From positions 248,001-312,000 of the forward strand of contig NZ_NIZW01000004.1 of assembly GCF_002727185.1 (NCBI RefSeq): a DNA stretch of 64,000 bases. Direction: 5' to 3'. Shown here one piece after another: positions 1-64,000 of the stretch (its first letter is position 1; each line of letters starts with the position of its first letter). A program made the position numbers and the translations under genes. Source of the DNA: Rhodopirellula bahusiensis (lineage in GTDB: Bacteria > Planctomycetota > Planctomycetia > Pirellulales > Pirellulaceae). Below the pieces are notes generated by a model that saw only the letters and a program-made list of their open reading frames with translations, did not search any database and had not been told where the DNA came from.

Positions 1-3000
1 GATGTGGGTCAAAGCCTTGTCGTCAAGTTTGGACCGAACGGAACTTTGGTCGGCAGCGGACGTCCTCTGGATATCACGGATCGCATCGGTGGCACACTGC
101 AAGTCATCGGAACACCTGGCAACCCCGTTGTGTTGACCAGTTTGAACGATGTGACAGTCGGTGCGGGGTACACACCCGATGGTCGTGCTTTGCTGCAAAC
201 CGCGGCCAACGCCACCGATCCAGCCGCAGGCGATTGGCAAGGACTGCAACTAGAAGCCTATGTCAACGATCGCAACGTTGCATACGTTCTGGAAAACGAA
301 CGAGCGTTGGCGTCCGACATCACCATCAATGCCACACCTGACGACGCCCAAGTCATCGGTGACCTCGCAGAGCACGAATACGCGGGCGATGAAAATGAAC
401 GTCTCGGCTTCAACGTTCGCGGCACCTTGGCCACGCCGCAAGACCAAGACGTGTATCGCTTCACGGCCACCGGTGGAACCGAACTGTTCATCGACATCGA
501 TGAAACATCCTTCGGTTTGGATACCGTCGTGGAATTGATCAATGTCAACGAAGACGTGGTCGCCAGCAGCAACAACAGTTTCTCGGAGCTCACCGACGCG
601 GAAGTCTCGACGACCGACCAAACCAAACTGTACGCCAACCCGAATCTCCCCAACGGTGTATCGGTTGATGACGTGCGACCGCTTTACCAATTGGGAACAG
701 GTTCCGTTGAGTCACCGAACGCACTGGATGCTGGATTCCGAGTCGTCCTGCCAGGTGACACGCAGCGTGACAACACCTACTACGTTCGCGTTCGCACTCT
801 GAATCAAAAGACCGATGGTCAGTACCAACTGTCATTGCGACTGCGTGAAACGGATGAAACGGCTGGTTCAACGGTTCAACTGGCTGACATTCGATACGCC
901 ACCGATGCGATCGCGGTCACCGGTGCTCCATTGCATTCGCCGCTTGCGGGCGATGTCGGTGAAGAAGTTCGCTACATCGATCCAACTCCAGCGAACCGCA
1001 ACAGTGGCGATGAGCAAACGCTCGAAACCGAAAACAACCGTCTCGGATTCACCACTGGAAACGCTCAGACAGTGGGCAACCTGCTGACATCCGATCGCGG
1101 GTCGTTGGTCATCACTGGTGAAATCGGCAACATCGATTCGACCAACTTGGATGTTCGCATCGAAGACGTCGACGTGTACCGAGTGGACTTGTTCGCACAA
1201 CAAATTTCACCGGACGTTTTTGACAGCGAAAACCGATTTGTCACCACGACCTTTGACATTGACTACGCCGATGCATTGGGCCGAGTCAACTCAACGATCT
1301 CGGTTTACAACGCAGCAGGTCAGTTGATCCTGCACAGTCGAGATTCGAACATTGCCGACGACCAAGGTAGTCCGCTCAACGGTGTCGACATGTCGAACCT
1401 CGACGCTGGCTCCGCTGGTGTTTTGGATGCTTACATCGGCCCGGTCCAACTTCCCGAGGGCACTTACTACGTTGCCGTTTCTGGTGAAGTGGCAGTTCCT
1501 GAATCCCTGGATCAATTCTTCAATCCCGATTCGGCCAACCCGCTGACTCGATTGATGCCGATCAATTCCGTCCGCCGGATTGCAGAGGACCGTCTGGAAG
1601 TCAGCAGCACCATTGCCGACGGGGACGAATTTCGGTCCATCGAAAGCCGATTCCTTGATTACACCGCCGAAGCTCCCATTGTCGAACCGATCTTCGACTC
1701 GGCCTCGGTCGTGCCGTATTCGTTCGACGACATCCGCTTGTTTGTGTCGCTGGACGGCTCAATTTCAGGCAACAACAACAGCGTGCTCGTCAGCGTCAAC
1801 CCATTCAACGGTCAAGTGGACCGTTTGATCGGTCAATCTGGCCAGCCAACTGGCGACCTTGCGATTCGTCGCGATGGGGAATTGTTCTCGTATAGCCTTG
1901 GACCGCAGAGCGGCCCGGAAAACAACGGCAACGTTGGTAACTTCCTGAACATCAGCCCGTTCGATGGTGCAGCGAGCAACGTCGGCGACGACGGGGTCTC
2001 CTACTTGCGGAATAACCAAGCGGGGGCGGATCTGGAAGCGGACCCCAACGCTCAACTCGACATCAACGCGATGGCGTTCCAGGCTGGGCCAACCGGAACC
2101 AGCATCAACACATCCGCTGTCAGCGACAACGAACGCTTCTTCTTGGTTGGCGAGCGTGACAACAACGGTCGTGGCGAGATCCCCGATGAGTTGACCCGCA
2201 ACATTTTGTACCAAGCTGTTGCTTCAAACGGTCAAATCACTTCGCTCGGTAGCACCGACACGGACGCACACCGCAACTTCGATGGAACGATTCCCTATCG
2301 TCCGTTCTATGGCACCACTTCGGCAGACGTTGAACACGGTGTGATCGACACTGGTTTCATTTATGACACCGGTGGAGACGGTGGTGACATCACAGGTTTG
2401 GCCTACATCCCCGGTGGACTGGGCAATCAGACATTGCTGGCCACGACCGACCTCGGCGGCATTCACTCGTTTAATCCCAACGACACGATTCCTGCACCAC
2501 AGGACAACGTGGAATTGACGGGTTACAACCGCGTGATTCAGACGACCTACTACGGACGAGTGGTTGCAGATTCCAATCACACCGGCGCCCCGTTCGACTT
2601 CACTACTGGCGAACAGTATCCAGTCTTCGAAAGCATGACGTTTGGCCCACAAACGGTCGAAAACGGTCGACTGCAACAAATTGTCTTCGCTGCCACTGAC
2701 GATGGTTGGTTGTACGCGTTGCAATTGGATGGACAATCGATCAAACCGGCCAACGTCTTTTACAACGGCCGATCAGCCATCGAGATGCAATTCTCCAGTG
2801 GACTTTCCGTCGGCGATGGCGCACGGGAAGTGACTGGGATTGCTTTCAGCAACTTGCAAAATAACCCTTGGCACATCACCACGGACCGTCGAGATGATGA
2901 TGGCCACGGGTTGTTCTTCGATGATTCTCAAACTCGAATCGACACGACCGGTGGTGCGAGCCTTTACTACGGCTTCGAGGTCACCAGTGATGCCGCGGAC

Positions 3001-6000
3001 AACACCATCGCTCGCGCCGATGGCGACGCTCTGGGACAAATTGCTCCCGGCGGAAGTCAAGGATCGGTTGTCTCTCGTCCGTTTGACTTGAGTGAAATCA
3101 ACCCCGCTGATAAACCGACGTTGTACTTCAGCTACTTCATCGACGTCGAAGCAGACGATGACTACACACGCACCCGTGACCAAAGCGATTCCTTCCGTGT
3201 CTTTGGCGCTGGCGACGATGGCGAATGGAAGTTGTTGGCAACCAACAACAACTACCGTGAACTGGCATTCTACGACGAGTATGACTACTTCAACGAAACC
3301 GGCGTCGTCGTTCAGGAAATCTTCGACGACGGCAACGATTGGCGTCAAGCTCGCATCGATGTCTCACCACTAGCCGGCAGCGAGAACGTTCAAATTCGAT
3401 TTGACTTCTCCACCTCGGGCTCGATGCGCACCCACTTTGGGTCCATCAATGTTTCCGGAACCGCTGGCAAAAACTTGGTCGATGGCGAAGTCATTTCCTT
3501 CCTCGACAACGATATTTTCACGGACTTCTCGGTTGCTATCCAAGATCCAGATCTCTTTGACGCCTACACGTCACTGAACAGCCTTCAGTACAGCTACCTG
3601 TACGAAACGGTCCTGGGTCGCGACGTCGTCTTCCCATCCGGAGCCGACCTGGAAATTGGTGATCAAATCGCTGTCACAGGACCGAATGGTCCGACAATCA
3701 TCACCTTCACAACCGCCCCATCGTCGACCCCCAAACCACTGAACGAAGTCATTTTCGACGTCGGCATGACCGCCGATGACGTCGCTCGTGCAGTCGTTGC
3801 ATCAGTGGACACGTCGTTGGCTCCGTACTTTGAAAGTGATGGAAAGGTCAGCTTCCGTGGCGCCAGCGATGTTTTGGTTGACGCCAATATTGCTGCGGGA
3901 CAATCCAACCCAACTGATATCGACACCACCGCGACTCGTGTCATTGTACCAACCGAAGCCACCTTCGAAGTCGGTGAACAAATCTTGGTCACCGGGCCGG
4001 ACGGAATTGTCACGACACTGACTTACACGAATGTCGACAATTCCATTCCTCCGAACACATTTGTGGCGGGTGAAATTTACGTCGATCCATTCGACACCAA
4101 GCAAGCCATCGCAGCGAAAATCGTCGAGCAACTGCCGACCAACACGCAAGCTTACGTCGATTCATCGGGAGACATCGTCTTCCTTGACCCAAACACGGAC
4201 GCAGATTTCATTGCTGCACCGACAGCGATCACCATTGTTGAAGAAGCAGCTAACGAAGCTCGCATCGAAGTTCAGATTCCCAACGGCGCTTCGATCGCAG
4301 ACGGTGAGCAAATCACATTTGTTGACACGGACGGCGCGAGCTACACGATCCAATTCGCAGACAGTGGCTTGCCTGATTTGATTGGCGATCAAATCATCCC
4401 ATTCTCGGATGACAATGCCGGCACGGCAGGATCAACGCTCGCACGTCGGATCCTTCAAGACTTGCCGACGAACTTCAGCGCCGTGGTCAACGGCAACACG
4501 CTGTCAGTTGCGGCAAACAGCGTCACGCCGAGTAGCGGCACCACTTCGATCACCGTGGCACCAGTCACGGAAACCGACGTCATCTGGGACTTCAACATAC
4601 CTTCCGGTGATTTGTTGCATCACGGTGAGGAAATCACCATCTTCGGCGGGTTCCAAACGACCACCATCACGTTCGTCCGTGAAGGCCTGAGTGTTGCCAA
4701 CCCTGGTGAAATCCAGATTTACTTCAACCGATTGTCAACGCCCGATGAGTTGGGCTCCGACATCGTGTTGGCCCTCAACGAAATCTCCAACAACTTCCAA
4801 GCGTACCTCGACCAGAACGCAGACGGGTTCCGTTTGGCGGGCAATGTGGCGTTCGCCTTCCTCGATTCTGCCACCACGGCAACAACGCTGGCTGAATCGT
4901 CGATCGAAACGTATGCGATCCCGATCACATTGCCCAAGGGCAGCGAGATCATCCCCGGTGAATCCTTCACTGTTTTCCGCAAAGACGATCCGTTCTCGCT
5001 TAACTCGCAAACCTACACGTTCGTCACGACACCACCGGCAAACCAGTTTGAAATCTTCTATGACGTCAACGACACTGCCGATGCTCTCGCACGCCGGGTG
5101 GTTGCGGCCATCGACAGCGAATTGCAAGGCGTCATTGTCAACGAGCGTGAAGTTCATCTGCTGAACGCAAAGTCGGTCGAACTTTCCGACACCGATTCCT
5201 TGGTGGTGTCATTCGCGACCGTGGTGAACCCTGATGTGAATGCTCCGTTCGACACGCGTCCGACTCCAATTCAAGTCACGGTCAATCAGACCGGAAACGA
5301 AGTCGCCGAACAAATGCGAAAAGCTTTCGCTGAAGGCTTCGGACGAATGGCGTCAGTCGCCACTGGCTTCGACGAAATCGCAGCTTCGGATCAGTATCCG
5401 ATTTATGGTGGCGATACGATCCGGTTGTACAACGCGATGGCAACTGACATCGGATCGTATGGAGTCTCCCAAATGGAAACATTCGTTGGGACGTCCATGC
5501 CTGGCGATGAGTTTGGGACCGGTGAATCGTCGGCATACGCAACGAACCAAATCCGGACCGCTGGTGCCGCCACCAACCAAGTCGAAGGTGTCTACATCGA
5601 CGACATCATCATCGGCTTGGCTGAACGTGGCGAAATGGTCGTCAACGCGCCCGTCAACAACACAAACTATGTGTTCGACCCAGCAATCTTGCCTGATTCA
5701 CACCCGCAATCAGTTCAGCCAGAACGCCAAAATGAAACGTTGGTCGGTCCCTATTCGTTGGAGATCCGTACCGCGGATGATTACGGAGTCCCACAGGACT
5801 ACGATCCAATCAACTTGGTACTGAATGAACAAATCAGCTCAGGTCGCTCATTCGATTCCAACGACCGTTTGGCCGACGGAGCTGTCACCCTGATCGCTCC
5901 CGCTGGATTCACGCTGATTGACGTCGGCACCAGCCTGGACTCGACCGTTACCGAAAGTGATACGTTTGTCCTGGATGATGGCACCCGGCAACTGACTTTC

Positions 6001-9000
6001 GAATTCGATAGCATTCTCGATAGCAATGGTGTCGAAACCGGAAACGTTCGCGTGCCGTTCGACCCGAGTGGTACCGACCCTGCCGACGTGGCAAGAGCGA
6101 TTCGCGACGCAATCAACTCACCGCAAGTGCAAAACGTTCTCGCAATCACAGCGGCAACGTCCGACAGTGCGGAACAAGGTGTTTCCAGTTCGTCGCGAGT
6201 TGAATTGTTCGGCAATGCCATTACGCTCAACCCCAGCGGTGGTCGTTTCATCAAGATGGACTTGGTCGCGGAAGAAACGTCCGCTGGCATCGCAACGAGT
6301 CGCCGGATTGCAGTCGTCGATCACGACGAAGACACCGTTGATTACGTCAACTTCTTCGACCAACTCGCTCAGTCTTCTGTCACCGGCTTCGTCAATGGAG
6401 ACGTGGACACCTTCGTTGGCATCGGAAAGATTGGCGACGCGGTCAACCTTGGCGTCTCTCCAAACAACATTGTTGACGACCTAATCGTCCTTCCCTCTGA
6501 CCCATTGAATGACACGGACTCCGTCCGCATCTATCTCTCAGCCGGTCAATCGATTGACATCGATGTGGATTCGCTCGGATTCACGAAGGCGGGTGACGCC
6601 CTTGAATTGCCCGTGATTTCGGTTCTGAATGCTGGTGCCAACTTTGACATCAATGCGAACTTCCTTGGGCTTTCTGGTTTTGTTCCAACAACCGCCCCCG
6701 GAGAAACGATCGGCGGCGCTTTCCTGAACTTCACCGCACCAACCAATGGTTTCTACGATGTTGTCGTGAGCAACAGTGCTGTGTTTGGAGGAGCCCCCAT
6801 CAGCGTGACGGATCAACAGTTTGGTGAGTACCAACTGACCATCCGACCCAACGCCGATGCCTCGGCACGAGTCCCTGACCGCGACGTTCTGATGGTGGAT
6901 TATCAATTCGGAATCACCGATGTGAACCGAACCGATGATCAAGGCCAGATCATCATCAGCAGCAACTTCATCTCCAACTCGGCCAACTACGGCATCTCGG
7001 CGACGTTGGGCGACCGTGGTCAAGGAAACACGACCAACGGTGCAACCCAAGACACGCTGCCAGGCTCCGCTCGCTTGCTCCGCAACGAGAACCCAACCGG
7101 ATTGATTCCCGGTGCGGTCATCATCAACAACGTCGTGTCCAACTCGGGCACCGGTGGCATTCTGTTCGGCGGCGGAACCTTCGACGATGGCGAAAGCCCC
7201 GCACCGAACCTGTTCGGACGCATCGTCAACAACACGGTTGTCAACACTGGCGGTGGCGACGGCATCACAGTTGATGGACGTGCCAACCCAACCCTGCTCA
7301 ACAATGTCATCTCTGGATTCGACGTTGGAATCCAAGTCGACACGACGACCTCTGGGAACACCGTCGTTGGCGGCAACGCCTTCCACGAAAACGGCACCGA
7401 CTCGACGTTGCCGATTGCCAGTTCGTCAATTGTCATTGCTGATGGAACCGCGTTGTTCCAAGACCCATCACGGTCGTTGTACATCCCGGTTGAGAACAGC
7501 CCGGTCATCGACAGCTCGTTTGCTTCGTTGCCGGATCGCAATAGTTTCTTCAACACGGTCAAGAATCCCGTCGGCATTTCCGCCTCGCCAATCATTGCTC
7601 CCGCGTTTGACGCTTATGGCCAACCGCGAGTCGATGGTCAATCCAGTGGTTCCGGTGGTGCAGGTGCCAATGTCTTCATCGACCGCGGTGCGTTGGACCG
7701 TGCCGATGATGGCCGCCCAGTCGCATTGTTGATCAACCCATTCGATGCGGATGGTGTCGAAGCGGCGGCTCAAAACGTAACGTCGGGCGACACCGACCCG
7801 GGCAGCTCATTCGTTCGCTTGACGAACACCGAGCAAACCGTCGAATTCTTCGAAATTCAATTGGTGGATCCCTCGGGCACCGGTCCTGATCCTGACACCA
7901 TCACCGTCGATTCGGTTTTACTGACTGAAAATGGACGGCGTTTGTTGCCCGATCGTGACTTCACTTTCGGCTACAGCGCGAACAGCCGCACGATTCGCCT
8001 AACGCCTTTGGCAGGCCTTTGGCGTCAAGACGCTGTCTACGAAATCACTTTGAACAATCAACCGCGAATTGCGTTTGATACTGTCAGTGGCGATCAGATT
8101 TCGGACGGCGATCAAGTCACCGTTGTGGATGCAGCCGGTCGACCGACCGTCTTCGAATTCGAAAGCGGCATCTCAGTCACTGTCCCACAAACATCCACGC
8201 TCACGATCTTGGACGTCACCAGCGGTTTTAATGACCGAGATGTGTTCACGATCACTGCACCGGATGGAACCAGCCAATCGTTTGAGATCAACCTCACCGG
8301 TTCGACCGCTGCTGGTAACGTTGCGGTTGAATTGGCCGGTGTCGGAAACATCGCAGACATTCGCGATCAGATCCTCGCCGCGATCAACTCCGTCCACGCG
8401 GGCTCCGGTCAAACCCACGCTCAGCGATTGGACTTGGCCCCGGTCGCCATTGGTTTCGATTCGATCCAACTCGGAACGCTCTCCGGTCACACAGTGACTC
8501 TGGGAACCGGTGGCTCCACCGTCGCGGGAATGGAACTCAATGGCACAACGGACGGTGTCGAGTCAGGGCAGAGCTTCCTGTACACGAACAATGGAACGAC
8601 GGTTGAGTTTGTCTTCGATGACAGCAACTCGTTCGTTGAAACCGAAACCATGCGTCAGGTGCCGATCGCTCGCACCAGCACTCCGGATGAGATTGCACAG
8701 GCGATCGTCACCGCTGTCGGCGACGTAACGCTCGGCCTGGATTCAGCTCAGGTCACCGGCGATGGTAGCGTCCTGCTCGGTGGACTCGCTTCGGATGTTT
8801 TGGACATCACCAACTCGCAGCTATCCCGCTCCGGCATGCCTGGCGTTACCGAATCGTTGTCGCTGACGGTCCCGGCCGGACAAACCGGTGCCGACGTCGA
8901 TGGCACGACGTTCACGTTGGATGTTGGCGGAGTTGCAACCACCTTCCGATTCACAACCGACGCGTCGCTCACCAGCCCGGATCGATTGATTTTGATTGGC

Positions 9001-12000
9001 GGTGGGGACGACGCCGCAGCCCTCGCAACCAAGGCGGCCGCTGTCGTCAGCGCGGTTTACCCAGACGAATTAGCTCCAGTCGTTTCGGGCAATTCGATTA
9101 AGCTTAACGAAGCTTCTTCGATCGTCCCGGCCGGTGAAGTACGCACGGTCACCACGATCAGCCCCGAAACCAGTGGGTTGGTTGTCAGTGGCATCAGCGG
9201 CGGTGCGGTTCCGGTTGAGTTCCTGCCTTCAGCAACATTCAGCGAAGCTTCGGTTGCTGCCACGCTGCAGCGAACGATCCTCAATGCCAACCTTGGCCTC
9301 GAGATTTTCGCTCCTGGTGGCGGTACGTTGCTGATCGATGGTGCCAACGCAGTCACAGCCCAGTTCACCCGTGATGGCGTTGTCGATGTCACCGGCCTGA
9401 GCATTCCAGCGGTATCGGACTTGGCCGGAAATCCAGTTCGCGAAACGCGAGTCAACGACGAAACGCGATTCACCATCATCATGCCCGAAGTTCGCTTCGA
9501 CTTTGGTGATGCTCCTGCCAGCTATGCAACGTTGTTGGAAAGCCCTCTGAACAGCTCGATCCCCGGCAACGGTGCTCGGCACGCTGTGATCAGCGACGGA
9601 ACATCCATTCAACTCGGTAGCAGCATCGACACCGAAGCGGATGGCACTCCGTCCAACTCGGCGACCAACGATGTCATCGGCGATGATGTCACGATTCCGA
9701 TCTCGGCCAGCAGTGCTGCAGTGTCGGTTTCATTGTCGACCGACACGGACATCATCGACATCGAGATTACATCGATGCCGACCGTTCGCGACACGATCAC
9801 GTTAGTCGTGGGTCCGCAATCGTTCACCTTCGAATTCCTGGATGCGGCAACCAACCCATCACCAGGGAACATCCCGGTTCTCTTCAACACTGGCAACTCG
9901 CTACGAGAAATCGAAATCGCGTTGTTAACAGCGATCCGTCCGCAACTCGACTTCACCGGTGGCGGAGTGGATGCACTGACCCATCCAACCAACGCCGAAG
10001 GAATTCGCGTTCGTGCCATCGATGATGAAGACGGTGTATCGATCGTTCGCTTCGACGATGGACTGAACTTCTTCCGTGTCTTCGGCGAACCTGGAGCGGG
10101 CGGACAAGTCCTCACGTCACTGAACGCCGATCAGGTTCTTGGTTTCCTCAACCCATTCGATGAAGCGGGCACTGACATCGCCGTTGACGTCGTCGGTGGT
10201 GGCTTGCTGAACGGCTGGATCGACTTCGACCGCAACGGTGTGTTCGATGACGATGAGCACGTGTTGTCGAACGTTCCCGTGACCACGGGCACGAACATCG
10301 TCAACGTCACAACGCCGTTGACCGTCGGTGGCTTGCCGTTTGACACGTGGGCTCGTTTCCGCGTGAACGACGCTGGCAACATTGGCCCCGATGGCGTTGC
10401 GATCGGCGGAGAAGTGGAAGACTACCTCGTCTCCGTCTTGCCAATTCCATTGCCCGAACCAGAGCCACGTTCCTACACGGCATTCGAAGACGCAACGCTT
10501 GATGTGGACGCGTCGCAAGGTTTGATCAGTGCCGCCAACCGTGCCGGTCAACTTTTGCCCGTTCGCTACTTCGTCGTGGATGAACCAACCAACGGAACAC
10601 TCGAGATCGACACCGATGCAGGCGACGACCTGAGTGGCAGTTTCCGTTACGTGCCCGACCCTGACTTCTATGGGATCGACACGTTCACCTATCGTTTGTC
10701 GACGCAACAAAACCTTGGCAACATCGATTGCGATGTCGACGCTGGTGACCCGCCAGTTTGCGGAACCGTGACCGTCAACGTGGTCCCTGAAAATGATGCA
10801 CCGGGTGCGACCGACCAATCGTTTGTGATGGTCGAAGCGACCGCGACTAACGGTGGTTCACCATTGACGATCTCTGCTGCGGAACTGATCGCCGGATCGA
10901 CCCCCGATGCGGACGCTCAGTTCAACCTGGGATCCAGCACCGACGTGCAGGACGAACCGAACCAAACCGTGTTTGTGCATTCGATCACGGCCGGCGGAAC
11001 GACCATCAACAAGGACAACCGCTTCGCAGAAGCCAGCACGCCAGAAGGTGGCAAGCTGACCGCGACGTTCAACCCAACGAACGAGTGGATCACCGAGATC
11101 ACTTACACGCCTGCTGCTGATTTCAACAGCGACAATGGAACGGTTGCGGGTGGTTTGTCAGTCGACGCGTTCACATTCACGTTGATCGACAACGGCATCT
11201 CTGAATTGCCATCCGATTTGGAAACCAACCTGAATGCTTCGCTCAGCCAAGCTGAACGCGACGTGCTCGGAATTGCCAACGGCGTTCGTGACCAGTTCGA
11301 TGCAATCGGACCAATCTCACAACCCGCCACGGCTCGCATTCGTGTCACGCCTCAGAACGACGCTCCTGTTTTGGCCGCCGATTACGTTGGCTTGACCGAT
11401 GCAAACGGCAATGCGAACACGGACTACACCGGCTTCTTCACCGGTGCGGTCCCGACGCCAACCGAAGACACTGTCTTGGTCTTCCCAACGGCGTACTTGA
11501 CTCGCAACGACATGGCTGGTCCGACCGATGCCACCGACGAAAACTCGGGCACCAACAACAATGACGCACCTGTCGTTGTCACCGCGGTCGCATTGGTTGA
11601 TCCAACCCAAGGCACGTTGACCCTCGATCCGAACACGAACGAGGTCACTTTCTTGCCAGCACCGGACGTGTACGGCGAAATCGAGTTCACCTACACCGCC
11701 ACGGACAACGGCATCAACGAAGACACGTCAGTCGGCGATGTCAGCGACGATACGGATCGAGGCAATCGCAATCCTGCGGGAATCTCTGTCACGCAGTCGG
11801 CGACGATCTTTGTCGAACCGGTCAACGATGCTCCAGTTGCCTACGATCGCTTTGCGACCACGGTTGAAGACACACCACTGACAATCAGCGACGTGATGTT
11901 GCTCGACGGTGTGAACGTGACCCCATCGGCCATCGTGGCCACGACATCGGCCGTCACTATGGCCGACGCGGATCAACTGCGAGACGGTGAGACTTTGATC

Positions 12001-15000
12001 GTCACCGCCGGCAACGGACGCCGCGTGGTGGTCGAATTCAACACGACCGGAATCGCTTCCATCGGCTCGGACCGTGTCGTTCAGTTCGCCGACGGTGAGA
12101 CCGCCGACGTACTTGCGACTCGCCTCGAATTGACGCTGCGTTCGCTCGGATTCGGCGGGACCGTTTCGGGTGCGACAGTGAACTTCGACGCCTCTGGTCA
12201 ACTCTCGTTTGTCGCTGGGCAGAACGCAGTCGTGGTCGATTCCGCTGCGGGCCGAATCACGGTTCCTGAGGGCGGGTTGATCGCCGATGGCGAGATCGTG
12301 ACCGTCACGGATAACGCCGGCACACCAACTCGCTTCGCCTTCACCAAGACCGGATCGGTTTTGGTCTCGGGTGCGATCCCTGTTTCGATCAGTGACACCA
12401 GCACCGCCGAAGAAGCCGCAACGGCACTCGCGGACGCGATGTTGCTGGCTGGATTTGGTGCCGTCGAGACCGCTGGCACACAACAAGAGTTCCGCGTCCG
12501 AATGGACAGCGTGGCTTCAATCAGCGTCAACCGTGCCGGAGCCGGTTTGGTTCCCGACGGATCCGACGTCATCGTTCCTGCGGGAACCGGCATCCAAGCC
12601 GGCGATGCACTGATCGTCGAACTGCTCGACGGAACGCTGGTCGTTGCTGAGTTCCAAACAGGCACGACCTTGATCGACCCGAATGCGGTCCTCGTTCAAT
12701 ACTCGATGGGCGACACGCGTGCGGAAATCTCCGCCGCGTTGGAAGCCGCCTTGATCAGCCAAAGTGTGAACGCTCAGTCGGTCACGCTGACCTCATCGCA
12801 GATCGACACAGTCGACATTGTTTCAGTGGATCCAACCGGAACCGCGATCACGTTCAACGGGACCGACATCGTCCTGCCAGTCATCGGTGACTTGGTCAGC
12901 GGTGAAACGTTCTCGTTGACCGACGAAAACGGTGTTGTGCGTCGCATTGAGCTCAACACGACCGGCACGCTCACGGCGGGCAACGACGCGGTCGTCCAGT
13001 ACGACGCCGCGGGATCCATCGACGACGTTGCAATCACTTTGGCGGATGTCCTGCGTACGCTGGACATCGGAGCAACTGCCAGTGGCAACAGTGTCACTTT
13101 GCTGACCTCCAACGCAATCACTGAATCGCTATCGCCGACCAGCATTGCCTTCAGCGGCACCAACATTTTGGTTCCGTCTGGCGATCGATTGATCGACGGA
13201 GAGCGATTTGAAATCACCGACAATGCTGGAACCACCCACGTCGTCGAGTTCAATCTGTCCGGTCAGCAAACGGCAGGTGCCAACGTCATCGTGCCATTCA
13301 CGGTGGCGGACTCCTCCGACATCGTTGCGACGACCCTGCAAGAGCAACTGCGTGCCGCCGGTATTGGTGCTTTGGCCGACTCGTCCGCACTGGGCGTTCC
13401 CGCTGGCCAATCGCTTGTTTCGCTGCAACTGGTTTCCGCGATTCGCATGGGCGAATTGACCGATGCCAGTGGCATGTTCGACAACCGACTCGGTGCTCCG
13501 TTCAATGAAGACGAACAGAGCCTTCGAATTGTGTCGTTCTCGACGCCAGGTGGAAACGCGATCGAGATCAACTCGGTTCCCGCTGGTGCAACGACTGCGA
13601 CCATCGACAGCGATGCCGGCGGAACGTACACGTTCACCGTCGAGACCATTCAAGTCGCGGGTCAAGATCGTCGCTACTTCAGCGGCGTCACATTCGATCC
13701 GGCTGAAAACTACAACAGTGAGCTTCCATTCGCTGCACGCGAATTGTTGCTGTACACGGTGGAAGACGATGCCTTCACCCGCATCACGTCACCGGCCCAA
13801 ACGCGACAGGACATCAACGCGATTCGTCGCTCAGTCAATGCCGGAACGATCACAATCACCGTGGATCCGGTCAACGACGCTCCCGTCTTTAACAACGACC
13901 TCAGCACGGTCGATGTTTTGGAACGAGATGACCTGAGCACGACGACCGTCGAAGACTTCCTGACCGAGATCTTCTCAGCAACATCGACCGCATCGGACGA
14001 ATTGCTGTCCCAGATCGTCACCGGATTCGAAGTCCGTTTGATCGCTGACCCGAATGGCGTGCTGGCCAGCCTCCCGGTTGTCAACTACGTCGGCGGCGAC
14101 ACAGAAGCTTCGCTGACCGTCGCACCGAACCCTGACAAAGTCGGCCAAGCTACGTTCGAACTTTATCCGGTCGAAAGTGGAATTGCTCCTTCGCAAATCC
14201 CTGCCACGACGTTCACAGTCAACGTCCGTCCAGTCAACGATGCTCCACGCATTCGAACGGGACTGACCGGCGACGCGGTGCCAAACGATCCAGACGAGGC
14301 CTACTCGATCTCCGGCATCACCGACACCGATGGCGATGGCTTCGACGATCAAGCAGTGATTCAGTACACGCTGCGTGAAGACAACACCCAGCCGACCGGC
14401 AGCAGCGATCCTGCGAACGCCGTCACGACGGGCAACTACTTCATCCCGCTCAGTCGTGCGATCCCGGAAGCTTTGGTCCAAGTTGGCTCGTACCAGCGAA
14501 TCGGCTTGTTGGACATCTACACCGTCGGTGCGGACAACGAAGATCAATCGCTTAGCGTTGGCTTCCCAACCGGTGGCCCGCAACAACTCGAACTGTTCGA
14601 CTTCCCCGATCGCACTGTCTTGGGCGGAACGCTGACGCCGAAATTCGAAGGCAACCTGTTGATCGGTCTGGAGTACACACCTCCCGTGGACTTCAACAAC
14701 GCGATTGACCCAAGCACGCCGTTCGACTCCTTCGAGTTCGAAGTCCGTGATGACTTCCCCGGTGATGGCGAAACCTATTCCAGCGACACGGGAACGTTGG
14801 TTCAAGACCGTCGCACATCGACGTCGATCGTGCAGTTGAATCTGAACCCGGTCAACGACCGACCTCAATTCGTCGCGAATGATCTGTCCTACGAAGTCGC
14901 CGAAGATGGGGCTCCACAACGGATCAACAACTTCGCCGTCGGAATTGCCGCTGGCCCACCATTGAGTGCGTTTGATGAAGTCGACTTCATCAACGGCCAA

Positions 15001-17928
15001 GACGTTCGCTTCACCGTGAAGACGCTGTCCTTCCTGGATGATGAGTTGCAAGACTTCTTCATCGATGGTCCTGAGATCAGCGACAATGGCGTCCTGACCT
15101 TCCAACCTCAAGCGGATGTCTACGGCACGTTTGAGTTCGAAGTGGTCCTGACCGAAATCCTGCCTGGATCGAATCAGCAAGAGAACAGCACGCGAGGTGA
15201 CCTGCGATCCTCTCTGCCGGTCACGCTGACCATTGATGTTCAACCGGTCAATGACCGCCCATTCATCAAACCGGAATTCAGCGCACCTGGAACAAACCCA
15301 CTGGACTTCTCGTTGTCAGAAGACGGCACATTCGACGTGCTGGTCAACGGCGACGGAACTTCACCTGGATTGCTGGACGTGTTCGACGTTGGACCGGCCA
15401 ACGAGTTGGCTGACAACACCCCAGGCGGCAACCAAACGCTGTCGTTGACCACGCCAATCCCCGTGACCACGGCAGAAGGCGGCACGCTGCAAAGTGTGAC
15501 CGAAAACGGTGTCATCACTCGATTCACCTACACGCCTCGAGCCAACTTTGTCGGCACGGATAGCTTCATCTACACCGTCACTGACGACGGCGTCACCGTC
15601 CCGGTCGGCAACAACGGCCAACCGATCAACGAACCTCGTATCGCGTCGGGAACAGTCACGTTCGAAGTCTTCGCAGTCAACGACGCACCTCAATTCAGCG
15701 GTGCCGGCGATGTGACCAGCAATGAAGACCAAAACGATGGCGGCGGTCGCGGAAGTGTGGTGATTGAAAACTGGGCCACTAACGTTCAAGCCGGACCTCC
15801 CGGAGCGGACGATGAAATCGGCACCAATGCGGGTGGTCAACCACTTGAGTTCGAGATCATTCAAACCTCGAACAACCCTGAACTGTTTGACGTCGCACCA
15901 ACTGCCTCGATCGATTCCGAAGGCAATGCGACTCTGACGTACGTGACTGCGGAAGACCTCAACGGATCAGCCACCTTCACGGTGCAGTTGTTCGATGAAG
16001 GACCAAACGATGCCGGCAATGGCGACATCAATGCGTCCACGATCCGAACGTTCACCATCACGGTGGACCCGGTCAACGACGCTCCGACCTTCACCGCTGG
16101 ACCAACCGTTCGAGTTCAAGAAGACCGTGGCCCATACACCACTCAGTGGGCAACGAACATCTCACCTGGACCGATCGACGAATCCAACCAATCGGTTTCG
16201 TTCGAGGTCTCGACCGTTAACTCCGCCGACACCGCATTGTTCACTCAAGATGGACAACCTGCGATCTCGCCGGATGGCATCCTGACCTTCACACCTGCAC
16301 TCAACGCCAATGGTGCGGTTGACTTGCAAGTCGTTGCTCGTGACAGCGAAGGATTGGCCGGAACGCCGATCACTCTGCGAGTGAACATCCAACCGGTCAA
16401 TGACTTCCCCGCACCAGCACCGGATAGCTTCACGACCGATGAAGACACCATCCGTGTCATCAGTGCGGCTGAATTGCTGGCCAACGATGTTGATGTCGAC
16501 TTGAACGACACCGACCCTGACGAGTTGCAAATCGTGATGAGCTCACCGCAGTTTTCACTGCGAGGTGCATTGGTGACCTTCGATCCAGTCACGCAAACGA
16601 TCACGTATGACCCAACCGTCTCGAGCGAACTACAAGGGCTGAAACCAAGCTCCGCGCCGCTTAACGATTCGTTCAGCTACGCGGTTGCCGACCGGGCCGG
16701 TGCCAGTGCGACACCGATCCGAACCAGCAACTCGGTTTTGGTCAGCGTCAGTGTCACTGGTGTCAACGATGGTCCCGTGACCGAGCCCGATGTCCCAACT
16801 TTGCAAAGCCCCGGCAGCACCGTCATCCGGGTCTTGGACAACGATGTGGATGTCGATGGCGTCATCGACCCAAGCTCGCTGACCGTGACCAAGCAACCGG
16901 CGTTCGGTAGTGTGTCGATTGATCCTGTCGAAGGAACGATCACTTACACCCCGTTCACGAACTTCCCGGGCAACGATGAGTTCCGCTACATCGTCGCAGA
17001 CGACGAAGGAGCCTTCAGCACGGAAGAAACCGTCACGATCAGCCCCAACGCTGCACCGGTCGGTCGCGACAGTGTTCGCTCAGGCTTCCTGAACGAAGCG
17101 ATCACGATCGACATCAGCAACAACTTCACTGATGCGGATGGATTGGACTTCAGCTCGATTCAGATCGAACGCCAACCATTGGCGGGTGAAGTTCAGAACG
17201 TCGGTGATGGAACGCTGCGATATATCCCGGCGGCTGGCTACACGGGTCGCGACTCGTTCGATTACTCGATCGCTGACTCCGAAGGTCGTCGCAGTGGCCT
17301 GGCCACCGTGTCCCTGCAGGTTGTCATCAGTCGTCTCCAAAACCCAGATATGAACACCGACGTCAACGACGACGGCGAAGTCTCGGCGTTGGATGCACTG
17401 CTGATCATCAACCATCTCAACCGCTTCTCGTCTTTCCCATCGGACTACACACCGACTGTGGACGAAGACTTGGATGTGTCGCAAGGAGACAACGGTCGAC
17501 CAAGTGCCTCGCAACCGGGACGTTACTACGACGTCAGTGGAGACCTTCGCATCAGTTCGCTGGATGCTCTGCAGGTCATCAATGAACTGAACCGACGTGA
17601 CTCTGGCGGAAACGAAAGCGAACCGTTGGGTGAACCCATCGTGGCTTCGGCCAACGTTGAAGTGACCGGAGACGGTGTCGCGGCAGCGGTATCGACGTCC
17701 AATGTCAGCACGAACGGTTCGGCCTCGCCAGCCTCCGGTGAACCTTTGATCGAAGTCCTGTTCGAAAGTGACAAGGTCGTTGGACAAAGTTCGGCAGACG
17801 TGGGCGACGATGTTCTCGACAGCATCGCCTCGGCCAACTCCGATGGTGAAGAAGGCTCATCAAGCAGTGGTGAACGCAGCAAATCGCTGCAATCGGCGGT
17901 GGACGCCGCCATGGCGAAACTGCTGTAA
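1..17928 (+). CDS. Giant secreted adhesin-like protein with cadherin-like repeats, GEVED and dockerin domains (5' partial)
   Basis: The frame is open from the first base, so the true N-terminus lies upstream; at least 5974 codons are visible. From N to C (residues counted from the GTG at 4): PPC-like beta-sandwich stretches at about 135-285 (DVYRFTATGG) and again near 395; a family of roughly 90-residue repeats at about 1205-1740, 2690-3000 and 3975-4480, each with a GE/GD-xI-T/V-D-xxG pattern and an FEF/VEF strand; a parallel beta-helix-like stretch rich in NN and GI turns at about 2310-2465; a GEVED domain at about 3400-3480 (WIDFDRNGVF, GGEVEDYL); then about eleven cadherin-like/Ig-like repeats marked by VNDAP or VNDRP to about 5690; and a type I dockerin at about 5780-5866 with two EF-hand-like DxNxDG/DVSGD segments. 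The dockerin predicts binding to a cohesin partner on the cell surface. The low-complexity Ser/Gly tail shows no PEP-CTERM or LPXTG signal. Role in adhesion or cell-surface architecture is inferred. Confidence 0.85.
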   Translation, partial: DVGQSLVVKFGPNGTLVGSGRPLDITDRIGGTLQVIGTPGNPVVLTSLNDVTVGAGYTPDGRALLQTAANATDPAAGDWQGLQLEAYVNDRNVAYVLENERALASDITINATPDDAQVIGDLAEHEYAGDENERLGFNVRGTLATPQDQDVYRFTATGGTELFIDIDETSFGLDTVVELINVNEDVVASSNNSFSELTDAEVSTTDQTKLYANPNLPNGVSVDDVRPLYQLGTGSVESPNALDAGFRVVLPGDTQRDNTYYVRVRTLNQKTDGQYQLSLRLRETDETAGSTVQLADIRYATDAIAVTGAPLHSPLAGDVGEEVRYIDPTPANRNSGDEQTLETENNRLGFTTGNAQTVGNLLTSDRGSLVITGEIGNIDSTNLDVRIEDVDVYRVDLFAQQISPDVFDSENRFVTTTFDIDYADALGRVNSTISVYNAAGQLILHSRDSNIADDQGSPLNGVDMSNLDAGSAGVLDAYIGPVQLPEGTYYVAVSGEVAVPESLDQFFNPDSANPLTRLMPINSVRRIAEDRLEVSSTIADGDEFRSIESRFLDYTAEAPIVEPIFDSASVVPYSFDDIRLFVSLDGSISGNNNSVLVSVNPFNGQVDRLIGQSGQPTGDLAIRRDGELFSYSLGPQSGPENNGNVGNFLNISPFDGAASNVGDDGVSYLRNNQAGADLEADPNAQLDINAMAFQAGPTGTSINTSAVSDNERFFLVGERDNNGRGEIPDELTRNILYQAVASNGQITSLGSTDTDAHRNFDGTIPYRPFYGTTSADVEHGVIDTGFIYDTGGDGGDITGLAYIPGGLGNQTLLATTDLGGIHSFNPNDTIPAPQDNVELTGYNRVIQTTYYGRVVADSNHTGAPFDFTTGEQYPVFESMTFGPQTVENGRLQQIVFAATDDGWLYALQLDGQSIKPANVFYNGRSAIEMQFSSGLSVGDGAREVTGIAFSNLQNNPWHITTDRRDDDGHGLFFDDSQTRIDTTGGASLYYGFEVTSDAADNTIARADGDALGQIAPGGSQGSVVSRPFDLSEINPADKPTLYFSYFIDVEADDDYTRTRDQSDSFRVFGAGDDGEWKLLATNNNYRELAFYDEYDYFNETGVVVQEIFDDGNDWRQARIDVSPLAGSENVQIRFDFSTSGSMRTHFGSINVSGTAGKNLVDGEVISFLDNDIFTDFSVAIQDPDLFDAYTSLNSLQYSYLYETVLGRDVVFPSGADLEIGDQIAVTGPNGPTIITFTTAPSSTPKPLNEVIFDVGMTADDVARAVVASVDTSLAPYFESDGKVSFRGASDVLVDANIAAGQSNPTDIDTTATRVIVPTEATFEVGEQILVTGPDGIVTTLTYTNVDNSIPPNTFVAGEIYVDPFDTKQAIAAKIVEQLPTNTQAYVDSSGDIVFLDPNTDADFIAAPTAITIVEEAANEARIEVQIPNGASIADGEQITFVDTDGASYTIQFADSGLPDLIGDQIIPFSDDNAGTAGSTLARRILQDLPTNFSAVVNGNTLSVAANSVTPSSGTTSITVAPVTETDVIWDFNIPSGDLLHHGEEITIFGGFQTTTITFVREGLSVANPGEIQIYFNRLSTPDELGSDIVLALNEISNNFQAYLDQNADGFRLAGNVAFAFLDSATTATTLAESSIETYAIPITLPKGSEIIPGESFTVFRKDDPFSLNSQTYTFVTTPPANQFEIFYDVNDTADALARRVVAAIDSELQGVIVNEREVHLLNAKSVELSDTDSLVVSFATVVNPDVNAPFDTRPTPIQVTVNQTGNEVAEQMRKAFAEGFGRMASVATGFDEIAASDQYPIYGGDTIRLYNAMATDIGSYGVSQMETFVGTSMPGDEFGTGESSAYATNQIRTAGAATNQVEGVYIDDIIIGLAERGEMVVNAPVNNTNYVFDPAILPDSHPQSVQPERQNETLVGPYSLEIRTADDYGVPQDYDPINLVLNEQISSGRSFDSNDRLADGAVTLIAPAGFTLIDVGTSLDSTVTESDTFVLDDGTRQLTFEFDSILDSNGVETGNVRVPFDPSGTDPADVARAIRDAINSPQVQNVLAITAATSDSAEQGVSSSSRVELFGNAITLNPSGGRFIKMDLVAEETSAGIATSRRIAVVDHDEDTVDYVNFFDQLAQSSVTGFVNGDVDTFVGIGKIGDAVNLGVSPNNIVDDLIVLPSDPLNDTDSVRIYLSAGQSIDIDVDSLGFTKAGDALELPVISVLNAGANFDINANFLGLSGFVPTTAPGETIGGAFLNFTAPTNGFYDVVVSNSAVFGGAPISVTDQQFGEYQLTIRPNADASARVPDRDVLMVDYQFGITDVNRTDDQGQIIISSNFISNSANYGISATLGDRGQGNTTNGATQDTLPGSARLLRNENPTGLIPGAVIINNVVSNSGTGGILFGGGTFDDGESPAPNLFGRIVNNTVVNTGGGDGITVDGRANPTLLNNVISGFDVGIQVDTTTSGNTVVGGNAFHENGTDSTLPIASSSIVIADGTALFQDPSRSLYIPVENSPVIDSSFASLPDRNSFFNTVKNPVGISASPIIAPAFDAYGQPRVDGQSSGSGGAGANVFIDRGALDRADDGRPVALLINPFDADGVEAAAQNVTSGDTDPGSSFVRLTNTEQTVEFFEIQLVDPSGTGPDPDTITVDSVLLTENGRRLLPDRDFTFGYSANSRTIRLTPLAGLWRQDAVYEITLNNQPRIAFDTVSGDQISDGDQVTVVDAAGRPTVFEFESGISVTVPQTSTLTILDVTSGFNDRDVFTITAPDGTSQSFEINLTGSTAAGNVAVELAGVGNIADIRDQILAAINSVHAGSGQTHAQRLDLAPVAIGFDSIQLGTLSGHTVTLGTGGSTVAGMELNGTTDGVESGQSFLYTNNGTTVEFVFDDSNSFVETETMRQVPIARTSTPDEIAQAIVTAVGDVTLGLDSAQVTGDGSVLLGGLASDVLDITNSQLSRSGMPGVTESLSLTVPAGQTGADVDGTTFTLDVGGVATTFRFTTDASLTSPDRLILIGGGDDAAALATKAAAVVSAVYPDELAPVVSGNSIKLNEASSIVPAGEVRTVTTISPETSGLVVSGISGGAVPVEFLPSATFSEASVAATLQRTILNANLGLEIFAPGGGTLLIDGANAVTAQFTRDGVVDVTGLSIPAVSDLAGNPVRETRVNDETRFTIIMPEVRFDFGDAPASYATLLESPLNSSIPGNGARHAVISDGTSIQLGSSIDTEADGTPSNSATNDVIGDDVTIPISASSAAVSVSLSTDTDIIDIEITSMPTVRDTITLVVGPQSFTFEFLDAATNPSPGNIPVLFNTGNSLREIEIALLTAIRPQLDFTGGGVDALTHPTNAEGIRVRAIDDEDGVSIVRFDDGLNFFRVFGEPGAGGQVLTSLNADQVLGFLNPFDEAGTDIAVDVVGGGLLNGWIDFDRNGVFDDDEHVLSNVPVTTGTNIVNVTTPLTVGGLPFDTWARFRVNDAGNIGPDGVAIGGEVEDYLVSVLPIPLPEPEPRSYTAFEDATLDVDASQGLISAANRAGQLLPVRYFVVDEPTNGTLEIDTDAGDDLSGSFRYVPDPDFYGIDTFTYRLSTQQNLGNIDCDVDAGDPPVCGTVTVNVVPENDAPGATDQSFVMVEATATNGGSPLTISAAELIAGSTPDADAQFNLGSSTDVQDEPNQTVFVHSITAGGTTINKDNRFAEASTPEGGKLTATFNPTNEWITEITYTPAADFNSDNGTVAGGLSVDAFTFTLIDNGISELPSDLETNLNASLSQAERDVLGIANGVRDQFDAIGPISQPATARIRVTPQNDAPVLAADYVGLTDANGNANTDYTGFFTGAVPTPTEDTVLVFPTAYLTRNDMAGPTDATDENSGTNNNDAPVVVTAVALVDPTQGTLTLDPNTNEVTFLPAPDVYGEIEFTYTATDNGINEDTSVGDVSDDTDRGNRNPAGISVTQSATIFVEPVNDAPVAYDRFATTVEDTPLTISDVMLLDGVNVTPSAIVATTSAVTMADADQLRDGETLIVTAGNGRRVVVEFNTTGIASIGSDRVVQFADGETADVLATRLELTLRSLGFGGTVSGATVNFDASGQLSFVAGQNAVVVDSAAGRITVPEGGLIADGEIVTVTDNAGTPTRFAFTKTGSVLVSGAIPVSISDTSTAEEAATALADAMLLAGFGAVETAGTQQEFRVRMDSVASISVNRAGAGLVPDGSDVIVPAGTGIQAGDALIVELLDGTLVVAEFQTGTTLIDPNAVLVQYSMGDTRAEISAALEAALISQSVNAQSVTLTSSQIDTVDIVSVDPTGTAITFNGTDIVLPVIGDLVSGETFSLTDENGVVRRIELNTTGTLTAGNDAVVQYDAAGSIDDVAITLADVLRTLDIGATASGNSVTLLTSNAITESLSPTSIAFSGTNILVPSGDRLIDGERFEITDNAGTTHVVEFNLSGQQTAGANVIVPFTVADSSDIVATTLQEQLRAAGIGALADSSALGVPAGQSLVSLQLVSAIRMGELTDASGMFDNRLGAPFNEDEQSLRIVSFSTPGGNAIEINSVPAGATTATIDSDAGGTYTFTVETIQVAGQDRRYFSGVTFDPAENYNSELPFAARELLLYTVEDDAFTRITSPAQTRQDINAIRRSVNAGTITITVDPVNDAPVFNNDLSTVDVLERDDLSTTTVEDFLTEIFSATSTASDELLSQIVTGFEVRLIADPNGVLASLPVVNYVGGDTEASLTVAPNPDKVGQATFELYPVESGIAPSQIPATTFTVNVRPVNDAPRIRTGLTGDAVPNDPDEAYSISGITDTDGDGFDDQAVIQYTLREDNTQPTGSSDPANAVTTGNYFIPLSRAIPEALVQVGSYQRIGLLDIYTVGADNEDQSLSVGFPTGGPQQLELFDFPDRTVLGGTLTPKFEGNLLIGLEYTPPVDFNNAIDPSTPFDSFEFEVRDDFPGDGETYSSDTGTLVQDRRTSTSIVQLNLNPVNDRPQFVANDLSYEVAEDGAPQRINNFAVGIAAGPPLSAFDEVDFINGQDVRFTVKTLSFLDDELQDFFIDGPEISDNGVLTFQPQADVYGTFEFEVVLTEILPGSNQQENSTRGDLRSSLPVTLTIDVQPVNDRPFIKPEFSAPGTNPLDFSLSEDGTFDVLVNGDGTSPGLLDVFDVGPANELADNTPGGNQTLSLTTPIPVTTAEGGTLQSVTENGVITRFTYTPRANFVGTDSFIYTVTDDGVTVPVGNNGQPINEPRIASGTVTFEVFAVNDAPQFSGAGDVTSNEDQNDGGGRGSVVIENWATNVQAGPPGADDEIGTNAGGQPLEFEIIQTSNNPELFDVAPTASIDSEGNATLTYVTAEDLNGSATFTVQLFDEGPNDAGNGDINASTIRTFTITVDPVNDAPTFTAGPTVRVQEDRGPYTTQWATNISPGPIDESNQSVSFEVSTVNSADTALFTQDGQPAISPDGILTFTPALNANGAVDLQVVARDSEGLAGTPITLRVNIQPVNDFPAPAPDSFTTDEDTIRVISAAELLANDVDVDLNDTDPDELQIVMSSPQFSLRGALVTFDPVTQTITYDPTVSSELQGLKPSSAPLNDSFSYAVADRAGASATPIRTSNSVLVSVSVTGVNDGPVTEPDVPTLQSPGSTVIRVLDNDVDVDGVIDPSSLTVTKQPAFGSVSIDPVEGTITYTPFTNFPGNDEFRYIVADDEGAFSTEETVTISPNAAPVGRDSVRSGFLNEAITIDISNNFTDADGLDFSSIQIERQPLAGEVQNVGDGTLRYIPAAGYTGRDSFDYSIADSEGRRSGLATVSLQVVISRLQNPDMNTDVNDDGEVSALDALLIINHLNRFSSFPSDYTPTVDEDLDVSQGDNGRPSASQPGRYYDVSGDLRISSLDALQVINELNRRDSGGNESEPLGEPIVASANVEVTGDGVAAAVSTSNVSTNGSASPASGEPLIEVLFESDKVVGQSSADVGDDVLDSIASANSDGEEGSSSSGERSKSLQSAVDAAMAKLL

Positions 17929-18000
17929 AGCCCCATCAGCAATGACCTGGCAAACTCGTTGACGTTGACCTCAACGAGCCAATGCCAGACAATGTGTACG

Positions 18001-18040
18001 ACCGGCTGAGATTGGGATTTTCCCGACCTCAGCCGGTTTT
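18001..18040 (+). terminator. Rho-independent terminator after the giant dockerin gene
   Basis: A perfect 10-bp stem, ACCGGCTGAG at 18001-18010 and CTCAGCCGGT at 18028-18037, is followed by a short T run. The 17-base loop holds a nested GGGA/TCCC pair. It sits 72 bases after the stop at 17928 and before proA, so it separates the two units. Confidence 0.75.
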
Positions 18041-18084
18041 CGTATCACGATTCCATTGATTGCCACCTGAACCCATAGGTTCCC

Positions 18085-19389
18085 ATGTCGACCGCTTCCA
18101 CGACCGACACCCAAACCGACGCTCTCCAGTCCGACGACCTCGCCGCACAATGCGTCGACATCGCCCGTCGTGCAAAAGCCGCTTCTCGTTTGCTCGGGAC
18201 CCTGGACACAAACATCAAGGACCAATGGCTCACTGAATCCGCGGACGCATTGATCGAAGCAGCTGACGCGATTGTTGCGGCCAATCAATTGGACCTCGAA
18301 AATGCGCCGAAATATGGACTGACCGACGCGGGAATCGATCGTCTACGCCTGGATGAGGACCGAATCGCCGGAATCGCCACCGGTCTTCGTGAAATCGCAG
18401 GGCTCAACGATCCAATCGGCGAAGTCCTGGATGGCTTTGCTCGGCCGGGCGGGATGCGTATCGAAAAGCGTCGCGTGCCCCTGGGCGTCGTTTTCTTCAT
18501 CTACGAAAGTCGTCCCAATGTGACTGCCGATGCGGCTGGGATCTGCGTCAAAAGCGGAAATGCGGTGATTCTTCGCGGTGGAAAAGAAGCTGCACACAGC
18601 AGCCGCGCGATCATGGATGTCTTGCACGAAGTCGGCCGTCGCGTCGGTATTCCTGATGACGCGGTTCAGCTAGTTGGAACGACCGATCGCGCCGCGGTGG
18701 GCCATTTCCTCCAACAGGCCGACAACATCGACGTCACGATTCCTCGAGGCGGAGAAAACCTGATCCGTCGCGTCGCCGCCGAAGCCACCATGCCGGTCAT
18801 CAAGCATTACGACGGCAATTGCCACGTCTACGTCGATGAGTCCGCGGACATCGAGATGGCGGTCGACATCATCGAAAACGCGAAATGCCAGCGAATGGGT
18901 GTCTGCAACGCTTGCGAATCGCTGCTGATTCACCAATCCATCGCCGCGGAAGCTCTTCCTGCGATCGCGAAACGCTTGGCCAGTCGCGGTGTTGAGATGC
19001 GGGTCGATGAGAGAGCCGCTTCCCACGTGACCGGCGGTATCCCTGCGACGGAAGCCGATTTCGGTGCCGAATTCCTGGGTCCGCAAATCAGCATCGCTGT
19101 CGTGGATTCGCTGGATGCCGCTGGCGACCATATCAATCACTATGGATCGGGGCACACCGACGCGATTGTCACCAACAACCTGGCTGCGGCCGAGCGGTTC
19201 ACCGCTTTGGTGGACAGTTCTGCGGTGATGGTCAACGCCAGCACTCGCTTCAACGACGGCGGAATGTTCGGTTTGGGTGCTGAAATCGGAATTTCCACCG
19301 ATAAGTTTCACGCAAGAGGGCCATGCGGGTTGCGGGAACTGACCAGCTACAAGTACATCGTACGTGGGAACGGTCACATAAGAGGCTGA
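18085..19389 (+). CDS. proA: Gamma-glutamyl phosphate reductase (glutamate-5-semialdehyde dehydrogenase)
   Basis: This enzyme catalyses the NADPH-dependent reduction of gamma-glutamyl phosphate to glutamate-5-semialdehyde, the second step of proline synthesis, in the cytoplasm. The 434-residue length is near the family norm of about 415-430. Family signatures are clear: ESRPNVTADA at about 141-150, SGNAVILRGGKEA near 157-169, the IPRGGENLI stretch near 219, and the catalytic cysteine region MGVCNACESLL, with Cys274 the likely nucleophile. The ATG at 18085 is the first start after the terminator. proB is not in the window. fliM starts 7 bases after the stop, so the two may be co-transcribed although their functions are unrelated. 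Confidence 0.95.
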   Translation: MSTASTTDTQTDALQSDDLAAQCVDIARRAKAASRLLGTLDTNIKDQWLTESADALIEAADAIVAANQLDLENAPKYGLTDAGIDRLRLDEDRIAGIATGLREIAGLNDPIGEVLDGFARPGGMRIEKRRVPLGVVFFIYESRPNVTADAAGICVKSGNAVILRGGKEAAHSSRAIMDVLHEVGRRVGIPDDAVQLVGTTDRAAVGHFLQQADNIDVTIPRGGENLIRRVAAEATMPVIKHYDGNCHVYVDESADIEMAVDIIENAKCQRMGVCNACESLLIHQSIAAEALPAIAKRLASRGVEMRVDERAASHVTGGIPATEADFGAEFLGPQISIAVVDSLDAAGDHINHYGSGHTDAIVTNNLAAAERFTALVDSSAVMVNASTRFNDGGMFGLGAEIGISTDKFHARGPCGLRELTSYKYIVRGNGHIRG

Positions 19390-19396
19390 GGACACG

Positions 19397-20695
19397 ATGT
19401 CCAACGAATCACTGAGTCAAAACCAAGTCGAAAATCTTCTGAAGGCCATGGAAACGGCCGATTTGGACGAGGAAGGTACCGACGCACCCACTGGAAACAA
19501 AGACTCGGCTGATTCCACGCGCACGACCGAAGCCAACAAAGACGCGGCAGTTGGCTCCTCCGCCCCCGCTATTGGGGCAGCCCATCCGTCGGACTCCAAG
19601 CCCTACTCGCCCGGTGTGCCCTCCGGCGCCAGAGTCACCGCCTACGACTTCAAACGCCCCGAACGCGTTGGCAAAGACCAAATGCGGGCGATGCATTCGT
19701 TGCACGAGTCGATCGCTCGGAATTTTGGTGCGTCGATCTCCGGCCTGCTCCGGACGATGATCGAGGTCAAACTACTGAGCGTTGACCAACTCACTTACAG
19801 CGAATTCGTCTTCAGCCTCGACAATCCCAGCTGTTTCAACATCATCCGACCGATGCCTTTGGAAGGTCACTGGGTGCTCGACATCGCACCCGGACTGGCT
19901 TACGCGATCATCGATCGAATGCTCGGAGGCGACCCCGTCCCGGGCGAAACGATCCGCCGGCCGCTCACCGAAATCGAAACACGATTGATGTGCCGCGTCG
20001 TGGAACTGTTCCTGGAACAAATCGTTCCGGCTTGGGAAAATGTGATTCAGCTGGAACCGACAATCCACACCACCGAGAGCAACCCGCAGCTCGCCCAAAT
20101 TGTGCCTCCCAATGAAGTGGCAATCTTGGTGGGATTCGAGGTCCTGCTCGGCAAAAACCGGGGGATGATGAATCTGTGCATCCCCTTCAATTCGATTGAA
20201 AAATACAACGCGAAACTCTCTCGCAATGGTTGGGTTGGCTACGGAAAAGCCAACCCGACACCCAAATCGCGACGAAAGATCGCTGACAGCATTGACGCCG
20301 CCCCCGTGGACGTCGTCGTGACGTTGGCCCGGTCGAAAATCAAAACCAGCGATTTGCTGGATCTCAGCGTTGGTGACATCATTACCACCGAGCAAGCGGC
20401 GAGCTCCGCCTTGGAATTGTCCGTTCAGGACGTCCCGAAATTCGCAGCGGTTGCTGGTGCCTACAAAGGCAAAAAGGCGGTTCAGGTCCAAACGACCATT
20501 GAACAAAAACCGAGCGACGCGGAAGAAGCAGACCCAGAAGAACAATTGGAGAACGACTCCCAAAACTCAGCGGAACCAGAATCCGCTCCCGCTGAGGTGG
20601 AGAACGTCTTGAACTCGGCCCAGGCCAAGAATCAAGCACCACCGCCTAAGCCGATCCCGAAAGCCGAGCCCAAAAAGCCAGCCTCAGCTCAGTAG
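19397..20695 (+). CDS. fliM: Flagellar motor switch protein FliM
   Basis: FliM is part of the cytoplasmic C-ring; it binds CheY-P through its N-terminus and FliG through its middle domain, and it switches rotation direction. The N-terminal LSQNQVENLL helix matches the CheY-binding peptide. It is followed by a charged linker, the YDFKRPERV entry to the middle domain at about 76, and LDNPSCFNIIRPMPLEGHW with the GG-containing DRMLGGDP near 175. The C-terminal SPOA (FliN-like) domain spans roughly 300-365. The protein is 432 residues against about 330-350 for typical FliM. The extra length is an acidic then Pro/Lys-rich tail after about 365. No other flagellar gene lies in the window, and FliN is not adjacent. 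Confidence 0.92.
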   Translation: MSNESLSQNQVENLLKAMETADLDEEGTDAPTGNKDSADSTRTTEANKDAAVGSSAPAIGAAHPSDSKPYSPGVPSGARVTAYDFKRPERVGKDQMRAMHSLHESIARNFGASISGLLRTMIEVKLLSVDQLTYSEFVFSLDNPSCFNIIRPMPLEGHWVLDIAPGLAYAIIDRMLGGDPVPGETIRRPLTEIETRLMCRVVELFLEQIVPAWENVIQLEPTIHTTESNPQLAQIVPPNEVAILVGFEVLLGKNRGMMNLCIPFNSIEKYNAKLSRNGWVGYGKANPTPKSRRKIADSIDAAPVDVVVTLARSKIKTSDLLDLSVGDIITTEQAASSALELSVQDVPKFAAVAGAYKGKKAVQVQTTIEQKPSDAEEADPEEQLENDSQNSAEPESAPAEVENVLNSAQAKNQAPPPKPIPKAEPKKPASAQ

Positions 20696-20699
20696 CTCA

Positions 20700-20719
20700 C
20701 CGCCGCCATCTGACGGCGG
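20700..20719 (+). terminator. Hairpin just after fliM, possible terminator
   Basis: A 6-bp GC stem (CCGCCG at 20700-20705, CGGCGG at 20714-20719, 8-base loop) starts 5 bases after the fliM stop. No T run follows, so it is only a candidate. The convergent zinc-ribbon gene ends at 20777. Confidence 0.4.
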
Positions 20720-20776
20720 GCAATCTGCGGCATGACCGCCCGCCTTGCCGGTGAAATCACGCAGACAACAACCGGT

Positions 20777-21034
20777 TCAATTTTGGCCGGATTGCGACAC
20801 AATCGACGGCGACGTCAATCCGCTCTTCTGCGCGGCAGACTCCGCTCGCTGGAGAGCCGCTTCGACACGGTCGAGCAGCTCGTCTGAAGATTCGCGTGGT
20901 TGAGCCGTGTCGCTCATGCATGCGGTGAACTCAGAACCACAGTGCTGACATGCGACGGTACATCCAAGTAACGATGCGCGAATGTCGATTCGCCGCCCGC
21001 AGGTTGGGCAAGATTGATTGAATCGAATGGACAT
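20777..21034 (-). CDS. Small zinc-ribbon protein
   Basis: This 85-residue protein begins with a short ribbon. CPTCGRRI and CQHCGSEF give two CxxC knuckles about 17 residues apart, the arrangement of a structural zinc site. A polar helical segment rich in Glu, Ala and Arg follows (DELLDRVEAALQRAE) and may form a coiled coil. It is transcribed convergently to fliM. Proteins of this shape are common in planctomycetes and usually have no assigned role; a regulatory or chaperone-like role would be a guess. The ATG at 21034 places the first CxxC at residues 9-12. Confidence 0.7.
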   Translation of the reverse strand: MSIRFNQSCPTCGRRIDIRASLLGCTVACQHCGSEFTACMSDTAQPRESSDELLDRVEAALQRAESAAQKSGLTSPSIVSQSGQN

Positions 21035-21378
21035 GTTTAACCTTTTGACTTCCAGCCACTCGGCTGGCTAAATCCGTTTGACAGGAGGAATACTATCCAC
21101 AAACCCTCTACAACGCAAACTCATTTCACGCAAGCTTCACATCTACGCTCAAGTTGAAACCGTATTAGCGCCGCGATATGGATCAGGCAAGGATCTAAAT
21201 TGACCAAGATCCAGTGAAGACCAATGGCCTAATTCGCCTCGAAACAGTGGACAAAGAAACACCGCCTCAACGCAAAAGCAATGGTTTCCCCTGCTTCCCA
21301 GCCTGGAAGACGGTTATCCTGTAAGGGACCTCACAGCGACGCTTCGACGAATGGATTTTTACGCTCAAGCCGGTTCCT
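21035..21378. other. Intergenic region between divergent genes
   Basis: This 344-base gap lies between the divergently transcribed zinc-ribbon gene and the secreted protein gene at 21379, so promoters for both should be here. A short inverted repeat (CCAGCC 21052-21057, GGCTGG 21062-21067) lies in the presumed leader of the zinc-ribbon gene. No convincing -35/-10 pair, tRNA or small ORF was seen. Confidence 0.5.
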
Positions 21379-22623
21379 ATGACACGCTCGATCCGCAGCC
21401 AGATCCCCTCCATCGCCCTTTTCGCAACTCTTGTTGTTGTCTTTTCAGGAATGGAATGTCCCGGCCAGGACACCTCCGACAACAGCGAATTGGGACCCAA
21501 AATCCAGTTCGAAACCATCGACGGTGACGCACAATCAGGACAGCTAAGCAACCTGACGGGTTCGTCTCTCAGCGTGATTTTGGCCGATGGGCAGTCCAAA
21601 CAGTGGGAATTGACCGAGATCGCACGCATCCAATTCGAAGGATCTCAGCAAACCAGCCCACCGACTCGCGTCATCCTTCGCGGGGGCTCAGAAGTGGCTT
21701 CCGCCGCGACTTCCATGGAAGGCGAAAATTTGCTGGTTCGCTCTTTGGGCCAACCTCCCCTCACGGTGTCCATCCGCTCCGTTCAATCCATTCGATTCCG
21801 AGCCCCGTCGTCAGCGACTGACGCTGACTGGCTCGCTCTGGTGGAAGAACCTCAGCGTCGCGACCGCTTGGTCATCCGCCGGGAAGGCAACGCCCTGGAT
21901 CCGATCGAAGGCACGATCCTTGAGATCAAGCGAGATTTCGTTTCCTTCGACCTCAGTGGCAACATCGTCGATGCTCCATTGCAAAAGCTTGAAGGCGTGA
22001 TCTTCTCGACCACCGGCGATCGCCCAACAGAGAAACTGATTCAAATTAAAGACCAACGTGGATCACGGTGGATGGCGGAGCAAGCGAATTGGAATCCAAC
22101 CGATCGCTCGCTAGAGCTGGATCTGGGCGACGACATCACACATTCCATTCCTGTGTCGCAGCTATTGGAAATCCAGTTCTCCGGGGGAATCCTTTATCTT
22201 GTCGACGCGGAAGTTGCCCAGCAGCACCAACCGGATGCCCTCAGCACGCTTGTCGGCGATGACTTGGCATCGACTTGGTTTGCAACGGAATCAAATGGCA
22301 AAAACCTCACGACCATGCTGTCGTCCGATCACGTTGTTCGTGTTCCCGATGGTTATCAAAAGCTAGTTGCCGCTGTCCGTATGTCATCCGATGTGGACCA
22401 GTTCACTCCATTGAAGCTGTCGGTGTTGATGGATAATCGCGTCGTCTGGACACTCGACATCGAAGACCGCAAACCGCACGGGCTGATTCTGCCACTCGAA
22501 GACGCGCGGCGTCTTACGCTTCGCACCTCCCTAACGGGTGAAGATGCATCCAAACCCAAACGGTCAATCGACCAAGCCTTGGGACATCGAGTCGAGTGGC
22601 TGGGTGCCCGCTTGCTAAAATAG
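21379..22623 (+). CDS. Secreted planctomycete protein, possible NPCBM-like C-terminal domain
   Basis: The 414-residue product starts with a basic n-region and hydrophobic core (IALFATLVVVFSG), with probable cleavage near residue 28, so it should be exported. Two similar beta-rich blocks follow at about 35-110 and 165-260; each carries the pattern 'xxG.L..L....v.f....G......L..i..I.F', which resembles repeated SH3-like folds. The C-terminal 120 residues (YQKLVAAVRMSS, LSVLMDNRVVWTLDI, LTLRTSL) resemble an NPCBM-type carbohydrate-binding fold, but this is by eye only. It lies 26 bases upstream of the S1C protease gene and is probably the first gene of that operon. Function unknown. Confidence 0.75.
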   Translation: MTRSIRSQIPSIALFATLVVVFSGMECPGQDTSDNSELGPKIQFETIDGDAQSGQLSNLTGSSLSVILADGQSKQWELTEIARIQFEGSQQTSPPTRVILRGGSEVASAATSMEGENLLVRSLGQPPLTVSIRSVQSIRFRAPSSATDADWLALVEEPQRRDRLVIRREGNALDPIEGTILEIKRDFVSFDLSGNIVDAPLQKLEGVIFSTTGDRPTEKLIQIKDQRGSRWMAEQANWNPTDRSLELDLGDDITHSIPVSQLLEIQFSGGILYLVDAEVAQQHQPDALSTLVGDDLASTWFATESNGKNLTTMLSSDHVVRVPDGYQKLVAAVRMSSDVDQFTPLKLSVLMDNRVVWTLDIEDRKPHGLILPLEDARRLTLRTSLTGEDASKPKRSIDQALGHRVEWLGARLLK

Positions 22624-22649
22624 TTCGCGTGCCGCTTCGGCGTGCTTGA

Positions 22650-24614
22650 ATGCCTTCTGCACTGACGACTTCACACAGACAAAAACGATTCGCCATGCCA
22701 TCTCGATGTCTCGGTTCTGCCTTGGTGCGAATCGGTTGCTTGACGTTTGCTCTCCTTGCATCGGTTGCGTGGTTGACCACCCAAGTTGATGCAGAAGAGT
22801 CATCACTCTTGCCCGACGAACAACGTTGGATCGAAGAATTCGAATCCGCTCGAATCGCTGGCATTGCCAAAGCCATGCCTTCGACGGTCATGGTGTTCGT
22901 TCCCGGTGGTGGAGGCGGCGGAAGCGGTGTCCTGATCAGCGAGGACGGCTACGCGTTGACCAACTTTCACGTCAGCAGTCCCGCGGGAACCTACATGCGT
23001 TGCGGGCTCAGCGACGGCAAAGTTTATGACGCCGTGGTGGTCGGCATCGATCCAGTTGGCGACTTGGCATTGATTCAGTTGCTAGGGCGAGAAGACTTCT
23101 CCACAGCCGAATTTGTACCCAGTCGCTCGGTCCAAGTTGGCGACTGGTGCTTTGCGATCGGCAATCCGTTCTTGCTGGCAACCAACCTTCAACCGACCGT
23201 CACCGCAGGAATCATCAGCGGTGTGCGTCGATATCAGTATCCTTCTGGCACGCTGTTGGAATACGGAAACTGCTTTCAAACCGATGCCTCGATCAACCCG
23301 GGCAACTCCGGCGGACCCTTGTACGACAACGACGGTGACTTGATTGGAATCATCGGCCGAGCCTCATTTGAAAAACGCGGGCGAGTCAACGTGGGAGTTG
23401 GCTACGCGATCTCGGGTGACCAAGCTCAAAACTTCCTCGGATGTCTGCACAGTGGTCGAGTCGTTGACCATGCCACGCTGGGTGCCACCGTTGGTACGGA
23501 CGAAGACGGCAGCGTCCGGGTCACCAACATTCTCAGCTCCAGCGATGCCTATCGCCGCGGACTCAGGTATGGCGACGAGATACTAGAGATCGATGGCCAA
23601 GTCATCCAAACCGCCAACGATGTCCAGAACATCCTTGCGACGTTCCCGTCCTCTTGGCGAATCCCGATCACGTATCGGCAAGAGGGAACCAGCGTTGAGA
23701 CCTTGGTTCGTTTGGCCAGCGTTCATCGCGGATCCGAATTACTCGAGAAAATGAAGTCGGCTTTGCCGCCACCTCCCCCCGCGCCGCCCAAGCCACCGGC
23801 ATCACCTGAATCAGATGATGCGTCCCCTGAATCACCCGAAGATTCGAATGCTAAATCATCGCCGGATGAACCCGAGCAGTCTCAGCCGGACAACTCAAAG
23901 AAAGCGATGAAAGACGCGGCCGGCGAACCAGTTCCCGAGATCGCCGTCAATCAAATCGAAGTGCGAGAAGGCTACGCGAATTACTACTACAACCAACTGC
24001 AACAAACGAAGTTCATCGAGCGACTTCGCCGGCAGTTCGAAGAAGCAACCACAGATGATTCCGTTTGGAAAATCAACGGCACAGCGATTCCAGTTGCCGA
24101 CAATCAACAGCCAAGCGAGTTCCAATTAACCATCGGTGAGGGGCAGTTCGAATTCAAAATCGGGAATGACGTGGAACGTTTGTCGCGTGGAGATGAACTG
24201 CTTCGCGTGGTTGATGAACAACGTGACGCTGGCATCCTTGCATGCTTGAGCGCACTCCAACGAATGCTGGCGATCGGCCCCAAGCAATTTGGTGACACCT
24301 ACTACTGGGGCACGATGCCGTTGTCCGGCAAACGCCCGCTTCGCGACACTGTGATCGGAATCCATTCTGATCTCGAAACCCGCTTCTTGCATCATCCCGA
24401 ATCGGAACGCCTGGAAGTGATCGAATCCATCGCCGGCACCGACACCGATCCCGCCGAACTTTGGTTCGGAACAGACAACGGCGGAATCCCATCGACGATG
24501 CAGCTTCGCTACGGAACGACGACAGTCCTGAACCTGCAAATCGATGATTGGTCTGTCGAGCAAGCCGGCCAACCACAAGCTCCCGACGCTCCGATCAATG
24601 GAGATGCATCATGA
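22650..24614 (+). CDS. HtrA/Deg-type serine protease (S1C) with PDZ domain
   Basis: This is an exported trypsin-like protease of the HtrA/Deg type, expected to degrade or sense misfolded envelope proteins. With the ATG at 22650 (654 residues) the triad is intact: His107 in ALTNFHV, Asp138 in DPVGDLALI and Ser220 in NPGNSGGPL. One PDZ domain covers about 258-345 (VTNILSSSDAYRRGLRYGDEIL). A Pro/Glu/Ser-rich linker at about 370-430 leads to a C-terminal region of about 215 residues that I do not recognise. An in-frame ATG at 22695 gives a more normal signal peptide (LVRIGCLTFALLASVAWLTTQVDAEE) and may be the real start. The stop overlaps the next start as ATGA at 24611, which indicates translational coupling with the following pseudoprotease. 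Confidence 0.88.
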   Translation: MPSALTTSHRQKRFAMPSRCLGSALVRIGCLTFALLASVAWLTTQVDAEESSLLPDEQRWIEEFESARIAGIAKAMPSTVMVFVPGGGGGGSGVLISEDGYALTNFHVSSPAGTYMRCGLSDGKVYDAVVVGIDPVGDLALIQLLGREDFSTAEFVPSRSVQVGDWCFAIGNPFLLATNLQPTVTAGIISGVRRYQYPSGTLLEYGNCFQTDASINPGNSGGPLYDNDGDLIGIIGRASFEKRGRVNVGVGYAISGDQAQNFLGCLHSGRVVDHATLGATVGTDEDGSVRVTNILSSSDAYRRGLRYGDEILEIDGQVIQTANDVQNILATFPSSWRIPITYRQEGTSVETLVRLASVHRGSELLEKMKSALPPPPPAPPKPPASPESDDASPESPEDSNAKSSPDEPEQSQPDNSKKAMKDAAGEPVPEIAVNQIEVREGYANYYYNQLQQTKFIERLRRQFEEATTDDSVWKINGTAIPVADNQQPSEFQLTIGEGQFEFKIGNDVERLSRGDELLRVVDEQRDAGILACLSALQRMLAIGPKQFGDTYYWGTMPLSGKRPLRDTVIGIHSDLETRFLHHPESERLEVIESIAGTDTDPAELWFGTDNGGIPSTMQLRYGTTTVLNLQIDDWSVEQAGQPQAPDAPINGDAS

Positions 24615-25690
24615 GCCGTACACCAAACCTCGAACAAGAGAACTTTCGACCGCGTCATGCCGATCTTGGCACTTCGTCGTGGTTGAAAATCCTCCTAGGG
24701 TGCATCGCGTGGTCAATCCTCGCATGTCTCACACCGAATAGTTTGTCGGCTCAACCGTCGATGGCGCGACCTTCCGACCAAGCCCAACCGAAGATGGTCA
24801 AGGTCTACGGTGCCGGTGGACTGTCTGGACTGGAAGCCTATCAAAGTGGTTTTCTCGTTTCTCCTGCTGGCCACATCGCGACGGCTTGGAGCTACGTGCT
24901 GGACGTTGACCCAGTCGTCATTCTTCACGACGGACGCCGATTCGAATCCAAGATTGTCGGCTTTGAACCCGCCCTCGAACTTGCGGTTCTGAAGATCGAA
25001 GCGGATGACCTGTCGTTCTTTCCAATCCCTGAAACGAATTCGATTTCCTGGGGAGATCCTGTTCTCGCTGTCAGCAACCTGTTCGGCATCGCGACGGGCA
25101 ACGAACCCGCCAGCGTGATGCAAGGACGAGTCGCTGCGAAAACAAAACTCGACGCCCGCCGCGGGACCTTTCAAACACCCTATCGCGGTGAAGTCCTGCT
25201 GCTCGACTTGGTTGCCAATAACCCCGGTGCCGCCGGCGGAGCCTTGATCAATCCCGAAGGCGAATTCCTTGGAATGCTTGGCAAAGAGCTTCGCGATCGA
25301 AAGACCGGCGTTTGGCTGAATTACGCGATCCCCGCCGACGTGCTCCGCCAACCCATCGGCGACATCATCGCGGGCCGCAAGACGACACTTCCCGATGAAT
25401 CCAACCCCGTTCTGCCTCGCGAAAAATCCCACTCACCAACCAGCCTTGGCATTGGGTTGATTCCGGATGTGCTCGAGAACACACCGGCCTACATCGACTT
25501 CATTGAAAAAGAATCGGCCGCGGACCGTGTGGACCTTCGGCCCGATGATTTGATTGTGCTCGTCAACGGTCGCCGCGTCTCGCACCAACGTGCTTTTCGC
25601 GATTTGCTGAGACGAATCGACCGGCGCGACCAAGTCGCCTTGGTGGTCCAACGAGACAACGAAATTCTAGACTTGGTACTACGCCCATGA
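24611..25690 (+). CDS. S1C-fold pseudoprotease with PDZ-like domain (all three catalytic residues replaced)
   Basis: The 359-residue product has an export signal (about 24-48, ending LSAQ), an S1C-like body and a C-terminal PDZ-like segment at about 275-355 (LGIGLIPDVLENTPAYIDFI, LRPDDLIVLVNGRRV). Aligned by eye on the upstream protease, the histidine position is Ser94 (ATAWSYV), the aspartate position is Glu123 (ALELAVLKI) and the serine position is Ala208 (NPGAAGGALIN). The fold motifs GHIATA, LAVLKI and NPG..GG are kept, so this looks like a maintained inactive relative and not a decayed gene. The start overlaps the previous stop and its own stop overlaps the next start (ATGA at 25687), so the three protease-fold genes are tightly coupled. 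A scaffolding or regulatory role for the active protease is inferred. Confidence 0.82.
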   Translation: MSRTPNLEQENFRPRHADLGTSSWLKILLGCIAWSILACLTPNSLSAQPSMARPSDQAQPKMVKVYGAGGLSGLEAYQSGFLVSPAGHIATAWSYVLDVDPVVILHDGRRFESKIVGFEPALELAVLKIEADDLSFFPIPETNSISWGDPVLAVSNLFGIATGNEPASVMQGRVAAKTKLDARRGTFQTPYRGEVLLLDLVANNPGAAGGALINPEGEFLGMLGKELRDRKTGVWLNYAIPADVLRQPIGDIIAGRKTTLPDESNPVLPREKSHSPTSLGIGLIPDVLENTPAYIDFIEKESAADRVDLRPDDLIVLVNGRRVSHQRAFRDLLRRIDRRDQVALVVQRDNEILDLVLRP

Positions 25691-27756
25691 TTCGCGAACT
25701 TCCTTTGGCAAACCCGCCTCGCTCCATGCGATTCCATCGCTTGCTCAGTCCCGTCAAAGCGTTGTTATCGTTCGCGTTGCTCCTTGGCATGGCATCCACT
25801 TCCATCGCTGAAGATCCCACGCCCGCTCGCTATCAAAGCATTCTGGCAAAAGCGGTTCGCCATGTCGCCCAAAGAGCATTGCCCTCCGTCGTGACCATCG
25901 AAGTCATCGGCGTGATGCAAGCCGATGGTGAGGTGCGGCAAGACGCGCCGACCTCGGGAGTGGTGATCGACGAACAGGGCCACGTGCTGACGTCCTCTTG
26001 GGTGACCGGTGGTGATTCAGCCAGCATCATCGTCAACGCCCCGAGCGGCAAACGGTATCCCGCGGAAGTCGTTGCCAAAGACGAACACCGAGACCTTGTC
26101 CTTTTGAAAATCGCGTCCGGCGACGAGACATGGCAACCGATCGAATTCCCGAGCACCGACCAAACGACCGATACAGTCGGAGAAACCGTGGTCGCAGTGG
26201 CCCGGTACGGAGAGATCAACACTCCAATGGTCAGCACTGGAATTCTCTCTGCAATCGGTCGCCTCGACGGAACCGCAATCCAAACCGATGCCAGGATCTC
26301 ACCCGCGTTTTACGGTGGTCCTTTGGTCGATCTGAAAGGTCGCTTCCGTGGCATCGTGATTCCCGCGGTGGGTGAGGGCGGCGCCGAAGAGTCGACCGCA
26401 TGGTACGACTCCGGAATCGCTTTCGCGGTCCCCAGTCCGATCATCGCTCAAAAGCTGGACCAACTGCGTCGTGGCGAAAACATCCAACAAGGCTTGCTCG
26501 GCTTTGTCGTCGCCGGCAGCGATCCGTACGCCGATGGAACCGAACTGAGTGTCGTTCGAAAACGTTCGCCTGCTGACAAAGCCGGCCTGAAAGTCGGCGA
26601 TGAACTGAAAACAATCGGCGGCCAAAACGTCACGCGACGACAGGAAATCAAACTCGCGTTGGGTCGGTACGACGCTGGCAACGAAGTCGAAATTGAGTAC
26701 GAACGCGATGGAAAGCGAATGTCCTCCACGGCGACGATGATCGCCACGATCCCGCCGCTTCAGCCGCAATTCATCGGCGTGATCGCAGCCGATGAAATGG
26801 AAGAAAAGACGGCTGACGACTCTACCGAAGACAAATCGAAACCATCGGTTTCAGTCATCGTCCAAAACGTTTGGAATCAATCGCCCGCCGACGGCATCCT
26901 GAAGATCAACGACCGTTTGATCGAACTCGACGGTGCCCCCATCCTTGACACCAATGCACTTCGGCAGCGACTTTGGGCATCCGATCCCGAAATCGCGATG
27001 GAACTAATAATCGAACGCGATGGCGAAACTCAAACCGTCTCGATCGACCCGCTAACGCTCGACGGGCCGCTGGATCGCATCCAATCTTTCAAGACACCCG
27101 CTCCATTGGCCGCAGACGCATGGAACGTCGAAGAGCTACAACTGCCTGACATCACCAACGAAGCAGCGATCTGGTTCCCCAAATCAGAACTCGCGGCAGA
27201 AACAGATCCCGACGAAACGCCGTCGTCGCCATTGGCACTGGCGATTGTTCTGGCGCCTCCCAAAGACCGCGATCCATCCGCGATCCTGGGCCCATGGAAA
27301 GACCTGGCCCGTGAACGTCACGTCGCGGTGTGCGTCATCTGCAGCGATGGTGACGACCAATGGCGTCCCAACGAAATCGACGCGATCACCAAGCTGACAG
27401 CGGCATCACTCAAACGATCCGGTGCTTTGCCATCCGCGGTCTCACTGATCGGTGGAGGAGCATTCACGATGAATGAAAAAGCTAACCCCGCAGATTCGAT
27501 GGCACTGGGAGCCTCGCTCTCGACAACAAACGTGTTTGCTGGCGTGGCAATATCAAACGAGACCGAACCGCCCGCGGTTCGCCTTCGCAAAGACGGACCG
27601 CCGCGATTGCTTCGAGTCTTGATCCCAAACCCGCCCGATTCAGAATTGCCGTTCTGGGCCGAGACACTTCGCCGAATCGGGTGCCCGCTGCAGACCACCC
27701 TCACGCTCAATCGCGACCTCTGCCTTCAATGGACTCAATCGCTGCTCGCCATGTGA
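25687..27756 (+). CDS. Second S1C-fold pseudoprotease with two PDZ domains and a C-terminal extension
   Basis: The 689-residue product has a signal peptide (LLSFALLLGMASTSIAED, about 26-43). Its S1C domain keeps Asp136 (HRDLVLLKI) but has Trp105 at the histidine position (VLTSSWV) and Tyr209 at the serine position (SPAFYGGPL), so proteolysis is not expected. PDZ1 spans about 255-340 (VRKRSPADKAGLKVGDEL) and PDZ2 about 365-455 (NQSPADGILKINDRLIEL). The last 200 residues (LALAIVLAPP, VAVCVICSDGDDQW, VSLIGGGAFTM) look like an alpha/beta-hydrolase-type core without a GxSxG nucleophile elbow; that reading is tentative. It is the third gene of the coupled protease set; the lipase-like gene follows 130 bases later. 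Confidence 0.82.
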   Translation: MIRELPLANPPRSMRFHRLLSPVKALLSFALLLGMASTSIAEDPTPARYQSILAKAVRHVAQRALPSVVTIEVIGVMQADGEVRQDAPTSGVVIDEQGHVLTSSWVTGGDSASIIVNAPSGKRYPAEVVAKDEHRDLVLLKIASGDETWQPIEFPSTDQTTDTVGETVVAVARYGEINTPMVSTGILSAIGRLDGTAIQTDARISPAFYGGPLVDLKGRFRGIVIPAVGEGGAEESTAWYDSGIAFAVPSPIIAQKLDQLRRGENIQQGLLGFVVAGSDPYADGTELSVVRKRSPADKAGLKVGDELKTIGGQNVTRRQEIKLALGRYDAGNEVEIEYERDGKRMSSTATMIATIPPLQPQFIGVIAADEMEEKTADDSTEDKSKPSVSVIVQNVWNQSPADGILKINDRLIELDGAPILDTNALRQRLWASDPEIAMELIIERDGETQTVSIDPLTLDGPLDRIQSFKTPAPLAADAWNVEELQLPDITNEAAIWFPKSELAAETDPDETPSSPLALAIVLAPPKDRDPSAILGPWKDLARERHVAVCVICSDGDDQWRPNEIDAITKLTAASLKRSGALPSAVSLIGGGAFTMNEKANPADSMALGASLSTTNVFAGVAISNETEPPAVRLRKDGPPRLLRVLIPNPPDSELPFWAETLRRIGCPLQTTLTLNRDLCLQWTQSLLAM

Positions 27757-27886
27757 TCAAAAAAGAAAGTTCGCCAACCACTACTTTTCGCGAAGCGAGC
27801 ATCGATCGTTGGGCTCTGGTGGGATATCCCCAGAAAATCAGAGAACACTCTCCACAATCCCGCTTCGCGAACGCTGAAACAGTCCC

Positions 27887-28873
27887 ATGAACTTCTTTCG
27901 AATCCATGGTCGTCGGCTCAAAACCTTTCGCCGGTATGCTTTGATTGCCGCCGTTTCACTCGCCCCCGCATGGGGCGTCCACACTTGGTTGGGAACTTCC
28001 GAGAACACGACCATGGCCCAGAACATCAACGTTCCCTTGCCGACGCTCGGCGGGGCTCAACTGTGGACGGATCACGACCACCGAAACGGCTATCGAATTC
28101 AGCAGAATGCGGTGACGAAGCATTGGCGACTTCTGGATCCCAACAACATCCGCCGGGCTTGGGGAAGCCGAGCGGATGTCGATGAAGCCCTCAACGAACT
28201 GCAGCCAGAAATCGCATCGCCCGGCGATCGCCCAGTCGTCGTCCTGCTGCACGGTTTGATGCGGACCGACAACTGCATGAAATCACTGGAGACCAAACTC
28301 CACACCGAAGGCTTCGATCAAACCATACGGTTTGGTTACGCCAGCACTCGCGGGTCACTGGCTGAATCTGCCGCGGCACTGCGTGAGGTCCTCGAGCACC
28401 AATCGCCCGACGCTGAGTTCGCCTTCGTCGGCCATAGCATGGGCAACATCATCACTCGACATTTGATCGGCGATCTGCAAGCCGACGGTGACCCACACGG
28501 CTTGCTGCCTCGAATGAAATCAATGGTCATGCTCGGGCCGCCTAATCAAGGTGCCGCAATCGCTCGGCGACTCGCCCCGACCGGCGTCTTCGGACTGGTT
28601 GCCGGCCCCGGTGCAATGGAACTTGGAACACGATGGTCCGACGTCGAATCAAACCTCGCGACACCACCGTTCCCATTCGCAATCGTCGCAGGCAAAGTCG
28701 CGACACCAATCGCGAATCCACTGGTGGATGGCGAGGGCGACTTTGTGGTCAGCCTAGAAGAAGCTCAACTGGATGGAGCTCAAACGGTTCACCAAGTCCC
28801 AGTGCTGCACTCATTCCTAATGGAAGAACCCGACGTGCAAGACTGGACGATCGAGTTCCTGAAGGACCACTGA
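27887..28873 (+). CDS. Exported or membrane-anchored alpha/beta hydrolase (lipase-like)
   Basis: The 328-residue protein starts with a basic n-region and hydrophobic segment (YALIAAVSLAPAWGVHTWLG, about 17-36), probably an uncleaved anchor or signal. The core has the oxyanion HG motif (VVVLLHGLM, 117-125) and the nucleophile elbow GHSMG with Ser184. A late His308 (VPVLHSF) and an acidic residue in DGEGD near 281-285 could complete the triad. This pattern fits an esterase or a lipase of the LipA/PGAP1-like type. It converges with pepT, leaving only 23 bases between them. The substrate cannot be told from sequence. Confidence 0.82.
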   Translation: MNFFRIHGRRLKTFRRYALIAAVSLAPAWGVHTWLGTSENTTMAQNINVPLPTLGGAQLWTDHDHRNGYRIQQNAVTKHWRLLDPNNIRRAWGSRADVDEALNELQPEIASPGDRPVVVLLHGLMRTDNCMKSLETKLHTEGFDQTIRFGYASTRGSLAESAAALREVLEHQSPDAEFAFVGHSMGNIITRHLIGDLQADGDPHGLLPRMKSMVMLGPPNQGAAIARRLAPTGVFGLVAGPGAMELGTRWSDVESNLATPPFPFAIVAGKVATPIANPLVDGEGDFVVSLEEAQLDGAQTVHQVPVLHSFLMEEPDVQDWTIEFLKDH

Positions 28874-28896
28874 ATCCCAGCGTTTGCTTTGCGGGG

Positions 28897-30135
28897 TCAA
28901 ACGCGTTTCTCGCTCCACAGCTTCAACAACTCAACCAAATGATTGGCGGAGCTGACCATCTCATCCAGGCTCGCGAATTCGAGGACGCTGTGGATGTTGT
29001 GCTGACCACTGGACAAGTTCGGCGTCGGCAATCCTTTCTCGGTCAATTGACTGCCGTCGGTGCCGCCTCGCACAATGGCTGTTTGGCAAGGCAACCCCAA
29101 ATTCTCAAACGCTTGCTCGGCGAGCGATATCGACTCGGGCAACTTGGCCAATCCATCCGCCAGGTTTCGGTATTGCCGTCGCACATCACACTGCAACTGC
29201 ATCCCAGGCCAAGCCGCGGTGGCTTTCTCAGCCAACTCGCGAACTTTGTCGGCATAGACCGACAACTGGTCGCTATCGAAGGATCGCAAAATCAGTTCCA
29301 CACGCGTTTGCCCCACACCGCCGACAATGTCGTGCAGGTGGATGAATCCATCGCGGCCATCAGTGGTCTCGGGAGTCTCCGATTCTCGCGGCAATGAAGC
29401 CGCAAAATCGGACGCCGCCCGCAACGAATTCACCATCCGATCTTTCGCGATCGCAGGGTGAATATTGTGTCCTTGAAAGATCAACGTCATCGCGTCAGCG
29501 GAAAAAGTCTCGACGTCAATGATGCCTTGGCCCCCACCGTCGATGGTGTAAGCCACCGTTGCATCGAGCTCTTGCAGATCCAACTTGTCCGTGCCGCGTC
29601 CGATTTCTTCGTCGCAAGTCATCACGACACGAACCGGGCCGTGAGGTAGGTGGGGGTTCTCGATCAACGTCTCCGCGAGTTCCATAATGATGGCCACCCC
29701 GGCCTTGTCATCGCCACCCAACAACGTCGATCCGTCGGTGGTGACCAAGGTGTGCCCGACCATCTTTTCCAAATCAGGGCATCCGGCAACCGTGATCGCG
29801 TTTCCACTCGGAAGCTGGATGTCACCGCCGGAGTACGACTCAACAACTTGAGGATTGACCGACTCACTCGGCGCTTCGGGCGAAGTGTCCATGTGAGCAA
29901 CGAGAGCAACCGTCGGTGCTTGCCCGTCGATCGTGGCAGGAACGGTCGCTGTCACAACCGCGTGTTCATCCAGGACCACATCAGCCAGTCCCATCTGCAT
30001 CAATTCATCCGCCAACATCCGACCCAATTCGCGTTGGCTTTCCGTACTGGGGTAAGCTTGTGACTGCGGGTCGGCGGCAGTGTTCAGTCGGACGTATCGG
30101 AGAAATCGTTGCAGCAATCGGTCTTGGTTGATCAT
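28897..30135 (-). CDS. pepT: Peptidase T (tripeptide aminopeptidase, M20)
   Basis: PepT removes the N-terminal residue from tripeptides in the cytoplasm and needs two zinc ions. The 412-residue length matches the family. Metal and catalytic motifs are present: HMDTSPE with His81 and Asp83, GGDDKAG with the bridging Asp142, and DEEIGRG with Glu176 and Glu177. The lid-domain stretch FQGHNIHPAIAKDRMVN (about 220-236) and the late REGGTDGS-like RGGTDGS motif are also typical. Its ATG overlaps the stop of the upstream DUF3299 gene (ATGA at 30132-30135), so the two are translationally coupled. Confidence 0.94.
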   Translation of the reverse strand: MINQDRLLQRFLRYVRLNTAADPQSQAYPSTESQRELGRMLADELMQMGLADVVLDEHAVVTATVPATIDGQAPTVALVAHMDTSPEAPSESVNPQVVESYSGGDIQLPSGNAITVAGCPDLEKMVGHTLVTTDGSTLLGGDDKAGVAIIMELAETLIENPHLPHGPVRVVMTCDEEIGRGTDKLDLQELDATVAYTIDGGGQGIIDVETFSADAMTLIFQGHNIHPAIAKDRMVNSLRAASDFAASLPRESETPETTDGRDGFIHLHDIVGGVGQTRVELILRSFDSDQLSVYADKVRELAEKATAAWPGMQLQCDVRRQYRNLADGLAKLPESISLAEQAFENLGLPCQTAIVRGGTDGSQLTEKGLPTPNLSSGQHNIHSVLEFASLDEMVSSANHLVELLKLWSEKRV

Positions 30136-30749
30136 CGGACGCGAAGTCCCTCGATTCGAAACACGGCCATGTGGGATGCACCATCGGGGCCCTCGCCACC
30201 GGGGTATTGATACTTCTCAGTATCCAAGACGAACTTACCTTCGACCATGACCGGTCGCGGAACAAAATCTGTGGTTCGTCCCGGTTGCATCTCAATCATC
30301 ACACAATCGAACAAAGCCGCACCGGGTCCGAAACAGCATTCCTGGTTATCTCGCACCAGCACAAACTGATCGATGTCGGTTTCTTTGTACAACGTGCTCG
30401 GCAACATATAACCGCGCAAACGCACCTTGCGACCATTCAGAAACTTCAGTTCCTTGGTCAACTTCTTTTCGTCGAAAACTTCGCCCTTTTCGATATCAAA
30501 GGTCAAATCGTCAAACGTGATATCGCCTTTGGCCAGGTCCGCTTGGCTGCTCTTCCGCACCTCGACCTTTTCACGTCCGGCGGCGTCACCACGCATCGCA
30601 GCCCGGCGTTGCTCGATGATTGATCGAGCCGTCGCGGTCCGTTCCTTCTGGGTCTGGGTGTCATCAGCAAAAGACGAAGCCGGAAGGACGGATCCAACGG
30701 CGAGGCATCCCGCCATCACCGTCCAAAAAATTCGCGAATTCAGTTTCAT
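30132..30749 (-). CDS. Secreted DUF3299 protein
   Basis: I chose the ATG at 30749 because it gives a standard signal peptide (MKLNSRIFWTVMAGCLAVGS, cleavage after SSFA). An ATG at 30764 adds five residues, and the frame stays open further upstream without a good start. The 205-residue product has a charged middle region and a C-terminal DUF3299 domain: LNGRKVRLRGYMLPS, then QFVLVRDNQECCFGPGA, where the paired cysteines are the family hallmark. The function of DUF3299 is not established; a role at the cell envelope or in metal handling is speculation. It is coupled to pepT by an ATGA overlap, and a paralogue lies just upstream. Confidence 0.78.
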   Translation of the reverse strand: MKLNSRIFWTVMAGCLAVGSVLPASSFADDTQTQKERTATARSIIEQRRAAMRGDAAGREKVEVRKSSQADLAKGDITFDDLTFDIEKGEVFDEKKLTKELKFLNGRKVRLRGYMLPSTLYKETDIDQFVLVRDNQECCFGPGAALFDCVMIEMQPGRTTDFVPRPVMVEGKFVLDTEKYQYPGGEGPDGASHMAVFRIEGLRVR

Positions 30750-30919
30750 CTGACGAGCATCCATCGTTCGTGGAAGAAAATTGCTGTACCGTTCGCCCGC
30801 AACGTCGTGCACCCATCGTACCAATGTCTGCCGCGACTCCCACAACACCAAATCGCAATCGGCGTCAGCACGCAAACGACACGCCCTCCGCGTCGCAGCC
30901 CCACCGTCCGCCAACCAGT

Positions 30920-31597
30920 CTATTTGTACTGGTCGACTCGCATTTTGTAGAACATTGCGTTTTCAAAGTCGTCTTTGCTCTGCGGGACGCGATTGACCTT
31001 GAATGTTCCGGCCAGTTTGCGTTTGGTCAGTCCAGCACGCACGGCTTCACCGGGTGGCAAGGTCACTTCAATCATGTCGCTGCTGCGGGGATCTCCGCCA
31101 AAGCAACACGTGCCAAGGTCAGGCACCAAAACGAACTGACGCAGCATTCCGCTGCCGCTGCTGGGGTGGATGTACCCCTTCAAAAAAATGGCTTCTCCGT
31201 CGATCGTCAGCGCATCCGGGGTGGGTTGGTCCGGACCATTGGGCTCCGACTGCAACTTGTAAAACGCAACGCGTTCGTACCCCTCGGGAACCTCGGTCAG
31301 ATACGTGTACGTGTGAAACCCCAATCCACCGACCAGCAACAGAAGGCAGCCAGCCAAACCCAACTTTGCCACTCCTGAGCCGCTGTACTCGTCCGGGAAC
31401 CGACTGATCGCCCGCAAAGCGATCACCCCGGCCAAAATGCCAGGCACCGTCAGGATCAGCATTGGCGAAAAGGTTGGCATCAATCCGGGCAGCGACAAAC
31501 ACAAGAACACCAGCGACGCAATGGCACCGCGGTTGATCGCTTTGTAGGGAAACTCAGCAGCGTCTGCGGCCCCTGAAAACTGAACTTCAGCGGACAT
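30920..31597 (-). CDS. Membrane DUF3299 protein with DUF4190-like N-terminus
   Basis: The 225-residue product (ATG at 31597) has two or three hydrophobic segments at about 20-85 (GAIASLVFLCLSLPGL, LILTVPGILAGVIALRAI, LGLAGCLLLLVGGLGF) in a DUF4190-like layout. A periplasmic domain follows with IFLKGYIHPSSGSG and QFVLVPDLGTCCFGGDP, the same CCFG signature as the downstream gene. The pair therefore consists of one membrane-bound and one secreted DUF3299 protein. They are separated by about 170 bases and lie on the same strand as pepT. A TTG start at 31627 is possible but less likely. Confidence 0.76.
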   Translation of the reverse strand: MSAEVQFSGAADAAEFPYKAINRGAIASLVFLCLSLPGLMPTFSPMLILTVPGILAGVIALRAISRFPDEYSGSGVAKLGLAGCLLLLVGGLGFHTYTYLTEVPEGYERVAFYKLQSEPNGPDQPTPDALTIDGEAIFLKGYIHPSSGSGMLRQFVLVPDLGTCCFGGDPRSSDMIEVTLPPGEAVRAGLTKRKLAGTFKVNRVPQSKDDFENAMFYKMRVDQYK

Positions 31598-31749
31598 AAC
31601 TGAATACAACCAATCGTGAGAAGACAAATCAAATCGAAACGACCACCAACCATCTCACACGGAAATGGAGTAATCCCCGGGTGATACGAGCCAGAATGCT
31701 GGTCGGTTCAGCGGTGAATTTAACCTCAAACCATGGTGCACCGCACCCG

Positions 31750-32757
31750 CTAGGCAAACGCTTTTCTCAACATCGCCAGGCTCTTCGGAATCGCCGTTTC
31801 ATGCGCCTCGCTGCCCTCAAATTCCAGGCTGATGTAGCCGCGATAATCCACCGCCCGCAGGGTTTCGGCCACCCGGTCGTAATCGATGTCCAGCGTGTAC
31901 CAAGTCCCACCGCCAAAATACGTTTTGGCCTGCACAAACACTGCCTCGGGGGCCAGCTGTTTGTACTGCTCGTACTGATTTTCGAGGAAATTGCCGGTGT
32001 CCAGCGTCGCCCGCAACCAGGGCGAGTCCACTTCGCCGATGACTCGCAGAACGCCTTCCGCGGTGCGGCCTAGCCCCCAGTGATTCTCCAACCCCATCAC
32101 CACACCGCACTTTTCCGCGACCGGCAAACATTTCTCAAATCCTTCCCGTACCCAGCCAAACCCTTCCTCGTCGGTGTGCCCTTCTAAAGTCGGCTCAATC
32201 CCCTTGTTTGCCATCAGCTCATCGAAGCTGCCCGACGTTCCCCAACGACCGGTGTTCACCCGAATCGTTGGGATTCCCATCGCATACGCCAACTCAATGC
32301 AGTGGATCGTGTGATCGACATTCTTCTGACGTTCCGCAGGATCCGGAGAAACAAAGGATTGATGAGTCGACATCCCGCACAAACTCAAACCACGACGAAA
32401 CGCCCGCTGCTTGATTCGCTGCAACGTGCCATTGGACTCGTCGGTCATTTGGACGTGCAAAACTTCGACCGCATCGAACCCAGCGTCCGCAGCCAAGTCC
32501 ACGCACTCCTCGATGGAAAGCTTGCTGTCATCGCGATACCGCCAATACGAATAGGTCGAAACCGCGATCGGATTCGGGGTCCGAGAACGAGCAGCTTCTT
32601 TTTCACGCGTTTCGTCCTGAGCCAGAGCCACTCCATTCGCGCATGCCAACGCTCCCATCGCCCCAGCAACGCCTGCCATCCAAGCTCGACGCGATCCCCG
32701 CACCGATGAAGCTGTCCCATCGCGGCCGGTAAGTCTCGGATTCGTTTCAACGCTCAT
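31750..32757 (-). CDS. Tat-exported sugar phosphate isomerase/epimerase-like protein (xylose isomerase-like TIM barrel)
   Basis: From the ATG at 32757 the 335-residue protein opens with a twin-arginine signal (SRRAWMAGVAGAMGALACA), so it is likely folded before export. The rest is an AP endonuclease 2/xylose isomerase-like TIM barrel: IAVSTYSYWRY, GFDAVEVLHVQM, LSLCGMSTHQSF, VVMGLENHWG, LRATLDTGNF, VFVQAKTYFGGG and GYISLEFEG supply the metal-binding Glu, His and Asp residues at the usual strand ends. Secreted or periplasmic members are abundant in planctomycetes and are thought to act on sugars; the substrate here is unknown. An upstream in-frame start at 32832 exists but would bury the Tat motif. 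Confidence 0.84.
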   Translation of the reverse strand: MSVETNPRLTGRDGTASSVRGSRRAWMAGVAGAMGALACANGVALAQDETREKEAARSRTPNPIAVSTYSYWRYRDDSKLSIEECVDLAADAGFDAVEVLHVQMTDESNGTLQRIKQRAFRRGLSLCGMSTHQSFVSPDPAERQKNVDHTIHCIELAYAMGIPTIRVNTGRWGTSGSFDELMANKGIEPTLEGHTDEEGFGWVREGFEKCLPVAEKCGVVMGLENHWGLGRTAEGVLRVIGEVDSPWLRATLDTGNFLENQYEQYKQLAPEAVFVQAKTYFGGGTWYTLDIDYDRVAETLRAVDYRGYISLEFEGSEAHETAIPKSLAMLRKAFA

Positions 32758-32983
32758 AGCAAATTCCTTGGTGCTTCGATCAATGAGAACGTGATGGCCC
32801 GCCAAACCGTCTCCAACATGGAGCCCCAGCATTGTAGCGACCGACGATGCAGACAGAAGTGAACCCTGCCGAACTCAAACCAAACCTCCATCGGAACCAT
32901 CTTCAAATCAGGCTACCTCCGCCCGCGTTGAACCCTCAGAAACATGAATCGAATACGCCCGCCCAAACACGGTGTCGGACGAC

Positions 32984-33430
32984 CTAATTAGTGTGATCAA
33001 GCCTCAGCTTCAAAGCGGTCTCGCCACACGACACCGGATACACACGTTCACTCGGCATGATCAACTTGTCGTAGCGTAAGTTGTCGCTGTTTTCACTCTG
33101 CTCGCGAACGAAATCGGAAATGTCATCGATCTCGACGATCCAATCGCACGCGAACTGCCGAAGTGCCTCACCTCGCAACCCAAGTTGGACCGCACGACGA
33201 TCCATTTTGTCACCGTTGGGAGCATGGTCGGGATCCCATTGCAAACGGACATCTGAATCGGCAACACGCTGCTGCCAATCGGTACGGGGCTCATACAGAT
33301 CGGGCTCATATGTGGAGTGAACTGCCTTTGAAAGAATCAAATCAAAGGCCGATCGCTTGATACGAATTGCCAAAACAACCTCCTGGATTGAGCTCGAGCA
33401 GGCGAAGGTAGCCATCGGATTCGCAAACAT
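32984..33430 (-). pseudogene. DUF4291 family protein, N-terminally truncated
   Basis: The reading frame contains a typical DUF4291 core: QEVVLAIRIKRSAFDLIL, then DWQQRVADSDVRLQWDPDH, then RRAVQLGLRGEALRQFACDW and IVEIDDISDFV. Complete family members carry about 60 more N-terminal residues, including an aromatic TWIKPSFLWMMYRSGW-like block just before QExVLAI. Here that block is missing and the upstream frame turns into unrelated low-complexity sequence with a REP-like hairpin. The coordinates start at the ATG at 33430, which may not be used. The gene is probably a remnant at the edge of the cassette region. Family assignment is from motif memory. Confidence 0.6.
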
Positions 33431-33501
33431 CGAGAACGTACACGTCAGGAGGTCGTGCAGTCTTCCCAGACTGCTTCTTGGCGGATTTTCACATGGTGCA
33501 C

Positions 33502-33528
33502 CTCTCCCGAAACGAAGTTTTGGGAGAG
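33502..33528. repeat. REP-like inverted repeat
   Basis: CTCTCCCGAAAC and GTTTTGGGAGAG form a 12-bp stem with one G-T wobble and a 3-base loop. Hairpins of this kind, followed by a GC-rich 'gagcgccg' tract and 'gagagggtgaagg', are dispersed repeats in planctomycete genomes, from memory. It lies where the 5' part of the DUF4291 gene should be. Confidence 0.5.
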
Positions 33529-33768
33529 CGACATACCCGGTCGAGCGCCGCCGCTCAGGCGTGCGAGAGGGTGAAGGCCGGACATGGATCACAGCGTGAA
33601 TTGCACTCCCCCGGGAAGTTCGCTGAACGCTCGCTTTCCGCCCCCTCCCGTTTCGGCTTGTCGAGTGAGTCGTCAATGACATTTCGACGCATGTAGAAGG
33701 GGCACTATTGCCCGTCAGAGCAGCGGATGATACGCCGGCGCCGCTTGATCCTTGATCCACAAATCAAG

Positions 33769-33803
33769 GTTTGCCGAAGCTTTGGTGTAAAACCATGTTG
33801 GCC
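33769..33803 (-). repeat. Half attC site at the left end of the array
   Basis: Only the right arm is recognisable (TTTGCCGAAGC, then GTGTAAAACCATGTTGG, core GTTGGCC at 33797-33803). The left arm of the palindrome cannot be found in the preceding 120 bases, so the terminal site is degenerate and probably inactive. Confidence 0.55.
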
Positions 33804-33816
33804 AGCGTTTGCGTCG

Positions 33817-34221
33817 TCACCAACCCTTCACTGCACGATGAACGGCGACCCAAGCGGTGCCGACGGCTCCGATCAAACCACCGAAGCACGGCGGTTGCGC
33901 GGCAAACATGTAAGACTCAGCACCCATGTCACCTGTGTAGGTCATGCCAAGCCAAATTCCGAACAACGGGAACGCCACCATCCCGAACAAATATGGTCGG
34001 GGCGGCATCAGCGAAAAGAGTGGCCAAAGCAAGTAGAGCAACGCGAAACCCAAAAAAGCGGCCGGACGCGCGTCTCGGCCCATCAATCCGACACCACGGT
34101 GAAGCAAGAACATCAAGGCAAACGCAACCACGAGAGATCCCACGGCGGTGCCAGCAGCCTTCGCCAGACACTCAGCGTCGGATTCGCATCGCGGTGGTAA
34201 AGAGGGAGTTTCGTCAGCCAA
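33817..34221 (-). CDS. Cassette-encoded small membrane protein
   Basis: The frame encodes a hydrophobic protein with four likely membrane segments: GTAVGSLVVAFALMFLLH, FLGFALLYLLWPLFSLM, LFGMVAFPLFGIWLGM and FGGLIGAVGTAWVAV. No ATG precedes the first segment inside the cassette. The frame runs back into attC 1, so a TTG at 34221 (134 residues) is my tentative start. The stop at 33817 lies close to the left core site, as in a typical cassette. I recognise no family; the function is unknown. Confidence 0.5.
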   Translation of the reverse strand: MADETPSLPPRCESDAECLAKAAGTAVGSLVVAFALMFLLHRGVGLMGRDARPAAFLGFALLYLLWPLFSLMPPRPYLFGMVAFPLFGIWLGMTYTGDMGAESYMFAAQPPCFGGLIGAVGTAWVAVHRAVKGW

Positions 34222-34237
34222 TCGAATGCCCTGCGTC

Positions 34238-34374
34238 GACCAACGGCAGGTTTTTGCGACACCGCCATAAGTGAAGCGAGCGATGTCAGAACTACCGGAA
34301 ATTGTACCAAGTCCAGCCCGCGTTGACAAAGTTGGAAGGTGTGCCGAAGGCCTAGCGTAACAACCATGTTGTGG
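34238..34374 (-). repeat. attC site 1
   Basis: Core sites GACCAAC (34238-34244) and GTTGTGG (34368-34374) bound a 137-bp palindrome with arms GGTTTTTGCG and GCGTAACAACC, so both arms carry a substitution. The central tip CGTTGACAAAGTTGG is shared with attC 8. Confidence 0.85.
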
Positions 34375-34435
34375 GACGCTGCCCCGCGTTAACGGTATCC
34401 ATCTCGGTTAACTCGCAAGCGGCACGCTGAATTGG

Positions 34436-34822
34436 TCATCCAGCAATCGGTTCATTAAAGTAAAAACACAGCCCGTCCGGCGCGACGACAAAGAACACAT
34501 TGAACTTCTCGCCGTCGCGTTCGTCAACGCGCGTGTTTGCGACGTCCATCCCATTAGATTCGATTTGGCCCTTGATTCCGTTGATGTCATTGACGCGAAT
34601 CGCAGCGCCCTCTTGGGATGGGTCACCACCATTGATCGCGAAACCCATTCGGACATTATCGCGTTCAAGTATGACGGCAGGATTCGGCGCGTCTCGGCGC
34701 TCAATCTCGGTCATGCCGAAGTGTTTGCAGTACCAATCTGACGCAGCATCTAGATCGGTGACGGGCAAAGCGAGAACGTCATCCTTGTAGGGTGACGCTG
34801 ACTGAAATGACGGTTCGGGCAT
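34436..34822 (-). CDS. Cassette-encoded VOC (glyoxalase/bleomycin-resistance-fold) protein
   Basis: From the ATG at 34822 this is a 128-residue single-module VOC protein. LALPVTDLDAASDWYCKHFG is the standard beta-alpha opening of the fold, NVRMGFAING and GAAIRVNDINGIKGQI give the middle strands, and FFVVAPDGLCFYFNEP ends the domain with the usual acidic metal-ligand position. Such proteins dimerise to form a metal site and may modify or bind small molecules, including antibiotics. The substrate cannot be inferred. The cassette ends (GTTGTGGGACGC and GCGTCCCACAAC) are perfectly complementary over 12 bases. Confidence 0.75.
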   Translation of the reverse strand: MPEPSFQSASPYKDDVLALPVTDLDAASDWYCKHFGMTEIERRDAPNPAVILERDNVRMGFAINGGDPSQEGAAIRVNDINGIKGQIESNGMDVANTRVDERDGEKFNVFFVVAPDGLCFYFNEPIAG

Positions 34823-34852
34823 GACTGGTCTGCTATCTGAGGAACCTGCGTC

Positions 34853-34992
34853 CCACAACGAAAGGTTTTTACGACACCGCCCTAAACAAAGCACGCGATG
34901 CCTGAACTACGAGAAATTGTACCAAGGTCATGGCCCGTTGCCAAAGAGCCAAGGTGTGCCCGAAGGGCCTCAGCGTAAAAACCATGTTGCCG
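34853..34992 (-). repeat. attC site 2
   Basis: Core sites CCACAAC (34853-34859) and GTTGCCG (34986-34992). The arms GGTTTTTACG and CGTAAAAACC are perfect complements. The tip CCCGTTGCCAAAGAGCC resembles that of attC 4. Confidence 0.87.
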
Positions 34993-35002
34993 GACCGACG
35001 CG

Positions 35003-35452
35003 TTAGGAATCGCTTGGATCAAGGGTCTCGGCATCCGCGATATCTTTAGGACGTCCGCAGGCCCGTTTGTTGACGATCAGATCATCGCGCCCAATGACAT
35101 TCAGTTTGATATCATCCAGTTCAAGGTGCAGCTTGTTCTCCCATGCATCATCAAAAGCTACGCCAGAGATAGCAGTCAGTATGTCAATCCGAGAAGGTTC
35201 AACACCAATTTGAAAGACCATCCCGGGCGTTGCCAGGTCATCAACGGTTAGGTCATGTAATGGTGCGCCAAATTCGGCGAGAACACGATATACTTTTGGC
35301 GCAGTTTCAGCGTCGGGACGAACCCAAAGATCGAGGTCGCCGGTTGCACGTGGATGGCCATGGGCAGCGACAGCGTAAGCACCAACAAGTAGGAAATCAA
35401 TTTTCGCGTCGGACAACGCGAGCAACATGTCTTTGAAGTCGGGATTGAACAA
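35003..35452 (-). CDS. Cassette-encoded nucleotidyltransferase-fold protein (MNT/AbiEii-like)
   Basis: The 149-residue protein has a pol-beta-type nucleotidyltransferase layout: FLLVGAYAVAAHGHPRATGD followed by DLDLWVRPD supplies the GG/GA helix and the D-x-D metal pair, RIDILTAISG gives the third acidic strand, and LNVIGRDDLIVNKRACGRPK completes the family ending. Members are often paired with a small partner gene and act as toxin- or defence-like modules. Here a 70-codon gene lies upstream in the same cassette and overlaps this one by 56 bases, which supports a two-gene unit. Whether it is a toxin or a housekeeping transferase is not shown by sequence. Confidence 0.75.
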   Translation of the reverse strand: MFNPDFKDMLLALSDAKIDFLLVGAYAVAAHGHPRATGDLDLWVRPDAETAPKVYRVLAEFGAPLHDLTVDDLATPGMVFQIGVEPSRIDILTAISGVAFDDAWENKLHLELDDIKLNVIGRDDLIVNKRACGRPKDIADAETLDPSDS

Positions 35453-35609
35453 CGTTTGGTTCCTTGAATTCCCATGCGGTTAAAGTCAGAGGCCACACCA
35501 TTAGCAATCGTTCGGCCGGTGTAGCATCGGGAACCCCGGAATCGAGCCCCTGCTGATCGAGCGTCGTGAGTTTTGCAACTGAACGGTCCATCGGTGGGAG
35601 AGAGGTCAT
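35397..35609 (-). CDS. Small partner protein of the cassette nucleotidyltransferase
   Basis: The 70-residue product (ATG at 35609) contains ATPAERLLMVWPLTLTAWEF and ends with a basic tail (SRLQRHVARVVRREN). From memory, short proteins with this ATPxERLxMVWPLTLxAWxF motif commonly occur directly before nucleotidyltransferase genes in planctomycetes and other bacteria. It shares 56 bases with the transferase gene in another frame. The unit looks like a two-component module carried on one cassette; an antitoxin role is inference only. Confidence 0.6.
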   Translation of the reverse strand: MTSLPPMDRSVAKLTTLDQQGLDSGVPDATPAERLLMVWPLTLTAWEFKEPNVVQSRLQRHVARVVRREN

Positions 35610-35630
35610 GCGTTTCCTTTGACTGAGGTC

Positions 35631-35766
35631 CGACAACGGAAGGTTTTTACGACTCCGCCCTAAACGAAGCAAGCGATGCCTGAACTACGGAAATTGTACC
35701 TCCAGATCGAGGCTTGAACAAACGACAGCGGTGTGCCGAAGGCCTAGCGTAAAAACCATGTTAGCG
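35631..35766 (-). repeat. attC site 3
   Basis: Core sites CGACAAC (35631-35637) and GTTAGCG (35760-35766) with perfect inner arms. The tip GGCTTGAACAAACGACAGCG is shared with attC 6 and not with the others. Confidence 0.87.
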
Positions 35767-35777
35767 GACCCGATGAG

Positions 35778-36215
35778 CTACCGTAACGGTGTGCCCGCCA
35801 GTAGATGCCACCAGAATGTGACGCCGGAGATCAGCAGCGAGATGATTATGAAGCCGACGACGCCGCAACCCATCAATGCGCAGCCATCGTTGTCCCAAAC
35901 GCGACGCTTACGCGCCGCGATGACATCCGGGTTTTCTGGGAATTCATCAATCCGTTGCGCCGCGCCAAGTGTGTAGTCCGTTTTGGCGTCATTGATCTGG
36001 CGATGTTCAAGGATAGACGGTTCCGCGCGACATTCGTCGTCCGGGATCGGCGCGGCAGCAGCGCGGACGAAAGCAGCGGCAAAACGAAGGAGGGCGTCAC
36101 GATTGCCGGTGAGCCACAGCCACGGCTTGCCAGCGGAGAGCTGAGAGTGTGCAGCCACGTTGTCAGAAGCGGATTCAAGCTTGGACGCGATTTCGAGGAG
36201 TTCGTCGTCGTCCAT
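35778..36215 (-). CDS. Cassette-encoded hypothetical protein with a C-terminal membrane anchor
   Basis: The 145-residue product (ATG at 36215) has an acidic soluble N-terminal part (MDDDELLEIASKLESASDN), a middle region rich in Ala and Arg, and one strong membrane segment near the C-terminus (ALMGCGVVGFIIISLLISGV, about 113-132). The gene nearly fills its cassette; the stop lies 12 bases from the left core. No family is recognised. The tail-anchored form would place the N-terminal part in the cytoplasm. Confidence 0.55.
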   Translation of the reverse strand: MDDDELLEIASKLESASDNVAAHSQLSAGKPWLWLTGNRDALLRFAAAFVRAAAAPIPDDECRAEPSILEHRQINDAKTDYTLGAAQRIDEFPENPDVIAARKRRVWDNDGCALMGCGVVGFIIISLLISGVTFWWHLLAGTPLR

Positions 36216-36231
36216 GGGGAAAGCTAGGGTC

Positions 36232-36367
36232 CGCTAACGGAAGGTTTTTACGACACCGCCCCAAACGAAGCGGTGGAGTTTGAATCACAAGAAATTGTAC
36301 CGATGCCGGCGCCCGTTGCCAAAAAGCCACGGAGTGCCGAAGGCCTGGCGTAAAAACCATGTTAGGC
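36232..36367 (-). repeat. attC site 4
   Basis: Core sites CGCTAAC (36232-36238) and GTTAGGC (36361-36367); the latter fits the GTTRRRY consensus exactly. The inner arms are perfect. The central part diverges more from the other copies (GGTGGAGTTTGAATCAC). Confidence 0.87.
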
Positions 36368-36373
36368 GACCGG

Positions 36374-36669
36374 TTACTGGAGATAGTCCTCAATCTTCAT
36401 TGCACCGTGAAAAATCCCGAGTATCTCAACACGGTCTTCGCTGGCGACGAGGTATGGTATTCGGTAGTGTCCGTAAAGAATCTCGCGAACTTCACGGTCT
36501 GCAATCGGCATGTAGCGTCCGCCCAATCGAGGGAACGTTCGCAACAATTGAATCTTCGCGTATATTCCACGCGCAACATCCAATGCGGCGGTCGGATTGT
36601 CCTCTGCGATATGTTCGTGATCTTCTCGAGCCAAGTAGCCGATTCGTGGGTCCAGACTATTTCTGCCAC
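36374..36669 (-). pseudogene. ParE/RelE-type toxin with a frameshift
   Basis: The frame from the GTG at 36669 begins like ParE (AEIVWTHESATWLEKI, residues 2-17). The rest of the family sequence, HIAEDNPTAALDVARGIYAK then LLRTFPRLGGRYMP, REVREILYGHYRIPYLV and RVEILGIFHG, lies in the next frame and ends at 36374. The break is at about 36618, where ATCAC would read ATC-CAC if one C had been lost, restoring the usual I-H-E-H-I-A order. The toxin is thus probably inactive unless recoding occurs or the base is a sequencing error. The start lies inside the end of the antitoxin gene, as in intact ParDE-type pairs. Confidence 0.75.
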
Positions 36670-36842
36670 GATTCGATCCTCTGCTTGACTTCGTCATCGG
36701 AGATGACGTTACCAGCGTCGGAATCTGCCAGACCTCGGTCAACCATTCGGGCATACGCAAGTTCGCGTAGGATCTCGTCGTAGCTACTGTCGTCGGGTTG
36801 TTGTGCGATGAGGTCCGCCATCGCCTGTTTAACGGTGGACAT
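36657..36842 (-). CDS. Antitoxin of the cassette ParE module
   Basis: The 61-residue product is acidic and helical (MSTVKQAMADLIAQQPDDSS, then YDEILRELAYARMVDRGLAD and ISDDEVKQRIESWQK). This is the usual length and ending of small antitoxins encoded directly before ParE toxins. It overlaps the toxin start by 13 bases. The antitoxin frame is intact although the toxin frame is broken. It should bind and neutralise the toxin; whether it still represses its own promoter is unknown. Confidence 0.7.
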   Translation of the reverse strand: MSTVKQAMADLIAQQPDDSSYDEILRELAYARMVDRGLADSDAGNVISDDEVKQRIESWQK

Positions 36843-36865
36843 TTGAGTTTCCTTGCGGGTAGGTC

Positions 36866-37002
36866 GCCTAACGGTAGGTTTTTACGACACCGCCCTAAAC
36901 GAAGCGAGCAATGTCTGAACTACAAAGAATTGTACCAAGGCCAGCCCGCGTGGCCAAACGCGGAAGGTGTGCCGCAGGCCTAGCGTAAAAACCATGTTGT
37001 GC
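36866..37002 (-). repeat. attC site 5
   Basis: Core sites GCCTAAC (36866-36872, exact RYYYAAC) and GTTGTGC (36996-37002). The left arm reads AACGGTAGGTTTTTACG. The tip CGTGGCCAAACGCGG is unique to this copy. Confidence 0.87.
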
Positions 37003-37323
37003 GGCACTGACGATGGGTACACGCGACGAGAAGATGGCATCGAACGCTTGCAAAAAGCTTGAAACGCGGAGAAAGCGGAATTGCGGAGGTCGCGGAGTGA
37101 TGCAAAAACACTTGCATCCGAGGCGATGTCATTTGACAATGGCGTTAGTCGCACGACGCACACCCATCCGCGAAGCAGGACGTTCGAACGTATGGGTGCG
37201 TCTCGCGCGACCATTGCATTTGCCAGCGATCGGTTGAACCACAGAGGACACAGAGAGCACTGAGGTGAGCCACGGATGCACACCGATCAACACAGATGCA
37301 ACCGATTGTCTGGGCCGCACAAC
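36996..37323. repeat. Gene-less cassette, copy A
   Basis: This cassette carries no ORF with convincing coding character. It is about 94% identical by hand count (about 18 differences) and equal in length (328 bases) to the segment 39218-39545. A conserved inverted repeat (CACCCAT 37161-37167, ATGGGTG 37192-37198) encloses the palindrome ACGTTCGAACGT. Near the right end is an 'accacagaggacacagagag' tract of a type seen widely in planctomycete intergenic DNA, from memory. Cassette ends GTTGTGCGGC and GCCGCACAAC are perfect complements. It could encode an RNA, a promoter or nothing. Confidence 0.7.
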
Positions 37324-37453
37324 GGAAGGTTTTTACGACACCGCCCTAAACGAAGCGAGCGATGCCTGAACTGCGAAAGATTCTACCACCAGAGGGCGGC
37401 TTGAACAAACGACAGCGGTGTGCCGAAGGCCTAGCGTAAAAACCATGTTGTGT
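37317..37453 (-). repeat. attC site 6
   Basis: Core sites GCACAAC (37317-37323) and GTTGTGT (37447-37453), with perfect inner arms. The tip matches attC 3 (CTTGAACAAACGACAGCGG). Confidence 0.87.
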
Positions 37454-37454
37454 G

Positions 37455-38057
37455 TCATGAACCCAGATAGGACGTGACATCAGTTAACGCCCGCAAGACC
37501 GAATCGCCAGAAGATTGTCCACTTCGGTCGATCAGAAACCCACGAATGCCGACCGCCATCGGCCCATCCACGTCTGATCGCTGGCTGTCGCCGACCATCA
37601 GCGTTGATTCGGCAGTCGCGTTGAGTTTCGTGAGGGCATCGCGGTAGATATCAGGGTCAGGTTTCGCGATTCCGATGTCGCAGGAATACAGAATGGTGTC
37701 AAAGTACGATTCGAGGTCGAGTCGGACAACGGCGCGTTTATACGGCGACGCGAGGTTGGAGATCAAAGCCACGCGTAAACCGCGTTCACGAAGTGTTTGG
37801 AGCGCAGCCAACGATTCGGGGAAAGTCTCGGCGCGGTCGATGTTCGCATCAAGGTCGCGTTGGATGTCAGGCAGGTTCGGAGGATGTGAAACGCCAAGAT
37901 GATCGCAAAAGTCCGCCAATGTCGGAGCATCCACAACGAGTGATTCGCGTAAACGGCTTGAATCACCAATTGCGCGACAGAGCTGGAGATATGGATTCGT
38001 GTCGCGTGGAAGATGAATAAGCGTGCCGAACAGGTCAAAGATTATGGCGTCAATCAT
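37455..38057 (-). CDS. Cassette-encoded HAD-superfamily hydrolase
   Basis: The 200-residue protein has the four HAD motifs: I, IIFDLFGTL with nucleophile Asp8; II, VALISNLASP; III, the Lys in GIAKPDPDIY; IV, MVGDSQRSDVDG. A helical cap fills about 18-85. Motif I is DLFGT, with Phe where phosphatases have a second Asp; this is seen in haloacid-dehalogenase-like members, so the reaction may not be a standard phosphatase one. The gene fills its cassette, with the start 20 bases from the right core and the stop 2 bases from the left core, which fits minus-strand reading of the array. Confidence 0.82.
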   Translation of the reverse strand: MIDAIIFDLFGTLIHLPRDTNPYLQLCRAIGDSSRLRESLVVDAPTLADFCDHLGVSHPPNLPDIQRDLDANIDRAETFPESLAALQTLRERGLRVALISNLASPYKRAVVRLDLESYFDTILYSCDIGIAKPDPDIYRDALTKLNATAESTLMVGDSQRSDVDGPMAVGIRGFLIDRSGQSSGDSVLRALTDVTSYLGS

Positions 38058-38070
38058 TCGAGCCTATGAC

Positions 38071-38207
38071 ACACAACGGAAGGTTTTTACGACACCGCCC
38101 TGAACGAAGCGAACGATGTCTGAACTACGAGAAATTGTACCAACGCCAGCCCGCGCGACCAACCAAGGAAGGTGTGCCGAAGGCCTAGCGTAAAAACCAT
38201 GTTAGCG
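38071..38207 (-). repeat. attC site 7
   Basis: Core sites ACACAAC (38071-38077) and GTTAGCG (38201-38207), with perfect inner arms. The tip GCGACCAACCAAGGAAGG is nearly the same as in attC 9. Confidence 0.87.
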
Positions 38208-38223
38208 GACGCGGGCCAGTGGT

Positions 38224-38610
38224 TTATAGCTCGAACCACTGAATTGATTGCGGCATGTCACCAGTGGCGGCGAACTCAAGGATCGCGTGAATTGCCGTTT
38301 CGGCGTCCACCAGAGTAGAGGCGGGCATGTCGATTGCGCCCGCCTCAGAGCCATCGGTGTTGAGGAAGTGAACATCATCGGGGCATCCCGGAGGAGCCAT
38401 GTCGGTTGGGTGAAAACCCGGGTGATCATCGGCAGTGAAATAGTGAATGTACGCAATGTCGCCGTTGAAATGGGCGGAGATGTAGGGCAGATCGCGATCG
38501 CCGGAGATGTGAAACGCGCCGTAGCGGTCAACGCGGATGGTGCGTAGACGATTCGCGATCTGCGCTGCGTCGTCAGTCTCGGCCGATCCAGAAAGATCGT
38601 CAATCTTCAT
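38224..38610 (-). CDS. Cassette-encoded Imm1-like immunity protein
   Basis: The 128-residue acidic protein reads like the Imm1 immunity family: LPYISAHFNGDIAYIHYF at about 42-59, then FLNTDGSEAGAIDMPASTLV and a C-terminal EFAATGDMPQSIQWFEL, where the EF..TG..P..I.W ending is the family mark. Imm1 proteins protect cells against polymorphic toxins delivered by contact-dependent or type VI/VII-like systems. No toxin gene is present in the window, so it would be an orphan immunity gene. The family call is from memory of the motif. Confidence 0.55.
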   Translation of the reverse strand: MKIDDLSGSAETDDAAQIANRLRTIRVDRYGAFHISGDRDLPYISAHFNGDIAYIHYFTADDHPGFHPTDMAPPGCPDDVHFLNTDGSEAGAIDMPASTLVDAETAIHAILEFAATGDMPQSIQWFEL

Positions 38611-38621
38611 CGACTAGCGTC

Positions 38622-38757
38622 CGCTAACGGAAGGTTTTTACGACACCGCCCTGAACGAAGCGAACGATGCCTGAATTACGGAAATTGTACCAAAGCCAGC
38701 CCGCGTTGACAAAGTTGGAAGGTGTGCCGCAGGCCTAGCGTAAAAACCATGTTGTGG
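38622..38757 (-). repeat. attC site 8
   Basis: Core sites CGCTAAC (38622-38628) and GTTGTGG (38751-38757), with perfect inner arms. The tip matches attC 1 (CGTTGACAAAGTTGGAAGG). Confidence 0.87.
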
Positions 38758-38812
38758 GACGGTGAATCGCCAGCGAGGCGTCCCTTTCAAACGACGTGCG
38801 AGCCGAAGTGCA

Positions 38813-39070
38813 TTACGGTGAACGATTCCCGTAACGCAGCCATTCGTATAACGCCATTGGAATCATCAGCGGCCACATGAGGCAAGCCAAGCATCCCGCG
38901 ACGGGGTTTGATCCATCATGCACGATTTCGTATTCGGGTGGGTCGAGAGGCTCTGGGTTGTTGCGACGCCAGACCCACGAAGAGACGACGCCCCAAGAGA
39001 ACAGGCCAATTGCACCGGCGAGCCAAACAGCGGAAACGATGAACCAAGCGATTCTGAGCCAGTCAGGCAT
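38813..39070 (-). CDS. Cassette-encoded small membrane protein
   Basis: From the ATG at 39070 the 85-residue product has two membrane segments, IAWFIVSAVWLAGAIGLFSW (about 7-26) and GCLACLMWPLMIPMALYEWL (about 59-78), joined by an acidic loop with NPEPLDPPEYEIVHDG. No family is recognised. A start at 39091 would add seven residues reaching into attC 9, so 39070 is preferred. Confidence 0.55.
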   Translation of the reverse strand: MPDWLRIAWFIVSAVWLAGAIGLFSWGVVSSWVWRRNNPEPLDPPEYEIVHDGSNPVAGCLACLMWPLMIPMALYEWLRYGNRSP

Positions 39071-39087
39071 TAGGACGCCTCTCGTCC

Positions 39088-39224
39088 CCACAACGGAAGG
39101 TTTTTACGACACCGCCCTGAACGAAGCGAGCGATGTTTGAACTACGAAAGATTGTACCAACGCCAGCCCGCGTGACCAACCAAGGAAGGTGTGCCGAAGG
39201 CCTAGCGTAAAAACCATGTTGTGC
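39088..39224 (-). repeat. attC site 9
   Basis: Core sites CCACAAC (39088-39094) and GTTGTGC (39218-39224), with perfect inner arms. The tip is nearly the same as in attC 7. This is the rightmost full site; to its right only one more core (39539-39545) is found. Confidence 0.87.
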
Positions 39225-39545
39225 GGCAGTGACGATGGGGCCACGCGGCGAGACGATGACATCGAATGCTTGCAAAGAGCTTGAAACGCGGAGAAAGCGG
39301 AATTGCGGAGGTCGCGGAGTGATGCAAAAACGCTTGCATCCGAGGCGATGTCATTTGACAATGGCGTTAGTCGCACGACGCGCACCCATCGGCGAAGCAG
39401 GACGTTCGAACGTATGGGTGCGTCTCGCGCGACCATTGCATTTGCCAGCGATCGGTTGAACCACAGAGGACACAGAGAGCACAGAGGAGAGTCGCGGATG
39501 AACACCGATCAACACAGATGCAACCGATTGCCTGGGCCGCACAAC
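39218..39545. repeat. Gene-less cassette, copy B, at the right end of the array
   Basis: This is the second copy of the 328-base gene-less cassette. Its inverted repeat is extended to 9 bp (CGCACCCAT 39381-39389, ATGGGTGCG 39414-39422). Base changes in the stem between copies are partly of the kind that improve pairing here. The right core GCACAAC (39539-39545) is followed by GGGGTTCTGG instead of an attC left arm, so this is the array boundary. With the array read right to left it would be the first cassette after attI. Confidence 0.7.
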
Positions 39546-39554
39546 GGGGTTCTG

Positions 39555-39571
39555 GACGACAGGGTGTCGTC
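39555..39571. repeat. Inverted repeat next to the array boundary
   Basis: GACGACA and TGTCGTC form a perfect 7-bp stem with a 3-base loop, 10 bases outside the last core site. It could be part of an attI-like region or a small terminator; nothing else supports either. Confidence 0.4.
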
Positions 39572-39730
39572 TATGCTTGGAAATCGGGGAGAACGGGTGT
39601 GGATTTTAGCTGAAGGGGGCTCGGTATGCACCATCGAGCGACCGGGCGGGGAGATGGAGACGGGGCTTCATTCTTGCAAGCCTAGTCCGCGGATGCGATA
39701 GAACGGTGCTTTCGCTCCTGAAATCAGTCG

Positions 39731-40072
39731 TCAACCACAACGTCCCCGGTGGCAGACAAGACGAACGTCCTGCGGGGTAGAACCCAACTCAATTTTGCGA
39801 ATGGCGTAGGTCTTGATCGTCCGAGAATGTACCGCGTCGCTGATTCGCAGCAGCCGCTTGGCAACCTCTTGTTGCACCTGCGAGAAGAATTTAGGCGACT
39901 CCAATCGCTCTCGCTGCGCGGAGGGAAGGCAATCGCTTCGACTTTCGCGGCGACACCAGGCCGACCGTGCACCGCAACAAACAGAGTTTGTCCAGGCCGG
40001 TTCGCAAAGCTGACAACGTGACGCTGACTTCCGATGATGACGCCTATCAAATCACCCCGTTCGAGAAACGCG
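39731..40072 (-). pseudogene. Decayed gene of unknown function with a frameshift
   Basis: On the minus strand a first frame reads FLERGDLIGVIIGSQRHVVS, then FANRPGQTLFVAVHGRPGVA and AKVEAIA. A second frame continues PSAQRERLESPKFFSQVQQE, then VAKRLLRISDAVHSRTIKTY and AIRKIELGSTPQDVRLV, before a TGA at 39731-39733. The switch is near 39920-39933 (GGAGGGAAGGCAAT). Both parts look like ordinary protein, so one indel probably broke one gene. The true start is unclear, because upstream sequence belongs to the direct repeat at 40072. It is not an integrase by any motif I can see. Confidence 0.45.
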
Positions 40073-40283
40073 AAGGTCTCGCATTGGTTCCAATTTTCGG
40101 GTCAACGAATGCCGCGAGATACCGGGTGAAACCCAGAGCAAATGGGATTTCGCGATTGGTGAATTGTTAGCGGAGTGGCGCAAGCCGCCCGGTGAGTGGG
40201 TTACCGGATGGTTTGCGTCGTTTCGCTATGTAGTTGATGTTTCGGACGGAACCGGGCCTAACGGCCGTCGGCTGATTGGTGGG
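40072..40283. repeat. Direct repeat, copy 1
   Basis: This unit of about 212 bases recurs at 40413 with a period of 341 bases. Shared blocks include GAAGGTCTCGCATT, 'taccgggtgaaacccagagc', and 'ggtgagtgggttaccggatg'. Short frames across it are broken by the same stop in both copies (ISRLVNC then stop; ISRLLNC then stop), so it does not look coding. Confidence 0.65.
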
Positions 40284-40412
40284 CCTGCCGCGGGGCGTTG
40301 CGACCGCGAGCATTTCGCCAAGGTTGACCATTGCTGTAAAGACGCGGGGAATCGGCGACCACGGAACGTGACATGGGTTGCTCCAGCACAAAAGTTTGGA
40401 AACGCATGCCGT

Positions 40413-40625
40413 GAAGGTCTCGCATTGAAGCCACTTTTCGGATCAACGCATGCCGCGAGGTACCGGGTGAAACCCAGAGCGAATGGGATTTCGCGATTGT
40501 TGAATTGCTAGCGGAGTGGCGCGAGCCGCCCGGTGAGTGGGTTACCGGATGGCTTGCGCTATTCCGCTACGAAGATGATGCTTCGGATGGAACCGGGCCT
40601 AACGGTCGTAGGCTGATTGGGTGGG
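40413..40625. repeat. Direct repeat, copy 2
   Basis: This is the second copy of the unit at 40072, differing at scattered positions. The copies may derive from a dispersed planctomycete repeat or from tandem duplication of a larger segment; the spacer sequences differ. Confidence 0.65.
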
Positions 40626-40971
40626 GTTGTGCTGGTCTCGGGGTTTCCACCCCGAGCTATCGACGCGGACTCCTCCGGAGCCATTCAGGCTCAAGATGCC
40701 ACCGTGCCCTCTTGGTGTGCTCGCGGTTTGAACTCGCGAACCCCCAGAAGGCGTGAAACGTGGTAAATCGTGACGTTCGTATCGATCAAGACACACGCGA
40801 GCGAGCAAAAATCTGCCGAGTTCGTCGTTTTGACTCAATTCTAGATTGAGCGGCGAGCTGGCCTGGATAGCTTGGGAGTGTCGCCGCGAGTCGCGCCGAC
40901 ACGAATCAAACGGAGTGCGGGGTACGGGCCCCGGTCACGCGATTTTGCTAGAGGACGAAGGGTATCAGGAC
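40626..40971. other. Non-coding stretch with a strong hairpin
   Basis: No supported gene is present. A perfect 7-bp hairpin (CTCGGGG 40637-40643, CCCCGAG 40650-40656) is the clearest structure. The sequence before 40972 should hold the promoter and leader of the next gene; the frame extends upstream to 40846 but without protein-like character. Confidence 0.45.
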
Positions 40972-41523
40972 ATGAGTGAAACGAGTCAGCCGATGATCGA
41001 CGAGGTGGATTTGATTCTCACCAACGCTCGCCTGCGAGACGAGCTGGAACCATATCGAGATGATTCCATCGACGATCCGACCACGCGAAGCATGCCGCTT
41101 CAAAAAGAGAACGAATACCTGGCGTCGATCCTCGCCTGGGAACGAGCACCTGCGCTCGCGATTGCACAATGGTTCGATCCACCGCTGCAAATCCCCGCCC
41201 CAGAATCGCTGGATGACACGGGATTGGCGGTTGAACTGCAGCGGACCATCGAGCAACTGCACTCCCAGAACATCAAGCTGACCTTCACCGATCACTTGTC
41301 CGATCGTGAGCTGTACCGGGTGATTTACCGCGACATCCTTCCCGCTTGCGAGAAGAAAGTCGACGCCCCGGGCAAGTGCTTGGAATGGCGATGCCTGGAA
41401 GACAACGACACCTATCTGATGTACTACGCGACTCCGGTCGAGCGTCGTCGGCACCAGGAAGAACATCAGGCTGAGTTGCCCAAGGCCAAACGTCCCAATT
41501 TCCGCCGCAAGCTTCCTGACTGA
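40972..41523 (+). CDS. Hypothetical acidic protein
   Basis: The 183-residue product (ATG at 40972) is soluble and acidic, with Met-Ser-Glu start and no signal peptide. The N-terminal half is helical (VDLILTNARLRDELEPY, MPLQKENEYLASILAWER). A central block reads APALAIAQWFDPPLQIPAPE, then TDHLSDRELYRVIYRDILP, and Cys residues in CEKKVDAPGKCLEWRCLE precede a basic C-terminus (KAKRPNFRRKLPD). I recognise no assigned family; it resembles a conserved planctomycete hypothetical. It converges with the chelatase gene at 41578. Confidence 0.7.
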   Translation: MSETSQPMIDEVDLILTNARLRDELEPYRDDSIDDPTTRSMPLQKENEYLASILAWERAPALAIAQWFDPPLQIPAPESLDDTGLAVELQRTIEQLHSQNIKLTFTDHLSDRELYRVIYRDILPACEKKVDAPGKCLEWRCLEDNDTYLMYYATPVERRRHQEEHQAELPKAKRPNFRRKLPD

Positions 41524-41577
41524 TTACAACGCTGGACAGAAACGACGACGTTCACGATGCCCCGAAGGATTCGGGTG

Positions 41578-42450
41578 CTAACCGCCGACTCTTTCGGATT
41601 GCAGGGAATCAATTCGTTCGGCGATGGCCGCGGCCACTTTGGGATTGGGTCCCAAGTACCGCGAGACGACAAATTCAACCTCGCCGAATTTGGTCGCCGC
41701 TTCTTTTGCTTGACGAACGATCGCGTCATACAGCCGTCCCGAGAACAACAAGTGCGGCTGCACAATGATTCGCCCGAACTGACCAGTCGAAGCAATTTGT
41801 TCGAGCGTGTCCGGCAATCGTGGTTGTGCCATCGCGTAGAACGTGGTCACCAAGCCAGCTCGATCGATCCCATGAAGATCCGCGATGGAAGGTGCATTCG
41901 CTTGCGAATTAGACGACGGAAACATGCGTCCGCGAACGGCAACTTCGGTGAGCAATCTCATGTCCGACGAAGCACATGGATCCAAGCTTCCGCGGCCAAC
42001 CATCACCACGGCGGTGGGAATGGCCGCGAGGCCGGACGCTCCGAGGGATCGGTGATCGGTGGCGACGGATTCGATCGACTCAATCAATCGCTCGCGAACC
42101 AATTCGACCATGCGGGACTGGCGAGAAATGGGACGGCTGTAACCCGCAATCCGGTCAAGCGTGTTCGTCTGACGAGCGACGGCTTCGACGGCATCGGGAA
42201 TGTCCGACTTCGCATGCCCAGCGGCGAACAACAACAGAGGCGAAACGGTGATTCGTTCCGCACCGGCGTCGAGCAAACGTCGCCAACCTTCGTCGATGGT
42301 TGGCGACTGAAACTCGAGCAGGCAAGGTTGAACGATCGAACGACCAGCCAAGTAAGATGCCAGTCGATCACCGAGTTCAAAGAATTCGTCGGTCCCGCGT
42401 TGATCACGCGTACCGTGGCCGATCAGCAGAATTCCGTGGGAATCGCCCAT
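41578..42450 (-). CDS. CbiX-type sirohydrochlorin chelatase (two CbiX modules)
   Basis: CbiX/SirB enzymes insert Co2+ or Fe2+ into sirohydrochlorin on the way to cobalamin or siroheme. The 290-residue protein holds two class II chelatase halves. The first has GILLIGHGTRD (His12) and LLLFAAGHAKSDI (His79), the two metal-binding histidines. The second has VVMVGRGSLDP, where Arg replaces the first histidine, and IVQPHLLFSGRLYDAI with its histidine kept. Active-site chemistry is therefore probably in the N-terminal half. The HMA-like gene lies 26 bases upstream on the same strand, which suggests a metal-related unit. No other cobalamin or siroheme gene is in the window. Confidence 0.82.
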   Translation of the reverse strand: MGDSHGILLIGHGTRDQRGTDEFFELGDRLASYLAGRSIVQPCLLEFQSPTIDEGWRRLLDAGAERITVSPLLLFAAGHAKSDIPDAVEAVARQTNTLDRIAGYSRPISRQSRMVELVRERLIESIESVATDHRSLGASGLAAIPTAVVMVGRGSLDPCASSDMRLLTEVAVRGRMFPSSNSQANAPSIADLHGIDRAGLVTTFYAMAQPRLPDTLEQIASTGQFGRIIVQPHLLFSGRLYDAIVRQAKEAATKFGEVEFVVSRYLGPNPKVAAAIAERIDSLQSERVGG

Positions 42451-42476
42451 CGAGCCACTCTCTCCGGCGAAACCGA

Positions 42477-42857
42477 TTACTGAACCTTTTGGGCCGAGCT
42501 GAACCCTTCTTTTTGCAATGCGGCCAAAGCGGAAGTGACGTCGAATCCGGCATCGTACTTCACGACGACTTTCTTGACGGTCAACGCGTTTGGATCGGGC
42601 TGATCAACCAAAGCAACTTCGCTGACCGCGTCGCTCTTTTCCAACGTTTCTTGAACACGCGGGAAGCACGCGAATTGGCAGTGCATTTCAGGAACTTCCA
42701 ACGTCATCGTGCCAGCTTCCGCCATCACTTCTGGCGTGGCAACGACAGCGGATGCAGGAGCGGCTTCAACTTCGGGTGCTTTGTCAGGAGTCGCGGAGAT
42801 GGCGACCATGATTCCAACGGCAGCCAAGGCAGCGACAACGTAAACGATCGATTTCAT
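42477..42857 (-). CDS. Secreted or anchored HMA-like protein with a CxxxC motif
   Basis: The 126-residue protein starts with MKSIVYVVAALAAVGIMVAI, a signal or N-terminal anchor. An Ala/Pro/Glu-rich spacer leads to a ferredoxin-like HMA domain at about 50-126: MTLEVPEMHC at the start of the loop, Cys60 and Cys64, then VQETLEKSDAVSEVALVD, ALTVKKVVVKYDAG and a C-terminal LAALQKEGF. Canonical copper-type HMA loops are MxCxxC; here the loop is MHCQFAC, with one extra residue between the cysteines. It may bind a metal in the periplasm and is probably co-transcribed with the CbiX-like gene. Confidence 0.72.
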   Translation of the reverse strand: MKSIVYVVAALAAVGIMVAISATPDKAPEVEAAPASAVVATPEVMAEAGTMTLEVPEMHCQFACFPRVQETLEKSDAVSEVALVDQPDPNALTVKKVVVKYDAGFDVTSALAALQKEGFSSAQKVQ

Positions 42858-43188
42858 CGGTGAACTCAGTTCAGGAGGGAAAATTCTGGAGGGTCTATCT
42901 GTGGCGGGGTGACGCGAATGAGCCGCCTCAGACCGGATGTTCAGTTTACCAATGCAGAACTCCGAATCACAACCGCCAAAACAAAGGGGTGAACTTCCCA
43001 GGGCAATTCACTGAATGAAACACCACTGATTAGCCGATGGCCGTTCGGCCCGGTTGTGACGCAGAAACCGGTGCCAACGCACTCCGGCTGATATTCCGAA
43101 CCTCTCCAAATGGTTCGCCCTGAGTCAATTTCACGCCGAATCTAGCGTGAAATCAACAACGAAATGCGACAATGGACGTCTCACCAGC
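42858..43188. other. Intergenic region with a hairpin after the processing protease gene
   Basis: This 331-base gap lies upstream of the HMA-like gene and downstream of the protease gene, all on the minus strand. A 9-bp stem (ATTTCACGC 43128-43136, GCGTGAAAT 43145-43153, loop of 8) lies 36-61 bases after the protease stop and may act as a terminator, although no T run follows. Nothing else was seen. Confidence 0.5.
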
Positions 43189-44613
43189 TCAGGCGGCAAC
43201 GCTTGGTACGTCCTCGTTTGCCGTTCGAATGGCTTCCACAGCGGTTCGCAATGGCGCGTCCAATTCCCAAGCTGATTCGGCCGGTGTTTGTTTGGCTGCG
43301 GGAGCTTCATCACCGGACGCTTCCGATTCCTCCAACGAGGAAGCGTCTGGTTCCGTGTCCGCGTCCGATTCTTGATCCGAATCAACCAGCTTCAATTGGG
43401 AATCCAACAAGTCGCGATTTTTGAGCGACGGGTAAGAGGCTTCTTCCCAAAAACGAGCCAGTTGGCGGAGATCTTCTTCGGCGATTTTCACGTCCATGCC
43501 TGGATCGGGACTGACACCCCAAACGTCCTCTTCAGTGTCATCGACGCCACGGTGAATGTTTCGGTCACTTGGACGGTAGTACTTGGCCACCGTGAGACGG
43601 AGTGCACTGCGTCCATATTCCAAGGGCAAGATGTTTTGGACGGTTCCTTTGCCATAGCTTCGCGTACCTACGATCGTCGCTCGGCCGTGGTCTTGCAGTG
43701 CCGCTGCGACAATCTCGCTGGCACTGGCCGAATGTTCGTCGATCAGAATCGCGACCGGCAAATCCGGTGGCACCAAAGTTCCCGCAGTTGCTGAAACTTC
43801 GTCTTCGATCACGCCGCCGCGAGTCTTCGTGCTGACGATTTTTCCGGAACTCAGAAACATATCGCAAACATCCACGGCAGCATTGAGCAGCCCGCCACCG
43901 TTACCTCTCAAGTCCAACACCACCCCTGATACATCGGACTTCGGCATCAGACGCCCCAGCACGGAGCGCAGTTCACTCACCGTTTTGTCGCCAAAGCTGG
44001 TCATCCGCACATAGACAATGTCAGGATGTTGTTTCAGCCGATAAACCCACTCGTTGCCACCATTGCGATAATCGCCGATCACTGATTCCAACTGAATCGT
44101 GTCCCGCTGGACCTTCACATCGATTTTCTCATCGCCTCGCTGGACCAACAATTCCACCGTGGTCGCGATCGGACCTCGCAGCCGTTCGCTAACAGACCGA
44201 ATGTCCATGTCGCCAACGTATTCTCGGTCCACTTCCAAAATTGAATCGCCGGGCATCAAGCCGGCACGCAGAGCAGGGGAACCAACCAGCGGCGTGATCA
44301 CTCGGACCGGTTCGCCTTCGACGGGTTGATCGACATAGATCCCGATGCCAGCGAATTCCTGTTGGATCGTGTCCTGGAACGCTTGGTAGCTGACCGGAGG
44401 AATGTATTCGCTGTGTTGATCCAGCGACGATGTCATACCCGCCATCGCGGAAGTCAGCAGGGTGCGTCGATCGACAGGCTCGACGTAGTAACGATCGATC
44501 ATTTCGAGCGCTTCGCCGACCATCATCGCGGTGCGCGAGCGCAAGTAGATGGCATAACACGCGAATGAAATGACCAGCACGGACAAAAGCAGCGTCAGGT
44601 TTCGCGGGAGCAT
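43189..44613 (-). CDS. C-terminal processing peptidase (S41/CtpA family)
   Basis: CtpA-type proteases cut envelope proteins from their C-terminal ends, in the periplasm. From the ATG at 44613 (474 residues) the order is: N-terminal membrane anchor (LTLLLSVLVISFACYAIYL, 6-24), helical N-domain, PDZ domain at about 90-170 (VGSPALRAGLMPGDSILEV), then the S41 core with VVLDLRGNGGG, catalytic Ser297 in SASASEI and general-base Lys322 in RSYGKGTVQ, 25 residues apart as in the family. The C-terminal 90 residues are acidic and low-complexity. A start at 44661 adds 16 residues before the anchor. The histidine kinase gene ends 63 bases upstream; the two may be co-transcribed. Confidence 0.9.
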   Translation of the reverse strand: MLPRNLTLLLSVLVISFACYAIYLRSRTAMMVGEALEMIDRYYVEPVDRRTLLTSAMAGMTSSLDQHSEYIPPVSYQAFQDTIQQEFAGIGIYVDQPVEGEPVRVITPLVGSPALRAGLMPGDSILEVDREYVGDMDIRSVSERLRGPIATTVELLVQRGDEKIDVKVQRDTIQLESVIGDYRNGGNEWVYRLKQHPDIVYVRMTSFGDKTVSELRSVLGRLMPKSDVSGVVLDLRGNGGGLLNAAVDVCDMFLSSGKIVSTKTRGGVIEDEVSATAGTLVPPDLPVAILIDEHSASASEIVAAALQDHGRATIVGTRSYGKGTVQNILPLEYGRSALRLTVAKYYRPSDRNIHRGVDDTEEDVWGVSPDPGMDVKIAEEDLRQLARFWEEASYPSLKNRDLLDSQLKLVDSDQESDADTEPDASSLEESEASGDEAPAAKQTPAESAWELDAPLRTAVEAIRTANEDVPSVAA

Positions 44614-44676
44614 GGCGGCGTCAGATTGCGGAGATGAGCGAGAACGCCCCCATGGTATCACGCCGGCCCCTGCGAT

Positions 44677-46014
44677 CTAAACCCGGTTCAGTTCCGTTGA
44701 CGCTTGCACGGCCGGCAGGCAAACGCAAAAACGCGAGCCTTCGCCTGGCGTGCTGGTGACGGAAACGTCACCAGCCTGAGCCTGCGTCAGGTGTTTGACG
44801 ATGGCGAGTCCCAACCCGGTGCCGCTGGTGCTGGATTCTTCGTTCCGACTGCCTCGATAAAAACGCTCAAAGATCCGCTGCTGTTCCGAGTAGGGAATTC
44901 CAACACCGGTGTCTTCGACAATCAAAGCCCATCGATCGGTTTGCTCGACGATCGAGACTCGCACCTCGCCTCCCGACTGCGTGTAGCGAATCGCATTGCC
45001 GATCAAGTTGTTAGCAATCGTCAAAGTGGCTTCGCGATCGGCAATGATTTTGGCTTTGCCATCAGGGACTTCCTGAATCAAATCCAAACCGTTCGCAGCC
45101 GCGACGGGTTCGTAAGTTCGAATCGCATCGAAGACGATTTCGGACAAAGACACGCTGGAGAGATGCAAGTTGGCAGGTCCAGCCTGTGCCCGAGCCAGTT
45201 GCATCATCTCGTGCACCAATCGCTCGAGCCGCAAGCACTGCGACATAATTTGCTGCATGAAGTGCAGGGCCGCATCCGGGTCGTCTTGCACCGCCAACTC
45301 AACCGTTTCGGCGTAACCTTTGATGGCCGCCAACGGCGTTTTGAGTTCATGCGAAACGTTGGCAATGAATTCGCGTCGCATCTCCTCAACTCGGCGAGTT
45401 TCCGTTTCATCACGAAGCGACAATTGCAGGTTGGGTTCTTCGCCCGTGTCGATCAAGTCGACTCGGACCCGAAGAGGACGAATGACACCCTGGTCGTGAA
45501 CCTCTACGATGAACTCCTGCGGTTGATGTTCTTTGACCGCCGAACGAATCGACGCCAGCAACTGAGGGACTCGCACCAACTCAGTGAAACAACGGCCCAG
45601 CAATGCGTCGCGTTTTTTCAGTCCCAGCAATCGGACCGCGGACGGGTTGATCAGCAGAACGGAAAAGTCCTTTGCCAAGACGATCACGCCATCGCTGAGC
45701 TGCAATAGTGCGGACGCATTTTGGCGTGTTTCGGCATGTAGGCAACGGAGGCGTTCTTGCCACTTCTGGATTTCTTCGGTGCTGTCGCGGACATACGCGG
45801 CCACAGCGTCGTCCTGCTGGGAACTGTGCCAATGACGAAAAACCAGCAGCAAACCGATGACGACCAAACTGACTAGCCCCACCAACCAAGTGGACGCGTT
45901 GGCAACGACCAAGATTAGGATCAGAATCATCCCGGCAATCGCGGGACCGAACGATCGCATCGGTGGTTGCGAAAAACAGATAGAGGAAGGTCGTAGTCGG
46001 TCGTCTTGAATCAT
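44677..46014 (-). CDS. Membrane sensor histidine kinase with PAS domain (PhoR-like)
   Basis: The 445-residue kinase has two N-terminal membrane helices (about 24-42 and 44-60) with almost no periplasmic loop, a PAS domain at about 100-205 (LLQLSDGVIVLAKDFSVLLI), a HisKA dimerisation helix with phospho-acceptor His222 (FIANVSHELKTPLAAIKGY), and a HATPase domain with N (NNLIGNAIRYT), G1 (VEDTGVGIP), F (RIFERFYR) and G2 (GTGLGLAIV) boxes. The layout is that of PhoR-type kinases, but sensing of phosphate is not shown and no response regulator is adjacent. With so short an external loop the signal is probably sensed in the membrane or by the PAS domain. An alternative start lies at 45960. Confidence 0.9.
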   Translation of the reverse strand: MIQDDRLRPSSICFSQPPMRSFGPAIAGMILILILVVANASTWLVGLVSLVVIGLLLVFRHWHSSQQDDAVAAYVRDSTEEIQKWQERLRCLHAETRQNASALLQLSDGVIVLAKDFSVLLINPSAVRLLGLKKRDALLGRCFTELVRVPQLLASIRSAVKEHQPQEFIVEVHDQGVIRPLRVRVDLIDTGEEPNLQLSLRDETETRRVEEMRREFIANVSHELKTPLAAIKGYAETVELAVQDDPDAALHFMQQIMSQCLRLERLVHEMMQLARAQAGPANLHLSSVSLSEIVFDAIRTYEPVAAANGLDLIQEVPDGKAKIIADREATLTIANNLIGNAIRYTQSGGEVRVSIVEQTDRWALIVEDTGVGIPYSEQQRIFERFYRGSRNEESSTSGTGLGLAIVKHLTQAQAGDVSVTSTPGEGSRFCVCLPAVQASTELNRV

Positions 46015-46195
46015 ACCGTCATTCGATTCGACAAAGGCAAACGTGAGATCATTGGCTGGTTGTTTCTTCCACCGATTGCAGCCATGCTGATTCGAGTCGT
46101 CTGCGCGATCTCTCGCTATTTTATTCAGTGACCGCCCAATCGCTCCAGTCTAACGTTTGGGTTTTTCAGCTGTATCTCGCAAGATAGAAAATTTG

Positions 46196-46543
46196 ATGAA
46201 GGTTTCTGAGGAGCAGCGTGGTTCGCGGATCGGAACCGATCGAATTGATTCGGCTGCGGAAGAGACCGAACGGATCGGTGCGTCCTCGATGCCGTTGACC
46301 GATTTCGCGGGAGGTTGCCTGATGTCGCTCAGTTCGGTGGCGTTGTCTTGTGGCTTGTTGCTGATCAATGGTGCATTCGTAATGGCATGTTTGTCAGCAC
46401 TCAGCGCCGCCGGCGTGGGATGGTTCCAAGGCGAATCGGCCAGCCAATTCATCTTGTTCGGCGGTCCGGTCGCGTTGCTGATCATCCAGTGGATGATGCT
46501 TGACTACCTCCGGTTCCTTTGGCGACGACGCCACGCGGGCTAG
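46196..46543 (+). CDS. Hypothetical protein with two membrane segments
   Basis: From the ATG at 46196 the 115-residue product has a polar N-terminus (KVSEEQRGSRIGTDRIDSAA) and two membrane helices: FAGGCLMSLSSVALSCGLLL and an adjoining AFVMACLSALSAAGVGWF, then FILFGGPVALLIIQWMML. It ends with basic RRRHAG, which fits the positive-inside rule. A TTG at 46157 would extend it by 13 residues. The gene is divergent from the kinase gene. No family recognised. Confidence 0.6.
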   Translation: MKVSEEQRGSRIGTDRIDSAAEETERIGASSMPLTDFAGGCLMSLSSVALSCGLLLINGAFVMACLSALSAAGVGWFQGESASQFILFGGPVALLIIQWMMLDYLRFLWRRRHAG

Positions 46544-46747
46544 GTCACGAGATCGCTCCGAGGCTCTCATTTAGAACAATGAGCGTGCGTTTTGTTCGCC
46601 TGAGTGGTCAGTCTGACCAGATCGTAGGGATTGGTGGGGTTTTGATATGGGCGGATGTTGTCTGGATCGACAGGAAATGCTGTTACCGGTGACGTGATTT
46701 GCGTAAACTGGGGAACCTCTTCTGATTGATCGCCGCGCCACTTTTCT

Positions 46748-49700
46748 GTGACGGTGCCCCCGTTGAACGGACCAACGTCCATCTCGATTTCCAATTCCCT
46801 GATACCGATGGATCGGTACCCGGTCCGGTCCGATGCGCCGGTTGTCAATGCGCCGGTACTCAATGCGTCGGCGGTTGATGTGCGAGCCAACGATTCGCCA
46901 GCGCAACCCATCCGCTCCGGCGGCGATGCATTGAGGATCGCCAACGTTGGCTTCGGATTGGTCTCGTGCCTGTTGATGACGATTTGCTTTGAGTCCAATG
47001 CCTCGGCCCAGCCACCCGGTACCACACCGACGCCCGAAATCATCCGAGGTGACTCAGGTGGAATCGCACCGGACGCTTTTTTGTTTCTGGATGAATCGGG
47101 CACTCCCGTGGTCATGCCTCGAATGTCGTTCGAGGAAATCGATCGGCTGCGACGGTTGGAGCAGGGCATTCAGGTCCAGGACCGCCGCGCGACGCTGCAA
47201 CGAATCAACTTGGTCGGTTCCGTTCAAGAACAACGAGCCGAGTTCGAGCTGGATTGCCACTTCGTCATCGATCCACGAACGTTGCGAGAAGGCACGTCGA
47301 CGCCGATCGTGTTGGATCTCGGCCTGAACGGTTTCCACTTGCTGGAACCGGCGCTCGTGCGAACGATCCCCGGTGACGAAAAATCGTTCGGCACCGAAAC
47401 AGATCTGGATGAACCGTTGGACGAAACAACTTCGACAGCCGCGACCGACAAAGAACTTGCACGGGCGTTCGTACGCGTTGCCCAAAACAAAACAGCCATT
47501 CGTGAAGAACTGCTGGACGCAACTTCGCCTGCTGCCGCCAACGGAAGCTCCGGACTCGCGAGTTCATCGCGTGCAAACGCTGGGTTGAACTACGAGCTGG
47601 TTTTGCCGGCGGATGCGGCATCGCCTGACGCACCGATCGATTGCATTTGCAAACTCAAAATGTCGACGCGGGTTCGGCGTCTAGGACCTCTCACCAGCTT
47701 TCTGCCATTGTCGTTGCCAACCGTTCCGACGCGGGTGGAAGTGACCGTTGCCCCTCACCAATCAGAAGCCAATCAGAATTCGCCTCCGTTGATTACTGCC
47801 GAGATTGTGGGCAGTGGACGCGAAGTGCTTCGTCAATTGTCCCAGCGCGGACCGGATTCGGACGACGAAACGAAACGACGTTCACGATTTGAAATTGACA
47901 GCCAAGGCGGTGAGTTTGCTTTCAAGTGGCAATGGCTGCCGTCGGCAACCCAGGCCGCTCGATTGTTAGAAACGGAGTCCAACGCGATTCTGCGATGGGA
48001 ATCCCCCGCGGATCCTCCGAGTCTGCAAGTTCAGATGATCGTTCGTAACTTGCGTGGTCAGTTGGATGCGTTCGAGATCGAGCTGCCCGAACAAGCGGTT
48101 TTGCTTGGCAGTCCAGAAGTTGCCATCAACGAAGACAGCCGTGATGTCACCCTGACTCCCGAATCGGTTGGTGAAGAAGTCAGTGACACCGTCTTTGAAG
48201 CTGGCAGTGCCATCGACGTCGCGGATTCCGGTTGGACGATGACGTTGCTGGGTGCTGAATCGGCCGGTGATTCGGCGTCGAACAACAACGACCAAAACCA
48301 ATCCGCACAGGAAAGCGGCCCTTCGCCAACCCGTCGTGTTCGCTTTTCAACCGACCGCGCCGATGCGATGACATCGACTTCTCTGGTCGAAGTTCGCCTG
48401 CAGTTGCGACTGCCGGTTCCCGAGGCAACGGCGACGGCACCCTGGATGATGCAGTTGCCTCGTGTCCCCGATGCGATTGGTCAACGCGGAACGGTGACCG
48501 TGGTCACGGCAGAGGACCATCGCCTTCGCTGGCGTCCGCGTTTGGGCGTTGAAGCGATCGCTTCGGACGCGACTTCGGTGAACGTCGGCGAGCGTGCTCA
48601 AACGTTTCGTTTCCTTCGCGACGCGTTTCAGCTGCCCGTTTGGTTGTCAGGTAAACAACGACAACAACGACTGCAGATCACGATGGACTTGAGCATGACC
48701 AACCGGTTGGCTCGTTCCACGATGACGGTCCAATCCAGCGGTGCGGGCATCGATCCCCAAGACATGCAGTTGGATCTGCTCGGATGGCAGCTGACTCATT
48801 TGACCGCGGACGATGCTGACGAAGAGCTGGACGTTTCGATCTCAGAAGGTTTGGTTCAGTGGCAAGCGGATGCGTCCGATGGCAAGTGGCCTCGCCAATA
48901 CACCATCACTTGTGAACGAGTGGTCACGGAGGAGATGGTTGCCGAACCGCTCACCCTGACGCTTCCGAAATTGCAAACCAATGAGTCTTCGAGTGCTGTC
49001 ACCGAAGCGATCCTTCAAGTGACCGACGCGAAACGATTGCAGTGGGCGGTTGATCTTTCGCAAAGTGAAAACTTGCAACGGATCAACAATGATTCGTCGA
49101 ACCGTTTTCGTTTACTTTCGGTCGATGGTGCTTGGAGCGTGACGGGTCATTTCACCGAGCGACCGCTACGTCTGAATCTTTCGGGCGGCACATCCATGGG
49201 CACGCAGGGCAACCAGTGGATCACGCAAACCCGTTGGACACTGACCAGTGCAATTGACTTGGAAGGCATCGCTCAATTCACCATCCCGAATCCAAACGAA
49301 CAATCCGTTCAGTGGACGTCGGTGGTGGATGGGGTTCCTGCAATGGTTCGAAAATCGGAGTCATCGACCAATTCCGACGGTTGGACCACGTACGAAATAG
49401 TCACGCCACGTTTGTCGGTTGGCACTCACGAAATCGAACTGATTTCGCGAACGTTGCTGCGTGATTTGCTTCAACCACCAGCTAACTCTGAAACATTAAT
49501 TCAGACGGTCGCAGACGAAGAAACCATCGAAGTGATCAATGAAGTCCCCGCCGAACCTCCCGTCATGGAACCTGCCGATGGAACGGTTAATGTAGACCCG
49601 GACACGGCGCAGGACGACGAACCGCCAGTTGATAAGATTCTGGCTGCGATCCCACGTCCAATCGCCGACCAAGTCACGTTGGACACCGATTACCTGTTGA

Positions 49701-51040
49701 CCGTTCCTGATTCAGTCACCGATGGGGCGGGACAAGTTTGGATGGTCACGGTCGCCGACGAACGTCTTTTGTCAGGCACTCGACAAACGGCTTCTAGCGT
49801 TACGAATCCGAAACTCACCAATGAGTGGTCGTTGACATCCATTCCGGACGCACCGTTCACACTGCAATTTCAGCAAGAGTCTTTGGAAGAGTCTCCCGTG
49901 CATGTCACGCGAGCGTTGATTCGCAGTTTAGTCAGCCAACGAACTCGCCACGAACAACTGCTGGCCGTTGTCGAGGACGGTCAACAAATCTCGATCAGTT
50001 TGTCCGAGCAACTCAAGGCCATTCGCATTGAAGCGAGACTGAACGGCAACCTTGTCGGCTACTCTCGCGGGCGCAGCGGTCTGCGAATTGATATACCAAC
50101 GACAACCCCGACAACAACTCAGTCCAGCGACACCAAATCGCTCGATCGATATCTGTTGGACATTCGACTTTGGACGGAAACCGATTCCAGTCCTTGGTGG
50201 ACTAGCATCGAGCCGTTGATGCGATTGCCAGTTGGTTCGGCGCAGATTGATTGGCAGCTCTCCGTCCCCACCGACTCGCACTTGTTCTGGGCGTCATCGT
50301 CATGCGGAAGATTGATGCGTTGGGAACGCGATCAGTTGCGTTTGTCTCGCCAGCCGATGGTCGACGACACCGAACTGATGGAATGGGTGACGTTTCCCTT
50401 TGAAGAGAACGCGGTTCTGCTGAGTTCGCTCAAAGAGTCAACGACGAACTCTGCGTTCACCGTCCCTAGCAATCAATACCTTTTCTATTCCAGTGATCCC
50501 TATTCGTTCTCTGCACTGACGATCTCACGAACCATGATGTGGTTGGCCGTGGGAAGTTTGTCCTTGCTGCTCGCCGCTTCGACGCAGTTGTTCCCTCAGA
50601 GCCGACATCCTTTCGCAATCATCTTGTTGGCTGTGGTGTTGGCGGGCGTATTGGTGGCGGCTCCCGATGGAGTGATCGTGACGGCTCAGTTGATCATGAT
50701 TTCGTTGGTGTTGGTCGCGGTTTTCTATGCCATTTCCGCGTTGATATCGCCTCCCACTTCGGACCGAGTGTTGCAGTCATCGGGTGCCTCTCGAGCTTCG
50801 GAAAAGATCCCACCGTTTGGCTCCACGCGAGTCAACCGGAAAGGGCAGGGCTCCTCGCCGGGATCACGATCCGTCATCAACGAATCGGCAGGAACGCACG
50901 TTCCCAGCGGATCATCGCGACACCGTGGTGACTCGGGACAACGCTCGAACGCCGACGCCGAACCTCGCCCCAATCCTTCGAACGAGGGCCACGACGAAGA
51001 AGGAGCCACGGCAAGTCATTCCCCAGGAACGTCCTCATGA
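46748..51040 (+). CDS. Giant secreted/membrane protein of unknown function (1430 codons)
   Basis: The frame starts at a GTG at 46748; an in-frame ATG at 46808 removes 20 residues. A hydrophobic segment at about 65-88 (VGFGLVSCLLMTICFESNAS) acts as a signal or anchor. About 1200 residues of mainly beta character follow, with many Trp and Gln-Trp dipeptides (FKWQWLP, VQWQAD, VQWTSV, IDWQLSVP). Three membrane segments lie near the end (MMWLAVGSLSLLLAAS, FAIILLAVVLAGVLVA, LIMISLVLVAVFYAIS, about 1260-1335), followed by a charged tail rich in Ser, Pro and Arg. I recognise no domain. The stop overlaps the next start as ATGA at 51037, so it is coupled to the 3503-codon gene and the two probably act together in the envelope. 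Confidence 0.75.
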   Translation: MTVPPLNGPTSISISNSLIPMDRYPVRSDAPVVNAPVLNASAVDVRANDSPAQPIRSGGDALRIANVGFGLVSCLLMTICFESNASAQPPGTTPTPEIIRGDSGGIAPDAFLFLDESGTPVVMPRMSFEEIDRLRRLEQGIQVQDRRATLQRINLVGSVQEQRAEFELDCHFVIDPRTLREGTSTPIVLDLGLNGFHLLEPALVRTIPGDEKSFGTETDLDEPLDETTSTAATDKELARAFVRVAQNKTAIREELLDATSPAAANGSSGLASSSRANAGLNYELVLPADAASPDAPIDCICKLKMSTRVRRLGPLTSFLPLSLPTVPTRVEVTVAPHQSEANQNSPPLITAEIVGSGREVLRQLSQRGPDSDDETKRRSRFEIDSQGGEFAFKWQWLPSATQAARLLETESNAILRWESPADPPSLQVQMIVRNLRGQLDAFEIELPEQAVLLGSPEVAINEDSRDVTLTPESVGEEVSDTVFEAGSAIDVADSGWTMTLLGAESAGDSASNNNDQNQSAQESGPSPTRRVRFSTDRADAMTSTSLVEVRLQLRLPVPEATATAPWMMQLPRVPDAIGQRGTVTVVTAEDHRLRWRPRLGVEAIASDATSVNVGERAQTFRFLRDAFQLPVWLSGKQRQQRLQITMDLSMTNRLARSTMTVQSSGAGIDPQDMQLDLLGWQLTHLTADDADEELDVSISEGLVQWQADASDGKWPRQYTITCERVVTEEMVAEPLTLTLPKLQTNESSSAVTEAILQVTDAKRLQWAVDLSQSENLQRINNDSSNRFRLLSVDGAWSVTGHFTERPLRLNLSGGTSMGTQGNQWITQTRWTLTSAIDLEGIAQFTIPNPNEQSVQWTSVVDGVPAMVRKSESSTNSDGWTTYEIVTPRLSVGTHEIELISRTLLRDLLQPPANSETLIQTVADEETIEVINEVPAEPPVMEPADGTVNVDPDTAQDDEPPVDKILAAIPRPIADQVTLDTDYLLTVPDSVTDGAGQVWMVTVADERLLSGTRQTASSVTNPKLTNEWSLTSIPDAPFTLQFQQESLEESPVHVTRALIRSLVSQRTRHEQLLAVVEDGQQISISLSEQLKAIRIEARLNGNLVGYSRGRSGLRIDIPTTTPTTTQSSDTKSLDRYLLDIRLWTETDSSPWWTSIEPLMRLPVGSAQIDWQLSVPTDSHLFWASSSCGRLMRWERDQLRLSRQPMVDDTELMEWVTFPFEENAVLLSSLKESTTNSAFTVPSNQYLFYSSDPYSFSALTISRTMMWLAVGSLSLLLAASTQLFPQSRHPFAIILLAVVLAGVLVAAPDGVIVTAQLIMISLVLVAVFYAISALISPPTSDRVLQSSGASRASEKIPPFGSTRVNRKGQGSSPGSRSVINESAGTHVPSGSSRHRGDSGQRSNADAEPRPNPSNEGHDEEGATASHSPGTSS

Positions 51041-54000
51041 CGCAATCTCGATCCAACCGATCGACCTGGGTGATGCTGATCGCAACTTGGGCATTTGCGA
51101 TGTCGCTGTTGGTCACAGGACAAGCATCCGGACAGGACGCGGATTCGGCGGCGACGGAAGCGAGCGAGCAGGTTGAACCAGCGACTGACGAAACCGCGAG
51201 CACAATCGACGCGGAAGATGCGGTTGGTATTTCACCTGAGGTTGCCGAAAGGCTATCGCAGTGGGAAACGCTTGCGCAGCAAGTCCGAGCCGATGAATCG
51301 TTGCGATGGATCTCTCTGTTCGGATCCCAAATCGCGAGACTTGTGCCAGATGACTTCCGGCCGGTTGCCGCTGACGAGCTGAGCAAGGCACTTGATGAGG
51401 CGACCGAAGTCACTCCTGAAACATCGACCGACGACATTTTGCAGTGTGAAATGGTAGCGACGATCCGAAACGGTTCCTTGGTCAGTGACGCCAGCCGAAT
51501 GCGTTTTTCGTCGCAAGCCGGCAATGAACACCAATTTGGCAACGTCAGCTTTGCTGTTTCCCGGCTTCGAGAAATGGACGACGAATCGGGTGTCGAATCA
51601 GAATCGACCGCCGCCTTTGAATCCGACGACTCCGGGATGCTCACCATCACGTCGAGTGATTTGAGCAATCCACTTGCGGATCGCAATCTCGCGTGGAATT
51701 GGCGGCAGCAAGCGGTGCCGACCTGGAACGGCAGTCGTTGGGAACTCGCTTTGCCGCAAGCATTGATCTCGCGTTTGTGGATTCGTATTCCAGCGAACCA
51801 AGTCCTTCGCTGCGAACAAGCAGTCGTGCGACAAGTCCGTGTCAATGAGCTTCCGGATTGGTACAGGGAAACTGCGGCAAGTGATTCAGCATCGGACAAC
51901 GATCGGTGGGTCTTTCTCGAGTCCGCTGGTTCATCCCGTTTGGACTTGCAACTGCAAGCGGTGAAGGACGATGCGGCAGAAGTCGAAACAGCAACCATTG
52001 TTCGCGGTTGCCGCATGACGTTCAAACACGATGGATCCGTTTTGAATTGGCAATGTCGATTGGTGATCGATCCGCAACCGATCGCGTCCATCCCGCCTTG
52101 GGTTTGGCTGCGCGGAGATGTGACTCGCATCGAAGTTGACGACCGAGAGGTCCCATTCACTTCTCGCCCGGTTGCTTCGGAACCAGCCGACGCTTCCACG
52201 CCCGGTCCCTCGGCTTCGATCATCAAACTGACGGCGATTGATGAATCTGACACTCCGTCCACCGCCGATTCGCGAATTGTTCTGTTGGAAGGTACATCGA
52301 CGCTGCCGCGCGACGACAACATGATCTCGCTGCCCGAACCAGTCTTACCATCCTCGTTTGTGGTCTCCGCCGCGCCATGGCAATTGCAGTGGACGATGCC
52401 ATCTCACCTGTTCGCAACACGTTGGCATCTGCCCAATGAATGGCAGGTCACTCCGCCGCCGATGGATGCATCGCAGTCCTCCAATTCCACCGCCACTTGG
52501 AACGCGGTCGGCCCGCCTCCTTCGCGACAATCGGTGAATACCGCTTTGCTGGTCAATGAAACCGCCCCTGCAGACCTGCCTGAATTGTCCAAGGATTCGC
52601 TCACAAATTCGTGGAGGATCGAACTGGCGGAATCTCAATCACTCCTTTACGCGAATCATCAAACTCGATTCCTACTGGAAGACAATACCATTCAGGCTCG
52701 CAGTACGATTCAGATGACAATGTCGCCTGATCGATTGGCTCCCATTGAATTGGAGATTCAAGATGGGTTCTCGTTCGATTCCATCACCGTTGGCGAGACG
52801 CGACGAACACTGACCATCAACGCTCCTAATCGCCGAGGTCGCCGCATCACGATTTGGCCCAGCCCCGATGAGATTGACGCATTGCCAACGGGCGAAGGCA
52901 CATTGGAGATTCGTGCCACCGGACAATCTCGCCGAGATCCCAACAACCCTCGCGTCAACGAATTGTGGATGATTCGGGTTCTGGGCTGTCCGGGTCAGAT
53001 GACGGCGGCGGTGATCCCTCCCGCTGACATGGGATGGACCGCTGAGACTGCTATCACGCCGTCGCGAATTGATTTTTCCGAACTAACGACTCAACAGCGA
53101 CGCTACTTTGCTCCGTTGCCTGGCGACGCGATCGTCCTCAGTCATTCGATTCGCCAAACCCCTTCACTTGCATTGGAAACGCCCGACAGCACGATCGTCG
53201 GATCGTGTCAAACCAGCTTGACTTTGGCGAACAGCGGTCGGGAAAGAACCGGCATCGAACAACGAGTCCAGGTGCAAGTCGAAGGTTTGCCACAAACGTC
53301 GCGGGTCGTCAAAGTTCGCTTGGCTGCTCGCTCGGAACAGTCACCACCGAATGACATGAAATGGCAGACCCGCCTCTCGCCGGCCTCCGCTGTCAATTCG
53401 GTCGACGAGGATGCTGTCACGCGGCGCTGGGTGCCTCGTCAATCCATGGAACCGCAATCGGAAACCAGTGACGATTTCCAAGCATCCTCCGAGGCAAATG
53501 ACTCCGAGGAATCAGCCGGCGGATCCGGCGGATGGTTCGAATGGAGCATTCCGGTACCACGAAACTTCAACGACAAATCGCTTCTGATTGGCAAGTGCTT
53601 TCACGCAACGAACAACGACGACTCGAGTTCGAAGGAGCAACCCAAAACGCGAGCACTTCCGATTGGTTTGTTCCGATTGGCGGATGCGACATCGCAAACA
53701 TGTGAACTGCTCATTAGCTCGGAACTGCAATTGGCTCGACCAGTCGCAAACCTGGTTGGAATACCAACCCCAAACGCCGACGCTGGAATGGAACCGTTTC
53801 GTTACCGATACGAGACGTCACCACACGTCATCGTTCGGGTCCGTCACCGGAATCAAACGCCGCCCGCCAACGTGGTCCTGCAGCAAAACACTCACGTTAT
53901 CGCTTCGGCCAGCGGCACCGACCGGGCTCGCACCCGTTTCGACTTGGTTGCCACGCAACCAATCGAAGTGAAGTTCCCATGGGATGCACACTTGATCGAA

Positions 54001-57000
54001 GCACGCATCAACGGTGCGGAAGTTCATCCTGAATTGACACGTCGACATCATCTTCGTTTTCCGGCTACCCAACAGTCTGAGTTGTTGCTTGAAATTGAAT
54101 GGACGACCACGTCGTTTGAAAAATCATGGATCAGAAAACCACAAGTCACGGACCTGCAAGTCGTCGGCCTGACGCTGGGTTCACAACTGCGTGTTTCTCC
54201 CGCCGAAGACAGCCTGCAAATTCCTTTGCTGGGTTCCTCTGAGTCACCTCATCTCATTTTTTCGCAGATGGTGATTGGAATCGGGTGGGTCGGAGCAATC
54301 GTACTTCTCGCACTCAGTTTGGCTGCGGGCTGGACGGCACGTTGGGGATTGGCATCCGGTTTGGCACTTTCACTATTCGCGATGCTGCTTTGGCCGGAGG
54401 CTCATGTGCCGCTGACCGCCTGGGTTGCTCTGCCGTTGACGATCGGGCTTTTGCGAGTGGCGACACAGCACTGGCAATTGACCAACACTCTCGCGTCCTC
54501 TCCGCGTCACGCTCCGGTTGCGACCGGCCAATCCAATCGTTCTGAATTTCCCCCGCACTCTTCAGGCGACGACCCGACCAGCGATTTTTCGAGTTCCGCA
54601 CTGCTTCGAAGCTGGCTTGGTTGGGCAATTATCGGTTGCTCCGCAATCGGCGGCGGCGTGGCATCCGCTCAAACCATGGACGTCTTGGTTCCGTTGGATC
54701 CCGAGAATCGTCCCATGGGCAACAAAGCGTACATCCCCGAGTCGCTTTACCAAGATCTGTTCTTGGTCCGACCGGACGAACGCGTTCGACAAGTTTCGTT
54801 TTTGAAAACCAACTACGAATTGGATCTGACATCGGAACGTTCGAAACGTGCCATCAGCCTAGCTCGCGATGAATTCCCCATCGAGTTGCTCGCCCGATTC
54901 ACCGTTGAAACTTCGACGCCCAGCAGTCGACTGCGCCTGCCTTTCTCGCCAGAGTCGATTGAAGAGTTGGTGCTGATTCGTCCTGACGAGAGCACACGAG
55001 TTCTAACAACGACCACCGATGAGCAACCGGGGACACTCATCGTTGTTCCATCCGGCAAACGTTTTGACTTGCAACTGCGATTGCGTTGCCAGACTTTGCA
55101 CCATGCAACCGGAACGCAAATCGCGATCGATCTCCCGCGACTTCCCCAAGCTCGTTTGGCCGTCCGTCGTGATTACCGCATCGACAACTATCGATTGGTC
55201 ACAGACGAAATCGCTTGGCCAGCAGTCGATCGGCCGGTTGGATTTGGCATCATCTCTTCCAACCAGTTTTTGATCGGGCCGTGCAATCGGCTGAACGTTC
55301 ATTTGCAGAGCAAAGCGACCGCGGACGCGATTGCAAGTGGGACCGACACAGGTCTCGGCAACCAAGCAAGCACCCAGGTCGACAATGCACAACTGCCGGT
55401 GGCATGGAACTCAGCGTCACAGTGGATACGGCGATACTGGTTGAACGCTACCGCCAAACATTGCTCCGTCGAATGCGAATTGGATCCGCTGCAGCCGCCT
55501 CCACCCGGCGGTGAAGTGATCCTTCGTTTTCATCGAGAAACCAGCTCCACGCCGCGGCTGATTTCTCGCGACTGGAAATTGCTTCGTCAAACACCGTCGC
55601 AATGGAAGCTCACACGAGTCAGTTCGTCGGACGAACCGATTCGATTGGTATGGGACCTCAGTTCCGATTGGTCGTCACGATCGACTGCGCGACCATTTAC
55701 CACTTCGGATGATACAGCGTCAACCAATACGTCAACGCTGCCAACTGAGCGTCTTCTGAGTTGTCCTGGTCTGTCTTTGCACGACCGCTGGGAAGAGCCT
55801 TCGTCCACCGATGAATCGGCACTCACGAACTCTCGCACCGTGTTCTCAGAAACACTGGTGGCGTGGACGCTTTCGAGCGATCTTCAGCCGGTTTGGCCCG
55901 CATCGCTGGGGACGGAACGCGTGTCAACCGAACAGTTTTACTCGCAATGGTCCGGACCGATCAGCCGCCTCGATCGTGCAGCCAAGAGTTCCGGAACAAC
56001 GCCGATCGTTCAGATTGGAATCTCCACTCCATCAGAGTTGGTCTTCAATTCTCGGCAAGAAATCCACTTGGATTCATCGCACCAAACGATTCGTCTGGAT
56101 GCAACCTTCGAACCAACACCGGTCACCGCCGCCCCAGGAAACGGCGACCCCGCAACCGGAAACTCCGATGCAAGCGGAGAGGTCCCTGCGTCGGCAACCG
56201 AAGCAAGCGTCCGGCTTCGTATCATCAAAATCGTGCTACCACCCAAGACACAGATATTCGATTGGGAGATTCAACAACCTGGGTTGCTTGTTAGTTCACC
56301 CAACCGGACCGAGGAAAGTTCTGTCAATCCGGAAACGGCAGACGCGACTGCAGACGAAGAAACGGACTTAGAAACAACGACCGAGCCCGCCGCCAAGCCC
56401 CCCAGCAAACCCGAAGAGCGATCCGGAACCAGCTGGGAATTGGTTCGCGACGGAGACCGAGATTGTTTACTGGTCCGCTACGAAGGACGCGGCATGGAGT
56501 TGTCAATCGAAGCTCAGGTCGCTTTGAAAAAATCCAATGACAATTCGTTGGCATTGATCGATATCGAACCGGTTCACGTCGGCGGCGATGTCAACTCGGC
56601 CAACGAAGTTGTTATCTCACGTTCGTCCAACACCAACATCCAGTGGAAGTCGCCACCCGAGTTGGAAGGTGAAAAATCGGGCGATGCTGGTCCTGCTTCC
56701 ATGCTGGCATCCGGTAAGATTTTGATGGATCAATGGTTGATTCAAGGATCCGCGGTCCAGGCACTGGGGAACGCACGATTCCGATCCAATCCAGTTCGAC
56801 ATTCCTTCCAAGCCGATGTCCGAGTTGCATTGCGATGGGAAGAAGGACGCTGGATCGCTCAAACCGATCTGCAGCTGAAGTCCAAACAACAACCTGACTT
56901 CCTCGACGTCGAAATCCCCACGCGTTGGTGTGACGCCCTGCAGATTTCTCCGCTGTGCGCGTCGACTCGACAACCGACGCTCAGCCCCGCCCGTCAGGTC

Positions 57001-60000
57001 ATTCGCATTCGATTGGCTGACAAAGACATTCGATCGATTCGCCTCACCAGTCGTCTCGCGGCGGGTGACTTGGTGCGAGTGAGTGTCCCCAAAATTCGCG
57101 TCCTCCAGTCTCAACGTTCGCGAACCGACATCGTCGTACCCAACCAACTGACCAACGCTCCCATTCGCTGGGAAACCAACGGTGTCGAACCGATGCCGAA
57201 GCCAAGATGGAAATTGCTTTCGCATTCATCGACAAACGAAGACGACTCGGAAACGCAGGTTGAATCCACCAAGCCTGAGGCAGAAGAGCCCGCCTACTTC
57301 CGTGTCGCCAACGAAAACTGGTCGGTGGAACTTGAAAGGATGCGAAAGACCAACAACCTTGCTTCGATCACGCACGCGGACCATCAGCTATTCAACGACC
57401 GCTATCTTGTCAGTCGTTTTGACATCGTTCCTGGTGACGCTTCGCATCTCACGCTCACGCTGCCCGATCACACTCGCTTTGTTGCGGGTTGGACGAATGG
57501 GTTGCCAGCCGATGCACTTCCATTGGACGACAGACGCCTTCAGTTTTTGTTACCCTTGAGTCGCCTCAGCCAAGGCATTGAGATCCTGTTGGAGATGGAT
57601 CCCCAGTTTGATCACTCCGACGCACCGATGTGGAACGAGATCCAAACGCCACTTCAATCCACCTTCACCCGCCTGCTATCTCGGCAGAGCGGTACCACGG
57701 ATTCACTTTCGCTGTCACGCCAAAGCTCTGCTGCTCCCATGATGGCCCCCAAAAACGCCACTCCCAATCGAACCACGATGGACTGGACTCCGTGGCAATC
57801 GATCACCCCGGACGAACGCTGGCAAATCCTCGCCACGACCACGGTTCGCTCGATCGCGGCGGCATCAGACTCATTGGCTGATCGCCGTGATGAAGAAGTC
57901 GCGTCGTGGATGAAGGATTGGTTGCAACGATACACATCGATCAGTCTAGCGGCGGGAATTCCGTTTGATCCTGCCACCGCCTCGACCGAGGACTCTGTTT
58001 CGCTGGAACGCCTTTCAGCAGAGTTTGCAGACCGTCCACCCGAAGCTGTTTTCTCCTGGGAAGAAATGGAATCATTCCTCGCCATGCAGATTCAGCGCTA
58101 CTCAACCGGCGCGTCGGATACCTGGTGGCAAGCCAGTGAGTCAAGCAAACTTCGCGATGGTCAGTGGGCTTTTGTTCTCACCAGTCAACAACCAGAACAC
58201 TGGATCATCGACAGTCAGTATCAATCCAACAAACGCGAACTTCCTCCGCAGTGGTCGGCCACGTCTCGGTCTTCCACGGCAATGCAGTGGGCTCAACACG
58301 GAATGCGTTTTCTATTGCTGCTCACCAGTGCTTGCTTGCTGATCATCTTGCGACTTCACCCCAATCGAAATCGTTACAACGGTGAACGAGCCAATTGGGT
58401 TTCCAACGTTCAGGACTTAGTGGGCAATCCTGCAACCTGGATCTTCATGCTGGGCTGCATTGCGTTGGTGCTCGCCCCAATGCCGCTCGCGCTCGCTTTA
58501 ATGGTCACCGCCGTGATGCTCAGTGGATTTGAAGCCTTCTGGAAACCACTTCGAAAACGTTTGCGAGTTTGGGCGTCGGCGTTGTTGGTCTTGGCCGTTT
58601 GTCTGCAACCATCCGGACAAGCCTTTGCCGAATCTTCCGCAAAATCAGTCGAGTCTCCCAGCCCAACGGACATCGCCAACGCGATGCGAATGCGGGATGG
58701 ATGGAAGTTGCAACTCGTCGCCGCCGAACCGTTGGTTGTCGATCCCGTCTCTGCCGCCTTCGATCAGCAAGGTCGTTTATGGGTGGTGGAGATGCCCGAC
58801 TACCCACAACCTGCCGATGGCGCAGAGCCGATCCTCGGACGCATCCGTATTCTCGTCGACTCGGATGGTGACGGCGCGATGGATCGGGCAACCACTTTCG
58901 CTGATGGACTGAATTTCGCGACCGGCGTGTTGCCTTGGCCGTCGAAAGTCCCGGGCGGGACAATCAAAGTCAGTGAAAAAATCAAAGGCAGCAAAACAGT
59001 TGAAACGGAGCAGAAGTCTTGGTTGGATGGAGCGATCGTCACAATGGCCGGCGAGATCGCTTGGCTGCGAGACACGGATGGCGACGGAGTTGCTGACGAC
59101 CACCAAACATTGTTCCGTGGCTTCACGACGGGCAACGAACAACTGCGAGCGAACCATCCGATCCTCGGCCCTGATGGATTGGTCTACATCGCCAATGGAT
59201 TGCGTGGCGGAAAGATTGAAGCCGTCGACTCGCGATTTGATTCCGAGCGAGGTCCACTGACGCTGTCAAAAAATGACTTCTGCTTTGATCCTCACGGTGG
59301 CTACTGGGGTCGCGTCTCCGGCAACAGCCAACATGGTTTGACGATTGATGATTTCGGTCGCCGCATCGGATGCAGCAACCGCAATCCCGCGATCCAGGCC
59401 GTGTTGGACGACAGCACAATCCAACGCGTTCACGAACTGGCTCCGGTGGATGCATTGTTGGACATCGCCATCGCCGGTGAACATTCGGAAGTCCACCCGA
59501 TCAGCAACGCTTGGACGACCAGCCACCTGCACGCCGGACAATTCAGCGCCGCGTGCGGCGTCTTGGCGATGGATGACGAGTGGTTGTTCGTTTGTGAACC
59601 CACCGGTTCCTTGGTTCAACGCCAGCGAATGCGGTTCGATGGCGAGAACTGGCATGCAACACGAGAAGACACTGAAAGCGAATGGCTCGCGAATGAACAC
59701 ACTTGGTTTCGCCCGGTGGATTTGGTTCCGGATCAAAATGGTGCCGTGCTGGTCGTCGACATGGCTCGCGCAGTGATCGAACATCCCGATTGGGTCCCGG
59801 AAGAACTGAAGAACCGGCCGGACACTTGGCACGGCAACGACCTTGGCCGGATCTGGCGTTTGGTTCCACCGAACCCTGCCTCTGGCTTTCATCCGATTCA
59901 CAGCGTCGAAGAAGCCATCGACGCATTGCGTTCCAACGATGCCGTTCGTCGATCCTTGGCGACCATGCATCTGACTCAGCAAATGGCTGATCCAGGCACC

Positions 60001-61548
60001 AAAACATTGGTCGTCAAGAAACTTTCCGAACTGCTGCAATCTTCCGAAACCAGTCCGCCCGGCATAGCTAGAGCGGCAGCGTTGTTGGCTCAGCTTGGAA
60101 GCCTGAACTCGAAACAGCAATCAAGACTCGCAACGGAGTCGGAACCACGGCTTCGAGCCATTGCCGCGAAACAAACAACAGGTTGGGACGCGAAAACATT
60201 CCGTACATTCGCCGGTGACAGCAGCGGGTTAGTACGCCGAGTCGCTTTGGAAAATTTCCTCGCGTCGGACGAGAGTCAACGAATCGCTGGTCTTCCGCAA
60301 TCCGATGATTTCCGATCTGTTTTGGATTCGCTGCACAAGCTTGCGGTGGAACAAGCGGACTCGAAGCTGATTGCGAAATTGCTGCTCTCGGTACCGCAAC
60401 CGATGCGACTTGAGCTCATTCACCGATTCATTGCTGAGGACAACCGGCAAGTCACGGCGAATGGTCGCTCCAATCTTCAGGAATGGATTCAGCGTTCCGC
60501 CGAGTCGGCTCCCGAGACCACACTCGCTCTGATTTCGAGCGTCAAAAACAACGCTGACTCACTGCGATTCGTCGCGAGCTGGATCGCTGGTGCTCGATCG
60601 ACGGCGACGGTGAGAGAAGCAATCAACGGACCGAACGCGAACTTCTTCGCTCGGGTGACAGAGACCGCGAAGGCAGTGTTGATGGATTCGAATGAAGATC
60701 ACGGTCTTCGGAAAGAGGCGGCGGAAGTGCTGCTTCGCATCGCGTCGGATTCACCCGAACTTCGTTCGCAATTGACTGATTCCACCGACGCCGAACTGCG
60801 CTCGCGAATTTTGGATGGATTGCTGAAGTCAGATCCCGAATGGACGCGTTCCATCTTGGTTTCACATCCGGATCCATGGCGTCCCGAAGAACGCGGCGTC
60901 GTTTGCCGCCACGCCCGATCCGACCTGGACACCGCGACGTGGTTGCTGGCGGCCGTGCGAGACGAAAGTTTGCCACGATCGTTCGTTGATGCCACCACGG
61001 CAAACGCACTACGAGCTCACCGAGATGGAACCATTCGCAGACTCGCCAATCAAACGTTTGCACCGCCGGAAGATCGAGCCAAAGTTTTGCAACAATACGC
61101 GGACGTCGCGAATCGTTTCTCGACCGCCAACGTCGACAGTGGTCGGCAACTGTTTGTGCAGCACTGCTCCAATTGTCACCGCATGGAAGATGTGGGCCAC
61201 ATGGTCGGTCCCGACATCAGTGACAGCCGAACCAAGACCGCGGAAGCGTTGTTGGTCGCGATTCTGAACCCTGATGCGGCCATTGACGCTTCGTTCACTC
61301 GCTATCAAATATTGACCATCGATGGCGAGGTTGTGTCTGGATTGCTTCACAACGAAAACTCGGAGTCCGTCACCTTGCTCGAAGCGGGCAATCAACAACG
61401 GCGAGTGTCCCGCGATGACATCGAAACCTTTCGTGCGGTGGACGCTTCGTTGATGCCCAGCGGGATGGAACAAACCTTGTCGGTCACTCAAATGTCGGAT
61501 CTGATTGCTTATCTGAAACGTTGGCGGTACGCCGCTGAAGGTTTGTGA
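51037..61548 (+). CDS. Giant three-part envelope protein fused to a PVC-type CxxCH cytochrome protein (3503 codons)
   Basis: Three modules follow one another without a stop. Module A (1 to about 1190) has a signal (VMLIATWAFAMSLLVTGQAS), a beta-rich body and membrane helices at about 1075-1155. Module B (about 1190-2530) opens with a second signal-like segment ending GGGVASAQ, has a similar beta-rich body, and ends with membrane helices at about 2420-2530. Module C (about 2530-3503) begins after a third signal-like segment ending GQAFAES. It reads like a PVC-type heme-binding protein: AEPLVVDPVSAAFDQQGRLW, a beta-propeller with DSDGDGAMDRATTF, HEAT-like helices, and a cytochrome c domain with CSNCH (Cys3377, Cys3380, His3381) and a distal MxPSGM near the end. 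Such proteins are normally separate. The start overlaps the preceding stop; the stop overlaps the desulfurase start. Confidence 0.8.
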   Translation: MTQSRSNRSTWVMLIATWAFAMSLLVTGQASGQDADSAATEASEQVEPATDETASTIDAEDAVGISPEVAERLSQWETLAQQVRADESLRWISLFGSQIARLVPDDFRPVAADELSKALDEATEVTPETSTDDILQCEMVATIRNGSLVSDASRMRFSSQAGNEHQFGNVSFAVSRLREMDDESGVESESTAAFESDDSGMLTITSSDLSNPLADRNLAWNWRQQAVPTWNGSRWELALPQALISRLWIRIPANQVLRCEQAVVRQVRVNELPDWYRETAASDSASDNDRWVFLESAGSSRLDLQLQAVKDDAAEVETATIVRGCRMTFKHDGSVLNWQCRLVIDPQPIASIPPWVWLRGDVTRIEVDDREVPFTSRPVASEPADASTPGPSASIIKLTAIDESDTPSTADSRIVLLEGTSTLPRDDNMISLPEPVLPSSFVVSAAPWQLQWTMPSHLFATRWHLPNEWQVTPPPMDASQSSNSTATWNAVGPPPSRQSVNTALLVNETAPADLPELSKDSLTNSWRIELAESQSLLYANHQTRFLLEDNTIQARSTIQMTMSPDRLAPIELEIQDGFSFDSITVGETRRTLTINAPNRRGRRITIWPSPDEIDALPTGEGTLEIRATGQSRRDPNNPRVNELWMIRVLGCPGQMTAAVIPPADMGWTAETAITPSRIDFSELTTQQRRYFAPLPGDAIVLSHSIRQTPSLALETPDSTIVGSCQTSLTLANSGRERTGIEQRVQVQVEGLPQTSRVVKVRLAARSEQSPPNDMKWQTRLSPASAVNSVDEDAVTRRWVPRQSMEPQSETSDDFQASSEANDSEESAGGSGGWFEWSIPVPRNFNDKSLLIGKCFHATNNDDSSSKEQPKTRALPIGLFRLADATSQTCELLISSELQLARPVANLVGIPTPNADAGMEPFRYRYETSPHVIVRVRHRNQTPPANVVLQQNTHVIASASGTDRARTRFDLVATQPIEVKFPWDAHLIEARINGAEVHPELTRRHHLRFPATQQSELLLEIEWTTTSFEKSWIRKPQVTDLQVVGLTLGSQLRVSPAEDSLQIPLLGSSESPHLIFSQMVIGIGWVGAIVLLALSLAAGWTARWGLASGLALSLFAMLLWPEAHVPLTAWVALPLTIGLLRVATQHWQLTNTLASSPRHAPVATGQSNRSEFPPHSSGDDPTSDFSSSALLRSWLGWAIIGCSAIGGGVASAQTMDVLVPLDPENRPMGNKAYIPESLYQDLFLVRPDERVRQVSFLKTNYELDLTSERSKRAISLARDEFPIELLARFTVETSTPSSRLRLPFSPESIEELVLIRPDESTRVLTTTTDEQPGTLIVVPSGKRFDLQLRLRCQTLHHATGTQIAIDLPRLPQARLAVRRDYRIDNYRLVTDEIAWPAVDRPVGFGIISSNQFLIGPCNRLNVHLQSKATADAIASGTDTGLGNQASTQVDNAQLPVAWNSASQWIRRYWLNATAKHCSVECELDPLQPPPPGGEVILRFHRETSSTPRLISRDWKLLRQTPSQWKLTRVSSSDEPIRLVWDLSSDWSSRSTARPFTTSDDTASTNTSTLPTERLLSCPGLSLHDRWEEPSSTDESALTNSRTVFSETLVAWTLSSDLQPVWPASLGTERVSTEQFYSQWSGPISRLDRAAKSSGTTPIVQIGISTPSELVFNSRQEIHLDSSHQTIRLDATFEPTPVTAAPGNGDPATGNSDASGEVPASATEASVRLRIIKIVLPPKTQIFDWEIQQPGLLVSSPNRTEESSVNPETADATADEETDLETTTEPAAKPPSKPEERSGTSWELVRDGDRDCLLVRYEGRGMELSIEAQVALKKSNDNSLALIDIEPVHVGGDVNSANEVVISRSSNTNIQWKSPPELEGEKSGDAGPASMLASGKILMDQWLIQGSAVQALGNARFRSNPVRHSFQADVRVALRWEEGRWIAQTDLQLKSKQQPDFLDVEIPTRWCDALQISPLCASTRQPTLSPARQVIRIRLADKDIRSIRLTSRLAAGDLVRVSVPKIRVLQSQRSRTDIVVPNQLTNAPIRWETNGVEPMPKPRWKLLSHSSTNEDDSETQVESTKPEAEEPAYFRVANENWSVELERMRKTNNLASITHADHQLFNDRYLVSRFDIVPGDASHLTLTLPDHTRFVAGWTNGLPADALPLDDRRLQFLLPLSRLSQGIEILLEMDPQFDHSDAPMWNEIQTPLQSTFTRLLSRQSGTTDSLSLSRQSSAAPMMAPKNATPNRTTMDWTPWQSITPDERWQILATTTVRSIAAASDSLADRRDEEVASWMKDWLQRYTSISLAAGIPFDPATASTEDSVSLERLSAEFADRPPEAVFSWEEMESFLAMQIQRYSTGASDTWWQASESSKLRDGQWAFVLTSQQPEHWIIDSQYQSNKRELPPQWSATSRSSTAMQWAQHGMRFLLLLTSACLLIILRLHPNRNRYNGERANWVSNVQDLVGNPATWIFMLGCIALVLAPMPLALALMVTAVMLSGFEAFWKPLRKRLRVWASALLVLAVCLQPSGQAFAESSAKSVESPSPTDIANAMRMRDGWKLQLVAAEPLVVDPVSAAFDQQGRLWVVEMPDYPQPADGAEPILGRIRILVDSDGDGAMDRATTFADGLNFATGVLPWPSKVPGGTIKVSEKIKGSKTVETEQKSWLDGAIVTMAGEIAWLRDTDGDGVADDHQTLFRGFTTGNEQLRANHPILGPDGLVYIANGLRGGKIEAVDSRFDSERGPLTLSKNDFCFDPHGGYWGRVSGNSQHGLTIDDFGRRIGCSNRNPAIQAVLDDSTIQRVHELAPVDALLDIAIAGEHSEVHPISNAWTTSHLHAGQFSAACGVLAMDDEWLFVCEPTGSLVQRQRMRFDGENWHATREDTESEWLANEHTWFRPVDLVPDQNGAVLVVDMARAVIEHPDWVPEELKNRPDTWHGNDLGRIWRLVPPNPASGFHPIHSVEEAIDALRSNDAVRRSLATMHLTQQMADPGTKTLVVKKLSELLQSSETSPPGIARAAALLAQLGSLNSKQQSRLATESEPRLRAIAAKQTTGWDAKTFRTFAGDSSGLVRRVALENFLASDESQRIAGLPQSDDFRSVLDSLHKLAVEQADSKLIAKLLLSVPQPMRLELIHRFIAEDNRQVTANGRSNLQEWIQRSAESAPETTLALISSVKNNADSLRFVASWIAGARSTATVREAINGPNANFFARVTETAKAVLMDSNEDHGLRKEAAEVLLRIASDSPELRSQLTDSTDAELRSRILDGLLKSDPEWTRSILVSHPDPWRPEERGVVCRHARSDLDTATWLLAAVRDESLPRSFVDATTANALRAHRDGTIRRLANQTFAPPEDRAKVLQQYADVANRFSTANVDSGRQLFVQHCSNCHRMEDVGHMVGPDISDSRTKTAEALLVAILNPDAAIDASFTRYQILTIDGEVVSGLLHNENSESVTLLEAGNQQRRVSRDDIETFRAVDASLMPSGMEQTLSVTQMSDLIAYLKRWRYAAEGL

Positions 61549-62789
61549 TGCCATCGCCTCCCGCCGTTGACTCGACAGTGCCCGAATCCAAACATCGCAT
61601 CTATCTGGATCACGCCGCGACGTCATGGCCGAAAGCGGATGGAGTCACCGATGCGATGGTCGAGTTCATGACCAACGTTGGGGCCTCCGCTTCACGAGGC
61701 AACCACGCGTCCGCAATGAAAGCAAGCGAACGGGTCCGTTCCTTGCGATCCAAACTGGCTCGCTTCGTGAATGCCGAATCGGCTGACTGCGTCAGCTTTC
61801 ACTCGGGATGCACGTCAGCATTGAACGCGGTCGTCCACGGGCTGGTTGGTCCATCGCATGACATCGGTCGGGGATCGCATATCCTGACTTCCTCGGTCGA
61901 GCACAACGCTGTCTTGCGACCCATGTTGGTCGCGGCAAAGGCAGCCGACGCAAGGGTTGAAGAAGTCGCTTCGGATGCCAACGGTTCCCTTCAAGTAAAC
62001 GAGGTCATCGGAAAGATCGACGACGCAACTCGCCTCGTGGCTCTATCGCATGTGTCCAATGTGACCGGAACCGTCCAACCGATCGCTGAAATCGGCGAGG
62101 CAATCGCTGAAATCAACCAATCAAGAAACGCGTCCAATCGAATTCTGTTTTTATGTGATGCGGCCCAGTCGCTTGGCTACGTGCCGATCGATATTCAAAC
62201 GCTTGGCGTGCGTGCTTTGGCCGCTCCCGCTCACAAAGGATGTGGCGGTCCGCCAGGAATCGGAATGCTTTATCTGTCACCCGAGTGGCACGACCGAATC
62301 CAGCCATGGATGCAGGGCGGAACCGGGCACGATGGTCGATCCGATGCGATGCCCCAAACCATGCCAGGAAAACTGGAACCGGGGACAATGAATCTGCCCG
62401 CCATCGCAGGATGGACGGCGGCGATGAATTCAATGGCGGCGTTGGAGGATTCTGCGACCGAACTGGCTGCATTGTCGCAGCAACTTCATGTGGGCCTGAA
62501 CGGGATCGATGGGATCCAGGTGTTCGGTCGCCCAGGGCCGCTTCCGATCGCTAGCCTCGATTTTGGGCCGGAGCTTCCACCGGATGATGCCGCCGCAATC
62601 TTGGATGCGGAGTTTGGAATCGAGGTTCGCTCGGGGCATCACTGTGCCGCTCGAATTCACCGTCACCTCGGGACAGATTCCGCCGGCACGCTCCGCATCA
62701 GCGGGGGACACGGCACGACTCCCGAAGAAATCGATGCCGTGATCGCTGCAGTCGCGGAAATCGCCGCTCAAATCACATCTCTGACTTGA
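61548..62789 (+). CDS. Cysteine desulfurase (class V aminotransferase, NifS/SufS-like)
   Basis: These PLP enzymes take sulfur from cysteine, forming an enzyme persulfide used for Fe-S clusters and thio-cofactors. The ATG at 61548 (413 residues) overlaps the previous stop as TGATG; a GTG at 61545 is also possible. Seen motifs: IYLDHAATSWPK at the start, SVEHNAVLRP with His119, CDAAQSLGYVPID with the PLP-ring Asp, the Schiff-base Lys230 in APAHKGCGGP, and catalytic Cys366 in RSGHHCAAR. The short loop before Cys366 and the RSGHHCA form resemble the SufS/CsdA group. The next gene, nadA, encodes a 4Fe-4S enzyme, so a role in cluster supply fits the neighbourhood. Confidence 0.88.
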   Translation: MPSPPAVDSTVPESKHRIYLDHAATSWPKADGVTDAMVEFMTNVGASASRGNHASAMKASERVRSLRSKLARFVNAESADCVSFHSGCTSALNAVVHGLVGPSHDIGRGSHILTSSVEHNAVLRPMLVAAKAADARVEEVASDANGSLQVNEVIGKIDDATRLVALSHVSNVTGTVQPIAEIGEAIAEINQSRNASNRILFLCDAAQSLGYVPIDIQTLGVRALAAPAHKGCGGPPGIGMLYLSPEWHDRIQPWMQGGTGHDGRSDAMPQTMPGKLEPGTMNLPAIAGWTAAMNSMAALEDSATELAALSQQLHVGLNGIDGIQVFGRPGPLPIASLDFGPELPPDDAAAILDAEFGIEVRSGHHCAARIHRHLGTDSAGTLRISGGHGTTPEEIDAVIAAVAEIAAQITSLT

Positions 62790-62981
62790 TCACGCCATTG
62801 TTTCGCGACGACTTAAGTCCCTTTGCGAGCTTGAGTTCCGGCCCACCGTCCTGATGCATTTCCGGGGCGTAAGGCACGGAAACACTCAGAACGGCAGGCA
62901 TGGAAATAAAGGGGTGGATCGGTTTCAATAATGGTGTGTCGCCAAGCGATGCGTCGCCGATCCCCTTTGATTGAAATCCCC

Positions 62982-64000
62982 ATGGTCGATTTGCCAACCA
63001 CCACGCCTCCCGAACAACCCACGACCGGAAACGATGAGATGGATGCGCTGCATCCTTTGAAACCGTACCGATCGTTGGAAAACGAGGTCCTTCAGAAACG
63101 CATCGAAGCAGTTCGGAAAGAACTCGGCGAGGAACTGTTGATCCTGGGCCACCACTATCAACAAGACGAGGTGATCGAGCACACCGACTTGCGAGGCGAC
63201 AGTTACCAGTTGTCCGAGATGGCTGCGAAAAGCCAAGCCTGCCGCACGATCGTTTTCTGCGGCGTTCACTTCATGGCAGAAACAGCGGACATCTTGGCCA
63301 ACCGTCCGGATCGAATCGAAGCTCGCGACGGCCGACGAGTCGACGTTCTGCTGCCCGACATGGCGGCGGGTTGCTCGATGGCTGACATGGCCGCGATCGC
63401 TCAGGTCGAAGCGGCTTGGGCCGACATGTCCGAAGTGATCGATACCGAACAAGTCATTCCGGTCACGTACATCAACAGCGCTGCCAGCCTGAAAGCGTTC
63501 TGCGGTCGGCATGGCGGAATCGTCTGCACCAGCAGCAATGCAAAAGCGGTTTTGGAATGGGCGTTTGAACGCGGCCAGCGAGTGTTCTTCTTCCCCGATC
63601 AACACCTTGGTCGTAACACAGCCCTGACGATGGACATCACCGAAGACCAAATGCCGGTCTGGGATCCCTACGCATTGGAAATGGGCGGCAACACCGACGA
63701 ACAAATCGAATCGAGCCGAGTGATCCTGTGGAAGGGTCACTGCAGCGTGCACCAAATGTTCCGCGCCGAACACGTTGATCGGTTCCGCAAAGAACACGAA
63801 GGCATCCAGATCCTGGTTCACCCCGAATGCCCCCGCGAAGTCAACGACATCGCCGACGTCAGCGGCAGCACGGGCAAGATCATTCAAACGGTCAAGAACT
63901 CACCGGCGGGGACCAAGTGGGCTATCGGGACAGAGTTGCACTTGGTCAATCGCTTGAAGGACGAGCACCCTGAGCAAGAGATTCACTTCCTAAGTCCAGT
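62982..64000 (+). CDS. nadA: Quinolinate synthase A (3' partial)
   Basis: NadA condenses iminoaspartate with dihydroxyacetone phosphate to quinolinate in NAD synthesis, using a 4Fe-4S cluster. The frame is open to the window end; 339 codons are visible. Motifs: ELLILGHHYQQDEVIEHTD near 51-69, GDSYQLSEMAA, VFCGVHFMAETADIL, first cluster ligand Cys131 in DMAAGCSMADM, VTYINSAASLKAFCG, FFFPDQHLGRNTA, second ligand in WKGHCSVHQMF, and HPECPREV. The third ligand cysteine would lie beyond the window. The ATG at 62982 gives the usual short variable N-terminus; in-frame ATGs at 62949 and 62931 could extend it. The 192-base gap from the desulfurase gene holds nothing recognised. Confidence 0.93.
   Translation, partial: MVDLPTTTPPEQPTTGNDEMDALHPLKPYRSLENEVLQKRIEAVRKELGEELLILGHHYQQDEVIEHTDLRGDSYQLSEMAAKSQACRTIVFCGVHFMAETADILANRPDRIEARDGRRVDVLLPDMAAGCSMADMAAIAQVEAAWADMSEVIDTEQVIPVTYINSAASLKAFCGRHGGIVCTSSNAKAVLEWAFERGQRVFFFPDQHLGRNTALTMDITEDQMPVWDPYALEMGGNTDEQIESSRVILWKGHCSVHQMFRAEHVDRFRKEHEGIQILVHPECPREVNDIADVSGSTGKIIQTVKNSPAGTKWAIGTELHLVNRLKDEHPEQEIHFLSP

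Follow-up and report, generated by a model that had tools for sequence, protein, structure and literature searches.

A planctomycete gene cassette encoding one predicted HtrA protease and two conserved pseudoproteases

Three consecutive genes in Rhodopirellula bahusiensis encode an HtrA-type protein with an intact catalytic triad (g1) and two relatives in which the triad is broken (g2 and g3). From the sequences compared we conclude that this trio is ancient and that its dead copies are kept by selection. On balance, we favour a three-component envelope protease in which the two pseudoproteases assemble with, scaffold or activate the one protease. Coordinates below refer to the window, the whole 64,000-nucleotide stretch of R. 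bahusiensis DNA that was analysed.

Cassette organization

The initial annotation described a unit at 22650-27756 whose genes are joined by ATGA overlaps. Both junctions, the coordinates of the trio and its reading frames were correct on re-reading, but the real unit is bigger and includes a fourth gene, g0 (21379-22623). Besides g0, the MoxR/Bat operon link seen in relatives and the probably dead esterase-like domain of g3 were absent from that annotation. The cassette is laid out as follows:

21379-22623, + strand: g0, secreted NPCBM-domain protein, first gene of a conserved four-gene cassette
22650-24614, + strand: g1, predicted active HtrA-type protease with PDZ and a C-terminal domain; possible start at 22695
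24611-24614, + strand: ATGA overlap of g1 and g2, read from the sequence
24611-25690, + strand: g2, pseudoprotease with S1C fold and PDZ, triad positions Ser94/Glu123/Ala208
25687-25690, + strand: ATGA overlap of g2 and g3, read from the sequence
25687-27756, + strand: g3, pseudoprotease with an S1C fold, a pair of PDZ domains and a C-terminus resembling alpha/beta-hydrolases

A signal-peptide-like stretch was read by eye at the start of all four proteins. S1C, which we take to be the MEROPS label for the HtrA family of g1-g3, was said to keep its fold motifs in all three, and Pfam Trypsin_2 indeed spans the whole domain in each (g1 104.7, g2 72.0 and g3 81.5 bits; cut-off 27.6), with PDZ domains after it. 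Alignment also placed the triad positions as claimed, at His107/Asp138/Ser220 in g1, Ser94/Glu123/Ala208 in g2 and Trp105/Asp136/Tyr209 in g3. When 20 Trypsin_2 proteins of the same genome were aligned (a 21st, a partial match of 23.5 bits, was left out), only g2 and g3 proved to have lost both the His and the Ser of the triad. The triad loss is not chance. The serine stretches of two others among the 20 (L019 and L020) were atypical.

The catalytic member

The following features were located in g1:

22920-23351, + strand: Trypsin_2/S1C domain (PF13365, residues 91-234, 104.7 bits)
22968-22970, + strand: codon of catalytic His107; His conserved in 89 of 91 rows, with a gap in the remaining 2
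23061-23063, + strand: codon of catalytic Asp138; Asp in 91 of 91 rows
23307-23309, + strand: codon of catalytic Ser220, in NPGNSGGP; Ser in 91 of 91 rows
23910-24575, + strand: C-terminal domain, well folded in the model, with a faint LolA/LolB-like signal

Like DegP, DegQ and DegS in fold, triad and PDZ layout, g1 combines a Trypsin_2 domain bearing the His-Asp-Ser triad with a PDZ domain C-terminal to it (PF00595, 28.7 bits, cut-off 23.2), and its triad and fold point to a proteolytically active, trimer-forming HtrA. Scores for the NCBIfam DegP/HtrA subfamily fell below the cut-off of 416.2 bits in all three proteins (g1 191, g2 92, g3 153), and going by these scores g1 is an HtrA relative that we do not file as a DegP-type member. 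Met16 (window 22695) was invariant in 33 rows and may be the true start.

The AlphaFold2 model of g1 had a pLDDT of 84.3 and a pTM of 0.82, and block means within the C-terminal domain were 83-97 pLDDT. In Pfam, 11 of 28 members gave a DUF4292 match at this C-terminus (E 1.5e-4 at best), and LolB and LolA_like were matched by one of 28 each (E 0.024 and 0.18). The window's g1 C-terminus alone matched none of these three families, a search against PDB sequences gave nothing better than E 0.55, and a comparison of the C-terminal profile with a single LolA_like protein was negative. Setting the g1 model against viral structures gave no useful lead. We regard a LolA/LolB identity as a lead from a faint signal.

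The two pseudoproteases

The positions that set g2 and g3 apart from g1 are given here with the residues found in relatives:

24890-24892, + strand: g2 Ser94, in place of the catalytic His; 56 of 61 family rows likewise have Ser
25232-25234, + strand: g2 Ala208, in place of the catalytic Ser; 54 of 61 family rows likewise have Ala
25999-26001, + strand: g3 Trp105, in place of the catalytic His; among 57 rows the residue is F in 31, Y in 8, I in 7, W in 5 and another in 6
26311-26313, + strand: g3 Tyr209, where the nucleophile would be; Tyr is shared by 56 of 57 distinct rows in one set and by 39 of 39 in another
27118-27753, + strand: C-terminal domain of g3, esterase-like (alpha/beta-hydrolase), which has probably lost its nucleophile

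An intact His or Ser in g2 or g3, which would have undone the initial reading, was looked for by alignment and none was seen. More than one triad residue occurred in 0 of 99 distinct aligned g2 rows (L110, being a fusion, is out of the g2 profile). At the His position of g3 a second set of 39 rows held F 32, W 5 and Y 2, and overall the serine position was Tyr in 95 and Phe in 1 of 96 distinct rows, with the following GG kept. The claim that g3 loses two triad residues and keeps Asp136 applies to the window copy, but Asp is not a family feature (5 of 57 and 0 of 39 rows); it was present at position 136 in 21 of 80 named loci.

Among the aligned relatives, no near-invariant His that might serve a shifted triad was found in the S1C region of g2 or g3, the best two His columns reaching 65% (His88) and 30% in g2 and 22% and 14% in g3. 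A shifted or rebuilt triad was judged unlikely for this reason.

The AlphaFold2 model of g3 (pLDDT 83.3, pTM 0.69) found its best Foldseek matches in DegQ/DegP (E 7e-31), with DegQ the closest. A profile of the g3 C-terminus from 29 relatives matched the esterase LC-Est1C among PDB sequences (E 3.2e-8), and in Pfam BD-FAE and Abhydrolase_2 were matched by 18 and 17 of the 29 members, respectively, at E up to 1; the window's g3 C-terminus alone had no hydrolase match in Pfam. Several matches of this profile to the TAL-effector Hax3 were set aside as repeat-driven. The GxSxG elbow held Ser in 2 of 61 rows, in an alignment that is poor in the window's clade, and the nucleophile has probably been lost from the domain in most relatives. 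These C-terminal counts leave out three short second-type g3 proteins (L107-L109) and two shorter g3 frames (L078 and L080). The esterase-like domain is missing from g3 in second-type cassettes and in cassettes from outside the class.

Distribution, gene order and fusions

A genome search showed that the trio and its conserved substitutions are found again in other members of the family and outside it. Strong g2 relatives were present in 126 of 149 family genomes and more distant ones in 8 more; neither was found in 15, of which 6 are 91-95% complete (G005, G014, G035, G054, G067 and G093). A search for g1 in six genomes without g2 returned generic HtrA matches only. Phylum-wide, 40 of 246 genomes held both g2 and g3, 1 held g3 only and 205 held neither, counts that depend on cuts chosen after the searches: g2 scores had a clear gap (8e-52 to 7e-37), g3 scores had none (3.8e-76, then 9.5e-74 in G154) and were cut with the g2 set in view, and tandem pairs just under the g3 cut lie outside the counts. 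Genome G338, a 1340-contig assembly, had g1 and g3 and no strong g2. In a species-level genome collection, 543 stretches with g3-type motifs encode a g3 relative.

Gene order was g1-g2-g3 on one strand in all 70 named loci holding all three genes, and in the remaining 10 of 80 either g1 or g2 was missing from the fetched stretch. These loci overlap partly with the family alignment rows, and the two counts are kept apart. All three genes were present in 55 of 60 fetched family regions and in order in 55 of 55; of the other five regions, three were cut by contig ends, one held a fusion and one (L061, genome G028) lacked g3, yet G028 retains g3 unlinked. The same order was found in other families.

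In two genera the cassette genes have drifted apart on the chromosome, with all genes looked for still there. Genomes G235 and G253 keep g1, g2 and g3 at three separate places, and the single-contig genomes G028 and G083 retain g3 megabases from g2. Fusions joined g1 to g2 at L190, L197, L203, L208 and L209, and g2 to g3 at L110, L206 and L207, with g1 elsewhere in two of these last three genomes; no g1 was found in genome G133, which carries a g2-g3 fusion. Three of the eight fusions were each seen in a single assembly.

Selection and descent of the trio

The proposal that g2 and g3 are selected pseudoproteases, not products of decay, agrees with the conserved trio, the conserved replacement residues, the absence of a rebuilt triad and low dN/dS. 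In a comparison with the close relative G130, g2 and g3 had dN/dS values of 0.06-0.09, and g1 had 0.07-0.09. With the farther G115 the values were 0.13, 0.13 and 0.29 for g1, g2 and g3, with synonymous sites saturated. A set so faithfully kept together implies that its dead members must serve some function.

Each of g1, g2 and g3 formed one clade in the tree (97/99, 100/99 and 100/100), and a local duplication in the window species was ruled out by it. Deep branching differed between the three subtrees, mirror-tree correlations were 0.77, 0.57 and 0.40 with shared ancestry uncorrected, and raw g3 distances did not separate the two cassette types.

g0 and an operon link in relatives

A g0 match lay at most 200 bases upstream of g1 on the same strand in 60 of 80 named loci, and of the 55 family regions with the full trio, 49 had such a match. 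Of 30 aligned g0 members, 29 matched NPCBM at E no higher than 0.1 (8.8e-29 at best); the window's g0 alone reached only E 0.08. In 9 of 20 upstream regions examined, the cassette follows a MoxR-DUF58-BatA (aerotolerance) operon, at the operon end; the three families were confirmed by Pfam in one upstream region, and a profile search placed u1, u2 and u3 in L313. This linkage has been lost in the window's clade, where the MoxR/Bat genes lie elsewhere than the cassette; in the window's genome u3-u2-u1 are at 401-407 kb of contig C2, the best BatA match is at 305 kb of C2, and the cassette is on contig C4. To our knowledge, HtrA pseudoproteases are not among the usual parts of Bat operons. Since the unit is encoded with MoxR-DUF58-BatA in many relatives, it probably acts in maturing a large envelope complex or in its quality control. 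None of the literature matches listed described the trio or its MoxR/Bat link, in a search that subscription journals lie mostly outside.

Proposed role and alternatives

Under the three-component reading that we favour, g1 would be the sole catalytic subunit of an envelope protease. HtrA proteins act as trimers, from which we infer that g2 and g3 would join g1 in mixed oligomers by physical contact. Capture of substrates or signals would fall to their PDZ and extra domains, and oligomer geometry and allosteric activation would be set by the dead protease domains; in g3, the Tyr at the Ser position and the aromatic or aliphatic side chain that replaces the His would plug the former active site. 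The natural fusions and the co-retention of unlinked genes are indirect pointers to such a hetero-oligomer, and the fusions together with translational coupling favour fixed stoichiometry and contact, although genes that adjoin and overlap can fuse without their products being in contact. The five g1-g2 fusions resemble plant Deg7, which joins active and degenerate protease domains and PDZ in one chain and whose inactive domain is reported, in the portion available of PMC3473262, to take part in trimerisation. Deg7 is a single eukaryotic chain with one dead domain, whereas the window's trio consists of separate genes. More tentatively, the cassette could be an obligate hetero-oligomeric HtrA of one catalytic and two permanently inactive paralogues, a unit that predates the divergence of several planctomycete classes and was at first encoded together with MoxR-DUF58-BatA.

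It seems rather unlikely, if still a serious competitor, that g2 and g3 form homo-oligomers of their own, as ATP-independent chaperones or binding scaffolds acting in the pathway of g1 in separate oligomers. Their kept fold and PDZ domains would suit this, as would the retention of cassette genes even when unlinked and the g3 proteins without an esterase-like domain. Precedent also lies on this side: the accessible part of a 2024 review (PMC11642142) describes every HtrA protein characterised so far, including those of Gram-negative bacteria, as homo-oligomeric, and DegP, DegQ and DegS are homo-oligomers where characterised, unlike the proposed cassette. The g1-g2 and g2-g3 fusions of several lineages and the translational coupling argue against it.

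An improbable alternative is that g2 and g3 control g1 indirectly, through binding of metal, lipid or glycan or through local conditions, in no stable complex. Its model is MamE/MamO of magnetotactic Alphaproteobacteria, known here from an incomplete text of PMC4794232, where MamO, which has no triad of its own, activates MamE proteolysis, a process that depends on it, and also binds metal; contact between the two went undetected and activation required another domain. That pair is like the cassette in placing an active HtrA and a dead relative in one gene cluster, and unlike it in having two genes and a role in magnetite formation; MamO further differs from g2 and g3 by carrying Thr in place of the triad Ser, as well as a TauE transporter domain (PMC4794232, same portion). 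The NPCBM partner g0 and the faint LolA/LolB-like signal of g1 hint at ligand sensing. However, neither g2 nor g3 had a TauE match in Pfam or a well conserved pair of His columns, and NCBIfam scores for g1, g2 and g3 were 42, 37 and 44 bits for MamO and 119, 44 and 55 bits for MamE, against an equivalog cut-off of 800 for each.

We give very little credence to non-canonical catalysis by g2 or g3, for instance with Tyr209 of g3 as nucleophile. That Tyr209 is nearly invariant with its GG kept, and that His88 of g2 is moderately conserved, would fit, but both S1C regions are without a near-invariant His, nearly every g3 row has an aromatic or aliphatic side chain where the His belongs, and the esterase-like domain of g3 is also mostly without its nucleophile. 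Lastly, the missing triads could mark decaying duplicates, an idea refuted by the spread of g2 through the family and beyond the class, by dN/dS of g2 and g3 equal to that of active g1 against G130, and by replacement residues that are themselves conserved.

Implications

HtrA proteases are known as homo-oligomers, each subunit of which is able to cut. If the obligate hetero-oligomer is real, the cassette would be a bacterial HtrA that shares out catalysis, substrate capture and regulation among three gene products, and we know of no earlier bacterial HtrA with such a division of labour. The MoxR/Bat link would give a poorly understood envelope system a protease arm, and the 543 g3-type stretches amount to a large natural experiment. 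Repeated selection for active/inactive HtrA pairs has been argued in the part available of PMC4794232, and the widespread occurrence in one phylum of a set with one active and two dead members points, as the MamE/MamO proposal does, to selection that retains inactive subunits.

Gene organization and catalytic residues

Three consecutive HtrA-type genes follow g0, a secreted NPCBM-domain gene (21379–22623), and with it form the cassette g0-g1-g2-g3:

22650–24614, + strand: g1, HtrA-type gene
24611–25690, + strand: g2, HtrA-type gene
25687–27756, + strand: g3, HtrA-type gene

Both the g1/g2 and g2/g3 junctions are ATGA overlaps, as the initial annotation had described, and its claim that fold and PDZ domains are retained was borne out by Pfam, with full-length Trypsin_2 (the domain covering the S1C fold) and PDZ domain(s) in each protein. 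DegP/DegQ-type proteins were the top matches of all three alike (phmmer against PDB sequences), and the N-termini, judged by eye, are signal-peptide-like. Alignment placed the catalytic His/Asp/Ser triad at H107/D138/S220 in g1, S94/E123/A208 in g2 and W105/D136/Y209 in g3, exactly the residues first proposed; among 20 aligned Trypsin_2 proteins of the window's genome, only g2 and g3 are without both His and Ser at the aligned positions. Another adjacent pair of trypsin-like matches lies at G000:C2:458169-459981 in this genome (G000), the second partial (23.5 bits), and a frame resembling a FliM-type flagellar switch protein, judged by eye, lies upstream of the cassette at 19397–20695.

The claimed triad loss follows a replacement pattern conserved among relatives. 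Counting distinct rows from two alignments (locus L110, found in both, was counted once for g2), g1 had Ser and Asp in 91/91 rows and His in 89/91, the other two being alignment gaps. None of the 99 g2 rows had more than one triad residue (Ser in L209, His in L197, Asp in 10 rows). The serine position of g3 was Tyr in 95 of 96 rows and Phe in one; its His position was chiefly Phe, with Tyr, Trp, Ile and Leu also present and His once (L098). A named set of 80 loci, overlapping in part with these alignments, gave Tyr in 79/80 for g3 (one gap) and, for g1, Ser in 66/70 (four gaps), His in 63/70 (seven gaps) and Asp in 64/70 (five gaps, and one Asn in a row otherwise gapped). A near-invariant His was sought across the S1C regions and none was found, the top column reaching 65% in g2 and 22% in g3.

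Conservation of the cassette

In the per-genome table of matches for 149 family genomes, strong g2 relatives (E 2e-59 or better) were present in 126, the window's own included, more distant g2 only (E 4e-42 to 2e-51) in eight, and neither in 15. The three-gene order, which the initial annotation proposed to look for in other planctomycetes, was found there: g1, g2 and g3 were all present in 55 of 60 fetched family regions, in order and on one strand in 55/55, and 49 of these also showed a g0 match. In three of the remaining five (L066, L079, L105) the contig ends within the region, L110 is a g2-g3 fusion, and L061 (G028) has g3 located elsewhere. Among 246 phylum genomes, g2 matches at E 8e-52 or better occurred in 40 and g3 matches reaching at least E 3.8e-76 in 41, the two sets being identical except for G338, a fragmented assembly with g1 and g3 and without a strong g2. 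Both genes were present in 12/12 genomes of another family of the class, and 40 further regions, mostly from other families, repeated the gene order where the contig permits, save fusions and unlinked copies.

Relatives of g3 are encoded in 543 stretches of a named genome collection. The names of the best 80 all read as planctomycetes, many of them Rhodopirellula, Rubripirellula and Stieleria, the nearest being R. europaea (g3 81% identical). These 80 comprised g0-g1-g2-g3 (60), g1-g2-g3 (10), g2-g3 (4) and g3 alone (6), and the complete trios were ordered on a single strand in 70/70. The unit comprises the four genes g0–g3, larger than the trio, and it is ancient.

Some family genomes, for example G049, G053 and G097, carry alongside the main type a second cassette type that is divergent and has a shorter g3 (L107, L108, L109, L210 and relatives). 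Further S1C-type matches form adjacent pairs whose g3 scores fall slightly under the cut (G154:C77, G308:C356, G153:C181, G335:C131, G187:C184); these may be remote cassette variants.

Operon context

Upstream of 101 loci, the coiled-coil protein u2 recurs in 60 and the smaller protein u1 in 57. Twenty upstream regions had consecutive MoxR-DUF58-BatA-vWA-u3 genes (u3 being another gene of the upper operon) in nine, a partial run in four and none in seven; eight of the nine stretches overlap the fetched cassette region, and G097 has ~6 kb unread between u3 and g2. MoxR, DUF58 and BatA were confirmed in G053 with Pfam. The window's genome carries u3-u2-u1 at C2:401-407 kb (profile matches of 588, 504 and 301 bits), its top BatA match at C2:305 kb, and g0–g3 together on C4, so the four-gene cassette is a part that outlasted operon breakup in this lineage. 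The displaced u1, u2 and u3 adjoin a Pup ligase gene (PF03136, E 7e-78; L313 3386-11206, G000:C2:401-409 kb). In the close relative G130, one open frame of ~19.5 kb encoding a giant protein lies upstream of the cassette (L305 24-19542), and a BatA neighbour in an outside-class genome (L301 9442-10488) has a squalene-hopene-cyclase-like toroid domain (E 1.8e-12).

Additional domains

The predicted g3 model (pLDDT 83.3) matches DegQ/DegP. Its C-terminal domain is esterase-like, the relatives' profile matching LC-Est1C (E 3.2e-8); the window copy by itself gave no hydrolase match. The LC-Est1C esterase elbow GHSMGG aligned to a g3 stretch without that Ser, which occurred in 2/61 rows, the stretch being poorly aligned in the window's own clade. 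Since the esterase-like domain is mostly without the elbow Ser, g3 is probably a double pseudoenzyme. The domain is absent from g3 of second-type and most outside-class cassettes and present in G277 (L179). The g1 C-terminal domain was modelled confidently with no fold assigned, and kinship with LolA/LolB is only a lead. NPCBM matched 29/30 g0 members (E up to 0.1).

Evolution

In a midpoint-rooted tree of 84 S1C-PDZ regions, g1, g2 and g3 each formed one clade (support 97/99, 100/99 and 100/100). The simplest reading, not firm under midpoint rooting, is that the g2 and g3 clades each lost catalysis at their root, or that their common ancestor had already lost it. Second-type loci L107, L108, L180, L182 and L209 cluster together in every subtree, and each subtree also assigns the two G049 cassettes, L101 and L107, to separate groups. 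Deeper branching is not the same between subtrees, and raw g3 distances fail to separate the types (0.59 within G053 vs 0.66 between main-type copies).

The initial annotation took the two inactive genes to be selected rather than decaying. Against G130, dN/dS was 0.076–0.088 for g2 and 0.062–0.090 for g3 (g1 0.067–0.089), in line with that view; against G115, g2 (0.130) again resembled g1 (0.126) and g3 was higher (0.286), all values being rough with dS >1.

Natural g1-g2 fusions occur in L190, L197 and L203 (three families, one genome each) and in L208 and L209 (one genus), and g2-g3 fusions in L110, L206 and L207 (one genus); G133 (84% complete) has a g2-g3 fusion and no g1 match. G235 and G253 keep all three genes though unlinked, and g3 is unlinked yet kept in four genomes of genus g29, two of which (G028, G083) are single-contig genomes with g2 and g3 megabases apart. 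A g1 search in g2-less G005, G014, G035, G054, G067 and G314 gave generic HtrA matches only.

Proposed function

Pairing of active with inactive HtrA proteins is already known. The literature searched gave no account of a three-gene set of this kind across a phylum, with its constant loss pattern, of its fusions or of its MoxR/Bat link, and passages of PMC6411480, PMC2754498, PMC7159879 and PMC3640471 do not describe the trio. Precedents are MamE/MamO, in which MamO activates MamE without catalysis (PMC4794232), and plant Deg7, whose dead domain reportedly participates in trimerisation (PMC3473262). The main rival explanation is that g2 and g3 act separately, as chaperones; counting against mixed oligomers, HtrA proteins characterised so far are all said to be homo-oligomers (PMC11642142). 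The best-supported reading remains that g1 would be the cutting subunit and g2 and g3 its structural or regulatory helpers, assistance that we infer would most likely take the form of direct mixed oligomers.
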